NCBI RefSeq assembly: GCF_002896875.1
Contig: NZ_CP023278.1
Location: 6,702,501 to 6,766,500, forward strand
Source of the DNA: Nostoc sp. CENA543
Lineage (GTDB): Bacteria; Cyanobacteriota; Cyanobacteriia; Cyanobacteriales; Nostocaceae
Length of the DNA: 64,000 nt
Direction: 5' to 3'
The notes beneath the pieces are model-generated. The model searched no databases. It saw only the letters and a program-made list of their open reading frames with translations, and was not told where the DNA came from. Shown piece after piece: positions 1 to 64,000 of this stretch; the first letter of the stretch is position 1, and every line of letters starts with the position of its first letter. The position numbers and the translations under genes are program-made.

Positions 1-262
1 CTGATTTTTCTAAGAACATATTGATTTTAGGCTTATGCTCTGGTGAACTTTACCTTTCCTTCGATTTTATGGTTAAAAAGATCAGGTTGCCACATAAAAT
101 CTTAAAAATTTAGCTTCTTACTACTGAGAGTGTTAATTGCTGAATGTAGACTGTTGATTGCTGTTGAATTCCCTACTAAATCTTTTAAATAGACTTATAC
201 AATATTATGTTCACCTTAGCATAGTGGTATGAAGCAATTACGTATATTTCTGCACAGATAAT

Positions 263-496
263 TTAGGAATTTTTTTGATGATTAATTGACCAACGATGTT
301 CTATTGATACAGAAGAACCTTGACAAGCTTCTTCCAATTGCTTTTGTTGGACTGCTGCTTTACGGAGAGTAATAATTAGTTGATTCACCTGATTTCGCAG
401 TTCAGGGTTACTACTGACTGCTGACATGGTTTGTCTTTCTAATAGTTGCAGTATAAGTTCGTAGTGGATGGGTGAAGGTAGGGGAATTTGCTCCAT
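263..496 (-). CDS. Small hypothetical protein (77 aa)
   Basis: I do not recognise this protein. It is 77 residues, soluble and mostly helical in appearance, with a proline-rich start (MEQIPLPSP) and a Gln/Leu-rich middle (RNQVNQLIITLRKAAVQQKQLEE) that could form a short amphipathic helix. There is no signal peptide, membrane segment, Cys pair or catalytic motif. It starts with ATG and stands alone between AT-rich spacers, so no operon suggests a role. It could be a genuine small cyanobacterial protein or a chance ORF. The ordinary codon-like composition and ATG start favour a gene only moderately. Confidence 0.5.
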   Translation of the reverse strand: MEQIPLPSPIHYELILQLLERQTMSAVSSNPELRNQVNQLIITLRKAAVQQKQLEEACQGSSVSIEHRWSINHQKNS

Positions 497-868
497 GTAG
501 TTATCAATTTGGTAGTTTTTAATTCTGAACGTCTAACTGCTGTCAAGTCAATTTTGACACAAGAAGCACAAATTTAACTAAGATTTTAGATATTCAGTTT
601 CAGGGAGTTTTAGGGTTTTGAGGTTTGATTTATACCAAATTGGGATAGGTAATATTGTTTCGATCTGCTGGAACGGGCTAAGAATCTAGGCTTTGAATCC
701 AAAATCCAAAATTGTTGCATCCAAAATTGGTATGCGTTAAACCTAGTTTAACGCGATGTAAGTATTTGCTGAAGGTGAGTTTCAAGCAACGTGGACACCT
801 CAGTACCGAATCATCAGAACTGAGTTGGAAGTTGGATGTAAACTGGCTCTAATAGATGATCATAGTAT
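497..868. other. Spacer between small ORF and trpC
   Basis: No gene is visible. The stretch is AT-rich and includes short 'AATCCAAAATCCAAAATTG'-type repeats near 697-730, a motif that recurs in other spacers of this window (for example 31835-31892). It lies downstream of trpC and upstream of the small minus-strand ORF, so it may hold the trpC 3' end and the promoter of the small gene. I could not identify a convincing promoter or terminator. Confidence 0.5.
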
Positions 869-1759
869 TTAATTAGACGGGGAAAATAGACGGGCGATCG
901 CTAATTGTGGATCTGGTTGTTTTACTAGGGATTCGCCGATTAACACAGCCGCCGCACCAGCTTGTGATACTTGGGTTAAATCTTCTGGGGTATGTAATCC
1001 CGACTCACTGACGACGAGGATATCTCTTGACTGCAATTGACTACCCCTAGCCGCTAAAATTTCGCAGGTGGTTTGTAAATCTACGGAAAAATCTTCTAAG
1101 TTGCGGTTATTAATGCCTACTAAAGCAACATCATCTAACGCCAATACCCTGTCGAGTTCTTCCAGACTGTGGACTTCAATCAAAACCGCCATTTTCAGGG
1201 ACTTAGCAATTTTGATGAAGTATCGCAAGTATTGATCACTCAAGATAGCAGCAATTAATAACACTGCATCTGCACCCCGCAACCGAGCTAAATACATTTG
1301 ATAAGGATAAATGACAAAATCCTTACATAGTAGTGGTAAATCTACGGCTTCACGGACTTTAGCCAAGTTATCAAAACTACCTTGAAAAAATTTGCTATCC
1401 GTCAAAACCGAAAGACAACTTGCGCCACCTTGTTGATAGGATAAAGCGATCGCCACAGGGTCAAAATCTTCCCGAAATACACCTTTACTGGGAGAAGCTT
1501 TCTTGACTTCTGCAATCAATGCAGGTTTAGTTCTACCCTGTTTCAAAGCTGCGACAAAATCCAGAGTTGGTGGTGCTGTGAGTGCTTGTTTTTGCAATTC
1601 TCTCAAAGGAACTCTGTCGCGCATTTGCTCAACTTCGATTTCCTTATGCCAGACAATTTCCTCTAGGATGTTCTGGGGTTGGGCATCTGGTGAAGCAACT
1701 TGATAACGCAAGAAGGCAACATTTATGGCTGGATTTGGTTGCAGACGGCGGATTTGCAT
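869..1759 (-). CDS. trpC: Indole-3-glycerol-phosphate synthase
   Basis: TrpC closes the indole ring in tryptophan synthesis, converting 1-(2-carboxyphenylamino)-1-deoxyribulose-5-phosphate to indole-3-glycerol phosphate with loss of CO2 and water. The protein is a cytosolic TIM barrel. Visible family motifs are KKASPSKG (86-93), CKDF (145-148), IEVH (194-197), GINNRNL (215-221), SESG (251-254) and GESL (275-278), which carry the catalytic Lys/Glu residues and the phosphate site. The length of 296 aa fits the cyanobacterial form, which has an extra N-terminal segment of about 35 residues. No other trp gene is adjacent, as expected where the pathway is scattered. The region just upstream of the ATG is filled by G-rich tandem repeats (1765-1880), so the promoter is probably further out or embedded in them. 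Confidence 0.95.
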
Positions 1760-1764
1760 AATTT

Positions 1765-1880
1765 AGGGACTGGGGACTGGGGATTGGGGACTGGGCAGGG
1801 GGCAGGGGGCAGGGGGCAGGGGGTAGGGGGCAGGGGGCAGGGGGCAGGGGGCAGGGGGCAGGGGGCAGGGGGCAGGGGGA
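1765..1880. repeat. G-rich heptamer STRR, (GGGGACT)n then (GGGGGCA)n
   Basis: About four GGGGACT/GGGGATT-type units are followed by a run of about twelve GGGGGCA heptamers with one T variant. This is the classic short tandemly repeated repetitive sequence class of heterocystous cyanobacteria. The regular G5 runs on the + strand also satisfy the sequence rule for G-quadruplexes. The array begins only a few bases upstream of the trpC start codon. Confidence 0.9.
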
Positions 1881-1904
1881 AAGAACTTAGTATGAATAAG
1901 TATC

Positions 1905-1997
1905 TTTCCACCCTTACACCCCTACACCCTTACACCCTTACACCCTTACACCCCTACACCCTTACACCCCTACACCCTTACACCCTTACACCCTTAT
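1905..1997. repeat. CTTACACC-type tandem repeat
   Basis: The octamer-like unit ACCCTTAC/ACCCCTAC repeats about eleven times and runs right up to the stop codon of lpdA. With the preceding G-rich array it fills almost the whole spacer between trpC and lpdA. Confidence 0.88.
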
Positions 1998-3425
1998 TTA
2001 AACGACTGCCCGTTTATAGGCTTCATCCAACACTTCTGATAGGGTTGGGTGGGCGTGGACTAAATGGGCTAGGGTTTGGACTGTTTGCCGGTTGGCTACG
2101 GCGGCGGATGCTTCGTGGATTAAGTCGGAGGCGTGTAAGCCAAAAATATGTACGCCTAACACTTCTCCGGTGTCTTTGCGGTAGATGACTTTAGCGATAC
2201 CGTCGGCTTCGTTTTCAGCTAAGGCTTTGGAATTACCTTTGAAGTAACTTCTACTGGTAGCGATTTCAAAACCTTCGGCTTGTCCTAATTCTTTGGCGGC
2301 TGTTTCGGTTAAGCCGACATAGCTGACTTCAGGATGGGTAAATGCGGCGGCGGGAATACTGCGATAATCGGCTTTTCTTTCCCGTCCCATGATGTTTTCT
2401 ACAGCGACGATACCTTGGGCGGAAGCTGCGTGTGCTAGCATCATTTTGCCGTTAGCATCGCCAATTGCCCACAGATGGGGGACGACTTCCCCGGCTGATA
2501 AGACTGCCATGCGATCGTCAACCGGAATAAAATTCCGACGGTCAAGTTCTACACCCACAGATTCTAAACCGAGATTTTTGGTAGCGGGGATGCGTCCTGT
2601 AGCTACTAAGCAAGCATCAACTTCAATAACATCGACATCTTCTTTAGTTTTGAAATCTGCCAATTCAATCACTACAGGCGAACCAGGAATTACTTTTTTG
2701 GCGTAGATTCCCACCTTGGTTTCAATGTCGCGGGGTGTAATTAATACCCGTTCTGCGAGTTTCGCAATATCGCGGTCAAACCCTGGCATAAGTTGGTCGA
2801 GGGCTTCAATCAAAGTGATTTCACTGCCCAAAGCTGAGTAAATATCCGAAAATTCTAAACCGATGTAACCACTACCAATAATGGCAATCCATTGTGGTAG
2901 GGTTTCCAGTTTCACAGCTTGATCACTAGTAAAGACGGTTTTGCCATCTACTTCAATTCCTGGCGGTACGAAAGGTACAGAACCAGGAGAAAGAATAATA
3001 TCCTTAGCGGTGATGGTTTTTTCACCACCATCGCCAGTCACCGTCACTTTTTGAGTACCGGCGATTTTGCCCCAACCTCTAATGATATCGACTCCCAGAC
3101 GTTTGAGACTATTCGTTAAATCCCCTTGGATTTTAGAAACTAAATTATTGGCGTGATCTGCGATCGCTTGCCGATCAAATTCCACGCCGCCAATTTGAAT
3201 TCCCAAGGACTTCAGGTGATGGGCATCGCGCAATTCCCGCACACGTCCAGATGCGGCTAACAACGCCTTAGATGGAATACAGCCCCGGTTGACACAAGTG
3301 CCACCCATATCAGCTGCTTCAATAATCGCTGTTTTCAAGCCGCAACCTACGGCGTGTAGGGCTGCGCCGTGTCCCCCTACACCAGCTCCTATAATTACTA
3401 AATCGTAATCAAATTCATGACTCAC
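1998..3425 (-). CDS. lpdA: Dihydrolipoyl dehydrogenase (E3)
   Basis: This flavoprotein reoxidises dihydrolipoamide with NAD+, serving the pyruvate dehydrogenase complex and the glycine cleavage system. The N-terminal FAD fold has GAGVGG (13-18). The redox disulfide motif [13 protein letters not shown] places C44 and C49. A second Rossmann motif (GSGYIG) binds NAD, and the C-terminal dimer interface has HPTLSE with the catalytic pair H459/E464. The 475-aa length is normal and no key residue is missing. The start at MSHEFDYDL puts the FAD motif at the usual distance. It stands alone, with repeat-filled spacers on both sides. A related flavin disulfide reductase is the only alternative, and the motif set fits E3 best. 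Confidence 0.95.
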
Positions 3426-3492
3426 GTTAGTTTCCCCGTGTGCTTCGCATTATCTATTCTCGACTTCACTTGCTCGTAGTGCAACCCCCTTT

Positions 3493-3655
3493 TTGGGGAA
3501 TTGGGGATTGGGGACTGGGGATTGGGGATTGGGAAGATGGGGAGTGTGGGGAGTGTGGGGAGAGAGGGGGGAAAGATTTCTTCCCACACCTCCCACACCT
3601 CCCACACCTTTTTTCGCTCACCCTGCACCCTGCCCCCTGCCCCCCTGCCTCTTTT
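3493..3655. repeat. Composite STRR block (GGGGATT, GGGGAGTGT, CCCACACCT, CCCCCTG)
   Basis: Several short tandem arrays are stacked: GGGGATTGGGGACT units, three GGGGAGTGT units, three CCCACACCT units and a C-rich CCCTGCCCC array. The GTGTGGGGAG and CTCCCACACC parts are complementary and flank about 30 bases, so a transcript through this spacer could form a long hairpin. It separates the divergent lpdA and SWIM genes and must contain or abut their promoters. Confidence 0.85.
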
Positions 3656-3742
3656 ATGGCCGTGAAAGTATTTGCACACTGAACGCTGAACCAGTAATCT
3701 TGATTTAAAATCACCTATAGGATTTTTCCAGGCGATCGCTTA

Positions 3743-5518
3743 ATGTCTTTTCCGAATATTAGTGAATTTACAGTCCGTCGCTATGCTAACTCTAAGTCTT
3801 TTCAACGTGGCGAGGCTTACTTTGAATCGGGTGCTGTTACTAAAGTTACTCAACGCGGACAGCAGTTTCAGGCAGAAGTGGAAGGTCACGAAACCAAGCC
3901 TTATCGAGTTTGCTTGAATTTTGATGACAAGACTGTAACCTTGGCTGACTGTACCTGTGCCTACAACTTTGAGGGTTGGTGTAAACATTTGGTGGCGACG
4001 GCACTGGTATTGATTCGTCAACCAGATATCATTGAGCAACGCCCTACTCTCGAAAAACTCCTCGACCGTTTAGATCATGTGCAGACTCAAAGGTTAATTC
4101 AAGAGTTAGTCGCAGAAGCACCCCAACTGATTGAGATTATCGATCAGCATGTTAGTTGGATGACTAACCCTACACCCAAGCCGTTATCTACCAGCACTGA
4201 AAGACACATTACCGTCAATTTGCCAGCGTTACGGGGGCAAATTAAGCAGATTTTGCGGGAAGCGGTGAATTATTTTGAGGAGGGGTATGAGGAAGACCCC
4301 CTGACGGAAGAATTATTTAGTTTAGTGCAGGGGGCTTTAGAGTTTAACGAACGGGGCGAAAATGATAATGCGATCGCTGTTTTGGAAGTGATTACTGCTA
4401 CCTGTGCGGAAAATTGGGACGAGGTATTAGAATACGGTGCAGACAATGATGAAATCGCCTGGGAATTGAATATTGCTTGGTGTGAGGTGCTTCTTTCTGC
4501 TGAACTTACCCCAGAGGAAAAAGTTGATATTCAAGTTAATTTGGAAGTTTGGCAAGACGAATGGAATACTGATTTTGCTATGGCTTTAGAAGCCTTACGC
4601 CAAGGCTGGGATGAACCACAAATCATCCAGGTACTTCAGGGCAATATCAGTACAAGGGGAGTTTGGGGTCAAGAAATTCCCTATTATGCTGACGATTTAG
4701 CGATGATTCGCTTGAAAATTTTAGAACGGCAAGAACGTTATCAAGAATACCTGTATTTGGCGCAAGCAGAGGGACAAACCCAAGCCTATCTCACCATGTT
4801 AGGACGTTTAGGCAGAATAGAAGAAGCGGTGCAAGCTGCCCAAACGGAAATGAGTTCAATGGAAGAAGCCTTCGCTTTAGCTAAAACCCTAGCTGAACAA
4901 GGTTCATTACCGCAAGCATTAGAAATTGCCCAAACTGGTTTTAGGCTATGGGGTAATTGTCAGTATGCTTTAGGGATTTGGACGTGTGATTTAGCTTTAG
5001 AGTTGCATAATCAGGAAGCGGCTTTATTAGCACTCAAAGCTGCTTTTGAAGTTAAACCCCACTTTGTTGACTATCAAAAAATTGCAGAATTAGCCGGAGA
5101 AAATTGGGAAGTTATTAAACCCGACTTATTAAAAGTTGTCCACAATTGTGATAATTGGGCAATCCAACCAGACAAAGTGGATATACTTTTACACGAAGGT
5201 TTAATTGATGATGCCATTAACACTGTGAGCGAAATCAGTCATTATCATGCAGCCTTAGTTCACCGCGTCATGAAAGCCGCCATTCCTCACAATCCCGACT
5301 GGGTGATAGCCAATTCTCGCCGTCGTGCTGAAAGAATTATGGATGAGGGGAAAGCAGAATATTATAGTGAAGCGATCGCATGGTTAAAACAAACCCGCGC
5401 CGCTTATATAGCATCTGGTAGACAAGCAGATTGGTCGAGTTATCGTGAACAATTAATGGAAATTCACGGACGTAAGCGGAAATTAATGGGGATGTTGAAA
5501 GAACATAGTATGCAGTGA
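3743..5518 (+). CDS. SWIM zinc-finger protein with TPR-like C-terminus
   Basis: The 591-aa protein begins with a SWIM-type zinc finger: C70-x-C72, then C80-x-H82 (ADCTCAYNFEGWCKH). SWIM fingers bind zinc and are found in DNA-interacting or protein-scaffolding proteins. The rest is helical and rich in Ala/Glu/Leu, with repeat-like segments such as 'EEAVQAAQTEMSSMEEAFALAKTL' that resemble TPR/HEAT arrays. No catalytic helicase motif is present, so this is the stand-alone form and not a SNF2 fusion. The start ATG lies just after a HIP1 site and has no strong Shine-Dalgarno. There are no operon partners. The biological role is not known to me; a nucleic-acid or adaptor function is inferred only from the SWIM motif. 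Confidence 0.85.
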   Translation: MSFPNISEFTVRRYANSKSFQRGEAYFESGAVTKVTQRGQQFQAEVEGHETKPYRVCLNFDDKTVTLADCTCAYNFEGWCKHLVATALVLIRQPDIIEQRPTLEKLLDRLDHVQTQRLIQELVAEAPQLIEIIDQHVSWMTNPTPKPLSTSTERHITVNLPALRGQIKQILREAVNYFEEGYEEDPLTEELFSLVQGALEFNERGENDNAIAVLEVITATCAENWDEVLEYGADNDEIAWELNIAWCEVLLSAELTPEEKVDIQVNLEVWQDEWNTDFAMALEALRQGWDEPQIIQVLQGNISTRGVWGQEIPYYADDLAMIRLKILERQERYQEYLYLAQAEGQTQAYLTMLGRLGRIEEAVQAAQTEMSSMEEAFALAKTLAEQGSLPQALEIAQTGFRLWGNCQYALGIWTCDLALELHNQEAALLALKAAFEVKPHFVDYQKIAELAGENWEVIKPDLLKVVHNCDNWAIQPDKVDILLHEGLIDDAINTVSEISHYHAALVHRVMKAAIPHNPDWVIANSRRRAERIMDEGKAEYYSEAIAWLKQTRAAYIASGRQADWSSYREQLMEIHGRKRKLMGMLKEHSMQ

Positions 5519-5673
5519 GTAATTAGTTGCATAAACTTATGTGTTTTTATTATTCTGTAAACCAAGAATTGTAGATAAAGCTAATGCTAATTGCTCTATA
5601 TAATTTTCGTCTAGATAACCGATGAATTTAATAATTACGTGACTTCGACGAATTTAAGAAACCCCTCTCCAAA

Positions 5674-5696
5674 CCTCTCCCCTACAAGGAGAGAGG
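5674..5696. terminator. Hairpin in a CCTCTCC repeat
   Basis: CCTCTC (5674-5679) pairs with GAGAGG (5691-5696), with two further C-G pairs inside and a five-base loop. It sits between the convergent SWIM and TIR-GUN4 genes, where a bidirectional terminator is expected. There is no T-run, and the sequence resembles a repeat common in Nostoc spacers, so the terminator role is tentative. Confidence 0.4.
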
Positions 5697-5766
5697 CTTC
5701 AAAACCTTCATTTTTCGTTGATTTTCAAGATATCTAATCTTTAGAATTATCGGAAAGCCTTAGATG

Positions 5767-6900
5767 TTACAGTCTACAAGTATCGATGCGAGAAAAGAGG
5801 CCACAACCCCATCCACGCACTGATCCCCGTCCTAACGCCAACCCCACAAAATATGGCAGGTGTCCTTTAGGGGAAGAGATATCAAAAGTTAAATCCCTAG
5901 CGGATATCCAGTAACCCTTAACTCTACATCCTACGCGATCGCCAAATTTTTCCCAAGCTTCTTTGTAATAATTACCGTCTGGCTTTCCACCAACGCTCAA
6001 ATAAATTTCTTTTTGAACACTGAAGCCAAAATGTCCATTGCTATATTTTGCCCACAGGCGGTCAATTGTGTGGAGGTCTGTACAGGGAAATTTCGATAAT
6101 TCTTCTGCCCTAATCTCGTCACCTTTTTCACGCCCCACTACTTGAAGCATTACTATATAGGTTTCATAGTCTGCTTCTTGCCAATTTTCTGCTGCTAGTA
6201 GGTCGCGCAATCGACTGTAATCTATACCTTTATCTGAGGCTAATTCATTTTGATGTAGTTTTTCAACTTCTTGGTGTTCTTGTTTTAGGCTTTCTACTTC
6301 CTGCTGTCGTCGTCTTTCAGCTTCTTGTTCACGTTGTAGTCTGTCAGTTTCTTGTTGTTTTCTTTGCCTTTGTAACGTCTCTACTTCCTTTTGTTTTTGT
6401 ATTCTATCTATTTCTGGTTCTCGTTGACCTTCTGCTCGTTCCTGCTTGAGTTTTTCGACAGCAGCACGAATACCTTTAGCTACATCCGCGAAAGCTTCAT
6501 CTTGAGTGTGCCAATTTCTTGACACCACAGGTTCAGCATTCTTAGGTAAAGCTTGCAGTTTAGCAAATGGTGCGCCAGCCCAATCAACAGGCCGCAAAAT
6601 TACTGGGATGACGCAAGCTTCACCTTTATCATGCCGTTCTATCGCTTTCTTAACTTCCACATCCCAACAATAATTAGAAGCCAAAAAGTAGGCACTGACA
6701 AGCAACAGAATAATGTCGGCTGTGTTTAAATTGTCGTTAATCTGATCATGCCACTGTTCTCCGGCTCGGATCTCACGGTCATGCCAGCTTGATATTACAC
6801 CCTGCCTTTCCAATATACTCAGGTGGTAAGCTAATTCATCCCGTAGAGTCTCATCTTTGTGAGAGTAAGAAAAGAAAAGCTTGAAAGATTCCTCTGCCAT
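5767..6900 (-). CDS. TIR domain - coiled coil - GUN4 fusion protein
   Basis: Three parts are visible in 377 aa. Residues 7-150 form a TIR domain (KLFFSYSHKDE at the start, then DIILLLVSAYFLASNYCWDVE). E82 sits where NAD-cleaving TIRs carry the catalytic glutamate. Residues 151-222 are a highly charged Gln/Glu/Arg coiled coil. Residues 225-374 match GUN4 (YSRLRDLLAAENWQEAD, FPCTDLHTIDRLW, KYSNGHFGFSVQKEIYLS, KFGDRVGCRVKGYW, DLTFDISSPKGHLP). GUN4 binds protoporphyrin IX and Mg-protoporphyrin and stimulates Mg-chelatase. TIR domains are signalling or NADase modules. The fusion suggests a porphyrin-responsive TIR effector or scaffold. The next genes upstream are hemN, heme oxygenase and hemF, so a tetrapyrrole link is plausible, though about 400 bp of repeats separate them. 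Domain calls are firm; the function is inference. Confidence 0.88.
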   Translation of the reverse strand: MAEESFKLFFSYSHKDETLRDELAYHLSILERQGVISSWHDREIRAGEQWHDQINDNLNTADIILLLVSAYFLASNYCWDVEVKKAIERHDKGEACVIPVILRPVDWAGAPFAKLQALPKNAEPVVSRNWHTQDEAFADVAKGIRAAVEKLKQERAEGQREPEIDRIQKQKEVETLQRQRKQQETDRLQREQEAERRRQQEVESLKQEHQEVEKLHQNELASDKGIDYSRLRDLLAAENWQEADYETYIVMLQVVGREKGDEIRAEELSKFPCTDLHTIDRLWAKYSNGHFGFSVQKEIYLSVGGKPDGNYYKEAWEKFGDRVGCRVKGYWISARDLTFDISSPKGHLPYFVGLALGRGSVRGWGCGLFSRIDTCRL

Positions 6901-7296
6901 TTTCGCGCTCAGGAGTAGGGGAATTCCAATGAAAAAAATATACTATCACGTTGATGGCAAGGGGGCAGGGGGCAGGGAGCAGGGGGAAAGACAGTTGTTT
7001 TGGAGAAAATAAATTGGATAGTTTATTTTCTGGAAGTCCCTGGGATCAATTAGGCTTAGGATAAATTATAGTGTTTTTACTTGATTTTCCTGAGCAGCTA
7101 ACGGTCAGTATTTAATACACTATTTTAACGTGCGCCTCCGTTGGAGACTCACGCTATTTTAGTCTATACACACCAATAAGGTGCGTTATGTTTTGTCTTA
7201 ACGCACCCTAAAGCTAAATGAAGTCCATTGCGAATTGCGAATTGCGAATTGCGAATTGCGAATTGCGAATTGCTTTAATGCTCAATGTCAACTTTT
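6901..7296. other. Repeat-bearing spacer upstream of TIR-GUN4
   Basis: No gene is visible in these 396 bases. They hold a short GGGGGCA array (6959-6982), a repeat-like segment (CGCCTCCGTTGGAGACTCACGC, about 7134-7155), a perfect 9-bp inverted repeat (GGTGCGTTA 7180-7188 with TAACGCACC 7199-7207, 10-base loop) and a GAATTGC heptamer array (7227-7273). The promoter of the TIR-GUN4 gene and the 3' end of hemN must lie here. Confidence 0.7.
7227..7273. repeat. (ATTGCGA)n heptamer STRR
   Basis: Nearly seven perfect copies of ATTGCGA lie just downstream of the hemN stop codon. This is an STRR of the heptamer class. Confidence 0.92.
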
Positions 7297-8694
7297 TCAA
7301 ATGGCTTTAGAAAAACCATTGCTTGTTCGTTCGCGCAGATAAACATCAAATACAGATGCAATGTTACGGATGAGTAATCTTCCAGTTGGTGTGACTTCGA
7401 TATGATTGGGAGAAACTTTAATTAAACCATCGGCTTCTAATAGTCGCAGTTGTAATTGTTCTTTTTGCAAATATTCGGCAAAATCACTATCAAAATGCAG
7501 ATGATATTTTTCTTCAATGCTATCTGGTGAAAGGTGAAATTGACACATCAATTCCATAATGATGGTACGGCGGATGATATCATCTTGATTTAGTTTTACC
7601 CCTTTCTCAATGGGTAATTGGTCACTATTAATGGCTAGATAGTAATCTTTTAATCTTTTGTGATTCTGCACATACACATCATGCAGCATCGTAATTGAAC
7701 TCATACCAAAGCCTAATAAATCAGACTCCGGTTTAGTGGTATAACCTTGGAAGTTGCGATGTAGTTGACCTTTTTGTTGGGCGATCGCTAATTCATCATT
7801 CGGTTTAGCAAAATGATCCATCCCAATAAAAACATAGCCATTGCTGCTTAATTCTTCAATTGACATCCGCAAAATGTCTAGTTTTTCCGCCGCTAATGGT
7901 AATGCGTCTTGAGGAATTAAACGTTGAAGCGGTTTTAACCAAGGAACATAAGCAAAATTAAATACAGCAATGCGGTCTGGGTTGAGTTGAATTGTTTTGT
8001 GGACTGTATTTTTAAATGTTTCTAAAGTTTGATGAGGTAAACCATAAATCAAATCAACGTTAACGCTAGTAAATCCAGCATCACGCACCCAATCCATTAC
8101 CTGAAACAGCATTTCTTCTGGCTGTACCCGGTTAACAGCTTGCTGTACCTGAAAATTAAAGTCTTGAATGCCAAAACTAATGCGATTAAAACCTAAATCT
8201 TTCAACGCAAAAAGATAATCTCTATCTAAAAATCGGGGATTAACCTCAATAGAAATTTCTGCATCATCCTCAAAGTCAAAACAATGATTCAAGGCGTACC
8301 AGAGAGTTTCAAATTGATGTAAAGATAAATAGTTAGGAGTACCGCCACCCCAATGCAATTGTTGTACAGTTCGTTCATGGTGAATCAAAGATGCTACTTG
8401 CTGAATATCACGAATTAAGTAATTTAAATAAGGTTCAGCAAGTTTTTTATTGGGAGTAATGACAGTATTACAGCCACAGAAATAACAAGCACTCTCACAA
8501 AAGGGAATATGACAATACAAAGACAGGGGAGTTTTCTTATAATTGCCGACAGCGATCGCAGTTTTAAAGTCAGCTTGTGTAAAATCCTCTGTTAACTCCG
8601 TTGCTGGCGGATAACTAGTATAGCGGGGTAAAGGCTGATCATATTTTCGCAGTAAGTCAGCATCAAATTTAACGGTTTGTGACAAAACGTTCAT
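7297..8694 (-). CDS. hemN: Oxygen-independent coproporphyrinogen III oxidase
   Basis: HemN is a radical-SAM enzyme that decarboxylates two propionates of coproporphyrinogen III to give protoporphyrinogen IX without O2, in the heme and chlorophyll pathway. The N-terminal PRYTSYPPA signature of true HemN is present. The Fe-S motif is C66-x3-C70-x2-C73 followed by C75, as expected. GGGTPNYLS and the HemN C-terminal domain follow. I place the start at ATG 8694 (MNVLSQTV), giving 465 aa; an upstream ATG at 8718 would add eight residues. A large palindrome (8731-8781) lies directly upstream, then heme oxygenase on the same strand. The O2-dependent hemF is two genes away, so the block holds both forms of the step, matching low-oxygen tetrapyrrole clusters known in Synechocystis. 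Confidence 0.94.
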   Translation of the reverse strand: MNVLSQTVKFDADLLRKYDQPLPRYTSYPPATELTEDFTQADFKTAIAVGNYKKTPLSLYCHIPFCESACYFCGCNTVITPNKKLAEPYLNYLIRDIQQVASLIHHERTVQQLHWGGGTPNYLSLHQFETLWYALNHCFDFEDDAEISIEVNPRFLDRDYLFALKDLGFNRISFGIQDFNFQVQQAVNRVQPEEMLFQVMDWVRDAGFTSVNVDLIYGLPHQTLETFKNTVHKTIQLNPDRIAVFNFAYVPWLKPLQRLIPQDALPLAAEKLDILRMSIEELSSNGYVFIGMDHFAKPNDELAIAQQKGQLHRNFQGYTTKPESDLLGFGMSSITMLHDVYVQNHKRLKDYYLAINSDQLPIEKGVKLNQDDIIRRTIIMELMCQFHLSPDSIEEKYHLHFDSDFAEYLQKEQLQLRLLEADGLIKVSPNHIEVTPTGRLLIRNIASVFDVYLRERTSNGFSKAI

Positions 8695-8730
8695 AAAAAT
8701 TGCTAATTTGTAATTCATTATTAAAAGTTC

Positions 8731-8781
8731 GTAGTAAGGACTTTAGTCCTTAGAATTTTTCAGGACTAAAGTCCTTACTAC
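8731..8781. repeat. Perfect 20-bp inverted repeat between hemN and heme oxygenase
   Basis: The arm GTAGTAAGGACTTTAGTCCT (8731-8750) is exactly complementary to 8762-8781, with an 11-base loop. Each arm is itself near-palindromic (AAGGACT..AGTCCTT). The same core recurs at 37041-37066 and 56244-56269, so this is a dispersed element and not a locus-specific operator. In the heme oxygenase-hemN transcript it would form a very stable hairpin and could attenuate or process the message. Confidence 0.9.
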
Positions 8782-8823
8782 AAACTTGTCAAAACTATTT
8801 TTCTAACTCAGCACTCAACACTT

Positions 8824-9573
8824 TTAAATGCTGTAATTAAGTTCTTTATTTTGTTCAGGAGTATGTTCTGTACTACCTGGTTTGTTTTGGCGCGTCATCA
8901 AATCGAAAATGTGATCACCAACTACAGCTTTGACATCGGCTTCTAATTCATGAACGACATCACGATTTAGGTTAAAAGCATAGTTAGCTTCGTCTACGAT
9001 TTTTTGAATCATGGCTTCATCTATAGCCAAAGAATTCAAAGCTTGACGGTACTTTTCTTTAAATGCTCGTTTAGCTTCTGGGGTAGGAATTTCTGCAAAT
9101 TCGTGCATTGCAGTACCTTGATCTGCGGGTAAATTCATTGCAGAACGGGCAATATTTCGTAATGCTTGACCACCGGATAAATCTCCCATGTAACGGGTGT
9201 AAGCATGAGCAATTAATAACTCAGGTTGCGTATTAGCAACTTCCCGTAGGCGATTAACATAAACTTTTCCAGCCAGGGAAGGTGTAATTTCCTCTCGCCA
9301 ATTCTCACCGTAATAATATGCTAAATCTTTTTCTAAATTCGCTTGACGATTCAACTCAGGAAAGTATATCAATCCCACAACTGGATGATTTTGATATAGT
9401 TCTAATGATGCTTCTAAAACAGAGTAAACAAAGTAAAGATCAGCTAATAATTTCCTAAAAAAGCTCTTTTCGACAATCCCTTTCAGGAAACATTTCATAA
9501 ACGCAGTATTTTCTGCCAAAGTGTGGGAATGCTTTGTTCCTTCCCGTAACCGTACATCTAGATGACTACTCAT
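8824..9573 (-). CDS. Heme oxygenase (biliverdin-forming)
   Basis: Ferredoxin-dependent heme oxygenase opens heme to biliverdin IXalpha, CO and Fe2+, the entry to phycobilin and phytochrome chromophores. The proximal heme ligand is H17 in REGTKHSHTLAEN. The distal-helix signature GDLSGGQALRNIA is intact. The length of 249 aa is typical for the cyanobacterial soluble enzyme with a short polar tail. The gene lies between hemF and hemN on one strand. By analogy with Synechocystis, where a second heme oxygenase sits with hemN and a cyclase isoform and is induced at low oxygen, this is likely the low-O2 isoform (HO2/PbsA2 type). The sequence alone cannot fix which isoform it is, so I give no symbol. 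Confidence 0.93.
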   Translation of the reverse strand: MSSHLDVRLREGTKHSHTLAENTAFMKCFLKGIVEKSFFRKLLADLYFVYSVLEASLELYQNHPVVGLIYFPELNRQANLEKDLAYYYGENWREEITPSLAGKVYVNRLREVANTQPELLIAHAYTRYMGDLSGGQALRNIARSAMNLPADQGTAMHEFAEIPTPEAKRAFKEKYRQALNSLAIDEAMIQKIVDEANYAFNLNRDVVHELEADVKAVVGDHIFDLMTRQNKPGSTEHTPEQNKELNYSI

Positions 9574-9606
9574 GATGAATACCTCATTGTGATAAGTGAT
9601 GAGTGC

Positions 9607-9689
9607 TGTTAGCGGAAGCGCGGCATTTAGCCGGTGCTGAGTATTGAGTATTGTTAGCGGTAGCGCGGCGTTTAGCCGGTGTTGAGTAT
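9607..9689. repeat. Two copies of the TGTTAGCGGTAGCGCGGCG dispersed repeat
   Basis: Two near-identical units (9607-9642 and 9652-9689) sit in tandem upstream of heme oxygenase. The core is TGTTAGCGGTAGCGCGGCG followed by TTTAGCCGGTGYTGAGT. Further copies are at 22471-22506, 22565-22591 (decayed) and 34907-34936 (inverted). Confidence 0.88.
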
Positions 9690-9744
9690 GTTTTCTTATT
9701 TAATTGTTTGAGTTGTGGTCATTCTTTTAAATCTGCACTCTTCA

Positions 9745-9779
9745 TCTTTTACCTTTTGCCTTTTACCTTTTGCCTTTTC
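9745..9779. repeat. (CTTTTACCTTTTGC)n pyrimidine STRR
   Basis: About five heptamers of CTTTTAC/CTTTTGC abut the stop codon of hemF. The same unit recurs at 34780-34806 and, on the other strand, at 14178-14200. Confidence 0.85.
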
Positions 9780-10823
9780 CTAAACCCAATCTTTGGGTTG
9801 AAGAAAAACTTGTGTCAGTTCAGCTTCCGGACTTCCTGGTTCTGCTTGATAACAATATTCCCAACGTGCTAGAGGTGGTAAGGACATGAGAATCGATTCT
9901 GTTCGTCCTTTGGTTTGTAGCCCGAATACTGTTCCTCGGTCGTAGACTAAATTAAACTCGACGTAACGACCACGGCGATATAGTTGGAAATTACGCTGGC
10001 GATCGCCATATTCTGTTTCTTGTCGTCGTTCTACAATAGGCAAGTAAGCGGGTAAGAAAGCTTGACCACAGGACTGCACAAACGCAAAGATATCTTCCCA
10101 ATTGCGTCTGATATTTCCCACTTTTTGGCTATAAATTGCGGCGGGACTATCTGTTTGTGTACCGACGTACAGCTTACCGCTAGCATCTTGATAATCAAAG
10201 AAAATACCGCCAATACCTCGCTGTTCTTGACGATGGCGTAAATAAAAGTATTCATCACACCAGCGTTTAAAAGTTGGATAATATTCTGGATTATGAGCAT
10301 CACAGGCATTTTTCAGTGTTCTGTGAAAGTGAACAGCATCCTCAGCGAAAGCATAGTATGGTGTTAAATCAGCACCGCCACCAAACCACCAGATAGGGCC
10401 AGCTTCAAAGTAGCGATAGTTGAGATGTACTGTGGGTACATAGGGATTGCGGGGATGCAATACCATTGATGTACCTGTGGCAAAAAACTCATGTCCGGCT
10501 GCTTCTGGACGTTGCGCCACAATCGAAGCTGGGAGACTATTTCCCCAAACTGCGGAAAAGTTCACTCCTCCTTGTTCAAATACTCGCCCTTCCCGAATGA
10601 CGCGGGTACGTCCTTCACCGCCTTCTTCTCTTTCCCAATAATCTTGATGAAAACTGGCTTCTCCGTCAATTTGCTCTAACCCTTGGCAAATCTCATCCTG
10701 TAAGTTCTGCATGAATTGTTGCACTCTTTCGCGTGAATCTTGGGGAATGCCGTTATTCAGTGATGCTAGCCATGTGGTGTGATTTGCAGATTCTTGCAGA
10801 GAATTATCGGAATGACGAGCCAT
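9780..10823 (-). CDS. hemF: Oxygen-dependent coproporphyrinogen III oxidase
   Basis: HemF carries out the same decarboxylation as HemN but uses O2. Conserved stretches are visible: [42 protein letters not shown] and [18 protein letters not shown]. The length of 347 aa is normal and the ATG start gives the usual N-terminal region before [10 protein letters not shown]. It is the first gene of a minus-strand series hemF, heme oxygenase, hemN and diverges from acsF. The 253-bp divergent spacer has a 22-bp palindrome 42 bp upstream of this start codon. A hemF beside an otherwise low-oxygen set is understandable if the block serves microoxic cells, where residual O2 is still used by heme oxygenase and AcsF. 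Confidence 0.95.
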
Positions 10824-10864
10824 GTTAAAACCTCTAAACTTTGAGTAAGGGTAATTACTACTGC

Positions 10865-10886
10865 TTAATAACTCTATAGTTATTAA
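10865..10886. promoter_or_regulatory. Candidate operator palindrome in the hemF-acsF divergent spacer
   Basis: TTAATAACT (10865-10873) and AGTTATTAA (10878-10886) are perfect inverted repeats separated by CTAT. A 9-4-9 palindrome of this size is typical of dimeric winged-helix (MarR-type) operators. In Synechocystis the MarR-family regulator ChlR activates the low-oxygen cyclase/heme oxygenase/hemN operon, so a ChlR-like protein is one possible binder. That link is inference. The site is 42 bp from the hemF start and 190 bp from the acsF start. Confidence 0.5.
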
Positions 10887-11076
10887 TTTGTTTTTGATCA
10901 GAGTAGTTTCAAAACTTAATAAATTCTCTAAACCCTATATATCAAAGCTTTTTATTCTCTGGTTTGGGTGGATTGCTTCTGACTTTGCTGAAGGAATGTA
11001 AAGAGGGCTAGCAAAAGAACTCTAATTATCATAACTTGATAGCTATGAAATTATTTACTTGATTACCGCATTACTT

Positions 11077-12132
11077 ATGGTTAACACCCTACCCAAACCA
11101 GGAATTAAAACTCCCAGCCAAGAAACTATACTCACGCCTCGGTTTTATACTACAGATTTTGAAACCGCCGCCAATTTGGATTTATCTGCTCAAGAAACGG
11201 AATTACAGGCGATGCTGGCGGAAATGCGCGCAGACTACAACCGCCATCATTTTGTGCGGGATGAGGCGTTTGATAAGTCTTGGGAACACATTCAGGGTGA
11301 AGCCAAACAATCGTTTATTGACTATTTGGAACGCTCATGTATTTCTGAGTTTTCCGGCTTCTTGCTGTTTAAGGAATTATCCCGCAAACTCAAAAACCGC
11401 AGTCCCTTACTGGCAGAGATGTTTCAACTGATGGCGCGGGATGAAGCCCGTCATGCGGGATTTCTCAACAAAGCAATGGGCGATTTTAAACTATCCTTAG
11501 ATTTAGCCACGGTAACAAAAACCCGCACCTATACATTTTTTCCGATTGAGTGGGTGCTATACACCGTTTATCTATCAGAAAAAATCGGCTATTGGCGATA
11601 CATCATTATTTACAGACATCTAGAAAAGCACCCAGAAAACCAGTTTTACCCCATCTTCCGTTACTTTGAGAGTTGGTGTCAGGATGAAAACCGCCACGGG
11701 GATATATTCAAAGCCCTGTTACGTTCGCAACCGCAACTATGGAAAACCTGGAAAGCTAGGCTTTGGAGTCGCTTTTTCTTACTGTCGGTGTTTGCTACCC
11801 ACACCATGACTGTTCATGAACGGACTGGTTTTTACAAGTCCTTGGGACTAAATGCGACGGAATTTGACCGTCAAGTGGTGGAAAATACCAATGAAACGGC
11901 CGGACGTGCCTTTCCTGTGATGTTGAATACCGAACATCCCCAGTTTTTCCCCCGCTTACAACGCTGTGCAGGTTATAACTTAAAGATTGCAGAGATTGAG
12001 GGCAGTTCTCAACCCAAATTTGTGAAGCTAGTTCGCAAACTCCCTTTAATTGCAGCCATTGTCTGGAATCTGCTGTTAGTTTTCCTGATTAAACCCGTAG
12101 ATACAGAGGCTTTGCGGGGAACTGTGCGTTAA
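11077..12132 (+). CDS. acsF: Mg-protoporphyrin IX monomethyl ester (oxidative) cyclase
   Basis: AcsF/ChlA is the membrane-associated diiron subunit that uses O2 to form the isocyclic E ring of chlorophyll. The two carboxylate/histidine iron-binding motifs are visible as ARDEARHAGF and CQDENRHGD, in a helical 351-aa protein of usual length. I chose ATG 11077 (MVNTLPKPG), the family's usual N-terminus, over a TTG 18 bases upstream. The gene is divergent from hemF, heme oxygenase and hemN. This linkage suggests it is the microoxic cyclase isoform (ChlA-II type), although the sequence alone cannot prove which isoform this is. Expression probably depends on the palindrome in the shared spacer. Confidence 0.93.
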   Translation: MVNTLPKPGIKTPSQETILTPRFYTTDFETAANLDLSAQETELQAMLAEMRADYNRHHFVRDEAFDKSWEHIQGEAKQSFIDYLERSCISEFSGFLLFKELSRKLKNRSPLLAEMFQLMARDEARHAGFLNKAMGDFKLSLDLATVTKTRTYTFFPIEWVLYTVYLSEKIGYWRYIIIYRHLEKHPENQFYPIFRYFESWCQDENRHGDIFKALLRSQPQLWKTWKARLWSRFFLLSVFATHTMTVHERTGFYKSLGLNATEFDRQVVENTNETAGRAFPVMLNTEHPQFFPRLQRCAGYNLKIAEIEGSSQPKFVKLVRKLPLIAAIVWNLLLVFLIKPVDTEALRGTVR

Positions 12133-12222
12133 TTTTGAGCAGGCGATCGCTTGTCAAACCCACCCAGCTAAAGTTAGCAACTGATAAACTATAATCAGTC
12201 GCCATCAATGCTAATAGTTTAT

Positions 12223-12564
12223 ATGTCTGGTTCGATACAGTATCTGACCAATCAAAACGGGGAAAGAGTTGGTGTGCTGCTAGATTTAGCAACATACCAA
12301 CAACTGACCAATTCATCCTTAGAAGATGATGAAATTTTAACAGGCTTGAATTTAGAAGAATTACAGGCCTTGGCGGATAGTATGTTGTCAACAAAAGCCC
12401 AAAGCGAGTTAGATAATTTATTAGAGCGAAATACAGAAAATTTACTGTCTGATCAAGAGAAAGTAACTTTAGACTGTTTATTAGCCCAGATTGACCAATT
12501 AAATATTTTAAAAACCAGAGCCAGATACACTTTAAAAATAAAAGGAATATCGCAAGTCGCGTGA
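12223..12564 (+). CDS. Antitoxin-like small protein upstream of HNH nuclease
   Basis: The protein has 113 aa from ATG 12223 (MSGSIQYLTNQNGERVGVLLDLATYQQL); a second in-frame ATG lies 15 bases upstream. The opening beta-strand/turn/strand pattern followed by 'VLLDLATYQQL' resembles the N-terminal part of Phd/YefM-type antitoxins and related cyanobacterial small proteins. The C-terminal half is helical and acidic. The stop codon overlaps the GTG start of the HNH gene by four bases (GTGA), so the two are translationally coupled. I infer a partner or regulator of the nuclease. Family membership is a weak pattern match only. Confidence 0.7.
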   Translation: MSGSIQYLTNQNGERVGVLLDLATYQQLTNSSLEDDEILTGLNLEELQALADSMLSTKAQSELDNLLERNTENLLSDQEKVTLDCLLAQIDQLNILKTRARYTLKIKGISQVA

Positions 12565-12989
12565 GTGTTTATATTCCTGTTGAATTACAACGCAAAATCC
12601 GTGCTAGATTTACTGAATGCTGTGCTTACTGTCGGACTGCTGAATATTTGACAGTTAGCACTTTTGAATTTGAACACATTATTCCTCTATCAGTCGGTGG
12701 AGAAACAATTTTTGAAAATCTTTGTTTATCTTGCCCTACTTGTAATCGTTATAAAGCTTACCGTCAAACTGCTATAGATGCAGACACTCAGCAAGAGATA
12801 TGTTTATTTCACCCACAACAACAATTATGGTCTGAACACTTTGCTTGGAATGAAGATGCTACTGAAATTATTCCGCTTACTTCTGTGGGTAGAGTAACTA
12901 TTTCTGCTTTAAAAATGAACCGTCCGCAGTTAATTCGCGTGAGAAGAATGTGGGTTAAGTTGGGAGAACATCCCCCTAATATCCCTTAA
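12561..12989 (+). CDS. HNH endonuclease
   Basis: This 142-aa protein carries an HNH nuclease core: C21-x2-C24, then EH39IIPLSVGG, N53, and C58-x2-C61-N62. The cysteine pairs form the structural zinc site, H39 is the likely general base, and N53/N62 match the remaining positions. It starts at a GTG overlapping the previous stop. Such small HNH proteins are common in cyanobacteria as stand-alone nucleases with a small upstream partner. No methylase, intron or phage gene is near, so restriction, homing or packaging roles are not indicated. A toxin-like or repair role is possible. Confidence 0.88.
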   Translation: MSVYIPVELQRKIRARFTECCAYCRTAEYLTVSTFEFEHIIPLSVGGETIFENLCLSCPTCNRYKAYRQTAIDADTQQEICLFHPQQQLWSEHFAWNEDATEIIPLTSVGRVTISALKMNRPQLIRVRRMWVKLGEHPPNIP

Positions 12990-13253
12990 ATCTGGCTAGC
13001 TTGAGCTTGTATAGATGCTCAAAAAGTATCATAGCGGATAGCCCCACTAACCTGTAATCTTTATTCATACTTCTATACAAATATTTTGGAACAAACAATT
13101 AATATACTAGTGTCTATCTTGATATCTGCTTAATCAGACAGAGGGAATAAACACTTTAATCAGTTTCAATGGGAAAGCAAACTTTTTGCTGACTATGTAA
13201 AATGACGCAAATATCTGCGTAATATTTTGCATAGCTACTGATTATTTAAAATC

Positions 13254-14114
13254 ATGTATTTAGGTAATAAATTTATGCTACGAACTAAACAAGGTCAAAT
13301 TTTTACTGCTTTAATGCTAACAAGTATTTTATCTGTTAGTGGTGGGTTTATTTTCAGCCAAAATGCTCATGCTTTATCTGTAGGCTTATTAGCAGATAAT
13401 AACCAGGAAATTGTCAAACAAAATTTAAAACCAGCCGCTTTACCTCGTGCTGTAGCTAATGCAGTTTTGCGAGATATTAGCAATAGAGAAGGAATAGCTA
13501 TTAACAAACTCAAAATTACTGATTATAGTCGTCAAAATTGGCGTAATGGTTGTTTAGAACTGCCCAAACCAGATGAATTTTGTACTCAAGCTTTTGTATC
13601 TGGCTGGCGGGTTGTGGTGAGCCGTGGTAGACAAAAATGGGTTTATCACACTGATGATAACGGTGCTGGATTAAGATTCAAAGAAAATAATAACAATAGC
13701 ACTCTGCGTCCTGTTCCTATTCCTACTAACGAATTACCACCACCTTTAGATAGAAACATAGTATTTAGAGAAATTTCTAGTGGAGGTTTTGCTGGTAGAA
13801 CTTACGAGACAGTTTTACTAAATGATGGGAGATTAATTCGGGTGCGAATTGGTGATGCTAATGACTCAGAAAGAAGTGTGAGGAGCGTTACTGTAGCACA
13901 GGTACGTCAGTTTCAAAGAGTCTTGAACCGCGAACAAAATGTCTTTCGCAATATCAGTTATCCTGCGCCTGGTGGTGCGGCTGATTTTATTACTTACAAA
14001 CTCACCAGCCGTAAAGGGACGGTACAATACAACGATATTTCTCGCAATAATTTACCGAATAATGTCCAAACGGTAGTGCAAGCTTGGAGTCAGCTTGTTA
14101 GCACAGGGAAGTAA
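13254..14114 (+). CDS. Secreted/periplasmic protein of unknown function (286 aa)
   Basis: A signal peptide is clear: KQGQIF, then the hydrophobic ALMLTSILSVSGGFIF and cleavage near AHA-LS (about residue 41). The mature part has two conserved-looking segments. The first is 'AVLRDISNREGIAINKLKITDYSRQNWRNGCLEL', with cysteines at NGCLELPKPDEFC that may form a disulfide. The second is a C-terminal 'SGGFAGRTYETVLLNDGRLIRVRIGD' half. I recognise this type from cyanobacterial exported hypotheticals but can give no function. The alternative ATG at 13275 (MLRTKQGQ) gives a more compact signal peptide and has a weak AGG upstream. It is monocistronic. Confidence 0.8.
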   Translation: MYLGNKFMLRTKQGQIFTALMLTSILSVSGGFIFSQNAHALSVGLLADNNQEIVKQNLKPAALPRAVANAVLRDISNREGIAINKLKITDYSRQNWRNGCLELPKPDEFCTQAFVSGWRVVVSRGRQKWVYHTDDNGAGLRFKENNNNSTLRPVPIPTNELPPPLDRNIVFREISSGGFAGRTYETVLLNDGRLIRVRIGDANDSERSVRSVTVAQVRQFQRVLNREQNVFRNISYPAPGGAADFITYKLTSRKGTVQYNDISRNNLPNNVQTVVQAWSQLVSTGK

Positions 14115-14126
14115 GGTAAAAGGAGA

Positions 14127-14180
14127 ACCACTGCTTTGGGCGGCTTTGCCGACTTGTAGCAAGTGGTGAACCCGAAGGGC
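14127..14180. repeat. Dispersed CCACTGC...GTAGCAAGTGG repeat
   Basis: ACCACT at the left pairs with AGTGGT at the right, with an internal GGCGGCTTTGCCG stem. Related copies are at 60495-60540 and 61255-61299. It is followed by a short AAAAGGT STRR (14178-14200). Confidence 0.7.
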
Positions 14181-14256
14181 AAAAGGTAAAAGGTAAAAGA
14201 GTGTTTAATTTCGTCTTTTGGTGGGTTTTGTCCAATTTACCCTTGCTTTTTTACCT

Positions 14257-15588
14257 TTACTTATGAGCTAATAATTTACTTTTTCCTGGGTTCATTAAAC
14301 CATAAGGATCAACTAGTTCTTTAAACTTTAATTGTTCGGGGTCAATTACTTTTCTACCGCCATCTTCAATAATATAAGTGTGGGGGTTAGCAATAAAAAC
14401 TCCTTGGTCTTCGTGGTAGCGGATAATTTCATTGAGACGGGCTGCTGTGGTATAGCGTACTAGTTGTAAGGCGGCGGGAACTACTGCACCATTCATACGA
14501 ATAAATTCTAAGTGCATCATTACTTCATCACCAAAATGATGATATAGATGCTCTACTAATTGCAGCCCTTTTTCTGGAGGAATTATACTTTGCAAATATG
14601 TAATGTTGGGATCAACATTGCGGGCGTGTAGGGTGGTGTGATTCCAGGTAAATTCAGCTAAATTTAAACCTTTTCCTACTTCTTGAGCAGGTTTTTGGTA
14701 AGTAATTTGTCCACCATATTGCTGTACTAAACCTGGTAATAATTCTAAGCTGGGTTCTGCTACAAGTAGAAAGGCTGGATGAGTACCTTCGGGGATATAT
14801 GATTGCAGGGGGTGGAAGTATTGGGGAATGGGTGATGCAAAGATAGTAATTAACTTCTTAATCATGCCATCAGCTTGGGCTAGACTTTGCCCAAACTTAG
14901 CGGCTGTCAAGAAATCTGCAAAGGTGACAATTACCTCCGCCCAAGGATAAGCAGCCCCCAAGGGGATTTCGACTTCTGTAATAATACCGTTAATACCCCA
15001 AGCATGGTTTACCTTTTGGACATCGTCGCCACGCAACTCAATCACACGGGGTGTATCTTCTACAGTGACAACTTTTAATGCTAATAGATTACCGCGATCG
15101 CCTAACAATCCATACTGAATTGAGCCTATACCCCCACTACCCCCAGCCACAAAGCCGGCAATTGTAGCTGTACGGTAGGTAGAGGGAGACATCCGCATTT
15201 CCCAACCAATTTCTCGTGCTTTCTTATCTAAAGCCGCTAATTTCACCCCAGCCTCTACCCGTGCTACCCCTGGTTTCACCCACAGGATATTTTGCATTTT
15301 GGTCATGTCTAAAATCACACCACCATGCAGAGGTACACATTGCCCATAATTCCCCGTTCCTGCACCTCTAACAGTGATGGGGATACGGTATTTAGCACAG
15401 GCGGCTGCTACTTTAATTACTTCCTCCTCATTGGCGGGACGAACCACAATATCCCCGACTTTCCCCGCCAGTTGGGGAACTAAGACAGGGCTAAAGGTGT
15501 GATAGTCTTGGGATAATTTAGCGACTTGCTGGGAGTCAGTAATAGTTTCAATGCTTTCGAGGGTATTTAAAAAACTATCAATTACCAT
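14257..15588 (-). CDS. FAD-linked oxidase (GlcD/FAD_binding_4 type)
   Basis: The 443-aa protein belongs to the PCMH-fold FAD oxidases. The N-terminal FAD-binding domain shows 'RPANEEEVIKVAAACAKYRIPITVRGAGTGNYGQCVPLHGGVILD', the typical pyrophosphate loop. 'GGSGGIGSIQYG' follows, and a C-terminal cap ends in 'DPYGLMNPGKSKL', a hallmark of the glycolate/lactate oxidase family. The GxGTGNYG loop lacks the His or Cys used for covalent flavinylation in some relatives. It follows an ABC importer on the same strand with 59 bp between, so it may oxidise the imported substrate. The substrate is unknown. Confidence 0.85.
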   Translation of the reverse strand: MVIDSFLNTLESIETITDSQQVAKLSQDYHTFSPVLVPQLAGKVGDIVVRPANEEEVIKVAAACAKYRIPITVRGAGTGNYGQCVPLHGGVILDMTKMQNILWVKPGVARVEAGVKLAALDKKAREIGWEMRMSPSTYRTATIAGFVAGGSGGIGSIQYGLLGDRGNLLALKVVTVEDTPRVIELRGDDVQKVNHAWGINGIITEVEIPLGAAYPWAEVIVTFADFLTAAKFGQSLAQADGMIKKLITIFASPIPQYFHPLQSYIPEGTHPAFLLVAEPSLELLPGLVQQYGGQITYQKPAQEVGKGLNLAEFTWNHTTLHARNVDPNITYLQSIIPPEKGLQLVEHLYHHFGDEVMMHLEFIRMNGAVVPAALQLVRYTTAARLNEIIRYHEDQGVFIANPHTYIIEDGGRKVIDPEQLKFKELVDPYGLMNPGKSKLLAHK

Positions 15589-15647
15589 TATTTTTATATC
15601 CTTTTTCTAACACAGATGTACGCAAAAACTCCGCGTGCCTTTGCGTT

Positions 15648-16505
15648 TCAATCACGGTTAATACTACTGTCATGCCACCTACTTAATATAAAATCAGATA
15701 AGGCACTCAAGAGAGCAAAAATTAAAATCCCTAACCCTGTGGTAAGTATTAAAGCAGCAAACATCCGGGGTATTTGCAGATTGTAGCTAGAAATTAAAAT
15801 CCGGTAGGCAATACCAGATTTCGCACCGCCAGTCCCAGCCACAAATTCCGCCACAACAGCCCCAATTAATGCTAAACCACCGCTAATTTTTAACCCACCG
15901 AGAAAATAAGGCATAGCACTGGGTAGGCGCAGAAAAATCAAGGTTTGCCATCGTGAGGCGTTGTAGAGTTGAAAAAGATTGAGTAAATTAGGGTCTACAC
16001 TCTTTAAGCCCAGAGTCGTGTTAGAAACTATGGGGAAAAAGGCCACTATCCAAGCACAGACAACAAGGGCGGCAAAGGTATTATTTTTAAACCATAGAAT
16101 AATTAAAGGAGCGATCGCCACAATCGGAGTTGTCTGTAAAATGACAGCATAGGGAAATAAACTGCGTTCAATCCATTTACTTTGGGTAAATAAAATCGCC
16201 GTTAATAACCCAGAAATTGCCGCCGCTATAAAAGCAGTGACCGTAATTTGCAGAGTAATTAATAATGAGGGAAATAGTTCACCCCAATCAGTGATTAAAG
16301 TTTGGAAAACTAAAAAAGGACTAGGTAAAATATAAGGTGGTAATTCTGTCACCCGCACCAATAAATCCCACAAAATTAGAGCGACAATACCGACTAATAT
16401 GGGGGCAAAAATCTCCGCCAAGTTAAATTTAGAATATTTTTGTCTTGAGCCAGCAGCACGAAAAAATAACATAATTGGAATAATTAGTCTGTGTTGGCGG
16501 TTCAA
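15648..16505 (-). CDS. ABC transporter permease (SsuC/TauC/ThiX type)
   Basis: The protein has six predicted membrane helices and a cytoplasmic loop with the EAA-like motif (LFQLYNASRWQTLIFLRLPSAMPYFLGGLK). It is the BPD_transp_1 permease of a nitrate/sulfonate/taurine/hydroxymethylpyrimidine-type importer. The longest frame begins at a TTG that overlaps the stop of the ATPase gene (TTTTGA), indicating translational coupling; ATG 16472 (MLFFRAAGS) is an alternative. It is the third gene of a minus-strand set: binding protein, ATPase, permease, FAD oxidase. The substrate cannot be read from sequence. Confidence 0.88.
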   Translation of the reverse strand: MNRQHRLIIPIMLFFRAAGSRQKYSKFNLAEIFAPILVGIVALILWDLLVRVTELPPYILPSPFLVFQTLITDWGELFPSLLITLQITVTAFIAAAISGLLTAILFTQSKWIERSLFPYAVILQTTPIVAIAPLIILWFKNNTFAALVVCAWIVAFFPIVSNTTLGLKSVDPNLLNLFQLYNASRWQTLIFLRLPSAMPYFLGGLKISGGLALIGAVVAEFVAGTGGAKSGIAYRILISSYNLQIPRMFAALILTTGLGILIFALLSALSDFILSRWHDSSINRD

Positions 16506-17275
16506 AATCCTAACATATCACTAAATCTCATTGCTGCTGCTAAATGCTCTGACACTGTCCGACAATATTCGTTATACACCGATGAAGTGCGAAAATCTTC
16601 ACCGCGTGGAAAGGGGACATCAATATCTATATCTGCTACTATCCTTCCTGGACTTGTCCCCATCACTAACACCCGATTTGATAAATACACAGCTTCATAA
16701 ATATTGTGGGTGACAAATATCACCGTCCAGTGATGTTGTAACCACAAATCAACTAAATCACTGTTGAGTTTACTTCTGGTGATTTCATCTAAAGCCCCGA
16801 AAGGTTCATCCATTAATAAAATATTCGGCTGAGTTACCAACGCCCTGGCAATGGAGACACGCATTTTCATTCCCCCTGATAACTCACGGGGGTAATTATG
16901 GGCAAATTTCTCTAACCCCACTACCTTTAAAGCTTGGGCTACCAACCCTTGGGAATGCTGGCTGGACATTCCCCCCAATTTTAATGGTAGTTGGACATTA
17001 TCCTTTACTGTTGCCCAAGGCATGAGGGCTGCATCTTGAAACACAAATGCTAGTTTGCGTTGTGCTGCGTCTATTCCCCAGTCAATAGTTCCAGAACTGA
17101 CGCTTCCTAACCCAGCTATCAACCGCAACACCGTACTCTTACCACAGCCAGAAGCCCCTACCAAACTGACAAACTGCGACTCTGGAATCACTAGATTCAG
17201 GTCTTGGAGGGCAACTGTACCATTGCGATAGACCTTACTTACCTGATGAAGTTGAATGACAGGATAGTGTTTCAT
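16502..17275 (-). CDS. ABC transporter ATP-binding protein (SsuB/TauB/ThiZ type)
   Basis: This is a 257-aa nucleotide-binding subunit. Walker A is GASGCGKST, the ABC signature is LSGGMKMRVSIARAL, Walker B is ILLMDEPFGALDE and the H-loop is VTHN. It starts directly after the substrate-binding protein gene with no spacer and overlaps the permease by four bases, so the three form one transcription and translation unit. The closest families are the nitrate/sulfonate/taurine and pyrimidine-precursor importers. Confidence 0.92.
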   Translation of the reverse strand: MKHYPVIQLHQVSKVYRNGTVALQDLNLVIPESQFVSLVGASGCGKSTVLRLIAGLGSVSSGTIDWGIDAAQRKLAFVFQDAALMPWATVKDNVQLPLKLGGMSSQHSQGLVAQALKVVGLEKFAHNYPRELSGGMKMRVSIARALVTQPNILLMDEPFGALDEITRSKLNSDLVDLWLQHHWTVIFVTHNIYEAVYLSNRVLVMGTSPGRIVADIDIDVPFPRGEDFRTSSVYNEYCRTVSEHLAAAMRFSDMLGF

Positions 17276-18361
17276 TTAAGACTTGTAGTAGTCCACTCCC
17301 TTATTCACAAATTGTAAAGTAAACGCTTCTTGGTAGTTAATACTGTTATCAAAAACCCCTGTTTTGACTAAATTGTCATAGAAAGATTGCCAGCGTTCTT
17401 GAGTCATAGCACCAATACCCAATTGTTGAGCATCTCCGCCGGTGACGATGCCATTTTCTTTTAACTTCTCCAGGGTAAAGCTAATTTGCTCATCAGACAT
17501 ATTGGGATTATCTTTTTTAATCAGGTTATTCCCTGGGACTGGATCTTGTAGATAGCTATACCAACCTTTAATAGAAGCATCAACAAACCTCTGCACTAAA
17601 TCGGCATTAACTTCTACAAGTTTTTTAGTGGTTTCAATAGTGAAGCTATAGGCGTTGTAACCATAATCTGCCAAGAGGAGAACTGTAGGATCAAATCCCC
17701 CTTTTTTCTTAATCTCGAAAGGTTCAGCTGTCAGCAAACCTTGTTGAATAATATTTTTATCTTGTAAAAAGGGTTGCACATCAAAATTGTAGGGGCGTTT
17801 TTGGTCGTCGGTAAAACCATACTTGGCTTTTAAAAATGGCCAGTATGTAGCTTCCCCACCAGAACCGACTAGAATTGGTTTCCCTTTGAGTTTTTCTAGG
17901 GAGTCGTTACCCGTACCAGGATGAGCAATTAATACTTGGGGGTCTCTTTGGAAAATCGAAGCGATGGTAATCATAGGAACACCATCTTTCAATGCTCCAA
18001 TGGCATCACCACTATGTCCCATAATCAAATCAACAGACCCACCCATCAATAATAATGTGTAATTACCTCTAGGCCCACCTGGTTTAATGGTGACATCCAA
18101 ACCATGATCCCGATAAATACCGGTGGCGACAGCTTGGTAAAAACCACCATACTCAGCCTCTGCTACCCAGTGCAGACTAAAGGTCACTTTGTCTAGTTGT
18201 CCGGTATTTCTCGGACGGAATGTGGTATTTACGGAGGGACTTTTGCCACCATTTGTACAGGCTGCCAGGATACCACTACCGGTGGCTATGGAACTATATT
18301 TAAGAAATTTGCGGCGATTTATCTTAGATACACCATGTAATAATTTATCAGCTTTACTCAT
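17276..18361 (-). CDS. NMT1/THI5-like ABC substrate-binding lipoprotein
   Basis: The 361-aa binding protein has a twin-arginine-like N-terminus (NRRKFLKYSS) and a lipobox ending in LAAC (about residue 35), so it is exported and probably lipid-anchored. The body matches the NMT1/THI5-like periplasmic binding fold ('KVTFSLHWVAEAEYGGFYQAVATGIYRDHGLDVTI', 'GDAIGALKDGVP'), used for pyrimidine precursors, riboflavin, sulfonates and related ligands. It heads the importer operon. A close paralogue lies 2.2 kb upstream across the kinase gene (20556-21623). I see no TPP riboswitch in the leader, so a thiamine-precursor role is not supported. Confidence 0.9.
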   Translation of the reverse strand: MSKADKLLHGVSKINRRKFLKYSSIATGSGILAACTNGGKSPSVNTTFRPRNTGQLDKVTFSLHWVAEAEYGGFYQAVATGIYRDHGLDVTIKPGGPRGNYTLLLMGGSVDLIMGHSGDAIGALKDGVPMITIASIFQRDPQVLIAHPGTGNDSLEKLKGKPILVGSGGEATYWPFLKAKYGFTDDQKRPYNFDVQPFLQDKNIIQQGLLTAEPFEIKKKGGFDPTVLLLADYGYNAYSFTIETTKKLVEVNADLVQRFVDASIKGWYSYLQDPVPGNNLIKKDNPNMSDEQISFTLEKLKENGIVTGGDAQQLGIGAMTQERWQSFYDNLVKTGVFDNSINYQEAFTLQFVNKGVDYYKS

Positions 18362-18549
18362 CTTATGCCTCTCATGTTGGCAAAATTAAAGTATTTAAAG
18401 ATACTCAATACTATTGAAAGATGATAGTATAAGATATTCATAAATTCCCAAGCTGAATCGCCATAGTGGGCTAAGATGGTAGTTAATTTACAGGAAATAT
18501 TATCATCTAATCATCTGGAAATAATATAAAAAATTCTTTTATAAAAACG

Positions 18550-20559
18550 ATGATTCTCTGTATTAATCCCCAATGCCCAAACCCTCAAAATAATAACCAT
18601 GCTTTATTTTGTCAAAGTTGTGGTTCAGAATTGTTGCTGGAAGGTCGCTATCAGGTAACTGGTTTTTTAGGTGGTGGCGGTTTTGGTAAGACTTATGAAG
18701 TGGTAGAACGCAATGGCGCAAAAAAGGTGCTGAAGATATTGTTAAATCCTCACCCTAAAGCCATATCACTCTTTCAAAAAGAAGGACAAGTATTAAGTCA
18801 GTTAGATTGTCCAGGTATACCCAAGGGGGATAAATATTTCACTTTTTTACCAAACAATGCTCAAGAAAGTTTAAATTGTCTGGTAATGGAGAAAATTGAA
18901 GGGCTAAATCTTGAGCAGTATATGTATCAACGCCAAAGTCGGCCTATCAATCAAGACTTAGCTTTGGAATGGTTACAGCAGTTATTTAATATTCTGCATG
19001 AAGTCCACGGACAAAACTTTTTTCATCGGGATATTAAGCCATCTAATATTATGCTCAGGGCAGATGGTCAGTTAGTATTAATTGACTTTGGTGCAGCGAG
19101 AGAAGTTACCCAAACCTACGTAATTAAACAAGCCGCAGGTCAGGTTACGGGGATTAATTCTCCAGGGTTTACGCCGCCAGAACAACTCAATGGTCAAGCT
19201 GTCGTTACATCGGATTTTTTTGCGATAGGGAGAACTTTTGTTTATTTACTCACTGGTAAATTTCCCAATGACCAAGATATTTATGATCCCAATAAAGATG
19301 AAATAAACTGGCGTAATTATGCCACAGATGTTTCCCCTGGTTTGGCAACTTTAATTGATGAATTAATGCGGCGATCGCCTGGACAACGTCCACAGAATAC
19401 AGGTGTAATTCTCCGTCGTTTGGCAGACATTGAACGGGAAATTAAACGACAAAGTAAACGCAATTCTGGACAAAATTTCTTCAAACCATCGCTCCTGAAT
19501 AACAGAAATAGCGGCGGTTTGTGGAGTGGGCAAAATTTGCCAAACCTACCACTGAAAACTATCAGCTTAATTGTTGTCTTGGGATTAATTTTACCAGGAA
19601 TTCTTTATTTTTGGCGAGAGGATTTATTATCTTTAGTAGGGGCGAATCCTGCCGAATCATGGGCGAAAAAAATCGCTTTAAGCGAAACTCTAACTGGTCA
19701 CTCGGAAGCTATTGCTTCCGTGGCTATCACCCCAGATGGACAAACTATTGCAAGCGGTAGCCATGACAAAACTATTAAATTATGGAATGCTCAAACGGGA
19801 ACACTAATTCGCACTATCTATGGACATTCACTACCTGTTTTGTCATTAGCAATTAGTGAAGATGGACAAGATTTAGCAAGTGGTAGTTTGGATGAAACTA
19901 TTAAGCAGTGGAATTTGAGTAGTGGTCAAAAAATTCGCAGTTTTAAATCAAATGGTTATGTGGCATGGAATAATGCCATGAGCATTAGTCAAGACCAACA
20001 GATTCTCGCTACTGGTAGTACGGATAAAACTGTGCGGTTGTGGAATGTAACCAATGGTCAAAGAATACGCACCCTCTACGGACATACACTACCAGTATTA
20101 TCAGTGGCTTTGAGTTCCGATGGACAAACTTTAGCTAGTGGTAGTACAGATAGAACTATTCGGTTATGGAATGTAAATACCGGTCAACAACTGCAAAACC
20201 TTACAGGACATACAAGTTGGGTGACATCTTTAGCAATTAGTCCTGATAACAAAGCCTTAGTTAGTGGGAGTCTAGATAAAACAATTAAAGTGTGGAAACT
20301 GAATAATGGGGAATTGGTGCGTACCCTTACAGGACATTCCTACTCTGTATTATCCCTAGCCATCAGTCCCGATGCTCAGGTGTTAGCTAGTGGTGGTTTA
20401 GATGGAGAGATTCGCTTTTGGAATTTAGACACAGGGAAACTCATACACACCATTTCCGCCCACGATAAGCAAGTAGTTTCCCTGGGTTTTAGTAAAGATG
20501 GTAAAACCTTAGTCAGTGGTAGTGCAGATAATACCGTAAAAGTTTGGCGATCGCCCTAA
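18550..20559 (+). CDS. Ser/Thr protein kinase with N-terminal zinc ribbon and seven WD40 repeats
   Basis: The 669-aa protein is modular. Residues 1-25 form a zinc-ribbon-like CxxxxC...CxxC segment (CINPQC, CQSCG). Residues about 33-300 are a Hanks-type kinase with the glycine loop GGGGFGKTY, catalytic HRDIKPSNIM and a DFG-type LIDFGAAREV. Residues about 337-355 form one membrane helix (ISLIVVLGLILPGILYFW). The outside or periplasmic part has seven WD40 units (starting LTGHSEAIASVAITPDGQ and ending ADNTVKVW), enough for one closed propeller. This is the classic cyanobacterial signalling architecture: a sensor or scaffold propeller linked through the membrane to a kinase. It is divergent from the importer operon and convergent with the second binding protein, overlapping it by four bases. 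Confidence 0.93.
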   Translation: MILCINPQCPNPQNNNHALFCQSCGSELLLEGRYQVTGFLGGGGFGKTYEVVERNGAKKVLKILLNPHPKAISLFQKEGQVLSQLDCPGIPKGDKYFTFLPNNAQESLNCLVMEKIEGLNLEQYMYQRQSRPINQDLALEWLQQLFNILHEVHGQNFFHRDIKPSNIMLRADGQLVLIDFGAAREVTQTYVIKQAAGQVTGINSPGFTPPEQLNGQAVVTSDFFAIGRTFVYLLTGKFPNDQDIYDPNKDEINWRNYATDVSPGLATLIDELMRRSPGQRPQNTGVILRRLADIEREIKRQSKRNSGQNFFKPSLLNNRNSGGLWSGQNLPNLPLKTISLIVVLGLILPGILYFWREDLLSLVGANPAESWAKKIALSETLTGHSEAIASVAITPDGQTIASGSHDKTIKLWNAQTGTLIRTIYGHSLPVLSLAISEDGQDLASGSLDETIKQWNLSSGQKIRSFKSNGYVAWNNAMSISQDQQILATGSTDKTVRLWNVTNGQRIRTLYGHTLPVLSVALSSDGQTLASGSTDRTIRLWNVNTGQQLQNLTGHTSWVTSLAISPDNKALVSGSLDKTIKVWKLNNGELVRTLTGHSYSVLSLAISPDAQVLASGGLDGEIRFWNLDTGKLIHTISAHDKQVVSLGFSKDGKTLVSGSADNTVKVWRSP

Positions 20560-21623
20560 CTTTTTTGATAGTATTCCACACCTTTATTGATAAATTGTAA
20601 GGTAAAACCGTCTTGATATTTGAGATTCGGCTGATACAGACCTACACTCACCATACTCTCAAATAGCGATCGCCATTTTTCCTCAGTCATCGAACCAATA
20701 CCCTGCTGTTGGGCTGTTCCTGAAATAATAATTCCGTATTCTTGCAGTTTTTGCAGACCGTAGGCAAGTTGTGCATCGGTCATTTCAGGATTATCTTGTT
20801 TAATTAGTTGATTTCCTGGTTGGGGATTTTCTAGATAGCTGTACCACCCTTTAATAGAAGCATCAACAAATCTCTGCACTAAATCTGGCTTGTTTTTAAC
20901 TATTTCTTTCGTAGTTTCAATAGTCGTGGTGTAGTTGGGATAACCATAATCTGCGATTAAAAATACTTGCGGTTTAAACCCACCTTGCTTTTCAATCGCA
21001 AAGGGTTCAGAGGTGATATAACCTTGCTGTGCAGAAGTTTTGTCTGTTAAGAAAGGCGCAGGGTTAAAGTTGTAGGGGCGTTTCTGGTCATCAGTAAAAC
21101 CAAACTTAGCTTTTAATAATGGCCAGAAAGTCACATTTGCACCCGCAGAGATATACATGGGTCTACCTTTGAGATCAGCTAAGGTTTTGACTCCTGTATT
21201 GGGATGTACAATAATACACTGCGGGTCTTTTTGAAAGATAGCGGCGACGCTAATTGTCGGTATTGCTTGGGCGACTGCATTAAAAGCGTCAATCCCGTTG
21301 CCCATGAAGAAATCTACCACACCACCCGTCAACAGTTGCGCGCCACTGGGTACTTGTGGCCCACCCATTTTAATAGTGACATCTAAGCCGTGTTGCTTGT
21401 AGATTCCTGTGGCGATCGCTTGATAAAATCCTCCGTGTTCGGCTTGGGCTAACCAATTAGTCCCGAAGGTGACTTTATCTAACCCAGAACTAGAGGTAGT
21501 TGCTTGGTTTTGCTTGGTACAAGCAGAGATAACACTGCTACCAACAAAAATTGCACCATACTGAAGGAATCGACGGCGACTTAGATAAGGAATAGCGGCT
21601 GACGCAGGTGAAAACCAGTTCAT
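20556..21623 (-). CDS. Second NMT1/THI5-like substrate-binding protein (paralogue)
   Basis: From ATG 21623 the protein is 355 aa with a twin-arginine-type SRRRFLQYGA and a lipobox-like VISAC. It is strongly similar to the 17276-18361 protein: shared 'LVQRFVDASIKGWYSYL' and 'FTLQF.NKGV.YY' segments run through the whole C-terminal half. It has no adjacent ATPase or permease, so it may feed the operon's transporter with a different ligand. A GTG at 21662 could extend it by 13 residues. Its 3' end overlaps the convergent kinase gene by four bases. Confidence 0.88.
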   Translation of the reverse strand: MNWFSPASAAIPYLSRRRFLQYGAIFVGSSVISACTKQNQATTSSSGLDKVTFGTNWLAQAEHGGFYQAIATGIYKQHGLDVTIKMGGPQVPSGAQLLTGGVVDFFMGNGIDAFNAVAQAIPTISVAAIFQKDPQCIIVHPNTGVKTLADLKGRPMYISAGANVTFWPLLKAKFGFTDDQKRPYNFNPAPFLTDKTSAQQGYITSEPFAIEKQGGFKPQVFLIADYGYPNYTTTIETTKEIVKNKPDLVQRFVDASIKGWYSYLENPQPGNQLIKQDNPEMTDAQLAYGLQKLQEYGIIISGTAQQQGIGSMTEEKWRSLFESMVSVGLYQPNLKYQDGFTLQFINKGVEYYQKS

Positions 21624-21688
21624 ACAAAGATAGAATGTCTCCTGAGTATTGCGGAGAAACACTACTTACGTGTTTTCCTCGAAGCTGT

Positions 21689-22159
21689 TTAGCTAAGTCT
21701 CAGTGTACATTCTAAAATTAGTTTTTGATTCACCAAAGAGTAGGGTTGAATTTCCAAAGCGCGTTTAAAAGATTTGATAGCTTTGCTGTATTGTCCTAGC
21801 GCGGCGTAACACAAACCCATCCCATGTAACGCGCCAAAATGTACAGAGTTGATTTGAATCACCATTTGACAGTCAGCTAGGGACTTACGATAATCGCCGA
21901 TACTGTAGTAGAGGAAAGCGCGACGATTCCAAGCCTCAGCAAAATCAGGCTGTTCTTTGATGAGTTCTGTGAGAGTTGCTTCTGCTTGCGTAATTTCCCC
22001 AGCATCTAGCAATTTTTGACTTTGATCGATTTTTTCCAAGCCGTAAACTCCCTTTTGCTGAAACCAAATCCGCCAGAGTTTCTTTGTTGCTTGATCCCGG
22101 ACTAGAGCATCAGGATTTTTCAAATCTTCAAGTAGAGAGCTGATTGATAAAGAATCCAT
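21689..22159 (-). CDS. Tetratricopeptide repeat protein
   Basis: From ATG 22159 (MDSLSISSLL) the protein has 156 aa; a TTG at 22204 would add 15. After an N-terminal helical segment there are about three TPR units: 'QKLLDAGEITQAEATLTELIKEQPDFAEAWNRRAFLYY', 'GDYRKSLADCQMVIQINSVHFGALHGMGLCY' and 'GQYSKAIKSFKRALEIQPYSLVNQKLILE'. TPRs mediate protein-protein contacts; no partner can be named. There is no signal peptide. It lies just upstream of the second binding-protein gene on the same strand, 65 bases away, and could be cotranscribed with it. Confidence 0.8.
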   Translation of the reverse strand: MDSLSISSLLEDLKNPDALVRDQATKKLWRIWFQQKGVYGLEKIDQSQKLLDAGEITQAEATLTELIKEQPDFAEAWNRRAFLYYSIGDYRKSLADCQMVIQINSVHFGALHGMGLCYAALGQYSKAIKSFKRALEIQPYSLVNQKLILECTLRLS

Positions 22160-22640
22160 GAATTTGAGATTAGCGATATTCAGTAATTTTCTCCTTGTAC
22201 TCAAGGTATCAACTTTCGTTTCAATTTGCTTCGTTGATTTTTAAATTCCTGGTAAAAATTATCTCAGTAATATTATTGATTCAGCAATTAATCACTTTTT
22301 ATTGTATTAAGTAACACTACTAATCTGTACTTAAGTATATAAACTTATCCGCAATTATTGATGAACATACAAAAATTTTAAAAATGCCAACTAACTACCG
22401 AATTTCATGTAAAGACTTAGTAAATAATAGTTCACAAAAAAATTACAAATCTGTGGGGAGTGGGGAGTGCTGTTAGCGGTAGCGCGGCGTTTAGCCGGTG
22501 CTGAGTAAGGAGTAAGGGGTAATAAGTAATAAGTAATAAGTAATGAGTAATGAGTAATGAGTGTTGTTAGCGGTAGTGTGGCGTTTAGCCGATTTTGAAA
22601 TGAGAAGTAAATTCTACCTTGTCTACCTTGTCTACCTTGT
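22160..22640. other. Repeat-rich spacer upstream of the TPR gene
   Basis: No gene is visible in these 481 bases. The left half is AT-rich and likely carries the TPR promoter. The right half is a mosaic of repeats: two TGTTAGCGGTAGCGCGGCG-type units (22471-22506 and a decayed one at 22565-22591), AATAAGT/AATGAGT heptamers between them (22518-22562), and CTACCTTGT nonamers (22613-22645) that run into the stop codon of the next gene. Confidence 0.8.
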
Positions 22641-22645
22641 CTACC
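22471..22645. repeat. Mosaic of TGTTAGCGG repeat, TAATGAG heptamers and CTACCTTGT nonamers
   Basis: Three repeat types are joined end to end. The CTACCTTGT unit recurs at 31794-31811 and 55166-55190, and the TGTTAGCGG unit at 9607-9689 and 34907-34936. Confidence 0.85.
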
Positions 22646-23546
22646 GTTTTGGTGTGTCGGAAATACCTAAACTTTGCGGAGGTTTGGACTTACCTGCTAA
22701 TCCGAGTAGGGCGAATAAAGCGATCGCATACGGTAACATAACTAAAAATTGATAGGGAATATTCGCCCCTAAAGCTTGGATACGTAACTGCAAAGCTTCC
22801 GTCGCCCCAAATAATAAACAAGCCAAGGTACTACCAATAGGATGCCATCTCCCAAAAATTAAAGCCGCGATCGCAATAAATCCTTTACCTGCACTCATCC
22901 CTTCTGTAAAGAACATAATCTGCACTAAAGCTAAATAGGCACCGCCCAAACTCGCAAGAGAACCACTCAGCATCACCGCTAAATACCGCACTTTCTTAAC
23001 CGACACCCCAGCCGTAGCCGCCGCTTGGGGATATTCCCCCACAGCCCGTAAAGTCAGCCCGAAGCTAGTGTGAAATAAAATATATAAACTGGCGATAACC
23101 AAAGCCAACAATAAATAGACGAAGATATCTTGCTGGAAAAATACCCCCAGTATAGGTAGATTAGCTAAACCAGGAATAATGATTGGCTCAATTCCTGGTA
23201 ATCGCTGTGTACTAGCACCATGAAACACCAATCTCGCCAAAAAAGCAGTCAACCCCGCCGCCACCAAATTAATCGCCAAGCCCGAAACCAACTGATTAAC
23301 GTATAAACTCACACACAAAAAAGCGTGCAGCAATCCCACCAAAGCCCCAGCTATCAAAGCAGCCAACATACCAAGCCAAGGATTACCAGTATAAAAAGTA
23401 ATTGCTGTACCAGTAAAAGACCCAGTTAAAAGCATCCCCTCCAAAGCAATATTCAGAACGCCAGAACGTTCAGAATACATTCCCCCAAGGGCAGCAAACG
23501 CCAAAGGGACAGCTAAACGCAAGCTAGCAATTAGGTAGTCATTCAT
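22641..23546 (-). CDS. Nucleoside-type ABC transporter permease (NupQ/YufQ-like)
   Basis: This 301-aa permease has about eight to nine hydrophobic segments and belongs to the BPD_transp_2 family used by BmpA-type nucleoside importers. Typical stretches are 'PLAFAALGGMYSERSGVLNIALEGMLL' at the start and 'GKGFIAIAALIFGRWHPIGSTLACLLFG' later. It follows the partner permease at 23630-24655 on the same strand, with an 83-base repeat spacer. The usual BMP lipoprotein and double ATPase are not adjacent. Its stop codon is formed at the edge of the CTACCTTGT repeat. Confidence 0.88.
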   Translation of the reverse strand: MNDYLIASLRLAVPLAFAALGGMYSERSGVLNIALEGMLLTGSFTGTAITFYTGNPWLGMLAALIAGALVGLLHAFLCVSLYVNQLVSGLAINLVAAGLTAFLARLVFHGASTQRLPGIEPIIIPGLANLPILGVFFQQDIFVYLLLALVIASLYILFHTSFGLTLRAVGEYPQAAATAGVSVKKVRYLAVMLSGSLASLGGAYLALVQIMFFTEGMSAGKGFIAIAALIFGRWHPIGSTLACLLFGATEALQLRIQALGANIPYQFLVMLPYAIALFALLGLAGKSKPPQSLGISDTPKR

Positions 23547-23636
23547 TAGTCATTAGTCATTAGTCATTAGTCATTAGTCAGCACTCATTACTTATTACTC
23601 ATTACTTATTACTCATTACTCATTACTTATTACTCT
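23543..23636. repeat. (ATTAGTC)n and (ATTACTC/ATTACTT)n heptamer STRRs
   Basis: About five CATTAGT units are followed by about ten heptamers of the CATTACT/TATTACT type. Together they fill the whole spacer between the two permease genes and touch the start codon of one and the stop region of the other. Confidence 0.92.
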
Positions 23637-24655
23637 CTCTGCCTCTTGCCCTCCACAGCAAGACTGATGGCAATAAATAATACAGTCAAACCCTGGATGG
23701 CGTAAACTACGGTGACGGGAACGCCTGCGCTGCGTTGCATGACGTTGGCACCACTACGCAAGGCGGCGAAAAATAGGGAAGTCAAAATTACACCGCCGAT
23801 GCTACCACGACTTAAAAAAGCGATCGCAATGGCATCAAATCCATAACCAGGGGACACTTGTTCAAATAAACGATACTTTGACCCCATCACTTCTGATGCA
23901 CCCGCTAAACCGGCTAACCCTCCCGCTACAGCCATCACTAGCATAATCGTGCGTTCTACGGAAATATGGGCGTAACGGGCGGCTGTGGGGTTAAATCCGA
24001 CGGCGGTAATTTGGTATCCTAGAGGCGATCGCACTAACAAAACCCACAATATCCCCGCTACGATGACGGCTAAAATAATCCCGGCATGGGCTAGACTCTG
24101 GGGTAAGATAATCGGCAATTGGGCAGATTTAGCAATCAATGGGGAATAAGGACTAGGTGCAGCAGGTGCTTTTAAGGGGTTCTGTACTAAGTAACTCACC
24201 AAATTGATGGCAATGTAATTTAATAGCAGCGTCGTGATTACTTCATTGACTCCCCTAACTGCTTTGAGATAACCAGGAATTGCACCCCAAATTGCCCCAA
24301 AGAGAAATCCGACGCACAAAGCTAGAGGAATGTGAATCAATGCTGGGATTCCTTGTACATATAACCCTACTAAAGTGCTACCCAACGCACCCAGATAAAT
24401 TTGCCCTTCCCCGCCAATATTAAATTGACCAGCTTTAAGAGCAACTAACACCCCTAAACTAGTCAAGAGTAGGGGTGTCATTTTAGTGAGAGTATTACCA
24501 AATCCGAAATAGTTAAAACAGGATTCTTGTAATAAAGCTGTGTACGCCGTGAGAGGATTTGCCCCAGCCAACAATATGAGAATAGCTCCAACCATCAGAG
24601 ATGCTGCGATCGCTATCAGGGGAGATAATATAGGTTTTAGATATTTTTCATTCAT
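23630..24655 (-). CDS. Nucleoside-type ABC transporter permease (NupP/YufP-like)
   Basis: This 341-aa integral membrane protein is the second BPD_transp_2 permease. It has the family's 'LTKMTPLLLTSLGVLVALKAGQFNIGGEGQIYLGA' and 'LKAVRGVNEVITTLLLNYIAINLVSYLVQ' segments. I chose ATG 24655 (MNEKYLKPIL), preceded by AGGGGTGG; a GTG at 24661 would add two residues. With the 301-aa partner it should form the heterodimeric channel of a nucleoside or related base importer. Confidence 0.88.
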   Translation of the reverse strand: MNEKYLKPILSPLIAIAASLMVGAILILLAGANPLTAYTALLQESCFNYFGFGNTLTKMTPLLLTSLGVLVALKAGQFNIGGEGQIYLGALGSTLVGLYVQGIPALIHIPLALCVGFLFGAIWGAIPGYLKAVRGVNEVITTLLLNYIAINLVSYLVQNPLKAPAAPSPYSPLIAKSAQLPIILPQSLAHAGIILAVIVAGILWVLLVRSPLGYQITAVGFNPTAARYAHISVERTIMLVMAVAGGLAGLAGASEVMGSKYRLFEQVSPGYGFDAIAIAFLSRGSIGGVILTSLFFAALRSGANVMQRSAGVPVTVVYAIQGLTVLFIAISLAVEGKRQRE

Positions 24656-24720
24656 TACCACCCCTATCAGTTATCAGGTCTATGGTGTGGATTTATAGCA
24701 CACCAACATTCGCACTATTC

Positions 24721-24744
24721 CCAATGCCCAATGCCCAATGCCCA
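24721..24744. repeat. (CCAATGC)n heptamer STRR
   Basis: Three and a half CCAATGC units directly abut the stop codon of the serine hydrolase gene. Confidence 0.85.
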
Positions 24745-25683
24745 TTAAAGACGACTAACAGCTTCAGCAATTAACTGAGAGACAAAGGGTAAAATGGCGC
24801 GGTTGGTGGCTTGTTCTTTGCCTTCAGTAAACACTACTAATAAATATGGGCGTTGGTCTAATAACTCAATGTAGGCGGCATCATGACGCACTTGACTTGT
24901 CCAACCAGCTTTTGACCAGATTTGACTATTGGGGGGAAGTCCACCACCCAGAAAACCTGTTACTTGGTCTTCCTCAACATCTTTGGGTAAATCATCGGGG
25001 TTAATGCTGCGTTTAAGTAAAGCCATCATATTTTGCGATCGCTCACTAGAAACCGCCACGCCTCCCACAATACTATGTAAAAGACGAGCGATCGCATTTG
25101 TGGTTAACATATTACGATTTTCAAACATCTCCCCATAAAAAGCCCTTTCTCTGCCATAAGGGCCATCACCCCAAGTTTTTTGACAAACATTAATACTTGC
25201 CATCTCCTCCCATCCCAAAGATTGAAAGTAGCGATTGACAAAATTACGTTGCTGTTTCCAAGTTTCAAAGGGGCCTGGGGATAACTCCGGGCCTGATGTC
25301 GTCCCTGTCAAAATATCGACAATCAAACTGGTAGCATCATTGCTAGAATCAACAATCATATCGCGCAAAGCCCGATCCAATTCTTTGGATGGCTGAGTCA
25401 TCCCTTTTTCTAGCCATTCGTTAGCTGCTACCAAATAAAACAGCTTAACCACACTCGCCGGATAAATCCGTTCTGCACCACGATAATTAAAACCACGTAC
25501 AGGATGATGCCAAAAAGCATCAGGAGTTAACGCCCCACCAGTATTAACTGGCACAGGCGGATCATAAACAATCCAAGTCAACGCTATTTGATTACGGGCT
25601 AAAGAGGGAAATTTAGACCAAGTAGCCTCTAAAACGCTATTACCCAGATTTTCTAGTTGTTCATCTTTGCTAAAAAAAACCAT
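24745..25683 (-). CDS. Class A beta-lactamase-like serine hydrolase
   Basis: From ATG 25683 (MVFFSKDEQ) the protein is 312 aa. It has the penicilloyl-serine transferase motifs: S77-V-V-K80 (SxxK, nucleophile and base), SSN at 113-115 (SxN-like) and a degenerate KTG region (SKAGWTS). No signal peptide is visible, which is unusual for a beta-lactamase, so it may act on murein-derived or other substrates inside the cell. A TTG at 25713 could extend the frame. The start codon is only six bases from the start codon of the divergent murein endopeptidase, suggesting linked roles in cell-wall turnover. Confidence 0.8.
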   Translation of the reverse strand: MVFFSKDEQLENLGNSVLEATWSKFPSLARNQIALTWIVYDPPVPVNTGGALTPDAFWHHPVRGFNYRGAERIYPASVVKLFYLVAANEWLEKGMTQPSKELDRALRDMIVDSSNDATSLIVDILTGTTSGPELSPGPFETWKQQRNFVNRYFQSLGWEEMASINVCQKTWGDGPYGRERAFYGEMFENRNMLTTNAIARLLHSIVGGVAVSSERSQNMMALLKRSINPDDLPKDVEEDQVTGFLGGGLPPNSQIWSKAGWTSQVRHDAAYIELLDQRPYLLVVFTEGKEQATNRAILPFVSQLIAEAVSRL

Positions 25684-25689
25684 TGCAGA

Positions 25690-26400
25690 ATGCTCTCTAA
25701 TATAGAATCTCAAATTCTCAACTTGACCGCAAAAGAGTGCGAATGTCTAGCCGATTTAAACTTATATGATTCTCCCGAATGCACCCGCCTAGCAACTCAA
25801 GCAGCAGCAGGGCGACATTTACAGGTAACATCAAATCAGCAAGGTACAGCAGTTGAGGTGTATTTATGTGAGGACGACTATCCGGGGTGGGTATCTTTTA
25901 GTGATGTTAGTTTATTACAACCTGCTACTGTACTTTATCAGGCTCAGTCATTTTCTGAAGCTGAAATTCAACAACTGCTACCAGAAGTGATTGCCTTTAC
26001 CCATAAAGCCATGCAGCAGCCTAATTATTATCTCTGGGGTGGCACAGTGGGGCCAAATTATGATTGTTCAGGACTAATGCAGTCTGCTTTTGCTGCCGTA
26101 GGAATTCGGTTGCCGAGAGATGCTTATCAACAAGAAGCTTTCACCCAACCTATAACTATAGCCGAACTCATACCAGGAGACTTAGTATTTTTCGGCACAC
26201 CCACCAAAGCCACCCATGTCGGCTTGTATTTAGGTGATGGTCATTACATCCATAGTTCCGGCAAAGACCAAGGACGCAACGGCATAGGGATTGACATCCT
26301 CTCGGAACAGGGAGATGTGGTTAGTAAGTCATACTATCAGCAGTTGCGAGGGGCTGGCCGGGTTGTGAGAAGTTATGAGAGTAAGGCTGTTGACTGTTGA
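25690..26400 (+). CDS. Gamma-D-glutamyl-L-diamino acid endopeptidase (NlpC/P60, AvPCP type)
   Basis: The enzyme cleaves L-Ala-gamma-D-Glu-|-diaminopimelate peptides in murein recycling. Counting from ATG 25690 (MLSNIESQ), the catalytic residues fall at C126 (GPNYDCSGL), H176 (KATHVGLY) and H188 (HYIHSSG). These are exactly the numbers of the crystallised A. variabilis enzyme AvPCP, which also fixes the start against a longer frame at 25657. An N-terminal bacterial SH3 domain (about 1-100) shapes specificity by blocking longer substrates. There is no signal peptide, so it is cytosolic. The last residues and the stop come from the TGACTAA heptamer repeat. It is head-to-head with the serine hydrolase. 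Confidence 0.95.
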   Translation: MLSNIESQILNLTAKECECLADLNLYDSPECTRLATQAAAGRHLQVTSNQQGTAVEVYLCEDDYPGWVSFSDVSLLQPATVLYQAQSFSEAEIQQLLPEVIAFTHKAMQQPNYYLWGGTVGPNYDCSGLMQSAFAAVGIRLPRDAYQQEAFTQPITIAELIPGDLVFFGTPTKATHVGLYLGDGHYIHSSGKDQGRNGIGIDILSEQGDVVSKSYYQQLRGAGRVVRSYESKAVDC

Positions 26401-26432
26401 CTAATGACTAATGACTAATGACTAATAACTAA
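26393..26432. repeat. (TGACTAA)n heptamer STRR
   Basis: About five TGACTAA/TAACTAA units overlap the 3' end and stop of the endopeptidase gene and run up to the glycosyltransferase start. Confidence 0.92.
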
Positions 26433-26438
26433 TTGCTT

Positions 26439-27452
26439 ATGAGGAGTGGGTTGATACCAGATAGATTAAGTGAGGATGATGGTTTAATTTCCGCCATTGT
26501 CCCCGATGTATCGGTAGTAGTGCCGGTGCGGGATGAAGTGGAGAGTTTGCCTTTGTTATTAGAGGCGATCGCATCTACTCTTACCGCTAGTCAGTTAAGC
26601 TATGAAATCATCTGTGTCGATGATGGTTCTAGTGATGGTTCGGCAGAATTTCTCAAGGAACAGGCGCAAATCCGTCCAGATTTAAAGGCGGTGATTCTGC
26701 GGCGAAATTATGGACAAACGGCGGCGATGGCGGCGGGATTTAAATATGCTATCGGTAAAGCGATCATTACTTTAGATGCTGATTTGCAAAATGACCCAGC
26801 CGATATTCCCATGTTATTAGCCAAGTTAGAGGAAGGTTATGATTTAGTCAGTGGTTGGCGGCAAAATCGCCAAGATGGGGCATTAAATCGGCTGTTGCCT
26901 TCTAAAATTGCCAACTGGCTAATTCGTCGCACTACTAGCGTCTATATCCATGATTATGGCTGTTCCCTCAAAGCCTATCGTGCAGAACTAGTGGCAGATA
27001 TGAATCTCTACGGTGAACTCCACCGCTTTTTACCCGCACTAGCTTACATCGAAGGCGCGAGAATTACAGAACTGCCTGTGCGCCACCACGCCCGACGTTT
27101 TGGTCAAAGCAAATATGGCATATCGCGGACTTTTCGCGTATTAATGGATTTGCTCACCATTTTGTTTATGAAAAAGTTCCTCACCCGTCCCATGCACGTT
27201 TTTGGCTTGTTGGGACTAGTTTCGATGATTTTAGGAACAGGGTTAGGGATTTACTTAACTATTATCAAATTAGCGTTTGGTGAAATTATTGGTAATCGTC
27301 CCTTGTTGATTTTGGCGGTACTACTGCTAGTGACAGGGGTACAACTATTTAGCTTTGGACTGTTGGCAGAGTTAGTCATGCGGACTTACCACGAATCTCA
27401 AGGCAGACCAATATATCGTGTGCGGGAAGTAGTGGCAAAAAAAGTTAACTAA
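26439..27452 (+). CDS. Family 2 glycosyltransferase (DPM1/GtrB-like, membrane anchored)
   Basis: The 337-aa protein has a GT-A domain: 'VSVVVPVRDEVESLPLLLEAI', 'ICVDDGSSDGS', 'LRRNYGQTAAMAAGFKYA' and metal-binding 'LDADLQNDP'. Two C-terminal membrane helices follow (about 250-275 and 285-315). This architecture transfers a sugar from a nucleotide donor to polyprenyl phosphate for later use in envelope glycans. The start is ATG 26439; TTG 26451 with AGGAG five bases ahead is an alternative. It follows the murein endopeptidase on the same strand through a repeat spacer. Confidence 0.88.
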   Translation: MRSGLIPDRLSEDDGLISAIVPDVSVVVPVRDEVESLPLLLEAIASTLTASQLSYEIICVDDGSSDGSAEFLKEQAQIRPDLKAVILRRNYGQTAAMAAGFKYAIGKAIITLDADLQNDPADIPMLLAKLEEGYDLVSGWRQNRQDGALNRLLPSKIANWLIRRTTSVYIHDYGCSLKAYRAELVADMNLYGELHRFLPALAYIEGARITELPVRHHARRFGQSKYGISRTFRVLMDLLTILFMKKFLTRPMHVFGLLGLVSMILGTGLGIYLTIIKLAFGEIIGNRPLLILAVLLLVTGVQLFSFGLLAELVMRTYHESQGRPIYRVREVVAKKVN

Positions 27453-27506
27453 CGTAACCAATTACGTTCGTGTAATGAAGGATGAGTTTGGTGAATTGAC
27501 AAAAAT

Positions 27507-28172
27507 ATGAAAATTTATCAACCCCATACTTGGCCGCAAACCTTAGAAGCAGCCATCACTATTCAAGAAGAATTACGCAATCAAGTAATTACACAGGATC
27601 AAATACCAACAACTGTCAAATATGTTGCTGGGGTTGATATGGGCTTTGAAGCGGAAGGTACTATTAGCCGCGCAGCTGTAGCAGTGCTGAGTTTTCCTGA
27701 GTTGCAAGTCGTTGAAACCCAATTAGCTTACCGTCCTACATCTTTTCCTTACATACCTGGTTTCTTGTCATTTCGTGAAATTCCCGCCATACTCGATGCT
27801 TTAGAAAAAATTAACACCACACCAGATATTATTTTGTGTGATGGACAAGGAATTGCTCATCCTCGGAGATTAGGTATAGCTAGTCACTTAGGAGTCATCA
27901 TCAATATGTCCACAATTGGTGTGGCTAAATCATTATTAATCGGTAAGCATGATGAACTACCAGACACTAAAGGTAGTTATCAACCATTAATTCATAAAGG
28001 TGAAACCGTTGGTGCGGTTTTACGAACTCGTGCGGGGGTTAAACCTGTGTATGTTTCTAGTGGACATAAAATCAGTTTACCGACGGCAATTGATTATGTA
28101 TTACGTTGTACACCAAAGTATCGGCTACCAGAAACTACCCGCATAGCCGATAAATTAGCATCTAATAGATAA
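27507..28172 (+). CDS. nfi: Endonuclease V
   Basis: Endonuclease V nicks DNA one nucleotide 3' of deoxyinosine and other deaminated bases, opening alternative excision repair. The 221-aa protein shows the family motifs: GVDMGF with the catalytic Asp, 'YIPGFLSFREIPAILDAL', 'ILCDGQGIAHPRRLGIASHLGV' and 'GVAKSLL', ending with 'PVYVSSGHKISLPTAI'. The wedge PYIP segment is intact. ATG 27507 is the obvious start. It stands alone after the glycosyltransferase with a 54-bp spacer. Confidence 0.95.
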   Translation: MKIYQPHTWPQTLEAAITIQEELRNQVITQDQIPTTVKYVAGVDMGFEAEGTISRAAVAVLSFPELQVVETQLAYRPTSFPYIPGFLSFREIPAILDALEKINTTPDIILCDGQGIAHPRRLGIASHLGVIINMSTIGVAKSLLIGKHDELPDTKGSYQPLIHKGETVGAVLRTRAGVKPVYVSSGHKISLPTAIDYVLRCTPKYRLPETTRIADKLASNR

Positions 28173-28231
28173 ATTTCTAGGCTTAATATCACCTAAGTTT
28201 AGATACTTAACCTAAGATTATGAACCACCAA

Positions 28232-29668
28232 TTAAGCTAATGCTTGTATTACTTGGTCAATATTACGTCCATAAATTGTTTGACTATATTGCTGCCAATT
28301 ATTTTCGGAAGAATAGGGATGTCGATTTAAAGTTGCTTCCTGAACATAAGCCATCCACGGACGACGTAATTGTTCATATTTTTGGAAGGCTGCTGCTATG
28401 GCTTGTGTATTATTCCAGTTATTATCTAGGGCAATTTGAGCAATTAATAATACCACCGCTAAAGCATCTTCTAAACCCTGATTCGCACCTTGAGCCATAA
28501 ACGGGGGCATTCCATGTGCCGCATCACCAACTAAAACAACCCGGCCGAAATTCCAAGTGGGTTGAATGGGTAGATTTTCAGAATCAGCAATAATTGCCCG
28601 ATGAATGTAATAAGGACGTTGTGCCATGTTTTCTGGAGGCGACAAACGGACTAATTGCTGGAGAATATCGGGAAATTTAGCTTGCTCAAAGGCTTGTAGA
28701 GCTAAGTTAATTAAAGAACTACCAGACTGATTTTGTAAAGCTGCTAGAGGTGAAGCGACATGAATGAGATAACCAAATTGATTAGTAGTGCGACTACGGA
28801 ATAACATCATTCTTGTGTCTTCCATTGCGGTAGCAGTTTTTCTAGAAACTTCATCATGACAAATAGTCGCAATCGGTGAATTATGCAAAAATTTCGCTTC
28901 AATTTCTGCGGCTAACTCCTGATTAATATCAACAGTTTCTCGACACAATATAGCAGCAAATCCAGAATATTCTGGCTTGGCATAATTTTCGTAAAGACTA
29001 TCTTTGTAAAGCACCTGACGAATTGTAGAATTAATTCCGTCTGCTGCTACGACTAGTCTGGCTCGAAATGATGTATTAGTAACTGATTGTTGATAATTAT
29101 TATCTATTTCGTCGGTTTTATTCTCTTGCCAATGTGCATAGGGATTGTTTTCTGATGTCATATCAGAAATACAATCTAGCCGCACACAATGATTTTCTGG
29201 TTCATCGATGACATTAACACAACGGTGATTAGCTCTGACTATTTCTGATGGTAATTGTTGTCTGAGAGTTGTTTGTAAATCATACCATGCTAGTGTAACT
29301 CGCCCCTCGCCATATTCTTGCAACCAATGATCAAAACTCAGGGGAACTGAGCGTATCTCTTCTCCTTGCAAATTTCGGTAAACCCATTTCAGAGTAGGTT
29401 TAGCAGAATTTTCCTGTTGATTTGATGATTGGGAATTTGACCCACCAAGGGCTGTATTTTTAACAGCTTCATAAGCATGATCTGCTAAATATTTTAGAGA
29501 TTTTAAGCCGTTGGGAAGCAGATCCAAAATTTGACCAACTCGGCGAAATGCGTGGGTTTGATCTAACACCAAAATATTGTTAATTCCTCGCTGGCGTAAA
29601 CCAATAGCAGTTGCTAATCCAATTGGCCCAGCCCCGACTATAACAACATCATAGATATCAGTTAACAT
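28232..29668 (-). CDS. FAD-dependent aromatic monooxygenase (PHBH/UbiH fold)
   Basis: This is a 478-aa flavoprotein. The FAD ADP-binding motif is at the N-terminus (VVIVGAGPIGLATAIGL), the DG motif is AADGINSTIRQ and the GD motif is VLVGDAAHGMPPFMAQGANQGLEDA. These define the class A flavin monooxygenases (p-hydroxybenzoate or salicylate hydroxylase type, also UbiH and zeaxanthin epoxidase relatives). The substrate is unknown; no pathway genes are adjacent. A low-complexity insert (about 74-90, rich in Ser/Gln/Asn) appears before the conserved middle. Confidence 0.87.
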   Translation of the reverse strand: MLTDIYDVVIVGAGPIGLATAIGLRQRGINNILVLDQTHAFRRVGQILDLLPNGLKSLKYLADHAYEAVKNTALGGSNSQSSNQQENSAKPTLKWVYRNLQGEEIRSVPLSFDHWLQEYGEGRVTLAWYDLQTTLRQQLPSEIVRANHRCVNVIDEPENHCVRLDCISDMTSENNPYAHWQENKTDEIDNNYQQSVTNTSFRARLVVAADGINSTIRQVLYKDSLYENYAKPEYSGFAAILCRETVDINQELAAEIEAKFLHNSPIATICHDEVSRKTATAMEDTRMMLFRSRTTNQFGYLIHVASPLAALQNQSGSSLINLALQAFEQAKFPDILQQLVRLSPPENMAQRPYYIHRAIIADSENLPIQPTWNFGRVVLVGDAAHGMPPFMAQGANQGLEDALAVVLLIAQIALDNNWNNTQAIAAAFQKYEQLRRPWMAYVQEATLNRHPYSSENNWQQYSQTIYGRNIDQVIQALA

Positions 29669-29791
29669 GATTTTACTTACAACCCTAACTATTTTGATCC
29701 AAATAATAAGGTCTAAAACCGCTTTTTCTGGCTTTCTTAGTTAAAATTTCAACCATTGCAGGTGATTTTTCTCACTTGCTCTCCCTTCACC

Positions 29792-30688
29792 CTACTTTTC
29801 ATGCTGTAGCTGATATTGCCGCCATTTTTCTTGCTGACGCATTCTTTTTTCCGGGGTGAGATGATCAAAACAGTGGGGACAAGACATCCCTAATTCATAT
29901 TTAGGTGAGGCTTTATCTTCTTCTGATAGAGGATGTCCACAACAAAAGCACAATTCATGGTTGCCTGTTGCTAAACCATGACCTACAGCAATGCGCTCAT
30001 CAAAAACAAAGCATTCCCCTTCCCATAGACTATTTTCTGGGGGGATTTCTGCTAAATATTTGAGAATACCGCCTTTGAGATGATAAACTTCCGTAAAACC
30101 TTTAGCCAGCATGAAAGCAGAAGCTTTTTCACAACGAATGCCCCCAGTACAAAACATTGCTACTTTCTTGTGTTGATTGGGGTCAAGGTTTTGACTGACA
30201 TATTCAGGAAACTCACGGAAGGAATTAGTTTGAGGATTTTGCGCCCCTTTGAAAGTTCCGATATGCACTTCGTAATCGTTGCGGGTATCGATGACGGTGA
30301 CTTCTGGATCAGAGATTAAATCATTCCATTCCTGGGGTGTCACGTAAATACCCACTTGTTGATTCGGGTCAACTTCCGGCAAACCCAAGGTAACGATTTC
30401 TTTTTTCAAGCGTACTTTCATCCGCTCAAAGGGTGGTTGTTGTGCCGTTGATTCTTTGTGTTCTAAATCAGCAAATCGCGCATCCCCACGCAGATGACTT
30501 AGAACCGCGTCTATGGCTGGACGCGAACCTGCGATCGTGCCGTTAATTCCTTCCTGGGCTAACAAAATTGTTCCCTTAATATCTTGTGTCAAGCAGTAAG
30601 ACAATAAGGGAGCTTGCATCTCCTGAAAATCCGGCAAACTCACGAATTTATAAAAGGTGGCAACAATTTGAATATTTTTTTCGTTCAT
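29792..30688 (-). CDS. trhO: tRNA uridine(34) hydroxylase, rhodanese family
   Basis: TrhO (YceA) uses O2 to make 5-hydroxyuridine at the wobble position of certain tRNAs. The 298-aa protein has the N-terminal UPF0176 domain, the rhodanese domain with '[18 protein letters not shown]', and the active loop [15 protein letters not shown]-terminal segment holds CFCCGHPL...CPHC, a likely zinc site found in many members. It is divergent from the tRNA-Ala(TGC) gene just 72 bp away, and wobble-U tRNAs such as Ala(UGC) are substrates of the family. Confidence 0.94.
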
Positions 30689-30760
30689 CCCTTTGGCAAA
30701 ATTACAACTTTCAGGTATATTTATGTAAGTGGAATAAAATTACACGCTTTTTTATTTTAC

Positions 30761-30833
30761 GGGGGTTTAGCTCAGTTGGTAGAGCGCCTGCTTTGCAAGC
30801 AGGATGTCAGCGGTTCGAGTCCGCTAACCTCCA
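30761..30833 (+). tRNA. tRNA-Ala (anticodon TGC)
   Basis: The 73-base cloverleaf folds fully. The acceptor stem GGGGGTT pairs with AACCTCC and contains a G3-U70 wobble pair, the identity element for alanine. The D-loop has AGTTGGTA, the anticodon stem is CCTGC/GCAGG around TTTGCAA (anticodon TGC at 30794-30796), and the T-arm is AGCGG-TTCGAGT-CCGCT. The discriminator is A and CCA is not encoded. Confidence 0.97.
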
Positions 30834-30906
30834 TTTTACTAGAACGCCTTCAAGTTTTTGCGTGTGGGCAAGCAGGGGAATAGGATAAAAGCTTCCGTCT
30901 CAGTTG

Positions 30907-31545
30907 TTAAACTGAACGCTGGAAGACCACGGAAAGATTATTGGCTGGCATTTGGTAAGTACCTTTTAGGTGAAGATTTTCTTGTTTAGCGACTGCTACC
31001 ACATCCTCTAAATTGCGTACACCCCATTCGGGGTTTTGGGCGCGTAAAGATTCATCAAAGGCTGCGTTACTGGGTGCGGTATGTTCTCCACCCTGTTTAA
31101 ATGGCCCATATAAATAGAGAATACCGCCTGGTGGTAAAATGCGCCCAGCACCCGCCATAAGTCCCAAACAGGCTGACCGAGGGGAAATGTGAATCATATT
31201 AATGTTCACAATGGCAACTATGGGTGAGTCGTTACGGTTTTGGTCTGTTTCTACAGGCCAAGTTGGTTGGATTGCATCCAGTTCTATGGGGGGATAGAGA
31301 TGATCACTAGGGAAATGTTCTGACCAAGCTGCAATACTAGCGCGTAATTCGGGGTTAGGGTCAGAAGGTAGCCAACGACGCGGACTAAGACGGGGAGCAA
31401 AAAAGATAGCGTGTTCACCAGTACCACTGGCTATTTCCAAAATTGTGCCGTTAGGAGGTAATACTTGCTGCAATATTTCTAAGATGGGTTGACGATTGCG
31501 CTGTGTAGCTGGGGCGTATTTGCGTGCGTCTTGTGATGTATTCAT
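30907..31545 (-). CDS. SAM-dependent methyltransferase-like protein (DUF938)
   Basis: The 212-aa protein starts with 'KYAPATQRNRQPILEILQQVLP' followed by a class I methyltransferase motif I (ILEIASGTGEHAIFFA) and later 'IVNINMIHISP' and 'GGILYLYGPF'. This pattern defines DUF938, whose substrate is unknown. The length is normal and the ATG start is clear. It is downstream of, and convergent with, the tRNA gene. No partner is evident. Confidence 0.88.
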   Translation of the reverse strand: MNTSQDARKYAPATQRNRQPILEILQQVLPPNGTILEIASGTGEHAIFFAPRLSPRRWLPSDPNPELRASIAAWSEHFPSDHLYPPIELDAIQPTWPVETDQNRNDSPIVAIVNINMIHISPRSACLGLMAGAGRILPPGGILYLYGPFKQGGEHTAPSNAAFDESLRAQNPEWGVRNLEDVVAVAKQENLHLKGTYQMPANNLSVVFQRSV

Positions 31546-31636
31546 CTGATGGTATAGTTTGCCTGAGATATTAATCTGATAATTAAGGTAACAGCGATCG
31601 CCTATCCTATTTTCATCTTGTCTTGGGAATGAAACT

Positions 31637-31750
31637 ATGACTCAAGCTTTACACCAGCTAATGAAATTCGATGAATTCATGGCTTGGTATCCAGACAATC
31701 CACAGCAACATTACGAATTACATGATGGAGTAATAGTCATTAGTCATTAG
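31637..31750 (+). pseudogene. Uma2-family (DUF820) nuclease remnant
   Basis: An ATG at 31637 opens 37 codons (MTQALHQLMKFDEFMAWYPD..., then YELHDGVIV) that match the beginning of Uma2/DUF820 PD-(D/E)XK-like proteins, normally about 190 aa. After HDGVIV the frame enters a CATTAGT heptamer repeat that supplies the stop (31748-31750). The rest of the gene is absent. The break coincides with the repeat, so deletion at or insertion of the repeat is likely. Confidence 0.7.
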
Positions 31751-31892
31751 ATAACAGGGAACAGGGAACAGGGAACAGTTTTTCTCATCTCCTACCTTGT
31801 CTACCTTGTCCCCAGCCTTTAAATTTTGGATTTGGGATTGACGAATTTGGATTGAATTCAATCTAAAATCCAAAATCTAAAATCTAAAATTC
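31735..31892. repeat. Mixed STRRs: CATTAGT, GGGAACA, CTACCTTGT, AATCTAAA
   Basis: Short arrays follow one another: CATTAGT x2, GGGAACA x3 (about 31755-31778), CTACCTTGT x2 (31794-31811) and ATCTAAA/ATCCAAA units (31857-31892). They separate the Uma2 remnant from the acyltransferase and leave only about 25 bp before its start codon. Confidence 0.82.
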
Positions 31893-31918
31893 CTAGTCCC
31901 CAACCCTCGGAGAACCCT

Positions 31919-33346
31919 TTGCCTAAATTCATCACCTCTACCCAACCTGCACTCAAATTCATCCCCTACAGTTTCAATCCGTTGGTGGTGCGAATTTTTC
32001 ATGCGGTGCTACCGTTTATCCTGAGATTTCGGACTCGTCCTTGGCTACCTGCGGGAATTGTACAGGTAGAAGCGAAAAATGCTGAAATCTTGGCAGAACT
32101 CTATGGACAATTTCAGGCTGGTAAAATTCGGCTGTTGATGGCTTTTCGTCACCCAGAGGTAGAAGATCCCCTGTGTGTTCTGTATATGTTGTCTCGGATT
32201 GTGCCGCAGGTCGCCCGTGAGCAAGGTATCAAGTTACAATATCCTCTCCATAGTCATTTTATCTATGACCGAGGAATGACTATCTGGGCTGGTGATTGGT
32301 TGGGGTGGTTGTTTTCTCGCCTAGGGGGTGTGCCGGTGCGTCGCGGAAGGCGGTTAGATAAGCAGGCGATTCAAATGGCGCGGAATTTATTTGCGAATGC
32401 TCAATTACCCATCGCCGTTGCTCCTGAAGGTGGTAATAATGGTCATAGTGGTATTGTGAGTCCCCTAGAACCTGGGACGGCGCAAATGGGGTTTTGGTGT
32501 GTGGAGGATCTGCACAAGGCTAACCGGAATGAAACCGTGATTATTGTGCCGGTTTCCATTCAATATCAATATATTCAGCCACCTTGGTCGAAATTAGATC
32601 AATTACTCAGTCAACTAGAAGCTGATAGCGGTTTACCTGTTCAATCTGTTGGTGATCATAAAAATCAGCCAGAAATCTATCATCAACGAATTTGTCGCTT
32701 GGGTGAATATCTAATTACGGAGATGGAAGAGTTTTATCGCCGCTTTTATCGTCAAGATATTCCCAAAACCAATTCCTCAGAAACTGCTGCTACTTCCAAT
32801 CAAGCATTAATAGATAGGTTACATCGCTTACTAGATAAGGGGTTACAAGTTGCAGAACAGTATTTTGGTGTGCAACCACAGGGTAATTTTATCGACCGTT
32901 GTCGCCGCTTAGAAGAAGCTAGTTGGAACTTGATTTATCGGGATGACTTAGGAGATATCAATACATTACCACCTCTGCACAGAGGGCTTGCTGACTGGGT
33001 GGCGCAAGAAGCCGACTTACGAGTGCAGCATATGCGGTTGGTAGAAAGTTTTGTGGCGGTGCAAGCTAATTATCTTCAGGAACAACCCACGGCTGATAGA
33101 TTAGCGGAAACAGCTTTACTGATGTTTGATATGTTATCGCGAATTCGCTCATCTACATTACCAGGGCGATCGCGTCTAGGTTTCCGAAAAGCCATCATTA
33201 AGGTAGGTGAACCAATTTCTGTCACCCAACGCTGGGAAAAAGTACAAGGCGATCGGCCAGCAGCTAAACGTGCTGTTAACGCACTAACGCAAGATATACA
33301 AACAGCATTAGAAACATTAATTCAGGACGAAATACTGAAAAGTTGA
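31919..33346 (+). CDS. PlsC-like 1-acylglycerol-3-phosphate acyltransferase family protein
   Basis: The 475-aa protein has an acyltransferase domain: the HX4D motif (FRHPEVEDPL), 'IWAGDWLGWLFSRLGGVPVRRG' and 'VAPEGGNNG' in the place of the usual EGTRS. It is longer than PlsC itself, with a helical C-terminal half of unknown role, so it may act on other lipids. The start is a TTG at 31919, chosen because CGGAGAA lies five bases ahead and because residues FNPLVVRIFHAVLPF would otherwise be lost. It stands alone. Confidence 0.85.
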   Translation: MPKFITSTQPALKFIPYSFNPLVVRIFHAVLPFILRFRTRPWLPAGIVQVEAKNAEILAELYGQFQAGKIRLLMAFRHPEVEDPLCVLYMLSRIVPQVAREQGIKLQYPLHSHFIYDRGMTIWAGDWLGWLFSRLGGVPVRRGRRLDKQAIQMARNLFANAQLPIAVAPEGGNNGHSGIVSPLEPGTAQMGFWCVEDLHKANRNETVIIVPVSIQYQYIQPPWSKLDQLLSQLEADSGLPVQSVGDHKNQPEIYHQRICRLGEYLITEMEEFYRRFYRQDIPKTNSSETAATSNQALIDRLHRLLDKGLQVAEQYFGVQPQGNFIDRCRRLEEASWNLIYRDDLGDINTLPPLHRGLADWVAQEADLRVQHMRLVESFVAVQANYLQEQPTADRLAETALLMFDMLSRIRSSTLPGRSRLGFRKAIIKVGEPISVTQRWEKVQGDRPAAKRAVNALTQDIQTALETLIQDEILKS

Positions 33347-33762
33347 CCGCAAAAATATCAAGCAAGCTGTTGATGATAGTTTGCAAATATTGATAAACGT
33401 TAAATACCGATACAAATTGCTTTCTCTATTCCTGATTTTGGACATCTGCGTCATAATGAAATGGCAATTATGCGAGATAATTTTCAATTACTTTGATAAG
33501 TAAATGCAACCTATTTTCAAATTATAATTAAATCTGAAATTTCTTGAATGTAAATCAAAATATATAATTAAGATTTAATTTCTCAGCAAATCCTGAATAT
33601 CTCTAAAATCTTTTCCTATTCCCTGTTTACTTTTTAATACCTAAACAAGTATATTCAGTAAACAAATATTACTCCTCTAAAGGTACAAATCTCAAGCCAA
33701 GAGATATAAATTTTTAACTAATGCTATTATGCAATAACCTGCTTAAATAATTGCTATAAACC
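33347..33762. other. AT-rich spacer without a visible gene
   Basis: These 416 bases have no supported gene and few repeats. A short open stretch near 33428-33498 could encode '...IPDFGHLRHNEMAIMRDNFQLL' before a stop and may be a gene remnant, but it has no start and I do not recognise it. The promoter of the CHAD gene should lie toward the right end. Confidence 0.45.
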
Positions 33763-34758
33763 ATGAAAATAGCTACAGAATCAACACTCAAAACACTAGG
33801 AAACTATGCTTATCAGGCTATTCAAAAACACTTTAATAAAATCTTGAAGTGGGAAAAACCTGTTAAGAAAGATGAAGATCCAGAAGCACTACATCAAATG
33901 CGTGTAGGTATGCGACGTTTACGTACAGCAGTCAGTCGGTTTGAGATAGTATTAAATCTACCCCAGCCAGCTAATAGTAAAAACATCGGTAAAATTGCGC
34001 GTCGTCTTGGTAATCTCCGCGACTTAGATGTTTTAAAACAAAATTTAGAAACTTTCTATCAACCAAACCTGCCTGCTAAAGAGCAGAAATCGCTACAAAC
34101 AGCTTTTCATGCTTTAAATAAACAGCGTGAAGAAGCAGTAAATAAAACTATAGCAACACTAAAAAATGATTCTTATCAGTCTTTAAAACAGACCTTACAA
34201 ACTTGGTTAGAAGCACCAGACTATAAACCATTAGCATCTTTACCAATTCAGCAAGTATTACCAGATTTACTATTACCTGAATTGAGCCAATTTTTACTGC
34301 ATCCAGGTTTCTTAGCAGGTGCTGAAATTTTAGATAATGAACTCAAGATTCATAGTGAATGGTCTATTAAAACTGTAGAAAAATACTTAACCAATCAAGG
34401 TGAAACCATACACGATTTACGGAAACAAGCTAAACGTCTGCGCTACCAGATGGAATTATTTACTGAATTATATGGAGAGTCCTACGCGGCGTATATTGCA
34501 GATGTCAAAAATATTCAAGACATATTGGGCAATATTCAAGATAGCGTAGTGATGGGTGAATGGTTGACAGATATATTTAAATCAGAAGTTAACACCAAAT
34601 TACCAGCACTTACCAGCTTGTTAGCCTCTAACCGTTACCAGTGGTGGCAAGAATGGCAACCATTACAAGAAAGATATCTGCAACTAGAAAATAGACATAA
34701 CTTTCATCTCACAATTCTGCATCCTATTGGCAATGAGGTAATAGAGACGAGAGATTAA
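33763..34758 (+). CDS. CHAD domain protein
   Basis: CHAD domains are alpha-helical bundles with conserved His/Arg/Lys that bind inorganic polyphosphate. The 331-aa protein shows 'EALHQMRVGMRRLRTAVSRFE' near the start and the repeated counterpart 'HDLRKQAKRLRYQMELFTELYG' in the second half, covering the two halves of the domain. No CYTH triphosphatase domain is fused. It is monocistronic. Association with polyphosphate granules is expected from the family but not shown here. Confidence 0.9.
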   Translation: MKIATESTLKTLGNYAYQAIQKHFNKILKWEKPVKKDEDPEALHQMRVGMRRLRTAVSRFEIVLNLPQPANSKNIGKIARRLGNLRDLDVLKQNLETFYQPNLPAKEQKSLQTAFHALNKQREEAVNKTIATLKNDSYQSLKQTLQTWLEAPDYKPLASLPIQQVLPDLLLPELSQFLLHPGFLAGAEILDNELKIHSEWSIKTVEKYLTNQGETIHDLRKQAKRLRYQMELFTELYGESYAAYIADVKNIQDILGNIQDSVVMGEWLTDIFKSEVNTKLPALTSLLASNRYQWWQEWQPLQERYLQLENRHNFHLTILHPIGNEVIETRD

Positions 34759-34779
34759 TTTACTCACAATTCCAACTTC

Positions 34780-34806
34780 CTTTTACCTTTTACCTTTTGC
34801 CTTTTC
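34780..34806. repeat. (CTTTTAC/CTTTTGC)n STRR
   Basis: About four pyrimidine heptamers lie downstream of the CHAD gene and are identical in type to those at 9745-9779. Confidence 0.8.
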
Positions 34807-34906
34807 ATATCAGCTAATCACGAGAAAATCTCACAACCAAACATGAAAAAAGGACTCTTGACTTTTGACTAAATACTAAAATTCTTACTCAGCACTTAGC
34901 ACTCAC

Positions 34907-34936
34907 CACCGGCTAAACGCCGCGCTACCGCTAACA
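34907..34936 (-). repeat. Inverted copy of the TGTTAGCGGTAGCGCGGCG repeat
   Basis: The sequence CACCGGCTAAACGCCGCG followed by CTACCGCTAACA is the reverse complement of the unit at 9652-9689. It is flanked by AGCACTCA-type repeats. Confidence 0.88.
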
Positions 34937-34953
34937 GCACTCAGCACTGTCAC

Positions 34954-35595
34954 CTAGCGAACAGATAAATTGATGGGAGCTTCCAAAGATAAGACATAAA
35001 CACTGCTTTGGGGAATCTGCACCACACGGGTATTTTCTGGAGAACGTAAACCGGAAATCAAACCGTATGCACTACCTAACATTGCACCTCTGTCAAACTG
35101 GTCAGGATCACCATTGCTGCTAAATCCCATGATGCTACCACCAATCCGTCCCCAAATCGAACCATTTTCTACAGCTTTGTCATTGGCGCGCTTGTGGGTA
35201 ATGGTTGTACCTGGAATAACTTGACTGGATGCTTGAATAGCAACAATGCGTCCGTTAATAACTATAGATTGAGCGATAATTTTTGCACCGCCATCACTGG
35301 GTTTGAGAACTATGGTGACAGGAGTGTTTTCTGGTGCGACGATATTGCCTTGAGTATCTTTAATAGCACTAGCTAAAGGAACAGTCAGGGGATAATCCTT
35401 TTTTTGTCCAACATCGACTGTTACGGGTGCGGGGAATGAAACGACGAGTGCTGTATCTTGGGGAATACTAGTTTCTGAGTTGACTACTGGGGGTTGAGAT
35501 GCTGCGGTGGGAACTGGTTGAGCTGTCGCTGGTAGAGTTAAAGAACCTAACAGGGATAAAGAACAAGCGATACTTAACAAAGTTTGGGATTTCAT
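34954..35595 (-). CDS. Exported beta-rich protein, relative of the SLH/VirB10-like family
   Basis: The 213-aa protein has a signal peptide (LLSIACSLSLLGSLTLPATA-QP). The mature part contains 'IPQDTALVVSF', 'YPLTVPLASAIKDTQGNIVAPENTPVTIVL', 'AKIIAQSIVINGRIVAIQA' and a glycine-rich 'GRIGGSIMGF' segment. The same order of strands occurs in the proteins at 55313 and 56595, so this is a distant paralogue. The role is unknown; periplasmic or outer-membrane location is inferred. Its leader region (35614-35680) is nearly the same as that of the 37203-37847 gene. Confidence 0.8.
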   Translation of the reverse strand: MKSQTLLSIACSLSLLGSLTLPATAQPVPTAASQPPVVNSETSIPQDTALVVSFPAPVTVDVGQKKDYPLTVPLASAIKDTQGNIVAPENTPVTIVLKPSDGGAKIIAQSIVINGRIVAIQASSQVIPGTTITHKRANDKAVENGSIWGRIGGSIMGFSSNGDPDQFDRGAMLGSAYGLISGLRSPENTRVVQIPQSSVYVLSLEAPINLSVR

Positions 35596-35613
35596 GGCTG
35601 GATTTTCCTTTGA

Positions 35614-35680
35614 TTTCAGTGTTTTTGGGTGTTTAACCCCCTCACTGAATCAATAGGTTGGTTATTTGAGATTTATGCAG
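35614..35680 (-). promoter_or_regulatory. Shared leader element, copy A
   Basis: Read on the minus strand, this leader contains CAACCTATTGAT, then a CAGTG...CACTG stem enclosing GGGGGTTAAACACCC, about 18 bases before the start codon of the downstream secreted protein. Copy B lies at 37862-37936 with the same order of blocks and the same position relative to its gene. Confidence 0.6.
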
Positions 35681-35888
35681 TCTTTGGATAAATTCAAAAT
35701 AAAAAATGTAGAGACGTAGTATTGCTACGTCTCCACAAGGGTTTCTTCAATATAAATTCATCTTAATTTAGGTAATCGTTCTATCTAGTTATGGATGTAT
35801 TCAAGGCTACCGTTAAAGAATATTTATCACTGGAATTGATGCCGAGATTCTAGGGTTTCACTTCTAACTCTCAAGGAGTCTGTTAGTT

Positions 35889-36401
35889 ATGAAGAATGTC
35901 TTGAATAGTCTAGTAGTTCCTTCAAAACTGATTCTGAGTGTTGTTTTTGTAGGTAGTAGCATCTTTTCCACAACAGATTTTGCTCGCGCTGAAATTCCTA
36001 CTTCCAATACTGGGGTTCAAATCGCGCAGTCAGACAGATATACCAGACAAATTGGTGTTCAACTAGTCCGAGCCGCAAAAGCTGCTGGTCAGGGAGGACT
36101 ACGTCTCACACATGATCCCTTTGTTGGGGATCTTGGTGGTAATGGAGAAGATGATATCACTGTGAATTTGAGAAAGGGAGTTAGTTATGCGATCGTAGGC
36201 GTTTGTGATGAAGATTGTAATGATATTGACTTAAAACTTTATGATGACAATGGTAATCTCATCGCTTCCGATACTGAAACGGACGACAATCCTGTGGTTA
36301 CAGTCAGCCCTCGTTGGAACGCCCGGTTTAAAATTAGGGTTGTAATGCCTAAATGTTCAAATGCACCTTGTCGTTATGGTATTGGTGTTTTTGGCAAGTA
36401 G
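35889..36401 (+). CDS. Exported PPC-like domain protein
   Basis: The 170-aa protein has a signal peptide (LILSVVFVGSSIFSTTDFARA-E). It then has a beta-sandwich resembling the bacterial pre-peptidase C-terminal type: 'GVSYAIVGVCDEDCNDIDLKLYDDNGNLIASDTETDDNPVVTVSPRWNARFKIRVVM'. Two cysteine pairs (GVCDEDC and KCSNAPC) probably form disulfides. A good AAGGAG lies ten bases before ATG. It has no protease domain. Acidic residues suggest Ca2+ binding. It is divergent from the 34954-35595 gene. Confidence 0.8.
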   Translation: MKNVLNSLVVPSKLILSVVFVGSSIFSTTDFARAEIPTSNTGVQIAQSDRYTRQIGVQLVRAAKAAGQGGLRLTHDPFVGDLGGNGEDDITVNLRKGVSYAIVGVCDEDCNDIDLKLYDDNGNLIASDTETDDNPVVTVSPRWNARFKIRVVMPKCSNAPCRYGIGVFGK

Positions 36402-36531
36402 ATTACTTTGTTTCTCAGTTACTGAAGCCAAGACAAACAATTTTAAATTCCCTTCTATGGGAAAGTAAGCCCTACTCTAGTTGGAAAGTGCTGGTTGTTG
36501 AGTATTGAATAATTTATTTTCTAGTAGTTCC

Positions 36532-36966
36532 TTATCGTTGATTTCGGAATAGCCAATGCCATCCTGAACCTTGACGAGTTAACCAACGGTCTTCAACGTT
36601 AGGGTGATGATCATCCAAATAAGGATCGTAAACTGGATAATCAGAATAGTTTGAGTCATCCTGCACACGAACTCTGACATTACGACAGTTACCTTCTATT
36701 TCTATGGTGACAGTATCATTGTGTTCTAAAGGAGAGTTTAAGAGACTGTCTCTAATGACGCGGCGTTGGCTATCTGAGTGTTGTCTCAACTTGGGAACAC
36801 AACGCACTCTGACTACAGAATTATCCTGGGGATGATCTAATAAATAGGGTAAGATTTGTGAATTGCGGATTGAGCGAGAAGGCGTTTCAGCACTAGCTAA
36901 AGGTGCAACACTCAAAAATAAAGTTGTGGAGAGAAGAATCATTCTCCACCCTAATCTGGTATTCAT
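36532..36966 (-). CDS. Small exported hypothetical protein
   Basis: The 144-aa protein has a signal peptide (MILLSTTLFLSVAPLASA-E). The mature part is polar, with one likely disulfide (VRCVPKL...EGNCRNVRVRV) and an acidic/Tyr-rich stretch (YSDYPVYDPYLDDHHP). I do not recognise a family. It lies on the minus strand downstream of the next secreted gene, about 240 bp away, with a palindromic repeat element between them, so it is probably a separate transcript. Confidence 0.7.
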   Translation of the reverse strand: MNTRLGWRMILLSTTLFLSVAPLASAETPSRSIRNSQILPYLLDHPQDNSVVRVRCVPKLRQHSDSQRRVIRDSLLNSPLEHNDTVTIEIEGNCRNVRVRVQDDSNYSDYPVYDPYLDDHHPNVEDRWLTRQGSGWHWLFRNQR

Positions 36967-36995
36967 AGTTTTTCCTTACTTAAATAAGGACTACA

Positions 36996-37066
36996 GGGTA
37001 AATAATTAAAGGTTTGTAGTGATGAATTTAGTTATTAGAAAAGGACTAAAGTCCTTACTACGAACT
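36996..37066. repeat. Dispersed palindromic element (AAGGACTAAAGTCCTT type), copy 2
   Basis: The left part GGGTAAATAATTAAAGGTTTGT and the right part AAGGACTAAAGTCCTT followed by ACTACGAACT match the element at 56178-56269 in order and spacing. The right core also makes both arms of 8731-8781. Confidence 0.82.
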
Positions 37067-37202
37067 CAATCCTACTATTTTTGCATTAATTAACTTAGAT
37101 GGGACTTTTCAAGTCGCTCTACTTAAAGCAATTGCCAGGGTGATTACCCCGGCGTTTGAACAATTCAAAATTCAGAATCAGAAACTATAAATTACATTTC
37201 AA

Positions 37203-37847
37203 TTATTTATCTTCAAGTAGTTGGTTTACTTGTTGTCCACGACGACCAACTTTAATTTCATAGCGGCGAGTCAAATTATCTTGATAGTTCATATCTCTAG
37301 CGGCGGCGGAATTGACGAACGCATCGCAATTTTTGCCTTGAACTACTGTGGAGGAGCTGCTGCTACGCTCTTCTGTGCTGTTGCTGCGAGTGTCTTTTGA
37401 TTCGTTATTATTTTGGCTACCTTGGCTACTACCACTACCGTTAACACCTACACCAAAGATGCTAACACCACCGCCACCGCCATCATTATGACTGCGAGCA
37501 GAACTAGAACGAGTGCTAGTAGAGGTAGCTAAGGCTATTTTGGTGGTACTGCTGCTGGTGTTGCTACCTAAACCGACATCGCTACACAAAGCACGAGGGT
37601 CTTTTGCTAAGGTGTTGGGGTCAACCCAAGACTGATGGTCGCCTAAACCTTGAATTTCACTATTACCTACGGGATTACTACTAGGTGCAGGTGTGTTAGG
37701 TTGAACATTCCCAACTGCACTGGGAACATTACCTGGCTTGAAAACACCGGATGGTTGAATATTAAATGGCCCTGCAAAAGCGGGAAGTGTGCTAGTTAAC
37801 AGTGCTGTGGCGGTGAGTAAAGAACCAGTTAAGTGACGTAATTTCAT
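37203..37847 (-). CDS. Exported Ser/Asn-rich protein
   Basis: The 214-aa protein has a signal peptide (LTGSLLTATALLTSTLPAFA-G), a Pro/Asn-rich segment, and then a long Ser/Thr/Gly/Asn low-complexity region (about 93-165). A C-terminal segment 'RRYEIKVGRRGQQVNQLLEDK' looks folded. Two cysteines (ALCSDV and GKNCDAF) may pair. I do not recognise the family. The leader (37862-37936) carries the structured element also seen before the 34954-35595 gene, suggesting joint post-transcriptional control. Confidence 0.75.
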   Translation of the reverse strand: MKLRHLTGSLLTATALLTSTLPAFAGPFNIQPSGVFKPGNVPSAVGNVQPNTPAPSSNPVGNSEIQGLGDHQSWVDPNTLAKDPRALCSDVGLGSNTSSSTTKIALATSTSTRSSSARSHNDGGGGGVSIFGVGVNGSGSSQGSQNNNESKDTRSNSTEERSSSSSTVVQGKNCDAFVNSAAARDMNYQDNLTRRYEIKVGRRGQQVNQLLEDK

Positions 37848-37861
37848 GATGTTTACCTCAA

Positions 37862-37936
37862 GTTTCAGTGTTGATGTGCGTTTTGGGTTTCAACCCCTTC
37901 ACTTCATCAATAGGTTGAGCTTTGTAAGTTTATGCA
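37862..37936 (-). promoter_or_regulatory. Shared leader element, copy B
   Basis: On the minus strand it contains CAACCTATTGATGAAGTGA, then GGGGTTGAAACCC (a GGGTT/AACCC hairpin), and CACTGAAA near the start codon. The blocks match copy A at 35614-35680 base for base over long runs, with a short insertion. TTGATG also pairs with a downstream CATCAA. Confidence 0.6.
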
Positions 37937-38032
37937 ACTCACCACCACTGTTCTTAGGAAAATCTCCAGATGTGGACTAATTAGCACTTAAGCTTGGTGA
38001 AAGTAAAGCTAATACCAATTCGCAATGGACTT

Positions 38033-38092
38033 CTCTCCGAGGCGCTGCGCGTAGCTTGCTTCCCCGGAGGGGTACGTCCCGCTACGCTAACG
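38033..38092. repeat. GC-rich dispersed repeat (GCTGCGCGTAGC ... CCCCGGAGGGG)
   Basis: It contains nested inverted repeats (GCTGCGCGTAGC, CCCCGGAGGGG and GTAGC/GCTAC) and stands out by GC content from its AT-rich surroundings. Only one full copy is in this window, so its status as a dispersed repeat rests on resemblance to known Nostoc repeats. Confidence 0.6.
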
Positions 38093-38321
38093 CAATTGAG
38101 GAATCGTGACTTGACAAGGGTTCCTGGGTTTGGATCTGTATCAAAACTTTAGTGAATTGGTATGAAGCCCCAAGTCAAGAATTCCATAATCCCAAAATGC
38201 CATAACTATCCCACTACTGAGAGTTAAGCTTTATTTACATTAATTAATTAGTAGTTTGTTATACAGTCACCATAAATGGGTTTAATAATGGAGCTATTAA
38301 TTTTTTGTTGTCACTGACGCT

Positions 38322-38906
38322 ATGCAGTATCCACTGGAACTTACGTTTAAGCTTTGGGCTTTTGCACCACAAATATCTGTTGTTGATTCCCAAGGGAATT
38401 TGGCTTTCTATGTAAAACAGAAACTCTTTAAACTCAAGGAAGCTATTACGATTTTTGCGGATGCGGAGCAGACACGCCCTTTGTACTATATCAAGGCCGA
38501 TCGCATTATTGATTTCTCTGCCCGTTATGATTTCACCGATAGCAATGGTACTTATGTGGGTGCAGTCAAACGCCGTGGTTTAAAATCCATATGGAAAGCC
38601 CGTTATGACATTTTTGAGGGCGAGGAGAGTAATTTAAATATCCAAGAACAAAACCCTTGGGTGAAGGTAGCGGATGCACTGTTTGCAGAAATTCCGATTT
38701 TAGGTTTATTTACAGGTTACGTATTCAACCCTGTATATATAGTCAGTCGGGCTGATGGGACACAGGTGATGCGCTTAGAAAAAATCCCGACGTTCCTTTC
38801 TCGGAAGTTTATCATTAAGACCATTGATCAAATGAGCGATCGCGAAGAACAGCAAATTCTCTTAAGTTTAGTTATGATGCTGTTATTAGAAAGAAATCGT
38901 GGTTAA
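38322..38906 (+). CDS. LURP-one/Tubby-like fold protein
   Basis: The 194-aa protein resembles the LOR/Tubby C-terminal fold shared by plant LURP-one and scramblase-like proteins: 'FAPQISVVDSQGNLAFYVKQKLFKLKEAITIFAD', 'RPLYYIKADRIIDFSARYDFTDSNGTYVGAVKRRGLKSIWKARYDIF'. The hydrophobic segment near 120-140 (FAEIPILGLFTGYVF) fits the core helix of the barrel or a membrane contact. There is no signal peptide. The function in bacteria is unclear; membrane-lipid binding is possible. Confidence 0.8.
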   Translation: MQYPLELTFKLWAFAPQISVVDSQGNLAFYVKQKLFKLKEAITIFADAEQTRPLYYIKADRIIDFSARYDFTDSNGTYVGAVKRRGLKSIWKARYDIFEGEESNLNIQEQNPWVKVADALFAEIPILGLFTGYVFNPVYIVSRADGTQVMRLEKIPTFLSRKFIIKTIDQMSDREEQQILLSLVMMLLLERNRG

Positions 38907-39072
38907 TAGAATCCAGCTAATAGCTAAAAGTCAAAAGATAGCAAAACACTAGCTTTTGACTTTAACTTAATGACTTTTATTCCTTCTTCACTACGCAAAT
39001 GATTTCAGTAATCAAAGCGGATTCTTATAGATATTCTTGAATGCAGATTCTAATCTCTGTATCTCTATTTGT

Positions 39073-39105
39073 AAATAAAAAGGGAAAGCTATTTATAGCT
39101 TTCCC
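39073..39105 (-). terminator. Rho-independent terminator of metH
   Basis: On the minus strand GGGAAAGCTAT pairs with ATAGCTTTCCC (39095-39105 with 39082-39092) and is followed by TTTTTATTT. It lies 38 bases after the metH stop codon. Confidence 0.85.
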
Positions 39106-39142
39106 AGTTTCGATACTTAATTAACTGTGACTATCATCTCAA

Positions 39143-42100
39143 TTAGGCACTGAAATATTTTGCCACTGGGTGATAAGTAATAATCGCTGTTGTAGACTGT
39201 TCTGGATAAAGTTGCTCACTTTCATCCATATATAAATTAATTCTGTCAGTCTGTAACAACTCCAGTTGCTTGTATTGGTCTTGAATATTCGGACAAGCCG
39301 GATAACCAAAACTATACCGTGAACCACGATAACGCTGTGCTAACACATCGCGAATATTGTCGGGTTCTTCAGCCGCAAATCCTAATTCATGGCGAATTCT
39401 AGCGTGTGTCCATTCTGCCAAAGCCTCTGCAACTTGCACCGCTAAACCGTGGAAATACAAATAATCTGTGTATTGATTATCTGCAAATAATTTTTGTGCG
39501 TACTCCGTGGCAATTTCGCCCACAGTTACCGCTTGCATGGGGAAAACATCAATAATTCCTGATTCCTTGGGTGCAAAGAAATCTGCAATACAGAGTCTTC
39601 TTAATGATTTCTGGCGGGGAAACTCAAACTTAGCTACTTCCTTTAATGGTGTATGATTGTTTTCGTAGATATACAAAGTATTTCCTTCAGACTGACAAGG
39701 AAAATACCCGTAAATTACTTGAGGATGTAAGAGATTTTCCGCGATAATGCGCTGCTTCCAGGTTTCCAAAATGGGGTAGACTTTCTCATCTAAGAAAGCT
39801 TGATATTCTTCCTTAGATTGTTCCTTGGGTTTGCGGAATTGCCACTGTCCAGCAATCAAGGCTTGTAAATCTAAATGCCAGAATACTTCCTCAATGGGAA
39901 TATCACTAGGTTGTAATAGTTTCGTTCCCCAGAATGGCGGCGTAGGACGTTCAATATCTACCGCTACGGCTTCGGAACGGCGGGTATCTACCTCAGTGCT
40001 GAGTGATAAGTGGTGAGTGCTGAGTGGAGTTTTTTGAGTTGCTGGCGTTTCCGAAGAAATTTTTGGTTCTTCAGTATCTACTTCATCTAGGAATCCTTGT
40101 AAGTCGTCCCAGTTATTAGATGCTTTGGCTGGCATTAATTTATCCATGAAATGCAAGTCAGAGAAAGCATCTTTACCGTAAACTACCTTGCCTTTATAGG
40201 TATTTTGGCAATCTTGATTGACGAATTTGGGAGTTAAGGCCGCACCACCTAAAATTACGGGGACGGTAATTCCCTTTTCGTTAAATACCTCCAAGTTTTC
40301 CTTCATGAAGGCGGTTGATTTCACTAGCAACCCACTCATGGCTATGCAGTCAGCTTTATGTTGATTGTAAGCCTCAATGATGTTTTCCACTGGCTGTTTA
40401 ATTCCCAGGTTAATCACCTTGTAACCATTGTTAGACAAGATGATATCTACTAGGTTTTTACCAATGTCGTGAACATCACCTTTTACTGTGGCGATAATTA
40501 CCGTTCCTTTAGCATTATTTCCCGCCTCGGATTTTTCCATGAAGGGTTCAAGATAGGCTACCGCAGTTTTCATGGTTTCCGCAGACTGTAACACGAAGGG
40601 TAATTGCATTTGTCCTGAACCGAACAACTCACCCACAACTTTCATCCCATCTAGGAGGAAGGTGTTAATAATTTCTAGGGGTGGATATTGTTCTAAGGCT
40701 TTATTCAACTGTGCTTCTAAGCCAATGCGTTCACCGTCAATGATATGACGTTTAAGGCGTTCTTCTAGGGGTAGGTTTTCATCAACGCCTGTATTACGTT
40801 TGGCTTTGACACCCTCAAATAATTTCGTTAATTCTGCCAAGGGGTCATAAACGCAAACATCACCTTCAAATTTCCGCTCATCATAGATTAACTTGCGACA
40901 AACTTCTTGATGGTGGGCTTCTATCTTAGACAGTGGTAAAATCTTGCTAGCACTGACAATGGCTGCATCCATACCAGCTGCCATTGCTTCATGTAAGAAC
41001 ATCGAGTTCAACACAATCCGCGCGGCTGGACTTAAACCGAAAGATATATTCGACACCCCTAAAATTACATGACATCCTGGTAATTCTTGGCGAATGCGGC
41101 GAATTGCTTCAATGGTTGCCTTGCCGTTTTCGCGGTCTTCTTCAATTCCCGTAGAAATAGGTAAAGCTAAAGTATCAAAAAATATCTCATGGGCAGCAAT
41201 CCCATATTCTACAGCTTGACGGTAAGCACGTTGGGCAATCTGGAATTTTTTATCTGCTGTCCGCGCCATGCCATCTTCGTCAATTGTACCGATGACTACA
41301 CCCGCACCGTATTTCTTCGCTAATTCCAGCACCTTCAAAAAGCGCGGTTCACCATCTTCATAGTTGGTAGAGTTCAACAGACATTTACCCCCAGCTACCT
41401 TTAAACCTGCCTCCATTTTTTCCCATTCGGTGGAGTCCAGCATTAAGGGCAATGTGACATTATTAACAATACGTGAAACCAACTCGTGCATATCTCGCAC
41501 ACCGTCGCGTCCCACATAATCAACGTTGACATCTAAGATGTGTGCGCCTTCTTTTACCTGCGCCCTAGCCATTGAAACTAGTCCGTCCCAGTCTTCCGCA
41601 TTGAGTAAATCACGGCATTTTTTAGAACCACTGGCGTTGAGACGTTCACCCACAATTAAGAAAGAATTATCTTGTTCGTAGGGCTGAGTAGAATAAATTG
41701 ATGCCGCCGCAGGTTCGAGACTTGGCTGTCTGACTTTTGGTTTCAGTTCTTGGGCAATTTCAGCTAATTGTTGAATGTGTTCTGGACGTGTCCCACAGCA
41801 ACCCCCTATCACTTGGACACCCAAATCTTCAACAAAGTGCATCAACGCCATGCGTAATTCCATCGGTGTTAAGCGATAGTGTGCTTTACCACCGATGTTT
41901 TCTGGTAAACCGGCGTTAGGAACACAAGAAACCACAAATGGCGAATGTTCGGATAGATATTTGATATGCGGTTTCATTAAGTCCGGCCCAGTGGCACAGT
42001 TGAGACCGAGAATATCTATTGGGTAGGGTTCTAAAATCGTCAAGACTGCGCTGATTTCAGAACCGACTAGCATTGTCCCCATGCTTTCCATTGTGACGGA

Positions 42101-42679
42101 AACCATTAGGGGTATGCGTTGTCCTTTTTTGGCAAAGACTTCTTCAATACCGTTCAATGCGGCTTTAATTTGCAGTACATCTTGGCAAGTCTCAACAATG
42201 AATAAATCAACGCCGCCATCAAATAAGGCTGCGGCTTGTTCGGCAAACGCCGTTTTTAAGGTGTCAAAATCAATGTGTCCCAAGGTGGGTAGTTTGGTGG
42301 TGGGGCCAATAGAACCCGCAACAAACCTGGGTTTTTCTGGTGTAGAAAATTCCGCCGCCACGCTTTTTGCTAGTTCGGCGGCGGTTTTGTTGAGATAGTA
42401 TGTTTGGTCTGCTAGGTCATATTCAGCCAATACAATTGATGTACCGCCGAAGGTATCAGTTTCGATGACATCTGCACCCACCGCTAGGAAATCACGGTGA
42501 ACTTTGGCGACAGCTTCCGGTTTGGTGTGAACTAAGTATTCATTACACCCCTCGTATTGTGCGCCGCCAAAGTCTTCGGCGGTGAGGTTTTGAGTTTGCA
42601 GGTTAGTCCCCATTGCACCGTCAAAGACGATGACTGGTCTATCGGGACTATGCAGGCGTTGGAGAAAAGGATGGGTCAT
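39143..42679 (-). CDS. metH: Cobalamin-dependent methionine synthase
   Basis: MetH transfers methyl from 5-methyltetrahydrofolate to homocysteine through methylcobalamin. All four modules are present in 1178 aa. The homocysteine domain ends with the zinc-binding [11 protein letters not shown]. The folate domain includes NASGSKK and '[16 protein letters not shown]'. The cobalamin domain has DVHDIGKN with the lower ligand H737. The SAM-dependent reactivation domain includes '[21 protein letters not shown]'. The linker at about 880-910 is odd: it is encoded by repeat-like DNA (see findings). A clear terminator follows. I saw no cobalamin riboswitch upstream. Confidence 0.97.
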
Positions 42680-42974
42680 ATTTTCCTAGAGAAAATTATG
42701 CAGTTAAGTGAGTCTTGCGATACTCGACTTAATTTATTATTTTCCACAATTACGGGAGTTTGGTTAGCAGAGAGTGTTTTTTCCACACAAAGGGGCGCGT
42801 GGTGTTGTTGTGATATCAGTATTTTGACTGAGTGAATAAAAGGTGATATATTAATTACTTATTTATACTGAGTTTAAAACGCTTTTTAAATCGGCAATTC
42901 ATTGAGTTCAGTTTTGTATTTCATCGAGTCTGGATTGTGCAGCTTTTATTCAACTAAAAAATAACAATAACATT

Positions 42975-44501
42975 ATGGATACCATTGGTTATTCTTATCT
43001 TAGTGCGGTATACGAAGAATCTGAAGGTATTGAGTTTAATCCTATTCAAATTAATTGGGAATTTTTACCGTGGAAAAAGTTACCTAGTTTAGCGGCGATG
43101 CGGCTGTTATCGGTAACGTTAAGTTTAGCGGTTTTGAGTTTAGCTGGACAGGCTTTGGCTTTGGAAAAAGTAGGTAGTAGTGGGGCGAACGTTGTTAGGA
43201 TTCAACGGTGTTTAAAACAATTAGGCTTTTTAAATGCTCCAGCGACAGGAAAATTTGCTACTTTGACTCAAAGGGCAGTGATTGGTTTTCAGCGTGCTAA
43301 TAGATTAAGGCCGGATGGGATAGTCGGTGGTGGTACGCAAACGGCATTACAAAGAGCTTGTCAGGGTGGAAATAGTAGTGGAGAGTTGCGATTTGGGAGT
43401 CGAGGTGCAGCTGTTGTTCAACTACAAAGAAATTTAAAACGGTTGGGCTACTTTAACGCTCCCAATACTGGTTATTTCGGCACAGAAACGCAGCAAGCTG
43501 TGATTCTGTTTCAGCGTTCTGTGGGTATGGTAGCTGATGGTGTGGTTGGTACGAGAACTGCTTTAGCTATTAGGAATGCGGGTAATATAGGCGGGAGATA
43601 CCCAGTTTTGTCTGAAGGTAGTAGCGGACAAGATGTAATTAGGCTGCAACAGCGTTTGCGACAGTTAGGCTATTTCGATGCTAATCCTACAGGGAATTTT
43701 CAAGGTATTACAAAAAATGCAGTAATCGCTTTTCAACGTCGCGCTGGACTGGCGGCGACTGGGGTAGTAAATCAGCAAACTTGGAATGCACTGTTGGCTT
43801 CTAGTCAAAATCCAGGTACATCAAAACTTTCAACGCAGCAAATCAGAGATTTACAGCAGCGTTTGCGGGATTTAGGGTATTTCAAAACTAATCCTAATGG
43901 GAACGTAGGCGCGATGACGAGAGAAGCAATCTTACAGTTTCAGCGAGATTATCGACTGAATGCTGATGGTATTGCTGATATGCAAATTTTACAGGCAGTA
44001 CGTCAAGCTTGGAATGCCAGATACGCTAACCAGCCGCTTCGGGATGTGTTGTTTGTCGGCGATCGCGGTGAAAATGTCAGAATAGTACAACGGCGTTTAT
44101 CTGAGTTGGGCTATTTTAACGGCAGTATAGACGGTTACTTTGATGAATACACTAGAGCGTCTGTAGCCAGTTTTCAGCAGGCATATCAAATTAACCCTAC
44201 AGGCAGAGTTGATTGGCAAACTTGGCAGGCACTAAATGTAGGTAATTATGTAGTACCAACAAGTAATGTTTCTAACCAGCCTCCTAATCGCCCCAGTAAT
44301 AATCGCTATGTGGTGATTGTACCCATGAGTAACCAGAACATCCTCAATCGAGTGCGTCGCTTTATCCCCGATGCCTTTGCACAACAATCTAACTTAGGAC
44401 GTTATGTTAACGCTGGCACATTTAGCGATCGCTCTTTGGCTGAATTAAGGTCTAAAATGTTACGTTCTAATGGTTTCGATGCTAGGGTGCAGTATTTTTA
44501 G
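42975..44501 (+). CDS. Peptidoglycan-binding protein with five PG_binding_1 repeats
   Basis: This 508-aa protein has a leader of about 40 residues, then a hydrophobic signal segment (LLSVTLSLAVLSLAGQALA). Five PG_binding_1 repeats follow, each like 'G..G..V..LQ..L..LGYF.....G.F...T..AV..FQ......DG..': three intact units between about 65 and 275, a weaker fourth and a fifth ending near 420. A C-terminal region (YVVIVPMSNQNILNRVRRF ... DARVQYF) resembles a SPOR-like fold. It should be exported and bound to the cell wall. No hydrolase domain is present, so a structural or targeting role is likely. The long leader is shared by related cyanobacterial proteins and supports ATG 42975; ATG 43098 is an alternative. 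Confidence 0.9.
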   Translation: MDTIGYSYLSAVYEESEGIEFNPIQINWEFLPWKKLPSLAAMRLLSVTLSLAVLSLAGQALALEKVGSSGANVVRIQRCLKQLGFLNAPATGKFATLTQRAVIGFQRANRLRPDGIVGGGTQTALQRACQGGNSSGELRFGSRGAAVVQLQRNLKRLGYFNAPNTGYFGTETQQAVILFQRSVGMVADGVVGTRTALAIRNAGNIGGRYPVLSEGSSGQDVIRLQQRLRQLGYFDANPTGNFQGITKNAVIAFQRRAGLAATGVVNQQTWNALLASSQNPGTSKLSTQQIRDLQQRLRDLGYFKTNPNGNVGAMTREAILQFQRDYRLNADGIADMQILQAVRQAWNARYANQPLRDVLFVGDRGENVRIVQRRLSELGYFNGSIDGYFDEYTRASVASFQQAYQINPTGRVDWQTWQALNVGNYVVPTSNVSNQPPNRPSNNRYVVIVPMSNQNILNRVRRFIPDAFAQQSNLGRYVNAGTFSDRSLAELRSKMLRSNGFDARVQYF

Positions 44502-44755
44502 GGAAAATCACCAAATCAAGACACAAGTGGCAATGGGATGATCGGGAGAAAATTCTCGACTTTACCAATTCCTAGTATTCTCTTAACCTTGCTTCAGTAG
44601 ATTTGCAGTGCCTATTTGCACAAAGCCAATCACTGAGCGTTGATTTTTGTAAGTAAAAACAAAAATGAGCAGCTAGCACGACCTATATTCAGATAGGTGA
44701 ATTCTTTGTGCTGAATAAGCAAATTTTTGACAATTTTGCTTACATATTAATCATT

Positions 44756-47700
44756 ATGACAGCTACAATTCTGAAGCCTGGGGATATTGCGATCGCTGGT
44801 TACAATACCACTAATCCAGATAGTATTCGTTTCGTTGTACTTGTTGATATTGGTGCTGGTACAACCTTCAGTGTTACGGATAACGGTTGGCAATCTAATG
44901 GTGCTTTCAGAACTACAGAGGGAGTTCTTACTTACACCGCACTTACAGACATCCCCGCAGGCACAGTTCTCACCTGGACTAATGGCAGTAGTAGTAATTC
45001 ACCAGGGTTTAACTCTAATAATCCTAGTAACTTTGCCCTCAGTACCGATGGTGATTCGTTAATCATTTTTACAGGAACATTAGCCAGTCCCACTTTAATT
45101 TATGCCCTGAATGCGCGTAACTGGAGTATTAATGCCACTAGTGCCACTACATCTGCTGAACCTACTGCTGCTAATGGTGGCACATTAGTCACGGGCGTAA
45201 CAACAATCGCCCTGACTGCTAATAATGGGACAAATGCTTACTATAACGGTTCTACCACTGGCACCCAGGCAGAACTATTAGCGGCTATTTCCAACCCAGC
45301 CAATTGGACGACTAGTTCCACCATTACGAATATCGCGAATTGGCCGTCATCATTCACACTTTCTTTGCCTGTACCCAATATCCAAATCACCGAGTATATG
45401 TATGCTGGAGCTAATGGTGAATTCATTGAGTTTACCAACCTGGGTACAACAGCAGTAAACTTTACTGGTTGGAGTTTCGATGATAGTAATCGCCAACCTG
45501 GTACTGTTGACCTAAGTGCTTTTGGGATTGTGCAGCCTGGAGAATCAGTTATCCTCACAGAAGCCGATGCAACTGCTTTCCGTACAGCTTGGGGCTTGTC
45601 TGCTGCCGTTAAAGTTATTGGTGGATTAACACAGAATCTGGCACGGGCTGACGAAATCAACTTATACGATAATAACGGACAGTTGATAGACCGTCTTACC
45701 TATGGTGATCAAAATTTTCCAGGGACAATTCGCACACAAAACATTAGTGGCTGGACTGATGTCAGTAATCTTGATGCAGTCAATATTAATACTGATTGGC
45801 TATTTTCTGCCGTAGGTGATGCCCAAAATTCGCGCACATCTACAGGTGGCGATATTGGCAACCCAGGTTTTTATAATGCTACACCCATCCCAGGTATAGT
45901 CATCACTCAATCTGGTAATAGCACTGATGTAACTGAAGGTGGTGCAACAGATAGTTACGCCATCGTGCTGAAGACTCAGCCGACTGCAAACGTCACTATT
46001 AATATCACTGTTGATCATCAGGTGACAACTAGTTCACCAACTTTAATTTTTACGCCTCAGAACTGGAATGTAGCTCAGACTGTAACGGTGACTGCGGTTG
46101 ATGATACTTTGGTTGAGGGGACGCACACAGGCACAATTAGCCATAGTGTCAGTAGTAGTGATGCTAACTATAACGGGATTGCGATCGCCAACATCACTGT
46201 CAACATCACAGACAACGACGCACCACCCAACACTAACATTAATGTCCAAATCACCGAGTATATGTATGCTGGTGCAAATGGAGAGTTTGTCGAATTTACC
46301 AACCTCGGCACTACACCAGTAGACTTTACAGGCTGGAGTTTCGATGATAATACTCGCATTCCTGGTTCCTTCTCTTTAAGTGCTTTTGGGATTGTCCAGC
46401 CGGGAGAATCAGTCATCTTAACCGAAGCCTCCGCCGAAACCTTCCGTGCTGCTTGGAATTTACCCGCCTCAGTGAAAATTATCGGTAACTCCAACCAAGG
46501 TTTAGGACGTGAGGATGAGATTAACCTCTACGATAACAACGGACAACTGATAGATCGTCTCACCTACAACGACCAAGTATTTGCAGGTACTATTCGTACC
46601 CAAAACGCTAGCGGTTGGACGGAAGCCGCTAACCTGGATGCTTTCACAATTACTACCGCTTGGAAACTTTCCACCGTTAATGATGCCCAAAATTCTCGCG
46701 TATCTACAGGTGGTGATATCGGCAACCCAGGTACTTACATTCCCAACCCCACCTCCACAACTGGCGCACCAAGAATTGAAATTAATCCCAGCACTACTGA
46801 TTTTTTAGATGGGCAAAACCTACCAGTTCTCCTACCCAGAATCGGTGCTGGTGCAATTAGTGGTGTCATTAATGATCCTACCGACCCTGCTAGGACACTG
46901 GGTATAGATTTTACCTTAAGTGATTCAGATACCCCCATTGACAATCTCACAGTTACAGTCACTAGCAGTAATCAGGCTGTGGTTGCTGATGCTAACCTCA
47001 CCCTGACTGGTACTGGTGCAGAGCGTAATCTGAAGATTAATCCTACAGGTGTGGGTTTAGCCAATATTACAGTTACCGTGAGTGATGGCACACTAAGCAG
47101 CTCCTACATTATTAACTATGCTGCTTCGGCTGGGTCTGTCAGTCCTAATACCCGTTTTCTCACAGGAACAAGTGACGCATCAAGTGCGATCGCCATTGAT
47201 GCCAATTATATGTTAGTTGCCGACGACGAAGACCAAACCATTCGCCTGTACGATCGCCATAACTCCGGTTTACCATTAGCCAGCTTTAACTTCACTTCTT
47301 CCCTGGGATTATCCGGTTCTAGCGAAGTAGACATCGAAGCCTCTACCCGCCTTGGCAACGTCATTTACTGGATGGGTTCTCACAGCAACAACAGTAGCGG
47401 TAACAGCGCACCAAACCGAGAACGGATTTTTGCCACCCAAATTTCTGGTACAGGAGTCAACACCACCCTGACGTTCTTGGGATATTACCGTTTCTTGGAA
47501 AATGACTTAATTGCCTGGGATAATAACAATGGTCACGGCTTAGGTGCTGGATTCTTGGGGCTAGCTGCAAGTGCGGCGGCGGGTGTTCTTCCCGAAACTC
47601 CTAGCGGATTCAATATTGAAGGCTTGACTATTGCACCCGATGGTAATACGGCTTACATTGCTTTCCGTGCGCCCAATCTCCCCACACCAGAGCGTAACCA

Positions 47701-50700
47701 AGCACTAATTATTCCTGTCACTAACTTTACCAATATTCTCGCTCCTACGGGCGGGACAAGTGGCTCTGCAACCTTTGGCGCGCCTATCTTCTTGGATTTA
47801 GGTGGACGTGGTATCCGCAGCATTGACCGTAACTCTAATAACCAATACGTCATCATTGCCGGCCCTGCTGGTGCAGCTACAGGCACAGCACCCAACGATT
47901 TCCGTCTCTACACCTGGGATGGTAATCCTAGCAACGTGCCTGTATTGCGTAGTGCCGATTTAACAGCGTTGCTGGCTAACGGCAGCTTTGAATCGATTGT
48001 GGAAGTGCCAGATACTCTCACCAACACTACCCAAATTCAATTACTGGTAGATAACGGCGATACTGTTTGGTACAACAATGGCACAATCTCCAAAGACTTA
48101 GCTCAAGATAACTTCCAAAAATTCCGCAGCGAAATCATTACCTTGGGTGCGCCAATTACCACCCTCCCAGTCGGGGCAATTTCCCTCAATACACCTTACT
48201 TCCAAGACTTCGATAGCCTCGGCACCGCTAACGCAACTTGGACAGATAACCAAACCCTGGCAGGTTGGTACACCAGCCGCAGCAATAACCCTGTAACTAA
48301 TCCTCCCATTAACGCTGGTACTGGTTCTGCTAATACTGGCAGCCTCTACAGTTTTGGTGCCACGAATAACTTAGATAGAGCTTTAGGTTCAGTCGCATCC
48401 GGCACGACAGGGACAATTTTCTACGGTGCGCGCTTCTACAACGATACAGGTAGTACCATCACATCTCTTTCCGTAAGCTACGTTGGGGAACAATGGCGCA
48501 ACGGAGGCAATACTACACAACAAAAACTCGACTTTGCCTACCAAATTGGAGCGACTAGCATTAATTCTGGAACTTGGGTTGATGTCAATTCCCTAGACTT
48601 TATCGGGCCGGTTGCTACTGGTACAGCAGCAGCTTTGGATGGGAATGCAAGTAGCAATCGTGTGATTCTCTCCGGTGCAATTACTGGCTTCTCCCTCGCT
48701 CCTGGTCAAGAAATGTGGCTACGCTGGAGTGATATAGATGATACAGGGGCAGATCATGGGTTAGGAATTGATAATTTACGGGTTGCCACTGCTTCCTTAC
48801 CTGGTATCACCTTGATTGAATCTGGTGGTAGTACCAACGTCACCGAAGGCGGGGCAACGGATACCTACACTATTGTGTTAAATACCCAGCCCACAGCCAA
48901 CGTCACAGTTACGATTACCCCCGATTCCCAAACCATAACTAGCGTCACTACTCTTACCTTCACCCCTGCTAACTGGAATACACCCCAAACGGTGACGGTA
49001 ACTGCGGTAGATGATGCCTTAGTAGAAGGTACACACATCAGTTTAATTACCCATACTGTAGCTAGTAGTGATACTAACTACAACGGCATTAACATCGGCT
49101 CAGTTACTGCCACTATCACTGATAATGATGTGGAACTCACCATTACCAAAATTCACCAAATACAAGGTAGTGGTTCTGCCTTTAACTCTGCCTTTGGTGG
49201 TGTGCGGACAATTGAAGGGATCGTCGTAGCGGCCTTTCCTGGTGGTACTGGTTTGAGTGGTTTCTTTGTCCAAGAAGAAGACGCAGATGCCGATAATGAC
49301 TCCACAACGTCGGAAGGTATCTTTGTTTTTGACCCCACAGGTAGATTCACTGGAAATGTTGGTGATAAAGTCCGCGTGACTGGAACTATCAGTGAATTTA
49401 CTAGCAGCAGTGGTGGTAATACTAGCAGTCTCACGCAACTGTCCAATATTAGTAGCGTAGTTAACTTGGGTGCAGATGTTCTCCCTACTGTCACTACCAT
49501 CCAATTACCAGTGGCTAGCGTTGTAGATTGGGAACGCTACGAAGGGATGCTAGTCAGAGTGATTGCAGCTGAAGGAGATTTAGCTGTGACTGAACATTTC
49601 CAACTTGGTCGGTTCGGTCAGGTTGTGCTGTCTGCAACTGGTGTGAGTAATCAACCTGGCACAGATGCAAGACTAGAGCAGTATACGCAATTTAATGACC
49701 CCAGTGTTGCTGGTTACAGTGCTTATTTACAAGAGATTGCTACACGCCGCATCATCTTAGATGACGGTAGTAACGTCCAAAACCCAGCTACCATTATCTT
49801 TGGTCGTGATGGTCAACCCCTAAGTGCTACTAATACCCTACGGGGTGGCGATACTGTGGCTAGCATTACTGGTGTTTTAGACCACCGTTTTGAAGGGTAT
49901 CGCGTACAAACCTCAACTGGAGTAGACTTTACACCAGCTAATCCCCGCCCAACAACAACACCAAATGTCGGTGGTACGCTGAAAGTTGCTAGTTTCAACG
50001 TCCTCAACTACTTCAACGGTAATGGTACTGGCGGTGGCTTCACCAGTCCTGAACAACGGGGTGCAGAAAACCTAATTGAGTTTAACCGTCAGCGTGATAA
50101 GACAATTGCTGCCATCTTAGGATTAAATGCAGATGTTGTTGGTCTAATTGAAATTGAGAATGATGGTTACGGTTCTTTAAGTGCCATTCAAGATTTAGTC
50201 AATGGACTCAATGCTGTAGCTGGTGCTGGTACTTATGCTTTTATAGATCCAGGATTACCTAGACTTGGTACGGATGCGATCGCAGTTGGTTTTATCTATA
50301 AACCTAGTAGTGTAACCCCCGTTGGTGCAGCAGCTACAGTCCCCGATGGTTTCGGTCAAGGTGCTTTTGATAACAATAACCGTAAACCCTTGGCGCAAAC
50401 CTTCTTACAAAATTCCATTGGTGAACAATTCACCGCCGTCATCAACCACTTTAAATCCAAAGGTTCTAGTTCTGGGAATCTCGGTGATGCTGACGCTGGC
50501 GATGGTCAAGGTTTATCTAATGGTACACGCACCCGTGCAGCTCAAGATTTAGCTGCATGGTTGGCAACCAATCCCACAGGTACAACTGATACAGATTACT
50601 TGATTTTGGGCGACCTGAACGCCTACGCCAAGGAAGACCCCATTAAGGCTTTAGAAAATGTCGGATATAATAACCTGTTACCAAACACCACCTATTCCTA

Positions 50701-51913
50701 TGTGTTTGATGGTCAGTGGGGTTCTTTAGACCATGCTTTAGCCAACAATTCTCTCACTGCTCAAGTATCTGGTGCGACTAAGTGGCATATTAATGCTGAT
50801 GAACCTAACGTTCTGGACTATAACACCAACTTCAAGTCAGCAGCACAAATCAACAGCTTGTACAATCCCGATCCTTTCCGCTCCTCAGATCATGACCCAG
50901 TAGTTGTTGGCTTGAATTTAAATACTGCCCCTGTAGCCATCAACGATATCGCCATTACCGATGAAAACACAGCTATTAACATTAATGTTCTAGCTAATGA
51001 CAGTGATTTTAATGGTGATCCTCTGCAACTGAGTTTGGTATCTAACCCCACGAATGGTATTGCAGTCGTCAATAATAATGGTACGCCGAACAACTTTGCT
51101 GATGACTTTATTACTTACACCCCAAATACTGGCTATGTTGGTAATGATAGTTTCAGTTACTCGATTAGCGATGGTAAAGGTGGCACTGCAACGGCATCCG
51201 TCAGCGTCACTATCAAACCACTTGATGGCGTGATTCTCGGCACTCCAGGTGACGATAACCTCATTGGTACTAATGGCAATGATATTATCCGGGGTTTAGG
51301 CGGTCATGATACCTTGAGGGGTGGTAACGGTGATGACATCCTCTATGGTGGCGATGGCAATGATCTGTTAGATGGAGGCAACGGTAACGATATCGTCTAC
51401 GGGGAGCGAGGTAACGACACCTTACTAGGTGGTAACGGTGATGATATCCTCTATGGTGGTGATGGTAACGACTACCTGGATGGTGGTAACGGTGATGATA
51501 TCCTCTATGGTGGTGATGGTAACGATACTTTAATCGGTGGTAACGGCAATGATTTGTTAGTTGGTGGTCGAGGTGGTGACTTATTCACTGGCGGTAACGG
51601 TAGCGATCGCTTCTCTTTAAGTGATACGAGAACAGGAGAGTTTGATACAATTACCGACTTCAAAGTTGGGCAAGATACCATCTTAATTTCCAAATCAGAA
51701 TTTGGACTTAGCCAAGCCCTAGGTACATTAGATCCTGGACTATTCCACCTGGGTAGTAGTGCTGTAGCCGCCAGCGATCGCTTTATCTATGACAAGACAA
51801 CCGGTCAACTCTTCTTTGATGAAGATGGTATCGGCGGTGCAAACAAAGTTCAAATCGGTTTGTTATCCAATAAAGCCGCACTCACAAGTAATAGTATTAC
51901 CGTGATTGCGTAA
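44756..51913 (+). CDS. Giant secreted nuclease: lamin-tail, Calx-beta-like, DUF3616, ExeM/NucH nuclease, RTX repeats
   Basis: From ATG 44756 ([10 protein letters not shown]) the protein has 2385 aa; a GTG at 44708 is less likely. Modules in order are two nearly identical lamin-tail domains (about 207-330 and 496-615, each [21 protein letters not shown]) and Calx-beta-like repeats (about 380-480 and 1349-1458). Next come a DUF3616-type domain (about 808-1130), an OB-fold and an exo/endonuclease/phosphatase domain of the ExeM/NucH type (about 1741-2055: [36 protein letters not shown]). The end has a cadherin/Big-like domain (2057-2155), RTX nonapeptides [15 protein letters not shown] (2157-2288) and a C-terminal tail typical of type I secretion. 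It lacks an N-terminal signal peptide, as expected for that route. It likely digests extracellular DNA for phosphate or nitrogen. Confidence 0.93.
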
Positions 51914-51928
51914 GATTATGGATGTAGA

Positions 51929-51956
51929 GGAATGGGGATATCCCAATCCCCATTCC
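51929..51956. terminator. Bidirectional hairpin between the nuclease gene and sbcC
   Basis: GGAATGGGGAT (51929-51939) pairs perfectly with ATCCCCATTCC (51946-51956) around a six-base loop. It sits in the 50-bp gap between two convergent genes. T-runs are weak on both sides, so it may block both transcripts mainly by structure. Confidence 0.7.
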
Positions 51957-51963
51957 CCAGTTC

Positions 51964-54900
51964 TTAACTCAATAACCGAACTTGTGACCCCTGCTGTGTC
52001 TTATTCACCTCAATTCTGGCTTGGAAGGCTTCTTTGAGGTGGGGCATATGGGTGACAGTGAGGATACAGGCAAAATCGTTGGCGATCGCATTTATGGCGG
52101 CAATCAGGCGATCGCATCCTTCGGCATCCTGTGTACCGAAACCTTCATCGACAATTAATAACTGTAAGGCGGCTCCAGCTCGTTGTGCTAATAGTTTCGC
52201 CAAGGCTAACCGAATGGCAAAGTTAATTCTAAAGGCTTCTCCCCCAGAATACGTCTCATAGGCGCGTGTGCCTCTAGCATCGGCAATGACGATATCTAAG
52301 GTATCGATCAATTTGGCGTTTTTCTTAGTAGATTTACCATTCCTGCCTGCTTTTTGAGTAATAAATTGTACGTGCAGTTGGTTAGCTGTTAACCGTGACA
52401 ATAGTTGATTTGTCTCGGCTTCGAGTTGAGGCAGTACGTTCTCAATCATCAATGCTTGGATGCCATTTTTACCAAATGCCTGGGCTAATTCCTGATACAC
52501 CCGATATTGTTGCCTACAAGTTTGTAATTGTTGTTGTTGTTCTTCGTACTGCGTTTGTAAATTTTCTAGTTGCAAAGCTAGCTGTTCTAACCGCCCCAAC
52601 TGGGTGATACATTCATCTAGTTGTCTTCTGCGGGTGGTTATTTGTTGTTCTAAGGCTTGAATCTCTGCAATGGGATTGGTAGATGCGGCTAACTGTCCCT
52701 CTATTTCGGTGATTTGGGTGACGAGTTGTTGTCTTTCTTGCAATCTCGTGTTTCTAGATGCTTCTAAATCTTGTAATCTGGCTTGGAGTTGGGGGTATTG
52801 TTGCTGGGCTGATAGTAACTGTTGATAGCGTAACTGCCAAGCTTGGGCTTGACGTAGGTTGGTGCGAATTTGGTTATGTTGTTCGGAACTATAGCTAATT
52901 TCCCTAATTTTCTGCTCTATCGCCGCGATTTGCTTGGCACATTCCGAATCTACCTGTTCTTGTTCAATTCTGCTTTGTAATTCGGCAATTTGCGCTTGTA
53001 ATTCTGGCTTACGGGCGGCGATTTGGGCTTGGCGTTTGGTAGCGTCTTTGATTTGTCCTTGCTTGATTTCTGCCCAACGCCATCTTTCTACTTCACTGCG
53101 AGCTAGAGCATGGTCTTGCTCATTATAATTTAGTTGTTGCAGATATTGTTCGAGTTGTCTGAGTTCGGCTTGCTGTGTGGGTGCGTAATCACCAGCTTGC
53201 AGCGATCGCTCTAGGTGTTGTTTTTCAGCAGCTAGTTGTTGTAAATGCTGTTCTGCATCACTAGTTGATTGTAACTGGGCGGCTAATTGTCCTCTCTGCT
53301 CCCGCAAGCTATCATAAGCGTTTAATTTCTGGAATATTTCTTTGTATTCCTGCCGCAACAATTGAATTTCTCTATCAGAAACCGCCATTTGTTCCCGAAA
53401 TACCCACAATTGCCCCTCTGTTTCTTTGTACTCACCCTTGGTTTTATCAACCACACGATTCCAATGATGTTCATCTAAAGGACGTTCGCATAAAGGGCAA
53501 ATCGCATCAGGAGTACGCAGCATTTGCAATTTTTGTTCTAATTCTCCCAATAATCTCTCATATTCTCGATGCTGCGCCTGTAGACGCTCAATAAAATGCC
53601 TTCTTTCTTGCCCTTTTTCTTGGACTCGTTGCAGATAAACCCTGTCTTTCTCCATTTGCTCAATTTGCATCGCCACTTCCATAACTGCTTGTTGCAGTTG
53701 GGGTTGGCGTTGAGATGCTTTTTGCAATTGATTTTCTGTGACTTGTAACTGTTCTAAACGTGCTACTAACCCAGCATGAACCTTATCTAAATGACTTTGC
53801 AAATTGTGTCGCTGCTGTAATAAAGGTGCGACTTGCATTTGCAGTTCATCAAGATGGGTTAAATGACGACGAGCGGCGGCGAGTTGGGCTAAGGCTGCTT
53901 CAATTTCCCCTGATTTAGCCAAGGTTTGCTGAATTTCTTGTTCTTGCTGTTGTAAAGCTGCTAATTGTCCTTGGACTTGTTGTAATTGTCTTTCTAATTC
54001 GTGAATTTGTTTGGTGAGTTGTTGCTGTTGTTGTTGGCGCAGTGCCGTAGCACGAGTGTGTTCGTCAAACTTAATAGCGAAGGCTTCTTCTTGAGATTGC
54101 AAATTTTGATAGTGAGTGTAGCCGTTTTTAATCTCTGTTTCTTGATTGATTAAAGCTGCTAACTGGGCAATTTGATAGTTAATAGCTGACTGCTCTTGTT
54201 GCAGGCGATCGCAATCTTGAGTTAAATTTTGATATTGTTGTTTGACAAAATTTAGCTGTTGTTCCCAATTGGTACGTTGATGTTGAACAACTTGCAAACT
54301 TTGTAATTTAATATTTTCAAACGCCTGGACTTGCTGTAACTGGTTAATCTCCGCTTCTAATTCTGCCCGTTGCGCTTGGGTAATATGACGTTGTTGTAAT
54401 TGGGTTTTAATCGACTCTAAAGAACGTTCTAATTCCTCGGCTCTAGCTTTAAATTGACGAGATGATTCTTTAGCTCGTTCTTCTAATTCATCATATTGAT
54501 TCAGCTTTAATAACTCCGCCAAAATTTCTTTGCGTTCACTTGGACGCTTGAGCATAAATTCATCTGCACGCCCTTGACGCAGATAGGCTGAGTTAATAAA
54601 AGTATCGTAATCCAGCTTAACGTACTCTAAAATTACCTCTTGGGTGGCACGGACTCCTTTACCAGTCAGAGGACGAAAACCAGCAGGCGTTTCAATTTGA
54701 AATTCCAGCACCCCAGCCGCACTTCTCACCCGACTGCGAATAATGCGATACGTTTGCTGATTACTTTGAAAAGTAAAATCAACCCTAACTTCCTTTGCAC
54801 CCGCATGAATCACATCATCTTCAGCCGCCGCCCGGCTTTCACCCCAAACCGCCCAAGTAATGGCTTCTAAGAGCGATGATTTACCTGCTCCATTAGAACC

Positions 54901-54990
54901 ACAAATACAAGCCGTATGCAACCCCCGAAAATCTACAGTTGCATCACGGTAACTCAGAAAATTTTTGAGGATAAGTTGTACTGGAATCAT
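51964..54990 (-). CDS. sbcC: SbcC/Rad50-type SMC nuclease subunit
   Basis: SbcC is the ATPase of the SbcCD (Mre11-Rad50-like) complex that opens hairpins and protein-blocked DNA ends. The 1008-aa protein has an N-terminal Walker A (GSNGAGKSS, 31-39), two long Gln/Glu-rich coiled-coil arms, and the zinc hook C498-P-L-C501 between them. A C-terminal signature/Walker B segment (YSGGEAFRINFAIRLALA, LLIVDEGFGTQD) and D-loop follow. The start ATG gives the typical IPVQLILKNFLSYRDA opening. The sbcD nuclease gene is not adjacent. In a genome rich in palindromic repeats such as this one, hairpin processing may be under particular demand (inference). Confidence 0.95.
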   Translation of the reverse strand: MIPVQLILKNFLSYRDATVDFRGLHTACICGSNGAGKSSLLEAITWAVWGESRAAAEDDVIHAGAKEVRVDFTFQSNQQTYRIIRSRVRSAAGVLEFQIETPAGFRPLTGKGVRATQEVILEYVKLDYDTFINSAYLRQGRADEFMLKRPSERKEILAELLKLNQYDELEERAKESSRQFKARAEELERSLESIKTQLQQRHITQAQRAELEAEINQLQQVQAFENIKLQSLQVVQHQRTNWEQQLNFVKQQYQNLTQDCDRLQQEQSAINYQIAQLAALINQETEIKNGYTHYQNLQSQEEAFAIKFDEHTRATALRQQQQQQLTKQIHELERQLQQVQGQLAALQQQEQEIQQTLAKSGEIEAALAQLAAARRHLTHLDELQMQVAPLLQQRHNLQSHLDKVHAGLVARLEQLQVTENQLQKASQRQPQLQQAVMEVAMQIEQMEKDRVYLQRVQEKGQERRHFIERLQAQHREYERLLGELEQKLQMLRTPDAICPLCERPLDEHHWNRVVDKTKGEYKETEGQLWVFREQMAVSDREIQLLRQEYKEIFQKLNAYDSLREQRGQLAAQLQSTSDAEQHLQQLAAEKQHLERSLQAGDYAPTQQAELRQLEQYLQQLNYNEQDHALARSEVERWRWAEIKQGQIKDATKRQAQIAARKPELQAQIAELQSRIEQEQVDSECAKQIAAIEQKIREISYSSEQHNQIRTNLRQAQAWQLRYQQLLSAQQQYPQLQARLQDLEASRNTRLQERQQLVTQITEIEGQLAASTNPIAEIQALEQQITTRRRQLDECITQLGRLEQLALQLENLQTQYEEQQQQLQTCRQQYRVYQELAQAFGKNGIQALMIENVLPQLEAETNQLLSRLTANQLHVQFITQKAGRNGKSTKKNAKLIDTLDIVIADARGTRAYETYSGGEAFRINFAIRLALAKLLAQRAGAALQLLIVDEGFGTQDAEGCDRLIAAINAIANDFACILTVTHMPHLKEAFQARIEVNKTQQGSQVRLLS

Positions 54991-55165
54991 TCAGGCTATA
55001 TCGCCACATTTATATATTATTAGCTAGCAGTACAGATGCACTCTTTGATAGTTTATCTGGGTGTTTATCAGGTTTCCAGTCTAGGTGTCTGCAAGTTTAT
55101 AAAAATTTACATTTTTGAGTGCTGAGTAATGAGTGCTGAATGGTTTAGTTAAGAAATCAATTCCA

Positions 55166-55190
55166 TCTTGTCTACCTTGTCTACCTTGTC
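55166..55190. repeat. (CTACCTTGT)n nonamer repeat
   Basis: Two and a half CTACCTTGT units are present in the spacer between sbcC and the next gene. The same unit is at 22613-22645 and 31794-31811. Confidence 0.8.
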
Positions 55191-55312
55191 TCCTTTTCCC
55201 AATCTCCAATCCCCAATCCCCAAACTCTTTCCACTGTAAAAAGCACTCAGAAACAATCTCAGTCAAGACTCGTCATGTGAGATATATCACCGCACTCAAA
55301 CAGCAAAAGTTT

Positions 55313-56011
55313 ATGAACCACCTGAATCAATGGAAATCTGGAGCAGCCGCACTGATGGCAATCACAATTACCACAGGTGCTATTACCCCAATGATTGCCT
55401 TTGCTCCTGCTGCTAATGCCCAATATAATATCGGACAAAATAGAAAAGTTGCTATCCCGGCTGGGGTGACTTTTCCAGTCAGATATGAAAAAGACAAAGT
55501 TGTTGTTAGTCGAGGTGAAACTCTACCATTAACTTTGAGGATTGCTAACAACATAATTGATGGTAATAGAAACGTCTTGATTCCTGCTGGAACTGAAGTT
55601 GTCGGACAATTAGAACCAGTATATTTTGATGGTCAATACTCCACAGATAGAAACAATACAGAAAATATCAGAGGGGTGAGATTTGTCGCTAGAGAATTAA
55701 TCTATGCTTCTGGTAGAAGACAATTTATTAGTGCTAACTCACAAACAATTACCCAAACAGAGAAAATCAGCAAAAACGACACCAGCAAAATATTAACAGA
55801 TGCGGCAATTGGTGCTGGTGCTGCTGCGGCAATTTCTCTGATTACAGGTAATAGGAGAATTGAGATTGGCGAACCTTTAGCTGGTGGTGCTGCTGGTGCT
55901 TTAGCTAGTGTGCTACTGCGGAAGAAAGAAACTGAAGTTTTTGTGATTCGACCAGAAAGGGACTTAAGATTGGCACTCAGTTCTAACTTAAATGTGGATC
56001 TTATCCGCTAA
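55313..56011 (+). CDS. Exported VirB10/TrbI-like beta-domain protein, paralogue of the SLH protein
   Basis: From ATG 55313 (MNHLNQWKSG) the protein has 232 aa; the upstream frame is translated repeat and is rejected. The signal peptide (LMAITITTGAITPMIAFAPAANA-Q) is nearly the same as that of the next gene. The mature domain runs 'IPAGVTFPVRYEKDKVVVSRGETLPLTLRIA', 'NVLIPAGTEVVGQL', 'GVRFVARELIYASGRR', then an Ala/Gly-rich hydrophobic segment and 'TEVFVIRPERDLRLALSSNL'. The strand order recalls the VirB10/TrbI C-terminal barrel. It is followed by a strong terminator. Its function is unknown; an envelope role is inferred. Confidence 0.82.
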   Translation: MNHLNQWKSGAAALMAITITTGAITPMIAFAPAANAQYNIGQNRKVAIPAGVTFPVRYEKDKVVVSRGETLPLTLRIANNIIDGNRNVLIPAGTEVVGQLEPVYFDGQYSTDRNNTENIRGVRFVARELIYASGRRQFISANSQTITQTEKISKNDTSKILTDAAIGAGAAAAISLITGNRRIEIGEPLAGGAAGALASVLLRKKETEVFVIRPERDLRLALSSNLNVDLIR

Positions 56012-56055
56012 TTATCTGACTTGAGATTGAGTTGTGACTGCCATAATCATTCAAT

Positions 56056-56099
56056 AGCGATCGCCACTGTCATATAAAGTAGGCGATCGCTCTTTTTTT
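56056..56099 (+). terminator. Rho-independent terminator built from two HIP1 sites
   Basis: AGCGATCGCC (56056-56065) pairs with GGCGATCGCT (56082-56091) through ten bases and is followed by CTTTTTTT. It terminates the 55313-56011 gene. Each arm contains the HIP1 octamer GCGATCGC. Confidence 0.88.
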
Positions 56100-56177
56100 A
56101 ATGCTTGGCTCATAAATAGAGTTATACATCTCCTACTGCTACACAGATTGCTGCTACTAAAATCAGTAAATAGAACG

Positions 56178-56269
56178 GGGTAAATAACTAAACGTTTGTT
56201 GAGAGAACTAAAGTTCTCTCAACGAGACACTCCGCGAACAAAAAAGGACTAAAGTCCTTACTACGAACT
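56178..56269. repeat. Dispersed palindromic element, copy 3, with two inverted repeats
   Basis: GTTGAGAGAACT (56198-56209) pairs with AGTTCTCTCAAC (56212-56223). The right part is AAGGACTAAAGTCCTT followed by ACTACGAACT (56244-56269). The left flank GGGTAAATAACTAAACGTTTGT is shared with 36996-37018. Confidence 0.85.
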
Positions 56270-56594
56270 AAATTTTAGTATTTTTATATGACGATTTAAT
56301 ATAGTTTGGTTTTTCTAGTCGTTCTAAATATTCGCAACTATGACTTTAGTCATAGTTTATTTAGATATAAAGTCATGACCAAATACTCATTTGCCTTTTG
56401 TATTGATCATAATTAGGATTAAGTGATTTTACTATAACTAATTGCATAGGCTTTTGGGTATGAAACACAAGATTAACTGTCACATATAGACAAATTATCA
56501 TTTCAGGTAATGCAGATTAACGGAAACTTTTTTGTGTATAAAATGTCTAAGAAATTAACATAGAAAAAAAGTAATTGTGTGGAGTAATAAAATT

Positions 56595-57836
56595 ATGTTT
56601 AGACTAAATCGTTGGCAATCCGGCACAGCTGCACTCATGGCTTTAAGTGTCACAGCCGGAACTGTTGCACCTTTTGTGGTAGCAGCTCCTTCTTTTGCTC
56701 AAACTACTTTTTCTGACGTTTCATCAAACTACTGGGCATCACCATTTATTCGAGAGCTATCACAAAGAGGTGTGATTGCAGGTTTTCCTGATGGCAGTTT
56801 TCGCCCAGAAGAACCAGTAACTCGCGCTCAATTTGCCGCAATGGTCAATAAAGCCTTCCAAAAAGCACCCGAACGTCAACCAATACGATTTGTAGATGTA
56901 TCTACTAACTATTGGGCATATAGTGCAATTCAACAAGCTTACTCTATCGGTTTCTTATCAGGATATCCTGGTAACAGTTTCCGACCAAATGAAAACATTC
57001 CTCGTCAGCAAGTATTAGTTTCACTAGCTAATGGTTTAGATTATGCACCTGGCGGTAACATAGAAGGCACTCTGCAATATTTCAATGATTCATCTAACAT
57101 CGCCAATTATGCCCGTAGCCCCATCGCTGCGGCTACGGAAAGGCAAATTGTCGTTAACTACCCCAATGTCAGGTTTCTCAACCCCACAGGCACCGCTACA
57201 CGCGCCCAAGTAGCAGCGTTTATCTATCAAGCCCTAGTTAGTTCTAATCAAGCTTCCGCCATCAACTCACCCTATGTTGTTGCCCTCCAACCAACAACTC
57301 CCACACCCATTTCCGTCACCATTCCCCAAGGGACGGTGATTCCAGTGAAGTACGACAAGGCGGAAAAAATTCTGGTGACAAAGGATGAAACCGCACCCTT
57401 ATCTTTGACAGTGGCGCAAAACGTGGTCACACAAGACGGAACAGTAGTTGTTCCGGCTGGTAGCCAAGTAATTGGTCAACTCAGACCCGCACCTCGCGGT
57501 TCGCAATTCGTGGCTCAAAGGTTGGTATTAACCAATGGTCAAGAATACAATTTAAATGCAACTTCCGAAGTCATCACCAAAACTGAAACAGTAAGAAAAG
57601 GTACTAGCACCAGTGCAATCATCAGAAATACCGTCTTAGGTGCAAGTGCAGCTGCTGCGGTATCTGCGGTGACAGGCGATCGCGCCATCGCCACTGAGGA
57701 AGTCTTAGGCGGTGCGGCTATCGGTGGATTAATCGGCTTATTCTTCGGTAGAAACAGCGTAGACTTAATTGCCATCAACCCAGACACAGACCTACAAATG
57801 ACAATTAATCAAAATTTACTGGTTTCTACAAGATAG
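56595..57836 (+). CDS. SLH-domain envelope protein with VirB10/TrbI-like domain
   Basis: From ATG 56595 (MFRLNRWQSG) the protein is 413 aa. A signal peptide ends near SFAQ. Residues about 35-215 hold three SLH repeats (FSDVSSNYWASPFIRELSQRGVIAGFPDGSFRPEEPVTRAQFAAMVNKAF and two more). SLH repeats bind pyruvylated wall polymer; in cyanobacteria they anchor outer-membrane and wall proteins. Residues about 240-413 are the same beta-rich domain as in the 55313-56011 protein (IPQGTVIPVKYDKAEKILV, VVVPAGSQVIGQLRPA). So the two genes are tandem paralogues, one with the SLH part. There is no porin barrel. Confidence 0.9.
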   Translation: MFRLNRWQSGTAALMALSVTAGTVAPFVVAAPSFAQTTFSDVSSNYWASPFIRELSQRGVIAGFPDGSFRPEEPVTRAQFAAMVNKAFQKAPERQPIRFVDVSTNYWAYSAIQQAYSIGFLSGYPGNSFRPNENIPRQQVLVSLANGLDYAPGGNIEGTLQYFNDSSNIANYARSPIAAATERQIVVNYPNVRFLNPTGTATRAQVAAFIYQALVSSNQASAINSPYVVALQPTTPTPISVTIPQGTVIPVKYDKAEKILVTKDETAPLSLTVAQNVVTQDGTVVVPAGSQVIGQLRPAPRGSQFVAQRLVLTNGQEYNLNATSEVITKTETVRKGTSTSAIIRNTVLGASAAAAVSAVTGDRAIATEEVLGGAAIGGLIGLFFGRNSVDLIAINPDTDLQMTINQNLLVSTR

Positions 57837-57837
57837 T

Positions 57838-57996
57838 CAATAGTCAACAGTCAACAGTCAACAGTTAATAGTCAACAGTCAATAGTTTTTATCTAATACT
57901 GTTTCACTAGAAGGTTAATTTATTTAGGGAAACAGAGGAGACAAGGAAGAATAATGACTAATGACTAATGACTATGGACTATGGACTATTGACTAA
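57838..57996. repeat. (CAACAGT)n and (TGACTAA/TGGACTA)n heptamer STRRs
   Basis: About seven GTCAACA/GTCAATA units follow the SLH stop codon (57838-57885). A second array of TGACTAA and TGGACTA units (57954-57996) contains the stop codon of the histidine kinase. Confidence 0.9.
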
Positions 57997-59317
57997 CTAT
58001 CAACCAAACTATCACAGTAGTTCCTGGTGCATTTGGTGTAGCGATCGCCGAATTAATTGCTGGGCTGAAAACTTCAATTTGTCCTTGCATTTGTTCGATG
58101 AGTTGTTTAGCGATCGCAATTCCCAAACCCGTACCTGGAATTGTTGTTTGGGCTTGCACTCCTCGGTAATGTCTTTCACCTATATGGGCTAAATCTTCCT
58201 TGGGAATACCAGGGCCTGTGTCGCTAATTGCTATGCCTTGCAAGTTAGCTTTTACTTTTCCCAATTCAATATAAATTTTACCGCCAGCCGGAGTATATTT
58301 GAGCGCATTATCAATGATATTGCTTAATACTTCAGTCAAAGCTTTAATGTTAGCTTTAACTAAAGGTAAATTCTGCGGTATTGCTAATATTAATTCGAGA
58401 TTTCTTTCTTGGGCGATCGCCTGGGCAGAAACCAGTAATGGTGTTAATAATTCCGCCAAGGAACAATCTGTTTCCTTATCTCCTGTTCCTGGCAATAATA
58501 ATACTGGCTGAGATTCTTTTTGGACAGTTGCTTCTACAAATACATCATTGCTTGGTAATGCTAGTAATTCTGAATCTACATTCGCCCAATCAATCACTTC
58601 ATCAAATTTTTGCAGCAATTCCTTGAGGCGATCGCTTTCTCTGACAATATTTTCTCCCACTTCCCGATTTGGATCGCCAGGACGTAACCGCTTGAGTAAC
58701 AATTTACCAAAAGTACGTAAAGCGGTTAGCGGGTTACGAAACTGATGTAATAAGTTATCTAACAAATCTCGCTGTTGCTCTTGCAAAATTTGCTGTTGAT
58801 GCAACTGATGTTGTAACCAGGCTCGACGCTGATCCAAAATACAAGCGATCGCTAATGTTTGCCCAATGCTTTGAATCTGGTTTTGTTCTTGTTCATCCCA
58901 CGGGCGATCGTCCCTACCTGTGACCAATAATCCCATCATCACACCCTCATGAATTAGAGGGAAGACAAATTGATGTCCACTCAGCAAAAAATCTTCCGCT
59001 AAATGTCTGTGTTCAGTCGGCGGCGTTTCCGTTGTTGGTGCTGGAGTCAAAAGTCTTGCTGATTGCTGCGGTATCAGGGGCGAATTTCCCACTCTTAGCT
59101 GTTTTTGAGCTGCGGCTAGGACAATTTCCTCTCCTGGCAGGATAACGGCTGTTTCTGGATAAACTACGACAGGAATTAGTTTCGTCTCTCCTGTGGGAGA
59201 GTCTACTAATTCTTGCGCCAAATAAACCACGCTTAAAGATGCTCCCAGCCCTTGGGTTAACAACGCTATTTGCTCTCGGCATAGAGCAACAAAATCTGAA
59301 CTGGCAGACATTAACAT
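57986..59317 (-). CDS. GAF-type sensor histidine kinase
   Basis: The 443-aa soluble protein has an N-terminal GAF-like sensory region (about 10-165), a short coiled coil, a HisKA dimerisation helix with phospho-acceptor H191 (LLHQFRNPLTALRTFGKLLL), and a HATPase domain with N box (LSNIIDNALKYTP), G1 (ISDTGPGIP) and G2 (GTGLGIAIAK). The length and motifs are complete. No response regulator is adjacent, so the partner is elsewhere. The last three residues and the stop codon are contributed by an STRR array. The ATG at 59311 would trim two residues. Confidence 0.92.
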   Translation of the reverse strand: MLMSASSDFVALCREQIALLTQGLGASLSVVYLAQELVDSPTGETKLIPVVVYPETAVILPGEEIVLAAAQKQLRVGNSPLIPQQSARLLTPAPTTETPPTEHRHLAEDFLLSGHQFVFPLIHEGVMMGLLVTGRDDRPWDEQEQNQIQSIGQTLAIACILDQRRAWLQHQLHQQQILQEQQRDLLDNLLHQFRNPLTALRTFGKLLLKRLRPGDPNREVGENIVRESDRLKELLQKFDEVIDWANVDSELLALPSNDVFVEATVQKESQPVLLLPGTGDKETDCSLAELLTPLLVSAQAIAQERNLELILAIPQNLPLVKANIKALTEVLSNIIDNALKYTPAGGKIYIELGKVKANLQGIAISDTGPGIPKEDLAHIGERHYRGVQAQTTIPGTGLGIAIAKQLIEQMQGQIEVFSPAINSAIATPNAPGTTVIVWLIVSQ

Positions 59318-59596
59318 TTTTCAGCTATTGTTCAGGATCACGGAATTTTAGAGAAGATAAAAGAAAGTCTTTGTTTTTCTCAACTATTTAATAAAGCTTA
59401 ACTAATTCTTGTGAGTTATGGTTTTCGCTAAGAGATTATTTATTTCTTTAGTCGGGATTAATCTACTGTCAATCAGAGTATTTTCGCTGTATCAAAAGTT
59501 AAAAAACTATTGATCTTTTGAACTAGAACTTATATAATGACGACGGATTTTGTAGCTATAACTACAATCTATAGCTTGAAAGAGGAGGAAAATAGG

Positions 59597-59914
59597 TTGG
59601 CAAGAAGACGGAAAAGAAAAAGTCGTCGTCGCCAAGAAGGACGGCGGATTTTAGAACACGTGCCTCAATATAGCATCGAAAGCGGCGAAGAGAAACCTGT
59701 GACAGCAGCCAGAAAATTCATTCAAGCTGAAGGGATCTTGCCACCAGCTTTGCTACTCGTAAAGCGAAACGAACACACTACAGACCGCTATTTCTGGGCA
59801 GAGAAAGGGCTGTTTGGCGCGCAATACGTAGAAGAAAACCATTTCTTGTTTCCTAGCCTGCGGACACTAGAATCTCCCGCAGGTTTGGAACAAGTTGCTG
59901 TGGCTAGTCGCTGA
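59597..59914 (+). CDS. DUF3155 family protein
   Basis: This 105-aa protein starts with a basic run (ARRRKRKSRRRQEGRR), then 'ILEHVPQYSIESGEEKPVTAARKFI', and matches the cyanobacterial DUF3155 family. I place the start at TTG 59597 because AGGAGG (59583-59588) lies eight bases ahead; the longer frame from ATG 59537 would bury that ribosome site in codons. The basic N-terminus suggests nucleic acid contact. Function unknown. Confidence 0.82.
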   Translation: MARRRKRKSRRRQEGRRILEHVPQYSIESGEEKPVTAARKFIQAEGILPPALLLVKRNEHTTDRYFWAEKGLFGAQYVEENHFLFPSLRTLESPAGLEQVAVASR

Positions 59915-60213
59915 GTCACAAATGGTTATCTTACCGCGTTGTGTGCAACTTCTGACAACCATTTAACTGGCAAACTGGCTTAGTTTACGCAAAGTTTCCA
60001 TTTTTTTTAAGTTTGTAACTGAATTAGCCAGTAAATTCAGACCAAAGTAAATAGACAATCGGCTAAAAATCGAGTTTTTGGTTTTTATCGCCTGTTTGTT
60101 GGTCATAGGATAACCAAGGTAGTCAGAATAGGGCTAAAAGTATCCAAAAGCGAGAGTTTTAAGATGTGCTTTCATCCTCTGGATTGCTGATACAGCTCTG
60201 CCAATGTAAGCTG

Positions 60214-60246
60214 ATTTTCCCTACGACATCATGCCGTAGGGAAAAT
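60214..60246. repeat. Perfect 12-bp inverted repeat
   Basis: ATTTTCCCTACG (60214-60225) pairs with CGTAGGGAAAAT (60235-60246) around nine bases. It has no T-run on the + strand and no neighbouring gene closer than 300 bp, so it is either an orphan terminator or part of an unannotated RNA. Confidence 0.75.
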
Positions 60247-60494
60247 AGGCAAAATGGCATTACCTATACTAACTACTTCTCTACTGTCTATTTACTCAGC
60301 ATTTAACCCTCAATCAGAACATTTTTCTGAATTTAGGTCATCAGAGGCATCGAACAATTTTGGATTTTAGATTTTAAATTTTAGATTGACCCCGACCAAA
60401 AAGATGCGGGGCTTAGAGATTAAATTGAAAATTTTTAGATTTATTTTCCCCACTGTCTTGCGGGACATGAACCGAAAAAACTCAATCCGGAATC

Positions 60495-60540
60495 GCGCCA
60501 CTTGCTACAACAGGGGAAACCCGCGCAATGTAGTGGCTTC
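60495..60540. repeat. Dispersed repeat CGCCACTTGCTACAAC ... GTAGTGGC
   Basis: This is an imperfect palindrome and is the inverse of the unit at 61255-61299. Both are flanked by AATTTTAGATTTTAAATTTT-like stretches, which suggests one composite element. Confidence 0.75.
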
Positions 60541-60567
60541 AAAATTTAAAATCTAAAATTTGGAGCT

Positions 60568-61098
60568 TCAATAGCTAGGCTTCCAGGGTAACGCTTTCTG
60601 TAACTCAGCTAGCTCATCACGATGAGCCGTCACAGTGATTCTACTCAAAGATTCCTGCGTACTAGATTTGGGTTCAAATTGCAGCAAAACTTTTTCTATG
60701 CGTCCTGCCTTTTGCCAGTACAACATCCCACTTACAGGTGAAAGTATTAACAGTCCTAGAAAAATCGGACTCAATTGAGGAAACAGAAAAGATAAAACCA
60801 ACGATAGACAAACAAGACCAACCGCAGCCAAAAAAGTTAAAAAGACAGCCAAAAATATACTAGGCTGGACATACCCTTCAAAAACCACTCGGTTTTGTAC
60901 TTGATCAATCTCTATCACCCGATAAGCACGGGAGAGAAAATAGGCTTGTAGCTGAGGCATAAAAACTGCTTCATCTTGCTCAGATATTAGTTGTGCTGTT
61001 TGAGTGCGGTCTTTTGTTGCAGCCCGAATAAAGAAAAACAGACCAACCAATAACAACAAGGTGAGCAGAAAAGTAGATGACAAAGTAGCGGTATCCAT
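60568..61098 (-). CDS. Cofactor assembly of complex C subunit B (CCB2/CCB4-like)
   Basis: From ATG 61098 (MDTATLSST) the 176-aa protein has an N-terminal membrane helix (TFLLTLLLLVGLFFFI), a soluble segment, and two further helices (IFLAVFLTFLAAVGLVCLSLVLSFLF, LSPIFLGLLILSPVSGML). This matches the cyanobacterial relatives of chloroplast CCB2/CCB4, which help attach heme c_i to cytochrome b6 of the b6f complex. A TTG at 61125 would add nine residues. It stands alone between repeat elements. The identification rests on topology and segments such as FIRAATKDRT. Confidence 0.72.
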   Translation of the reverse strand: MDTATLSSTFLLTLLLLVGLFFFIRAATKDRTQTAQLISEQDEAVFMPQLQAYFLSRAYRVIEIDQVQNRVVFEGYVQPSIFLAVFLTFLAAVGLVCLSLVLSFLFPQLSPIFLGLLILSPVSGMLYWQKAGRIEKVLLQFEPKSSTQESLSRITVTAHRDELAELQKALPWKPSY

Positions 61099-61125
61099 AA
61101 ATTGGTTTGTGCTGTTTAACTGCAA

Positions 61126-61535
61126 GGAGATTTATTCAGTCTTCATTATCCTGAATTTATGAATCTAAGTTAAGTTTAATGGGAATTAAGTCTTGAAATC
61201 CCTATGTTTTCGTAAACAATGCCAAGGAAATCCGAATTTTAGATTTTAAATTTTGGAGCCACTGCGTTGCGTAGGTTCACCGCGTTGTAGCCAGTGGCGT
61301 GATTTTGGATTGTTGTTCGTGCAATCGTGTCTCTTGTGTAAGGGAACGTCTAAAATCTAAAATATCGCCTGCTCATCTCCTAGAGAAGATAGTTAATCTA
61401 AAATCTCCAAGCTGTATCCCTTTATAGGTGCAGTCCATCCAAAATCCAAAATATAAAATTGATTGACTGTTAACTTTTGAGAGTTAACAGCCAAAAAGCA
61501 TCATCAATGACAGCTTAATTCAAAAGTGTAAGATT
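61126..61535. other. Repeat-bearing spacer between the CCB-like gene and padR
   Basis: No gene is visible. The dispersed CCACTGCGTTGCG...GTTGTAGCCAGTGG repeat is at 61255-61299, flanked by TTTTAGATTTTAAATTTT and AAATCTAAAAT-type units. The promoter of the CCB-like gene lies near the left end. Confidence 0.65.
61255..61299. repeat. Dispersed repeat GCCACTGCGTTGCG ... GTTGTAGCCAGTGGCG
   Basis: It is an imperfect palindrome of about 45 bases (GCCACTG with CAGTGGC at the ends) and is the inverse partner of 60495-60540, with the CCB-like gene lying between the two. Confidence 0.78.
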
Positions 61536-61883
61536 TTACTTTGTCCTCAGACTTATGTAATCTCGCCAAAGCTTTGCCAAACGCTGTGCCTGTACTTCCC
61601 ATTCTGGAGAAATTTGGTACATCCGTCTAGGGCGGCCTCGACCTTCTAATTTCTTCCAATACCCATTAATAGCCTGATGGTCTTCGAGAAATTTAATCGC
61701 ACTGTAAAGCACAGTGTCAGAAAGTCGATAGGTGGGGTATTCAGCTTCTAATTGTTGAATCAACTCAGTACCGTAAGATTCACCTTGTAGCAATACATCC
61801 AGAATGTAACAAATTGCTAGCTCTTGACAGAGATAAGTCGGCGGAGGATTCTCAAAGAATTGATATATATCCTCAAGTTTCAT
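61536..61883 (-). CDS. PadR family transcriptional regulator
   Basis: The 115-aa protein is a winged-helix repressor of the PadR type: 'ELAICYILDVLLQGESYGTELIQQLEAEYPTYRLSDTVLYSAIKFLEDHQAINGYWKKLEGRGRPRRMYQISPEW'. The recognition helix and the beta-wing (EGRGRPRRMYQI) are clear. The C-terminal dimerisation helix is short, so it belongs to the small subfamily 2. A membrane gene usually adjoins PadR; here the nearest is the DUF3611 gene 0.7 kb upstream on the opposite strand, which could be a target. Confidence 0.9.
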   Translation of the reverse strand: MKLEDIYQFFENPPPTYLCQELAICYILDVLLQGESYGTELIQQLEAEYPTYRLSDTVLYSAIKFLEDHQAINGYWKKLEGRGRPRRMYQISPEWEVQAQRLAKLWRDYISLRTK

Positions 61884-62573
61884 AGTGAGTAAATGGCTAA
61901 AAGTATGGCTTAGGCTGAAATCTACATCTTTGTAGTCAGTATATGCTGCTACTCTGGTCTGAGTAAGTATATAGTGCTACTTGGGCAGAGTTTCCTAAGT
62001 GTAAAAACGAAAATGAAAACCCATGATTTTAAACCGTGGGAAAATGGCAAAAGTTTTAGGAGCGTCAACAAGTAACGCTCCCGCCCAAGCTTTAATTCGT
62101 GTGTTGAGGAGCAGTCAAGATAGCAGATTATGCCACTATCTTGGTGTTAAGTAATGCGGATCTGGTTAGAACTGCTTAAACGTAAGATGCTATCGAAAAA
62201 AATTTTACAGGGAAAATGCCATTTTGTGTGTAAATCTGTAAAAGTTAATCAATAATTTGTTTTTAGCATCGATATCTTGCTGCAAATCATCAAATAGTTA
62301 GATAGCTAATGATGATATGGTGACACCCTCAGCACTGAAGACAGCATCAAAAAATATGCAACCCTGAGATATTTGAGCTTGAGATTTTCATATTCGATCT
62401 GGTAAGTGTTGTATGAGTATGGCTGACACCAAAATTTTCTGACTAAAGGTGAGGGGGATGTAAGTCTGAAAAGTTTTATTGGACAATATTCCTGAACCTA
62501 GTATTTAAAGTATCCTTACCTGTGTGTAAGTCATAAATAAAATAATTAAGTGCCTATTAGGTAAGTGATTCGT
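61884..62573. other. Long divergent spacer between padR and the DUF3611 gene
   Basis: No gene is visible in these 690 bases. Two perfect hairpins lie close together: GGAGCGT/ACGCTCC (62059-62065 with 62075-62081) and CAAGATAG/CTATCTTG (62116-62123 with 62136-62143). The rest is AT-rich. It should contain the promoters of both genes and may encode a small RNA. Confidence 0.55.
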
Positions 62574-63152
62574 ATGTCACAAAACTCTGACGCGCCATCG
62601 TCTTCCTCAAATCTCCGTACAATTGCCCAAACTTTTCGGCTCACAGGTTGGATTAGCTTTTGGATTCAATTAGTTTTAGGTGTAGTTTCTGGAATTATTG
62701 TGTTATTGTTTGCTGTTTTCAGTCAAAGGGCAGGTAGTCCTAGTAATAACCCTGGGACTAGTTTCGGTGTATTTTTAGCAGTTTGTGGCATTCTCATCTT
62801 AGGTGGTGGGATATATTTGGCATATCGTTACACCAGAATTGGTAGACAACTGCTCTCATCAAACCCTAGCAATCGTCCTCGAAAAGTTGAGACGGTGCAG
62901 GTCTTGCGCTTAGGACTGTGGGTAAACTTAGCCGGGACACTAGTAACGCTTTTAGGAGCGCAGGCGATCGTTGGTACACTGGTAGCTAGGTCAATCTCTC
63001 CCCAAGCTATAACAACGCAGTTTTTTGACCCTACCAGAATCATCAGTGGTCTAGATATGTTAGTAGTACAGGCAAACACAAATACTGTGTCAGCTCACTT
63101 TGCTGGGTTAGTCGGTTCACTATGGCTACTCAATCGCATTAACCGATCATAA
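62574..63152 (+). CDS. DUF3611 membrane protein
   Basis: From ATG 62574 (MSQNSDAPSSSS) the protein is 192 aa. It has four membrane segments: WISFWIQLVLGVVSGIIVLLFAVF, FGVFLAVCGILILGGGIYLAY, LGLWVNLAGTLVTLLGAQAIVGTL and a last one near HFAGLVGSLWLLN. The pattern fits DUF3611, found in cyanobacteria and plastids, of unknown function. A GTG at 62565 would add three residues. It is 141 bp upstream of serS on the same strand. Confidence 0.82.
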   Translation: MSQNSDAPSSSSNLRTIAQTFRLTGWISFWIQLVLGVVSGIIVLLFAVFSQRAGSPSNNPGTSFGVFLAVCGILILGGGIYLAYRYTRIGRQLLSSNPSNRPRKVETVQVLRLGLWVNLAGTLVTLLGAQAIVGTLVARSISPQAITTQFFDPTRIISGLDMLVVQANTNTVSAHFAGLVGSLWLLNRINRS

Positions 63153-63293
63153 GTGATGCAAATTCAAAACTCGCCACTTACGTCAGTATCCTGGCAATAA
63201 TAATTTTTGTATTTGCTTTTCCTGTCATAGCAAGTCAAAATCAGTATATGCTGATGTGTTGGCAGGAAGTAGGCAAAAGACTGAGAAAAATCT

Positions 63294-64000
63294 GTGCTGG
63301 ATATTAAGCAAATACGGGAAAATCCCCAACTAATTCAGGAACGGTTAGACAGTCGTAGTGGTAAATACGACCTAGAGCCGATATTACAGTTAGATCGACA
63401 GCAACGAGACATAGAAATTACTCGTAGCCAACTGCAAGCGCGTAGTAATGAAATTGGTAAACTCGTTGGGCAGAAAATTAAATCTGGTGTCAGTCCCCAA
63501 GACCAAGAGATTCAAGGCTTGCGGGATGAGGGTAACGCCATTAAAGCTCAACTAAGTGAACTAGAACCCAAGGAAAAAGAACTCAAAGCGGAAATTGAGC
63601 AACTTATTCTCGCCATTCCCAACATCCCCAGTGATGCTACACCCTTGGGTAAAACTGAAGACGATAACGTAGAGGTTCGCCGTTGGGGTGATGAGTACAT
63701 ACCTCAAAACCCAGATATTCTGCCACATTGGGAAATGGGCGAAAAGCTGGGTATTCTCAATGTAGAGCGAGCTGTCAAAGTTGCCCAGAGTCGTTTTGTG
63801 AACTTAGTCGGGGCTGGTGCGGCTTTAGAAAGAGCATTAATTAACTTTATGCTGACGATGCAAACCCAAGCAGGTTATGTAGAAGTTAGTCCCCCACTTT
63901 TGGTAAATACTGATTCTTTGACAGCCACAGGCCAATTACCTAAGTTTGCGGAAGAAAGTTTTAAATGTGCTGATGATGATTTGTGGCTAATTCCCACAGC
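63294..64000 (+). CDS. serS: Seryl-tRNA synthetase (5' part; runs off the window)
   Basis: The frame begins with GTG 63294 ([19 protein letters not shown]) and continues through the N-terminal coiled-coil arm that contacts the long variable arm of tRNA-Ser (about residues 28-105). It then reaches '[24 protein letters not shown]' and '[32 protein letters not shown]', the first part of the class II catalytic domain with motif 1. '[13 protein letters not shown]' follows. About 235 codons are present; motifs 2 and 3 lie beyond the window. The GTG start agrees with the family's LDIK..R opening. Confidence 0.95.

Follow-up and report, generated by a model that had tools for sequence, protein, structure and literature searches.

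Conflict systems have been described to include fusions of effector domains (TIR, kinase, caspase, and trypsin) with GUN4 (Kaur et al. 2020, PMC7159879; PMC8195603), and GUN4 has been proposed there as an allosteric regulator of attached enzymes including TIR, with Davison et al. 2005 as the source (PMC7159879). Neither this type of fusion nor the notion of an effector under tetrapyrrole control is new to the literature; the accessible portions of these papers assume tetrapyrrole binding and say nothing of a hypervariable tail, a 3' element, or a link to RAYT. The proteins diversified by cyanobacterial diversity-generating retroelements (DGRs) are likewise multidomain effectors with a hypervariable C-terminal ligand domain and have paralogues spread through the genome, and IS200/IS605 transposases lie near some of them, according to the available text of Vallota-Eastman et al. 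2020 (PMC7517822). RAYT (TnpA-REP) proteins, as presented in the accessible parts of PMC6006769 and PMC3733652, carry the Y1_Tnp domain and characteristic class motifs, and domestication has been suggested for class 2 Y1 enzymes (PMC6006769).

The protein considered here is encoded in a window of Nostoc sp. CENA543 DNA (the whole stretch analyzed, 64,000 nucleotides). It belongs to the same class as the conflict-system fusions, with GUN4 again the proposed allosteric sensor, and taken alone it would be ordinary. In the parts of the literature consulted, which did not extend to subscription papers and preprints, no description was found of the tail, the 3' element, or the RAYT pairing reported below.

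Domain structure and genomic neighbors of the TIR-GUN4 protein

Table 1. Features at the TIR-GUN4 locus, in window coordinates
Feature	Position	Strand	Basis or remark
TIR-coiled coil-GUN4 gene, 377 aa	5767..6900	-	ORF, Pfam domains, AlphaFold2 model
TIR domain, residues 9-115	6556..6876	-	Pfam TIR_2 above gathering score
E82 codon of TIR	6655-6657	-	Sequence and alignment
Predicted long helix / coiled coil, residues 133-217	6250..6504	-	AlphaFold2 model
GUN4 domain, residues 222-351	5848..6237	-	Pfam GUN4, profile positions 2-125 of 141
Hypervariable segment V, residues 350-369, 60 nt	5794..5853	-	GHLP to 3' element
Conserved 34-nt 3' DNA element (TCTCGC...CATCTAA)	5760..5793	-	Holds stop codon 5767-5769
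hemN	7297..8718	-	TIGR00538 equivalog; upstream neighbor, adjacency unconserved
Heme oxygenase gene	8824..9573	-	Pfam; adjacency unconserved
hemF	9780-10823		Beyond heme oxygenase
acsF	11059-12132	+	Beyond heme oxygenase
Tandem CGCAATT repeats	about 7227..7270	.	hemN/TIR-GUN4 gap, near synteny breakpoint
591-aa ORF	3743..5518	+	Convergent neighbor of TIR-GUN4 gene

The first-pass annotation had recognized a single protein joining TIR to GUN4 through a coiled coil, and this architecture holds: one ORF of 377 residues contains both domains, each exceeding its Pfam gathering score, and the AlphaFold2 model (mean pLDDT 86.6, pTM 0.50) predicts a long helix at residues 133-217. The TIR fold is backed by Foldseek matches to TIR structures, and the TIR domain matches the PADLOC profile for ThsB-type TIRs of Thoeris (E 2.2e-57). 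The likely catalytic glutamate that had been pointed out, Glu82 within NYCWDVEVKKA, is kept and hardly varies (at least 90% conserved across an alignment of 26 members). It sits after an S..YC motif, as the catalytic-type glutamate of TIR NADases does. Because this glutamate is kept and no TIR other than the CRISPR-associated Cat1 appears among the solved-structure sequence matches of the protein, it is reasonable, judged from the sequence, to read the fusion as a TIR effector with a sensor. That part of the earlier proposal stands; the porphyrin or tetrapyrrole link attached to it is unsupported, with the equivalents of three ligand-site residues lost and the gene neighborhood unconserved.

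The top Foldseek match of the GUN4 part is 4xkc, GUN4 with Mg-deuteroporphyrin, and the fold and core motifs are shared with canonical GUN4, the Mg-chelatase cofactor. Unlike canonical GUN4, however, the protein has no match to the GUN4_N domain, lacks both the LxNxLR bilin motif (N211 and R214) and F196, and is fused to TIR. The domain had been called complete, but the Pfam match covers only profile positions 2-125 of 141, and an unrelated tail follows GHLP, reading YFVGLALG as compared with LSNQLRG in the canonical GUN4 of the same genome. By sequence reading, Synechocystis F196, N211, and R214 are replaced by Leu, Val, and Ala, and Phe occupies the F196 position in 3 of 107 aligned GUN4 cores. 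Mutation of F196 and R214 lowers porphyrin binding, as described in the accessible part of PMC8967248; Chlamydomonas GUN4 N219G loses bilin binding and keeps porphyrin binding, and absence of the bilin motif is known from GUN4 paralogues, according to the available text of PMC10156173. In the model, residues 351-361, within the replaced region, have pLDDT values below 50.

The genes hemN and heme oxygenase are indeed next upstream on the same strand, as first annotated, with 396 nt of repeat-containing DNA between hemN and the TIR-GUN4 gene. The link does not recur: homologues of hemN, heme oxygenase, hemF, and acsF (E 1e-20) were found in the flanks examined at none of 15 other TIR-GUN4 loci, and a TIR or GUN4 match was found at none of six related hemN loci (L064-L069). 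The census of TIR-GUN4 loci covered the genomes that carry either of two exact TIR peptides. In the relative G079, the syntenic TIR-GUN4 copy (L063) keeps the neighbors on its other side, lpd and the 591-aa ORF, the latter with two small ORFs between; the hemN-heme oxygenase-hemF-acsF cluster is on a different contig, which it shares with a different TIR-GUN4 gene (L096) about 50 kb away. At another locus (L087) the 591-aa ORF is about 2.5 kb from the TIR-GUN4 gene. The adjacency of hemN and TIR-GUN4 looks like a rearrangement, and a tetrapyrrole operon containing the TIR-GUN4 gene was rejected on synteny. One further TIR-GUN4 copy (L098) is split into two ORFs.

The hypervariable segment V and the conserved 3' element

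Segment V is sharply bounded by the GHLP of GUN4 and the 3' element and is random-like in sequence and length. It is 30-205 nt long and G/T-rich, with a composition that is asymmetric between the strands (G.33, T.33, A.18, C.155), and its length modulo 3 is 0, 1, or 2 in 50, 19, and 40 of 109 cases. The 34-nt element follows immediately and is used in all three reading frames, with a stop in each; in the window the frame ends LFSRIDTCRL. At up to three mismatches the element occurs in 70 of 118 family genomes, where a reversed control pattern had no match, and it occurs in 39 of 292 genomes across the phylum, counted irrespective of GUN4 linkage. In the window's genome no copy was found outside GUN4 genes at up to three mismatches, and an exact 23-base pattern had no match in viral contigs. 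No base pairs were predicted for the element region by RNAalifold. Hairpins were noticed by eye in several elements, and the idea that the element generally includes one was rejected by count: perfect stems of at least 6 bp on its downstream side occur in 13 of 108 elements, against 8.5 (maximum 18) after shuffling.

Among 119 distinct elements in fetched loci, drawn from 60 regions fetched on purpose and from the loci of earlier searches and representing part of the matches listed, 115 have GUN4 within 900 nt upstream; the other four were left out of the analysis of V. Six of the 115, in which no GHLP-type anchor was recognized, were dropped (for L175 at least, solely because of how the search pattern handles overlaps), leaving 109, and omission of the second copy of a duplicated element (L024) gave the set of 108. 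Three atypical copies stand outside this set, namely L091, which ends inside V and has a degraded element, and L093 and L263, which have no recognized element.

In 120 pairs whose GUN4 DNA is 80-90% identical, V has an identity of 0.45 as compared with 0.436 after shuffling, and the element plus 41 nt has 0.78; V is also at shuffled identity where it adjoins GUN4 cores that are 80-95% identical. This comparison took in a 15% sample of the pairs whose core identity is below 0.6. Tandem copies in one genome (L186 and L199) have near-identical flanks and differ in V and in two short patches. V is retained in two orthologue pairs whose cores exceed 0.9 (V identity 0.92 and 0.87); in one pair the differences are small in-frame indels, a pattern of gradual change. 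Beyond these no V was found to be shared between copies in the pairs compared, with those below 0.6 core identity sampled as stated, the next best identity being 0.70, and recombinational shuffling of a common pool of V segments was rejected on this basis. The window's V, the one V used as a query, has no second copy in its genome at E up to 1. Old element copies and GHLP duplications, found in one and two cases among 108, were rejected as a general source of V. A dinucleotide signature of untemplated synthesis is weak (RR+YY.547 versus.508).

V is translated under selection, because it is stop-free in frame (0 of 2227 codons, as compared with 252 of 4335 off-frame, p 4e-47); an in-frame stop was expected in 67 of the 108 segments and is present in none. 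Cys is also avoided in frame (45 of 2227 codons, versus 181 of 4083 non-stop off-frame codons, p 4e-7). In its codon-position make-up V resembles stop-free shuffles, relative to which Cys and Val are low and Phe and Trp are high; relative to the off-frames of the same DNA, Cys alone clearly stands out. Apart from stops and Cys, the amino acid make-up of V is near that of random DNA, and specific binding by V is therefore a proposal. In one GUN4 protein that lacks the element, the tails are alike by eye in three of four relatives, the fourth (L160) having diverged.

RAYT-like genes and the DGR of the same genome

A subfamily of RAYT-like Y1 (HUH) transposases is often convergent with effector-GUN4 genes. 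Thirty RAYT loci were fetched with flanks from the 38 best matches, and in 20 of them the RAYT-like gene and GUN4 are convergent, with ends 22-340 nt apart; no GUN4 was found in nine (two near contig ends), and in one the genes are adjacent in a different arrangement. The coordinates of the eight matches left out are all convergent with an element or a GUN4 match. Viewed from the element, 42 of 106 copies have convergent RAYT homology nearby, none has it in the same orientation, and 64 have none in the 382-1100 nt downstream examined. The window's genome has two RAYT matches, both weak (best E 8e-8). The linked gene (type L100:9604-10425) matches Pfam Y1_Tnp (E 1.4e-18), has HUH and a single Tyr, and carries NHVH and YIHANP, which agree with the RAYT class motifs. 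It differs from RAYT in scoring below the NCBIfam cut-off (REP_Tyr_transpos, E 4e-19, 69 bits against a cut-off of 80), in that no general hairpin was found downstream of the element, and in its frequent convergent GUN4 partner. On plasmid NZ_CP060823.1 there are three GUN4-RAYT pairs, with one of the three RAYT genes interrupted. The DNA from the element variant to the RAYT start is 98-99% identical over 879 nt, whereas GUN4 is 86-93% identical and V 16-31%; since the upstream parts of the three GUN4 genes also differ, the element-RAYT block is younger than the GUN4 genes.

The same genome has a true DGR, which diversifies the C-type-lectin-type domain of a related TIR protein whose TIR-coiled coil N terminus is 54% identical to residues 1-214 of the TIR-GUN4 protein. 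This DGR-diversified protein is a precedent for a TIR with a hypervariable sensor. As a control, 14 of 15 differences in the DGR fall at template A, and the repeat search recovers its template. With the element and the window's V as queries, no template repeat for V was found in the genome; six GUN4 tails of the genome match the DGR locus at no more than 11-nt or repeat-type stretches, all outside the template repeat. The differences between close V pairs are spread beyond one base type. DGR targeting of GUN4 is not supported, given that no template was found for the window's V, that V ranges over 30-205 nt, and that the differences are of this kind. Like DGR proteins, effector-GUN4 proteins have paralogues spread through the genome; unlike them, they use a GUN4 scaffold rather than a C-type lectin, have a V free in length and frame, show neither a template repeat nor an adenine signature, and have a Y1 transposase gene as their linked partner where DGR proteins have a reverse transcriptase.

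Origin of the variable segment

A porphyrin-gated NADase that couples an overload of tetrapyrroles to dormancy, defence, or gene control, mirrored in the hem neighborhood, is very improbable: the GUN4 fold with its porphyrin-bound top match, the conserved TIR glutamate, and the same idea in print (PMC7159879) agree with it, and porphyrin binding may outlast the loss of Asn, given Chlamydomonas N219G (PMC10156173, accessible text), but the residues equivalent to F196 and R214, with the roles assigned in the available part of PMC8967248, are missing, V stands in place of the loop, and hem adjacency is absent from the 15 other loci. Still further from likely, to the point that we give it hardly any weight, is a DGR-type retroelement that works in trans on the 3' ends of GUN4 genes, the element being its homing (IMH) site. 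V does resemble a DGR variable region in its position, in being bounded, and in having a conserved DNA site 3' of it, and the genome does have a DGR, yet the genome yielded no element copy outside GUN4 genes (up to three mismatches), no second copy of the window's V (the sole V searched), and no match of six GUN4 tails in the template repeat, and V varies freely in length, with close-pair differences that involve more than one kind of base. Ordinary fast evolution, through relaxed constraint or strong diversifying selection and no dedicated mechanism, appears improbable. The sharp borders, the shuffled-level identity of V beside well conserved cores, the use of a conserved DNA element in three frames, and the similarity of the element-less tails in three of four relatives (by eye, L160 having diverged) are set against the loss of the bilin motif known from paralogues (PMC10156173, available text) and the gradual change of the orthologue pairs L170/L234 and L226/L228.

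The alternative that carries the most weight, although we consider it rather unlikely, is a mobile-element scar: a unit of element and RAYT would spread by insertion into GUN4 3' ends or by conversion between them, the stops in three frames would make the insertion harmless, and V would be debris, its diversity having no role in sensing. RAYT pieces are common beside the element, and the near-identical element-RAYT blocks of NZ_CP060823.1 next to more divergent GUN4 genes are as expected of such a unit. However, useless debris need not lose its stops, as all 108 V segments have, Cys is avoided only in frame, and leftover host coding DNA would keep a codon-position structure, of which V has little beyond stop avoidance.

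We favor, with a little less than even confidence, effector-GUN4 receptors whose ligand-site tail is diversified through a process linked to the element and RAYT. The protein would be one of a large cyanobacterial set of such receptors, in which a conserved GUN4 scaffold bears a hypervariable C-terminal tail in place of the canonical bilin/porphyrin loop, and V would be made by an element-linked process on single-stranded DNA, most likely with RAYT nicking or joining at the element followed by untemplated or error-prone fill-in. In-frame products would then be kept by selection as sensor variants. A ligand at GUN4 and the tail would alter coiled-coil oligomerization and switch the TIR, a probable NADase from its sequence, into an immune-like or stress response; the copy in the window would be a resident variant without its own RAYT. 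Weighing against this reading are the weak RAYT matches of the window's genome, the 64 elements and nine RAYT loci with no partner found, the interrupted plasmid RAYT gene, the two orthologue pairs that retain V, the near-random amino acid make-up of V, the atypical copies L091, L093, and L263, and the failure to find in general the hairpin to which RAYT would be expected to bind. Somewhat more tentatively, we envisage a non-retroelement receptor-diversifying system in which a RAYT-like single-strand transposase, tail to tail with effector-GUN4, opens the 3' element, random G/T-rich DNA of free length is built in there, the three-frame stops secure a clean terminus, and open frames are retained by selection, the outcome being TIR, kinase, caspase, and protease receptors with randomized ligand tails. 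In V(D)J recombination, N-region diversity consists of random-looking, frame-free, G-biased junctions between conserved segments; V resembles these junctions in logic, by analogy only, the enzymes being unrelated.

The hypervariable tail, the element, and the transposase may together represent an undescribed bacterial route to receptor diversification. If targeted diversification is true, multicellular cyanobacteria would own a second sensor-randomizing route besides DGRs, one that randomizes the sensor ends of TIR, kinase, and other effectors; the RAYT-like group would gain a role, and how a bacterium builds a receptor repertoire would become a testable question.

Architecture and genomic context of the GUN4 fusion

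The first-pass annotation described a TIR domain with the candidate catalytic Glu82 joined to a complete GUN4 domain. The fusion and Glu82 are present, the latter within NYCWDVEVKKA and conserved at 90% or more in a 26-member alignment, but the GUN4 profile match ends at position 125 of 141 and the domain is therefore incomplete. The top Foldseek match was 4xkc, a GUN4 with Mg-deuteroporphyrin, and TIR domains ranked below GUN4 structures. The GUN4 part is also matched by the PADLOC model PD-T4-6, suggesting that a GUN4-like C terminus is included in that profile. By eye, the TIR half of the gene is nearly identical in DNA to that of the Nostoc sp. CMAA1605 copy, with clearly greater divergence in the coiled coil and GUN4 half, suggesting that the GUN4 part may have been exchanged between paralogues.

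Coordinates of the features discussed
Feature	Location	Strand	Details
TIR-coiled coil-GUN4 gene (window)	5767–6900	-	377 aa; TIR_2 residues 9–115; long helix 133–217; GUN4 222–351
PD-T4-6 match (window)	5770–6900	-	residues 193–376
Nostoc sp. CMAA1605 copy	L087 8001–9146		
Double element, single GUN4 gene	L024, G103:C1:1168992–1169076		copies 51 nt apart
Plasmid NZ_CP060823.1, Cylindrospermopsis curvispora GIHE-G1	L288, L272–L274		at least 3 GUN4-RAYT pairs
Complete-looking DGR (window's genome)	L300, G000:C1:2485500–2494500		genes 1768–3453, 3562–3933, 3942–5012

The genome has 14 GUN4 domains, one of which is canonical, with a GUN4_N domain and an LSNQLR motif. Among the other 13, the window gene included, the partners are TIR (3), protein kinase (2), caspase, trypsin-like protease, and AAA_35, and five stand on regions with no confident known domain. 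TIR-GUN4 fusions have been published before, as has the proposal of allosteric tetrapyrrole sensing (PMC7159879). The same type of TIR-coiled coil N terminus also occurs without GUN4 (proteins of loci L101–L107, L110, and L114); a domain scan of L101, L103, L104, and L114 gave an FGE-sulfatase domain in three and WD40 repeats in L114. Two adjacent TIR genes in tandem recur (L112, L113, L115, L116, L118, L120, L121, L124–L128, and L138), an arrangement that occurs in several Nostocales and relatives. For phage-resistant cyanobacterial substrains, the mutation table of PMC10811720 includes a gene with a GUN4 domain and a serine/threonine kinase in substrain RE2, which may point to a link with the phage response.

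The location of hemN and heme oxygenase (HO) upstream on the same strand was confirmed; hemF is also on this strand, acsF is on the opposite one, and the interval from hemN to the window gene contains tandem CGCAATT repeats. Recurrence of TIR-GUN4 near hemN, HO, hemF, or acsF, a check suggested with the first-pass annotation, was not borne out. In the relative G079, the syntenic TIR-GUN4 (L063) retains the 591-residue open reading frame and lpd found in the window, and the hemN-HO-hemF-acsF cluster is on a different contig, shared with another TIR-GUN4 (L096) about 50 kb away. No TIR or GUN4 match was found at six related hemN loci (L064–L069), and no homologue of hemN, HO, hemF, or acsF at 15 other TIR-GUN4 loci, in flanks of up to 8 kb or more (some shorter). 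The canonical GUN4 residues tied to bilin/porphyrin binding, Phe196, Asn211, and Arg214 (PMC8967248 and PMC10156173), are replaced by Leu, Val, and Ala in the window protein, as read from the sequences, and Phe occupies the position of Phe196 in 3 of 107 aligned GUN4 cores. Neither the synteny nor these residues support the tetrapyrrole link.

The hypervariable segment and the 3' element

TIR-GUN4 proteins with 66–73% identity to the window protein elsewhere have unrelated tails past the GHLP motif of GUN4, where a hypervariable segment (V) begins. DNA conservation resumes after V with a 34-nt element, TCTCGC(A/G)TCGAGACTTGTAAA(C/G)TGTAACATNTAA, which is used in three frames to give the tails LFSR..TCKL, SSLASRLVNCNI, and LLSRRDL; every frame holds a stop. 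At three or fewer mismatches, the element occurs in 70 of 118 family genomes, in which a reversed control pattern gave no matches, and across the phylum in 39 of 292 genomes, other families included (element match alone, GUN4 linkage aside). A GUN4 domain lies within 900 nt upstream of 115 of the 119 distinct elements in the fetched loci, and 6 of the 14 GUN4 genes of the window's genome bear the element. One gene, at L024, has it twice, as though a newer end had been placed next to an older one. At L267, a GHLPFDIIYL stretch is duplicated.

V is 30–205 nt long (median 63), with lengths modulo 3 of 0, 1, and 2 in 50, 19, and 40 of 109 cases. Its final bases ahead of the element are partly conserved, and the last 9 nt were trimmed for the in-frame versus off-frame counts of stops and Cys, the codon-position composition, and the plasmid V comparison. 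Identity of V between loci is 0.44–0.46, versus 0.436 for shuffled sequence, whichever bin of core identity up to 0.9 is taken, and this holds for the 120 pairs at 0.8–0.9; for the element plus 41 nt, the same comparison gives 0.70–0.78. In the six pairs with core identity above 0.9, V was kept in two (0.92 and 0.87) but not in the other four (0.51–0.59). In the two tandem copies of genome G024, the flanks to either side of V are nearly identical, and the differences lie in V itself and in two short patches ahead of it. The sample holds one genome per species, so that within-strain turnover is not visible. An element-less GUN4 protein (L058) served as a control; judged by eye, its tail still resembles those of three relatives (L157–L159), and that of a fourth (L160) is diverged.

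An in-frame stop is absent from all 108 V segments, against an average of 67 and a minimum of 55 in 500 shuffles (relatedness ignored). Again ignoring relatedness, stops make up 0 of 2227 codons in frame versus 252 of 4335 off frame (p = 4e-47), and Cys 45 of 2227 in frame versus 181 of 4083 non-stop codons off frame (p = 4e-7). Judging from these counts, V is translated and under selection. Its codon-position composition is close to that of stop-free shuffles, and V therefore resembles random sequence that has passed a screen for an open reading frame. It is strand-asymmetric (G.33, T.33, A.18, C.155; A is.31 in the GUN4 core).

The linked transposase and the origin of V

At L100, from Nostoc sp. 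PA-18-2419, a convergent gene for a 273-residue Y1_Tnp protein lies 67 nt from the GUN4 stop; the protein resembles REP-associated tyrosine transposases (RAYT) with a score under the NCBIfam cut-off. Thirty of its 38 best matches in the family were fetched with flanks. A convergent GUN4 gene is present at 20 of these 30 loci, with ends 22–340 nt apart or, in L263, overlapping by 22; at L281 the RAYT is next to GUN4 in another arrangement, and at nine loci, two of them near contig ends, GUN4 was not found. The remaining eight are convergent with an element or GUN4 match, judged from coordinates. Among the 106 elements followed by 300 nt or more of sequence, convergent RAYT homology occurs at 42 and same-orientation homology at none. 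The window copy is without RAYT homology, and its genome gives weak matches only. On the C. curvispora plasmid, three copies share 98–99% identity across the 879 nt that begin at a variant of the element and reach the RAYT start, 86–93% in GUN4, and 16–31% in V; the RAYT gene of one copy is interrupted. The GUN4 parts on this plasmid are grafted onto differing upstream regions, two of which look trypsin-like by eye.

Established here are the architecture, the element, a bounded and random V with an open reading frame, and a pairing with RAYT that is frequent. We infer, tentatively and at clearly less than even probability, that V arises when a RAYT-type enzyme cuts and joins DNA at the element, together with untemplated or error-prone synthesis of one strand. 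Such an origin fits because V is strand-asymmetric and free in length and the element-RAYT block is young. The main rival, that this block is a mobile element and V consists of its junction scars, accounts for the block but fails to account for the missing stops in V.

Comparison with a diversity-generating retroelement

The diversity-generating retroelement (DGR) at L300 encodes a 561-residue TIR-coiled coil-FGE-sulfatase/CLec protein, with a TIR part 54% identical to that of the window, an Avd-like protein, and a reverse transcriptase. Its VR/TR repeat pair is 129 nt long, and 14 of 15 differences are at template adenines. The window's genome contains no element copies beyond GUN4 genes and no second copy of the window's V (the single V searched), and six of its GUN4 tails do not match the L300 template repeat; on these searches, which gave no template, V is not supported as a DGR target of known type.

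Related TIR modules therefore serve two hypervariable sensors in one genome, of which the DGR one is retroelement-driven and the GUN4 one apparently is not. The site of variation in the latter is probably the GUN4 ligand loop; placed there, V would set or tune what the receptor senses, and ligand binding may be relayed via the coiled coil to the TIR domain.
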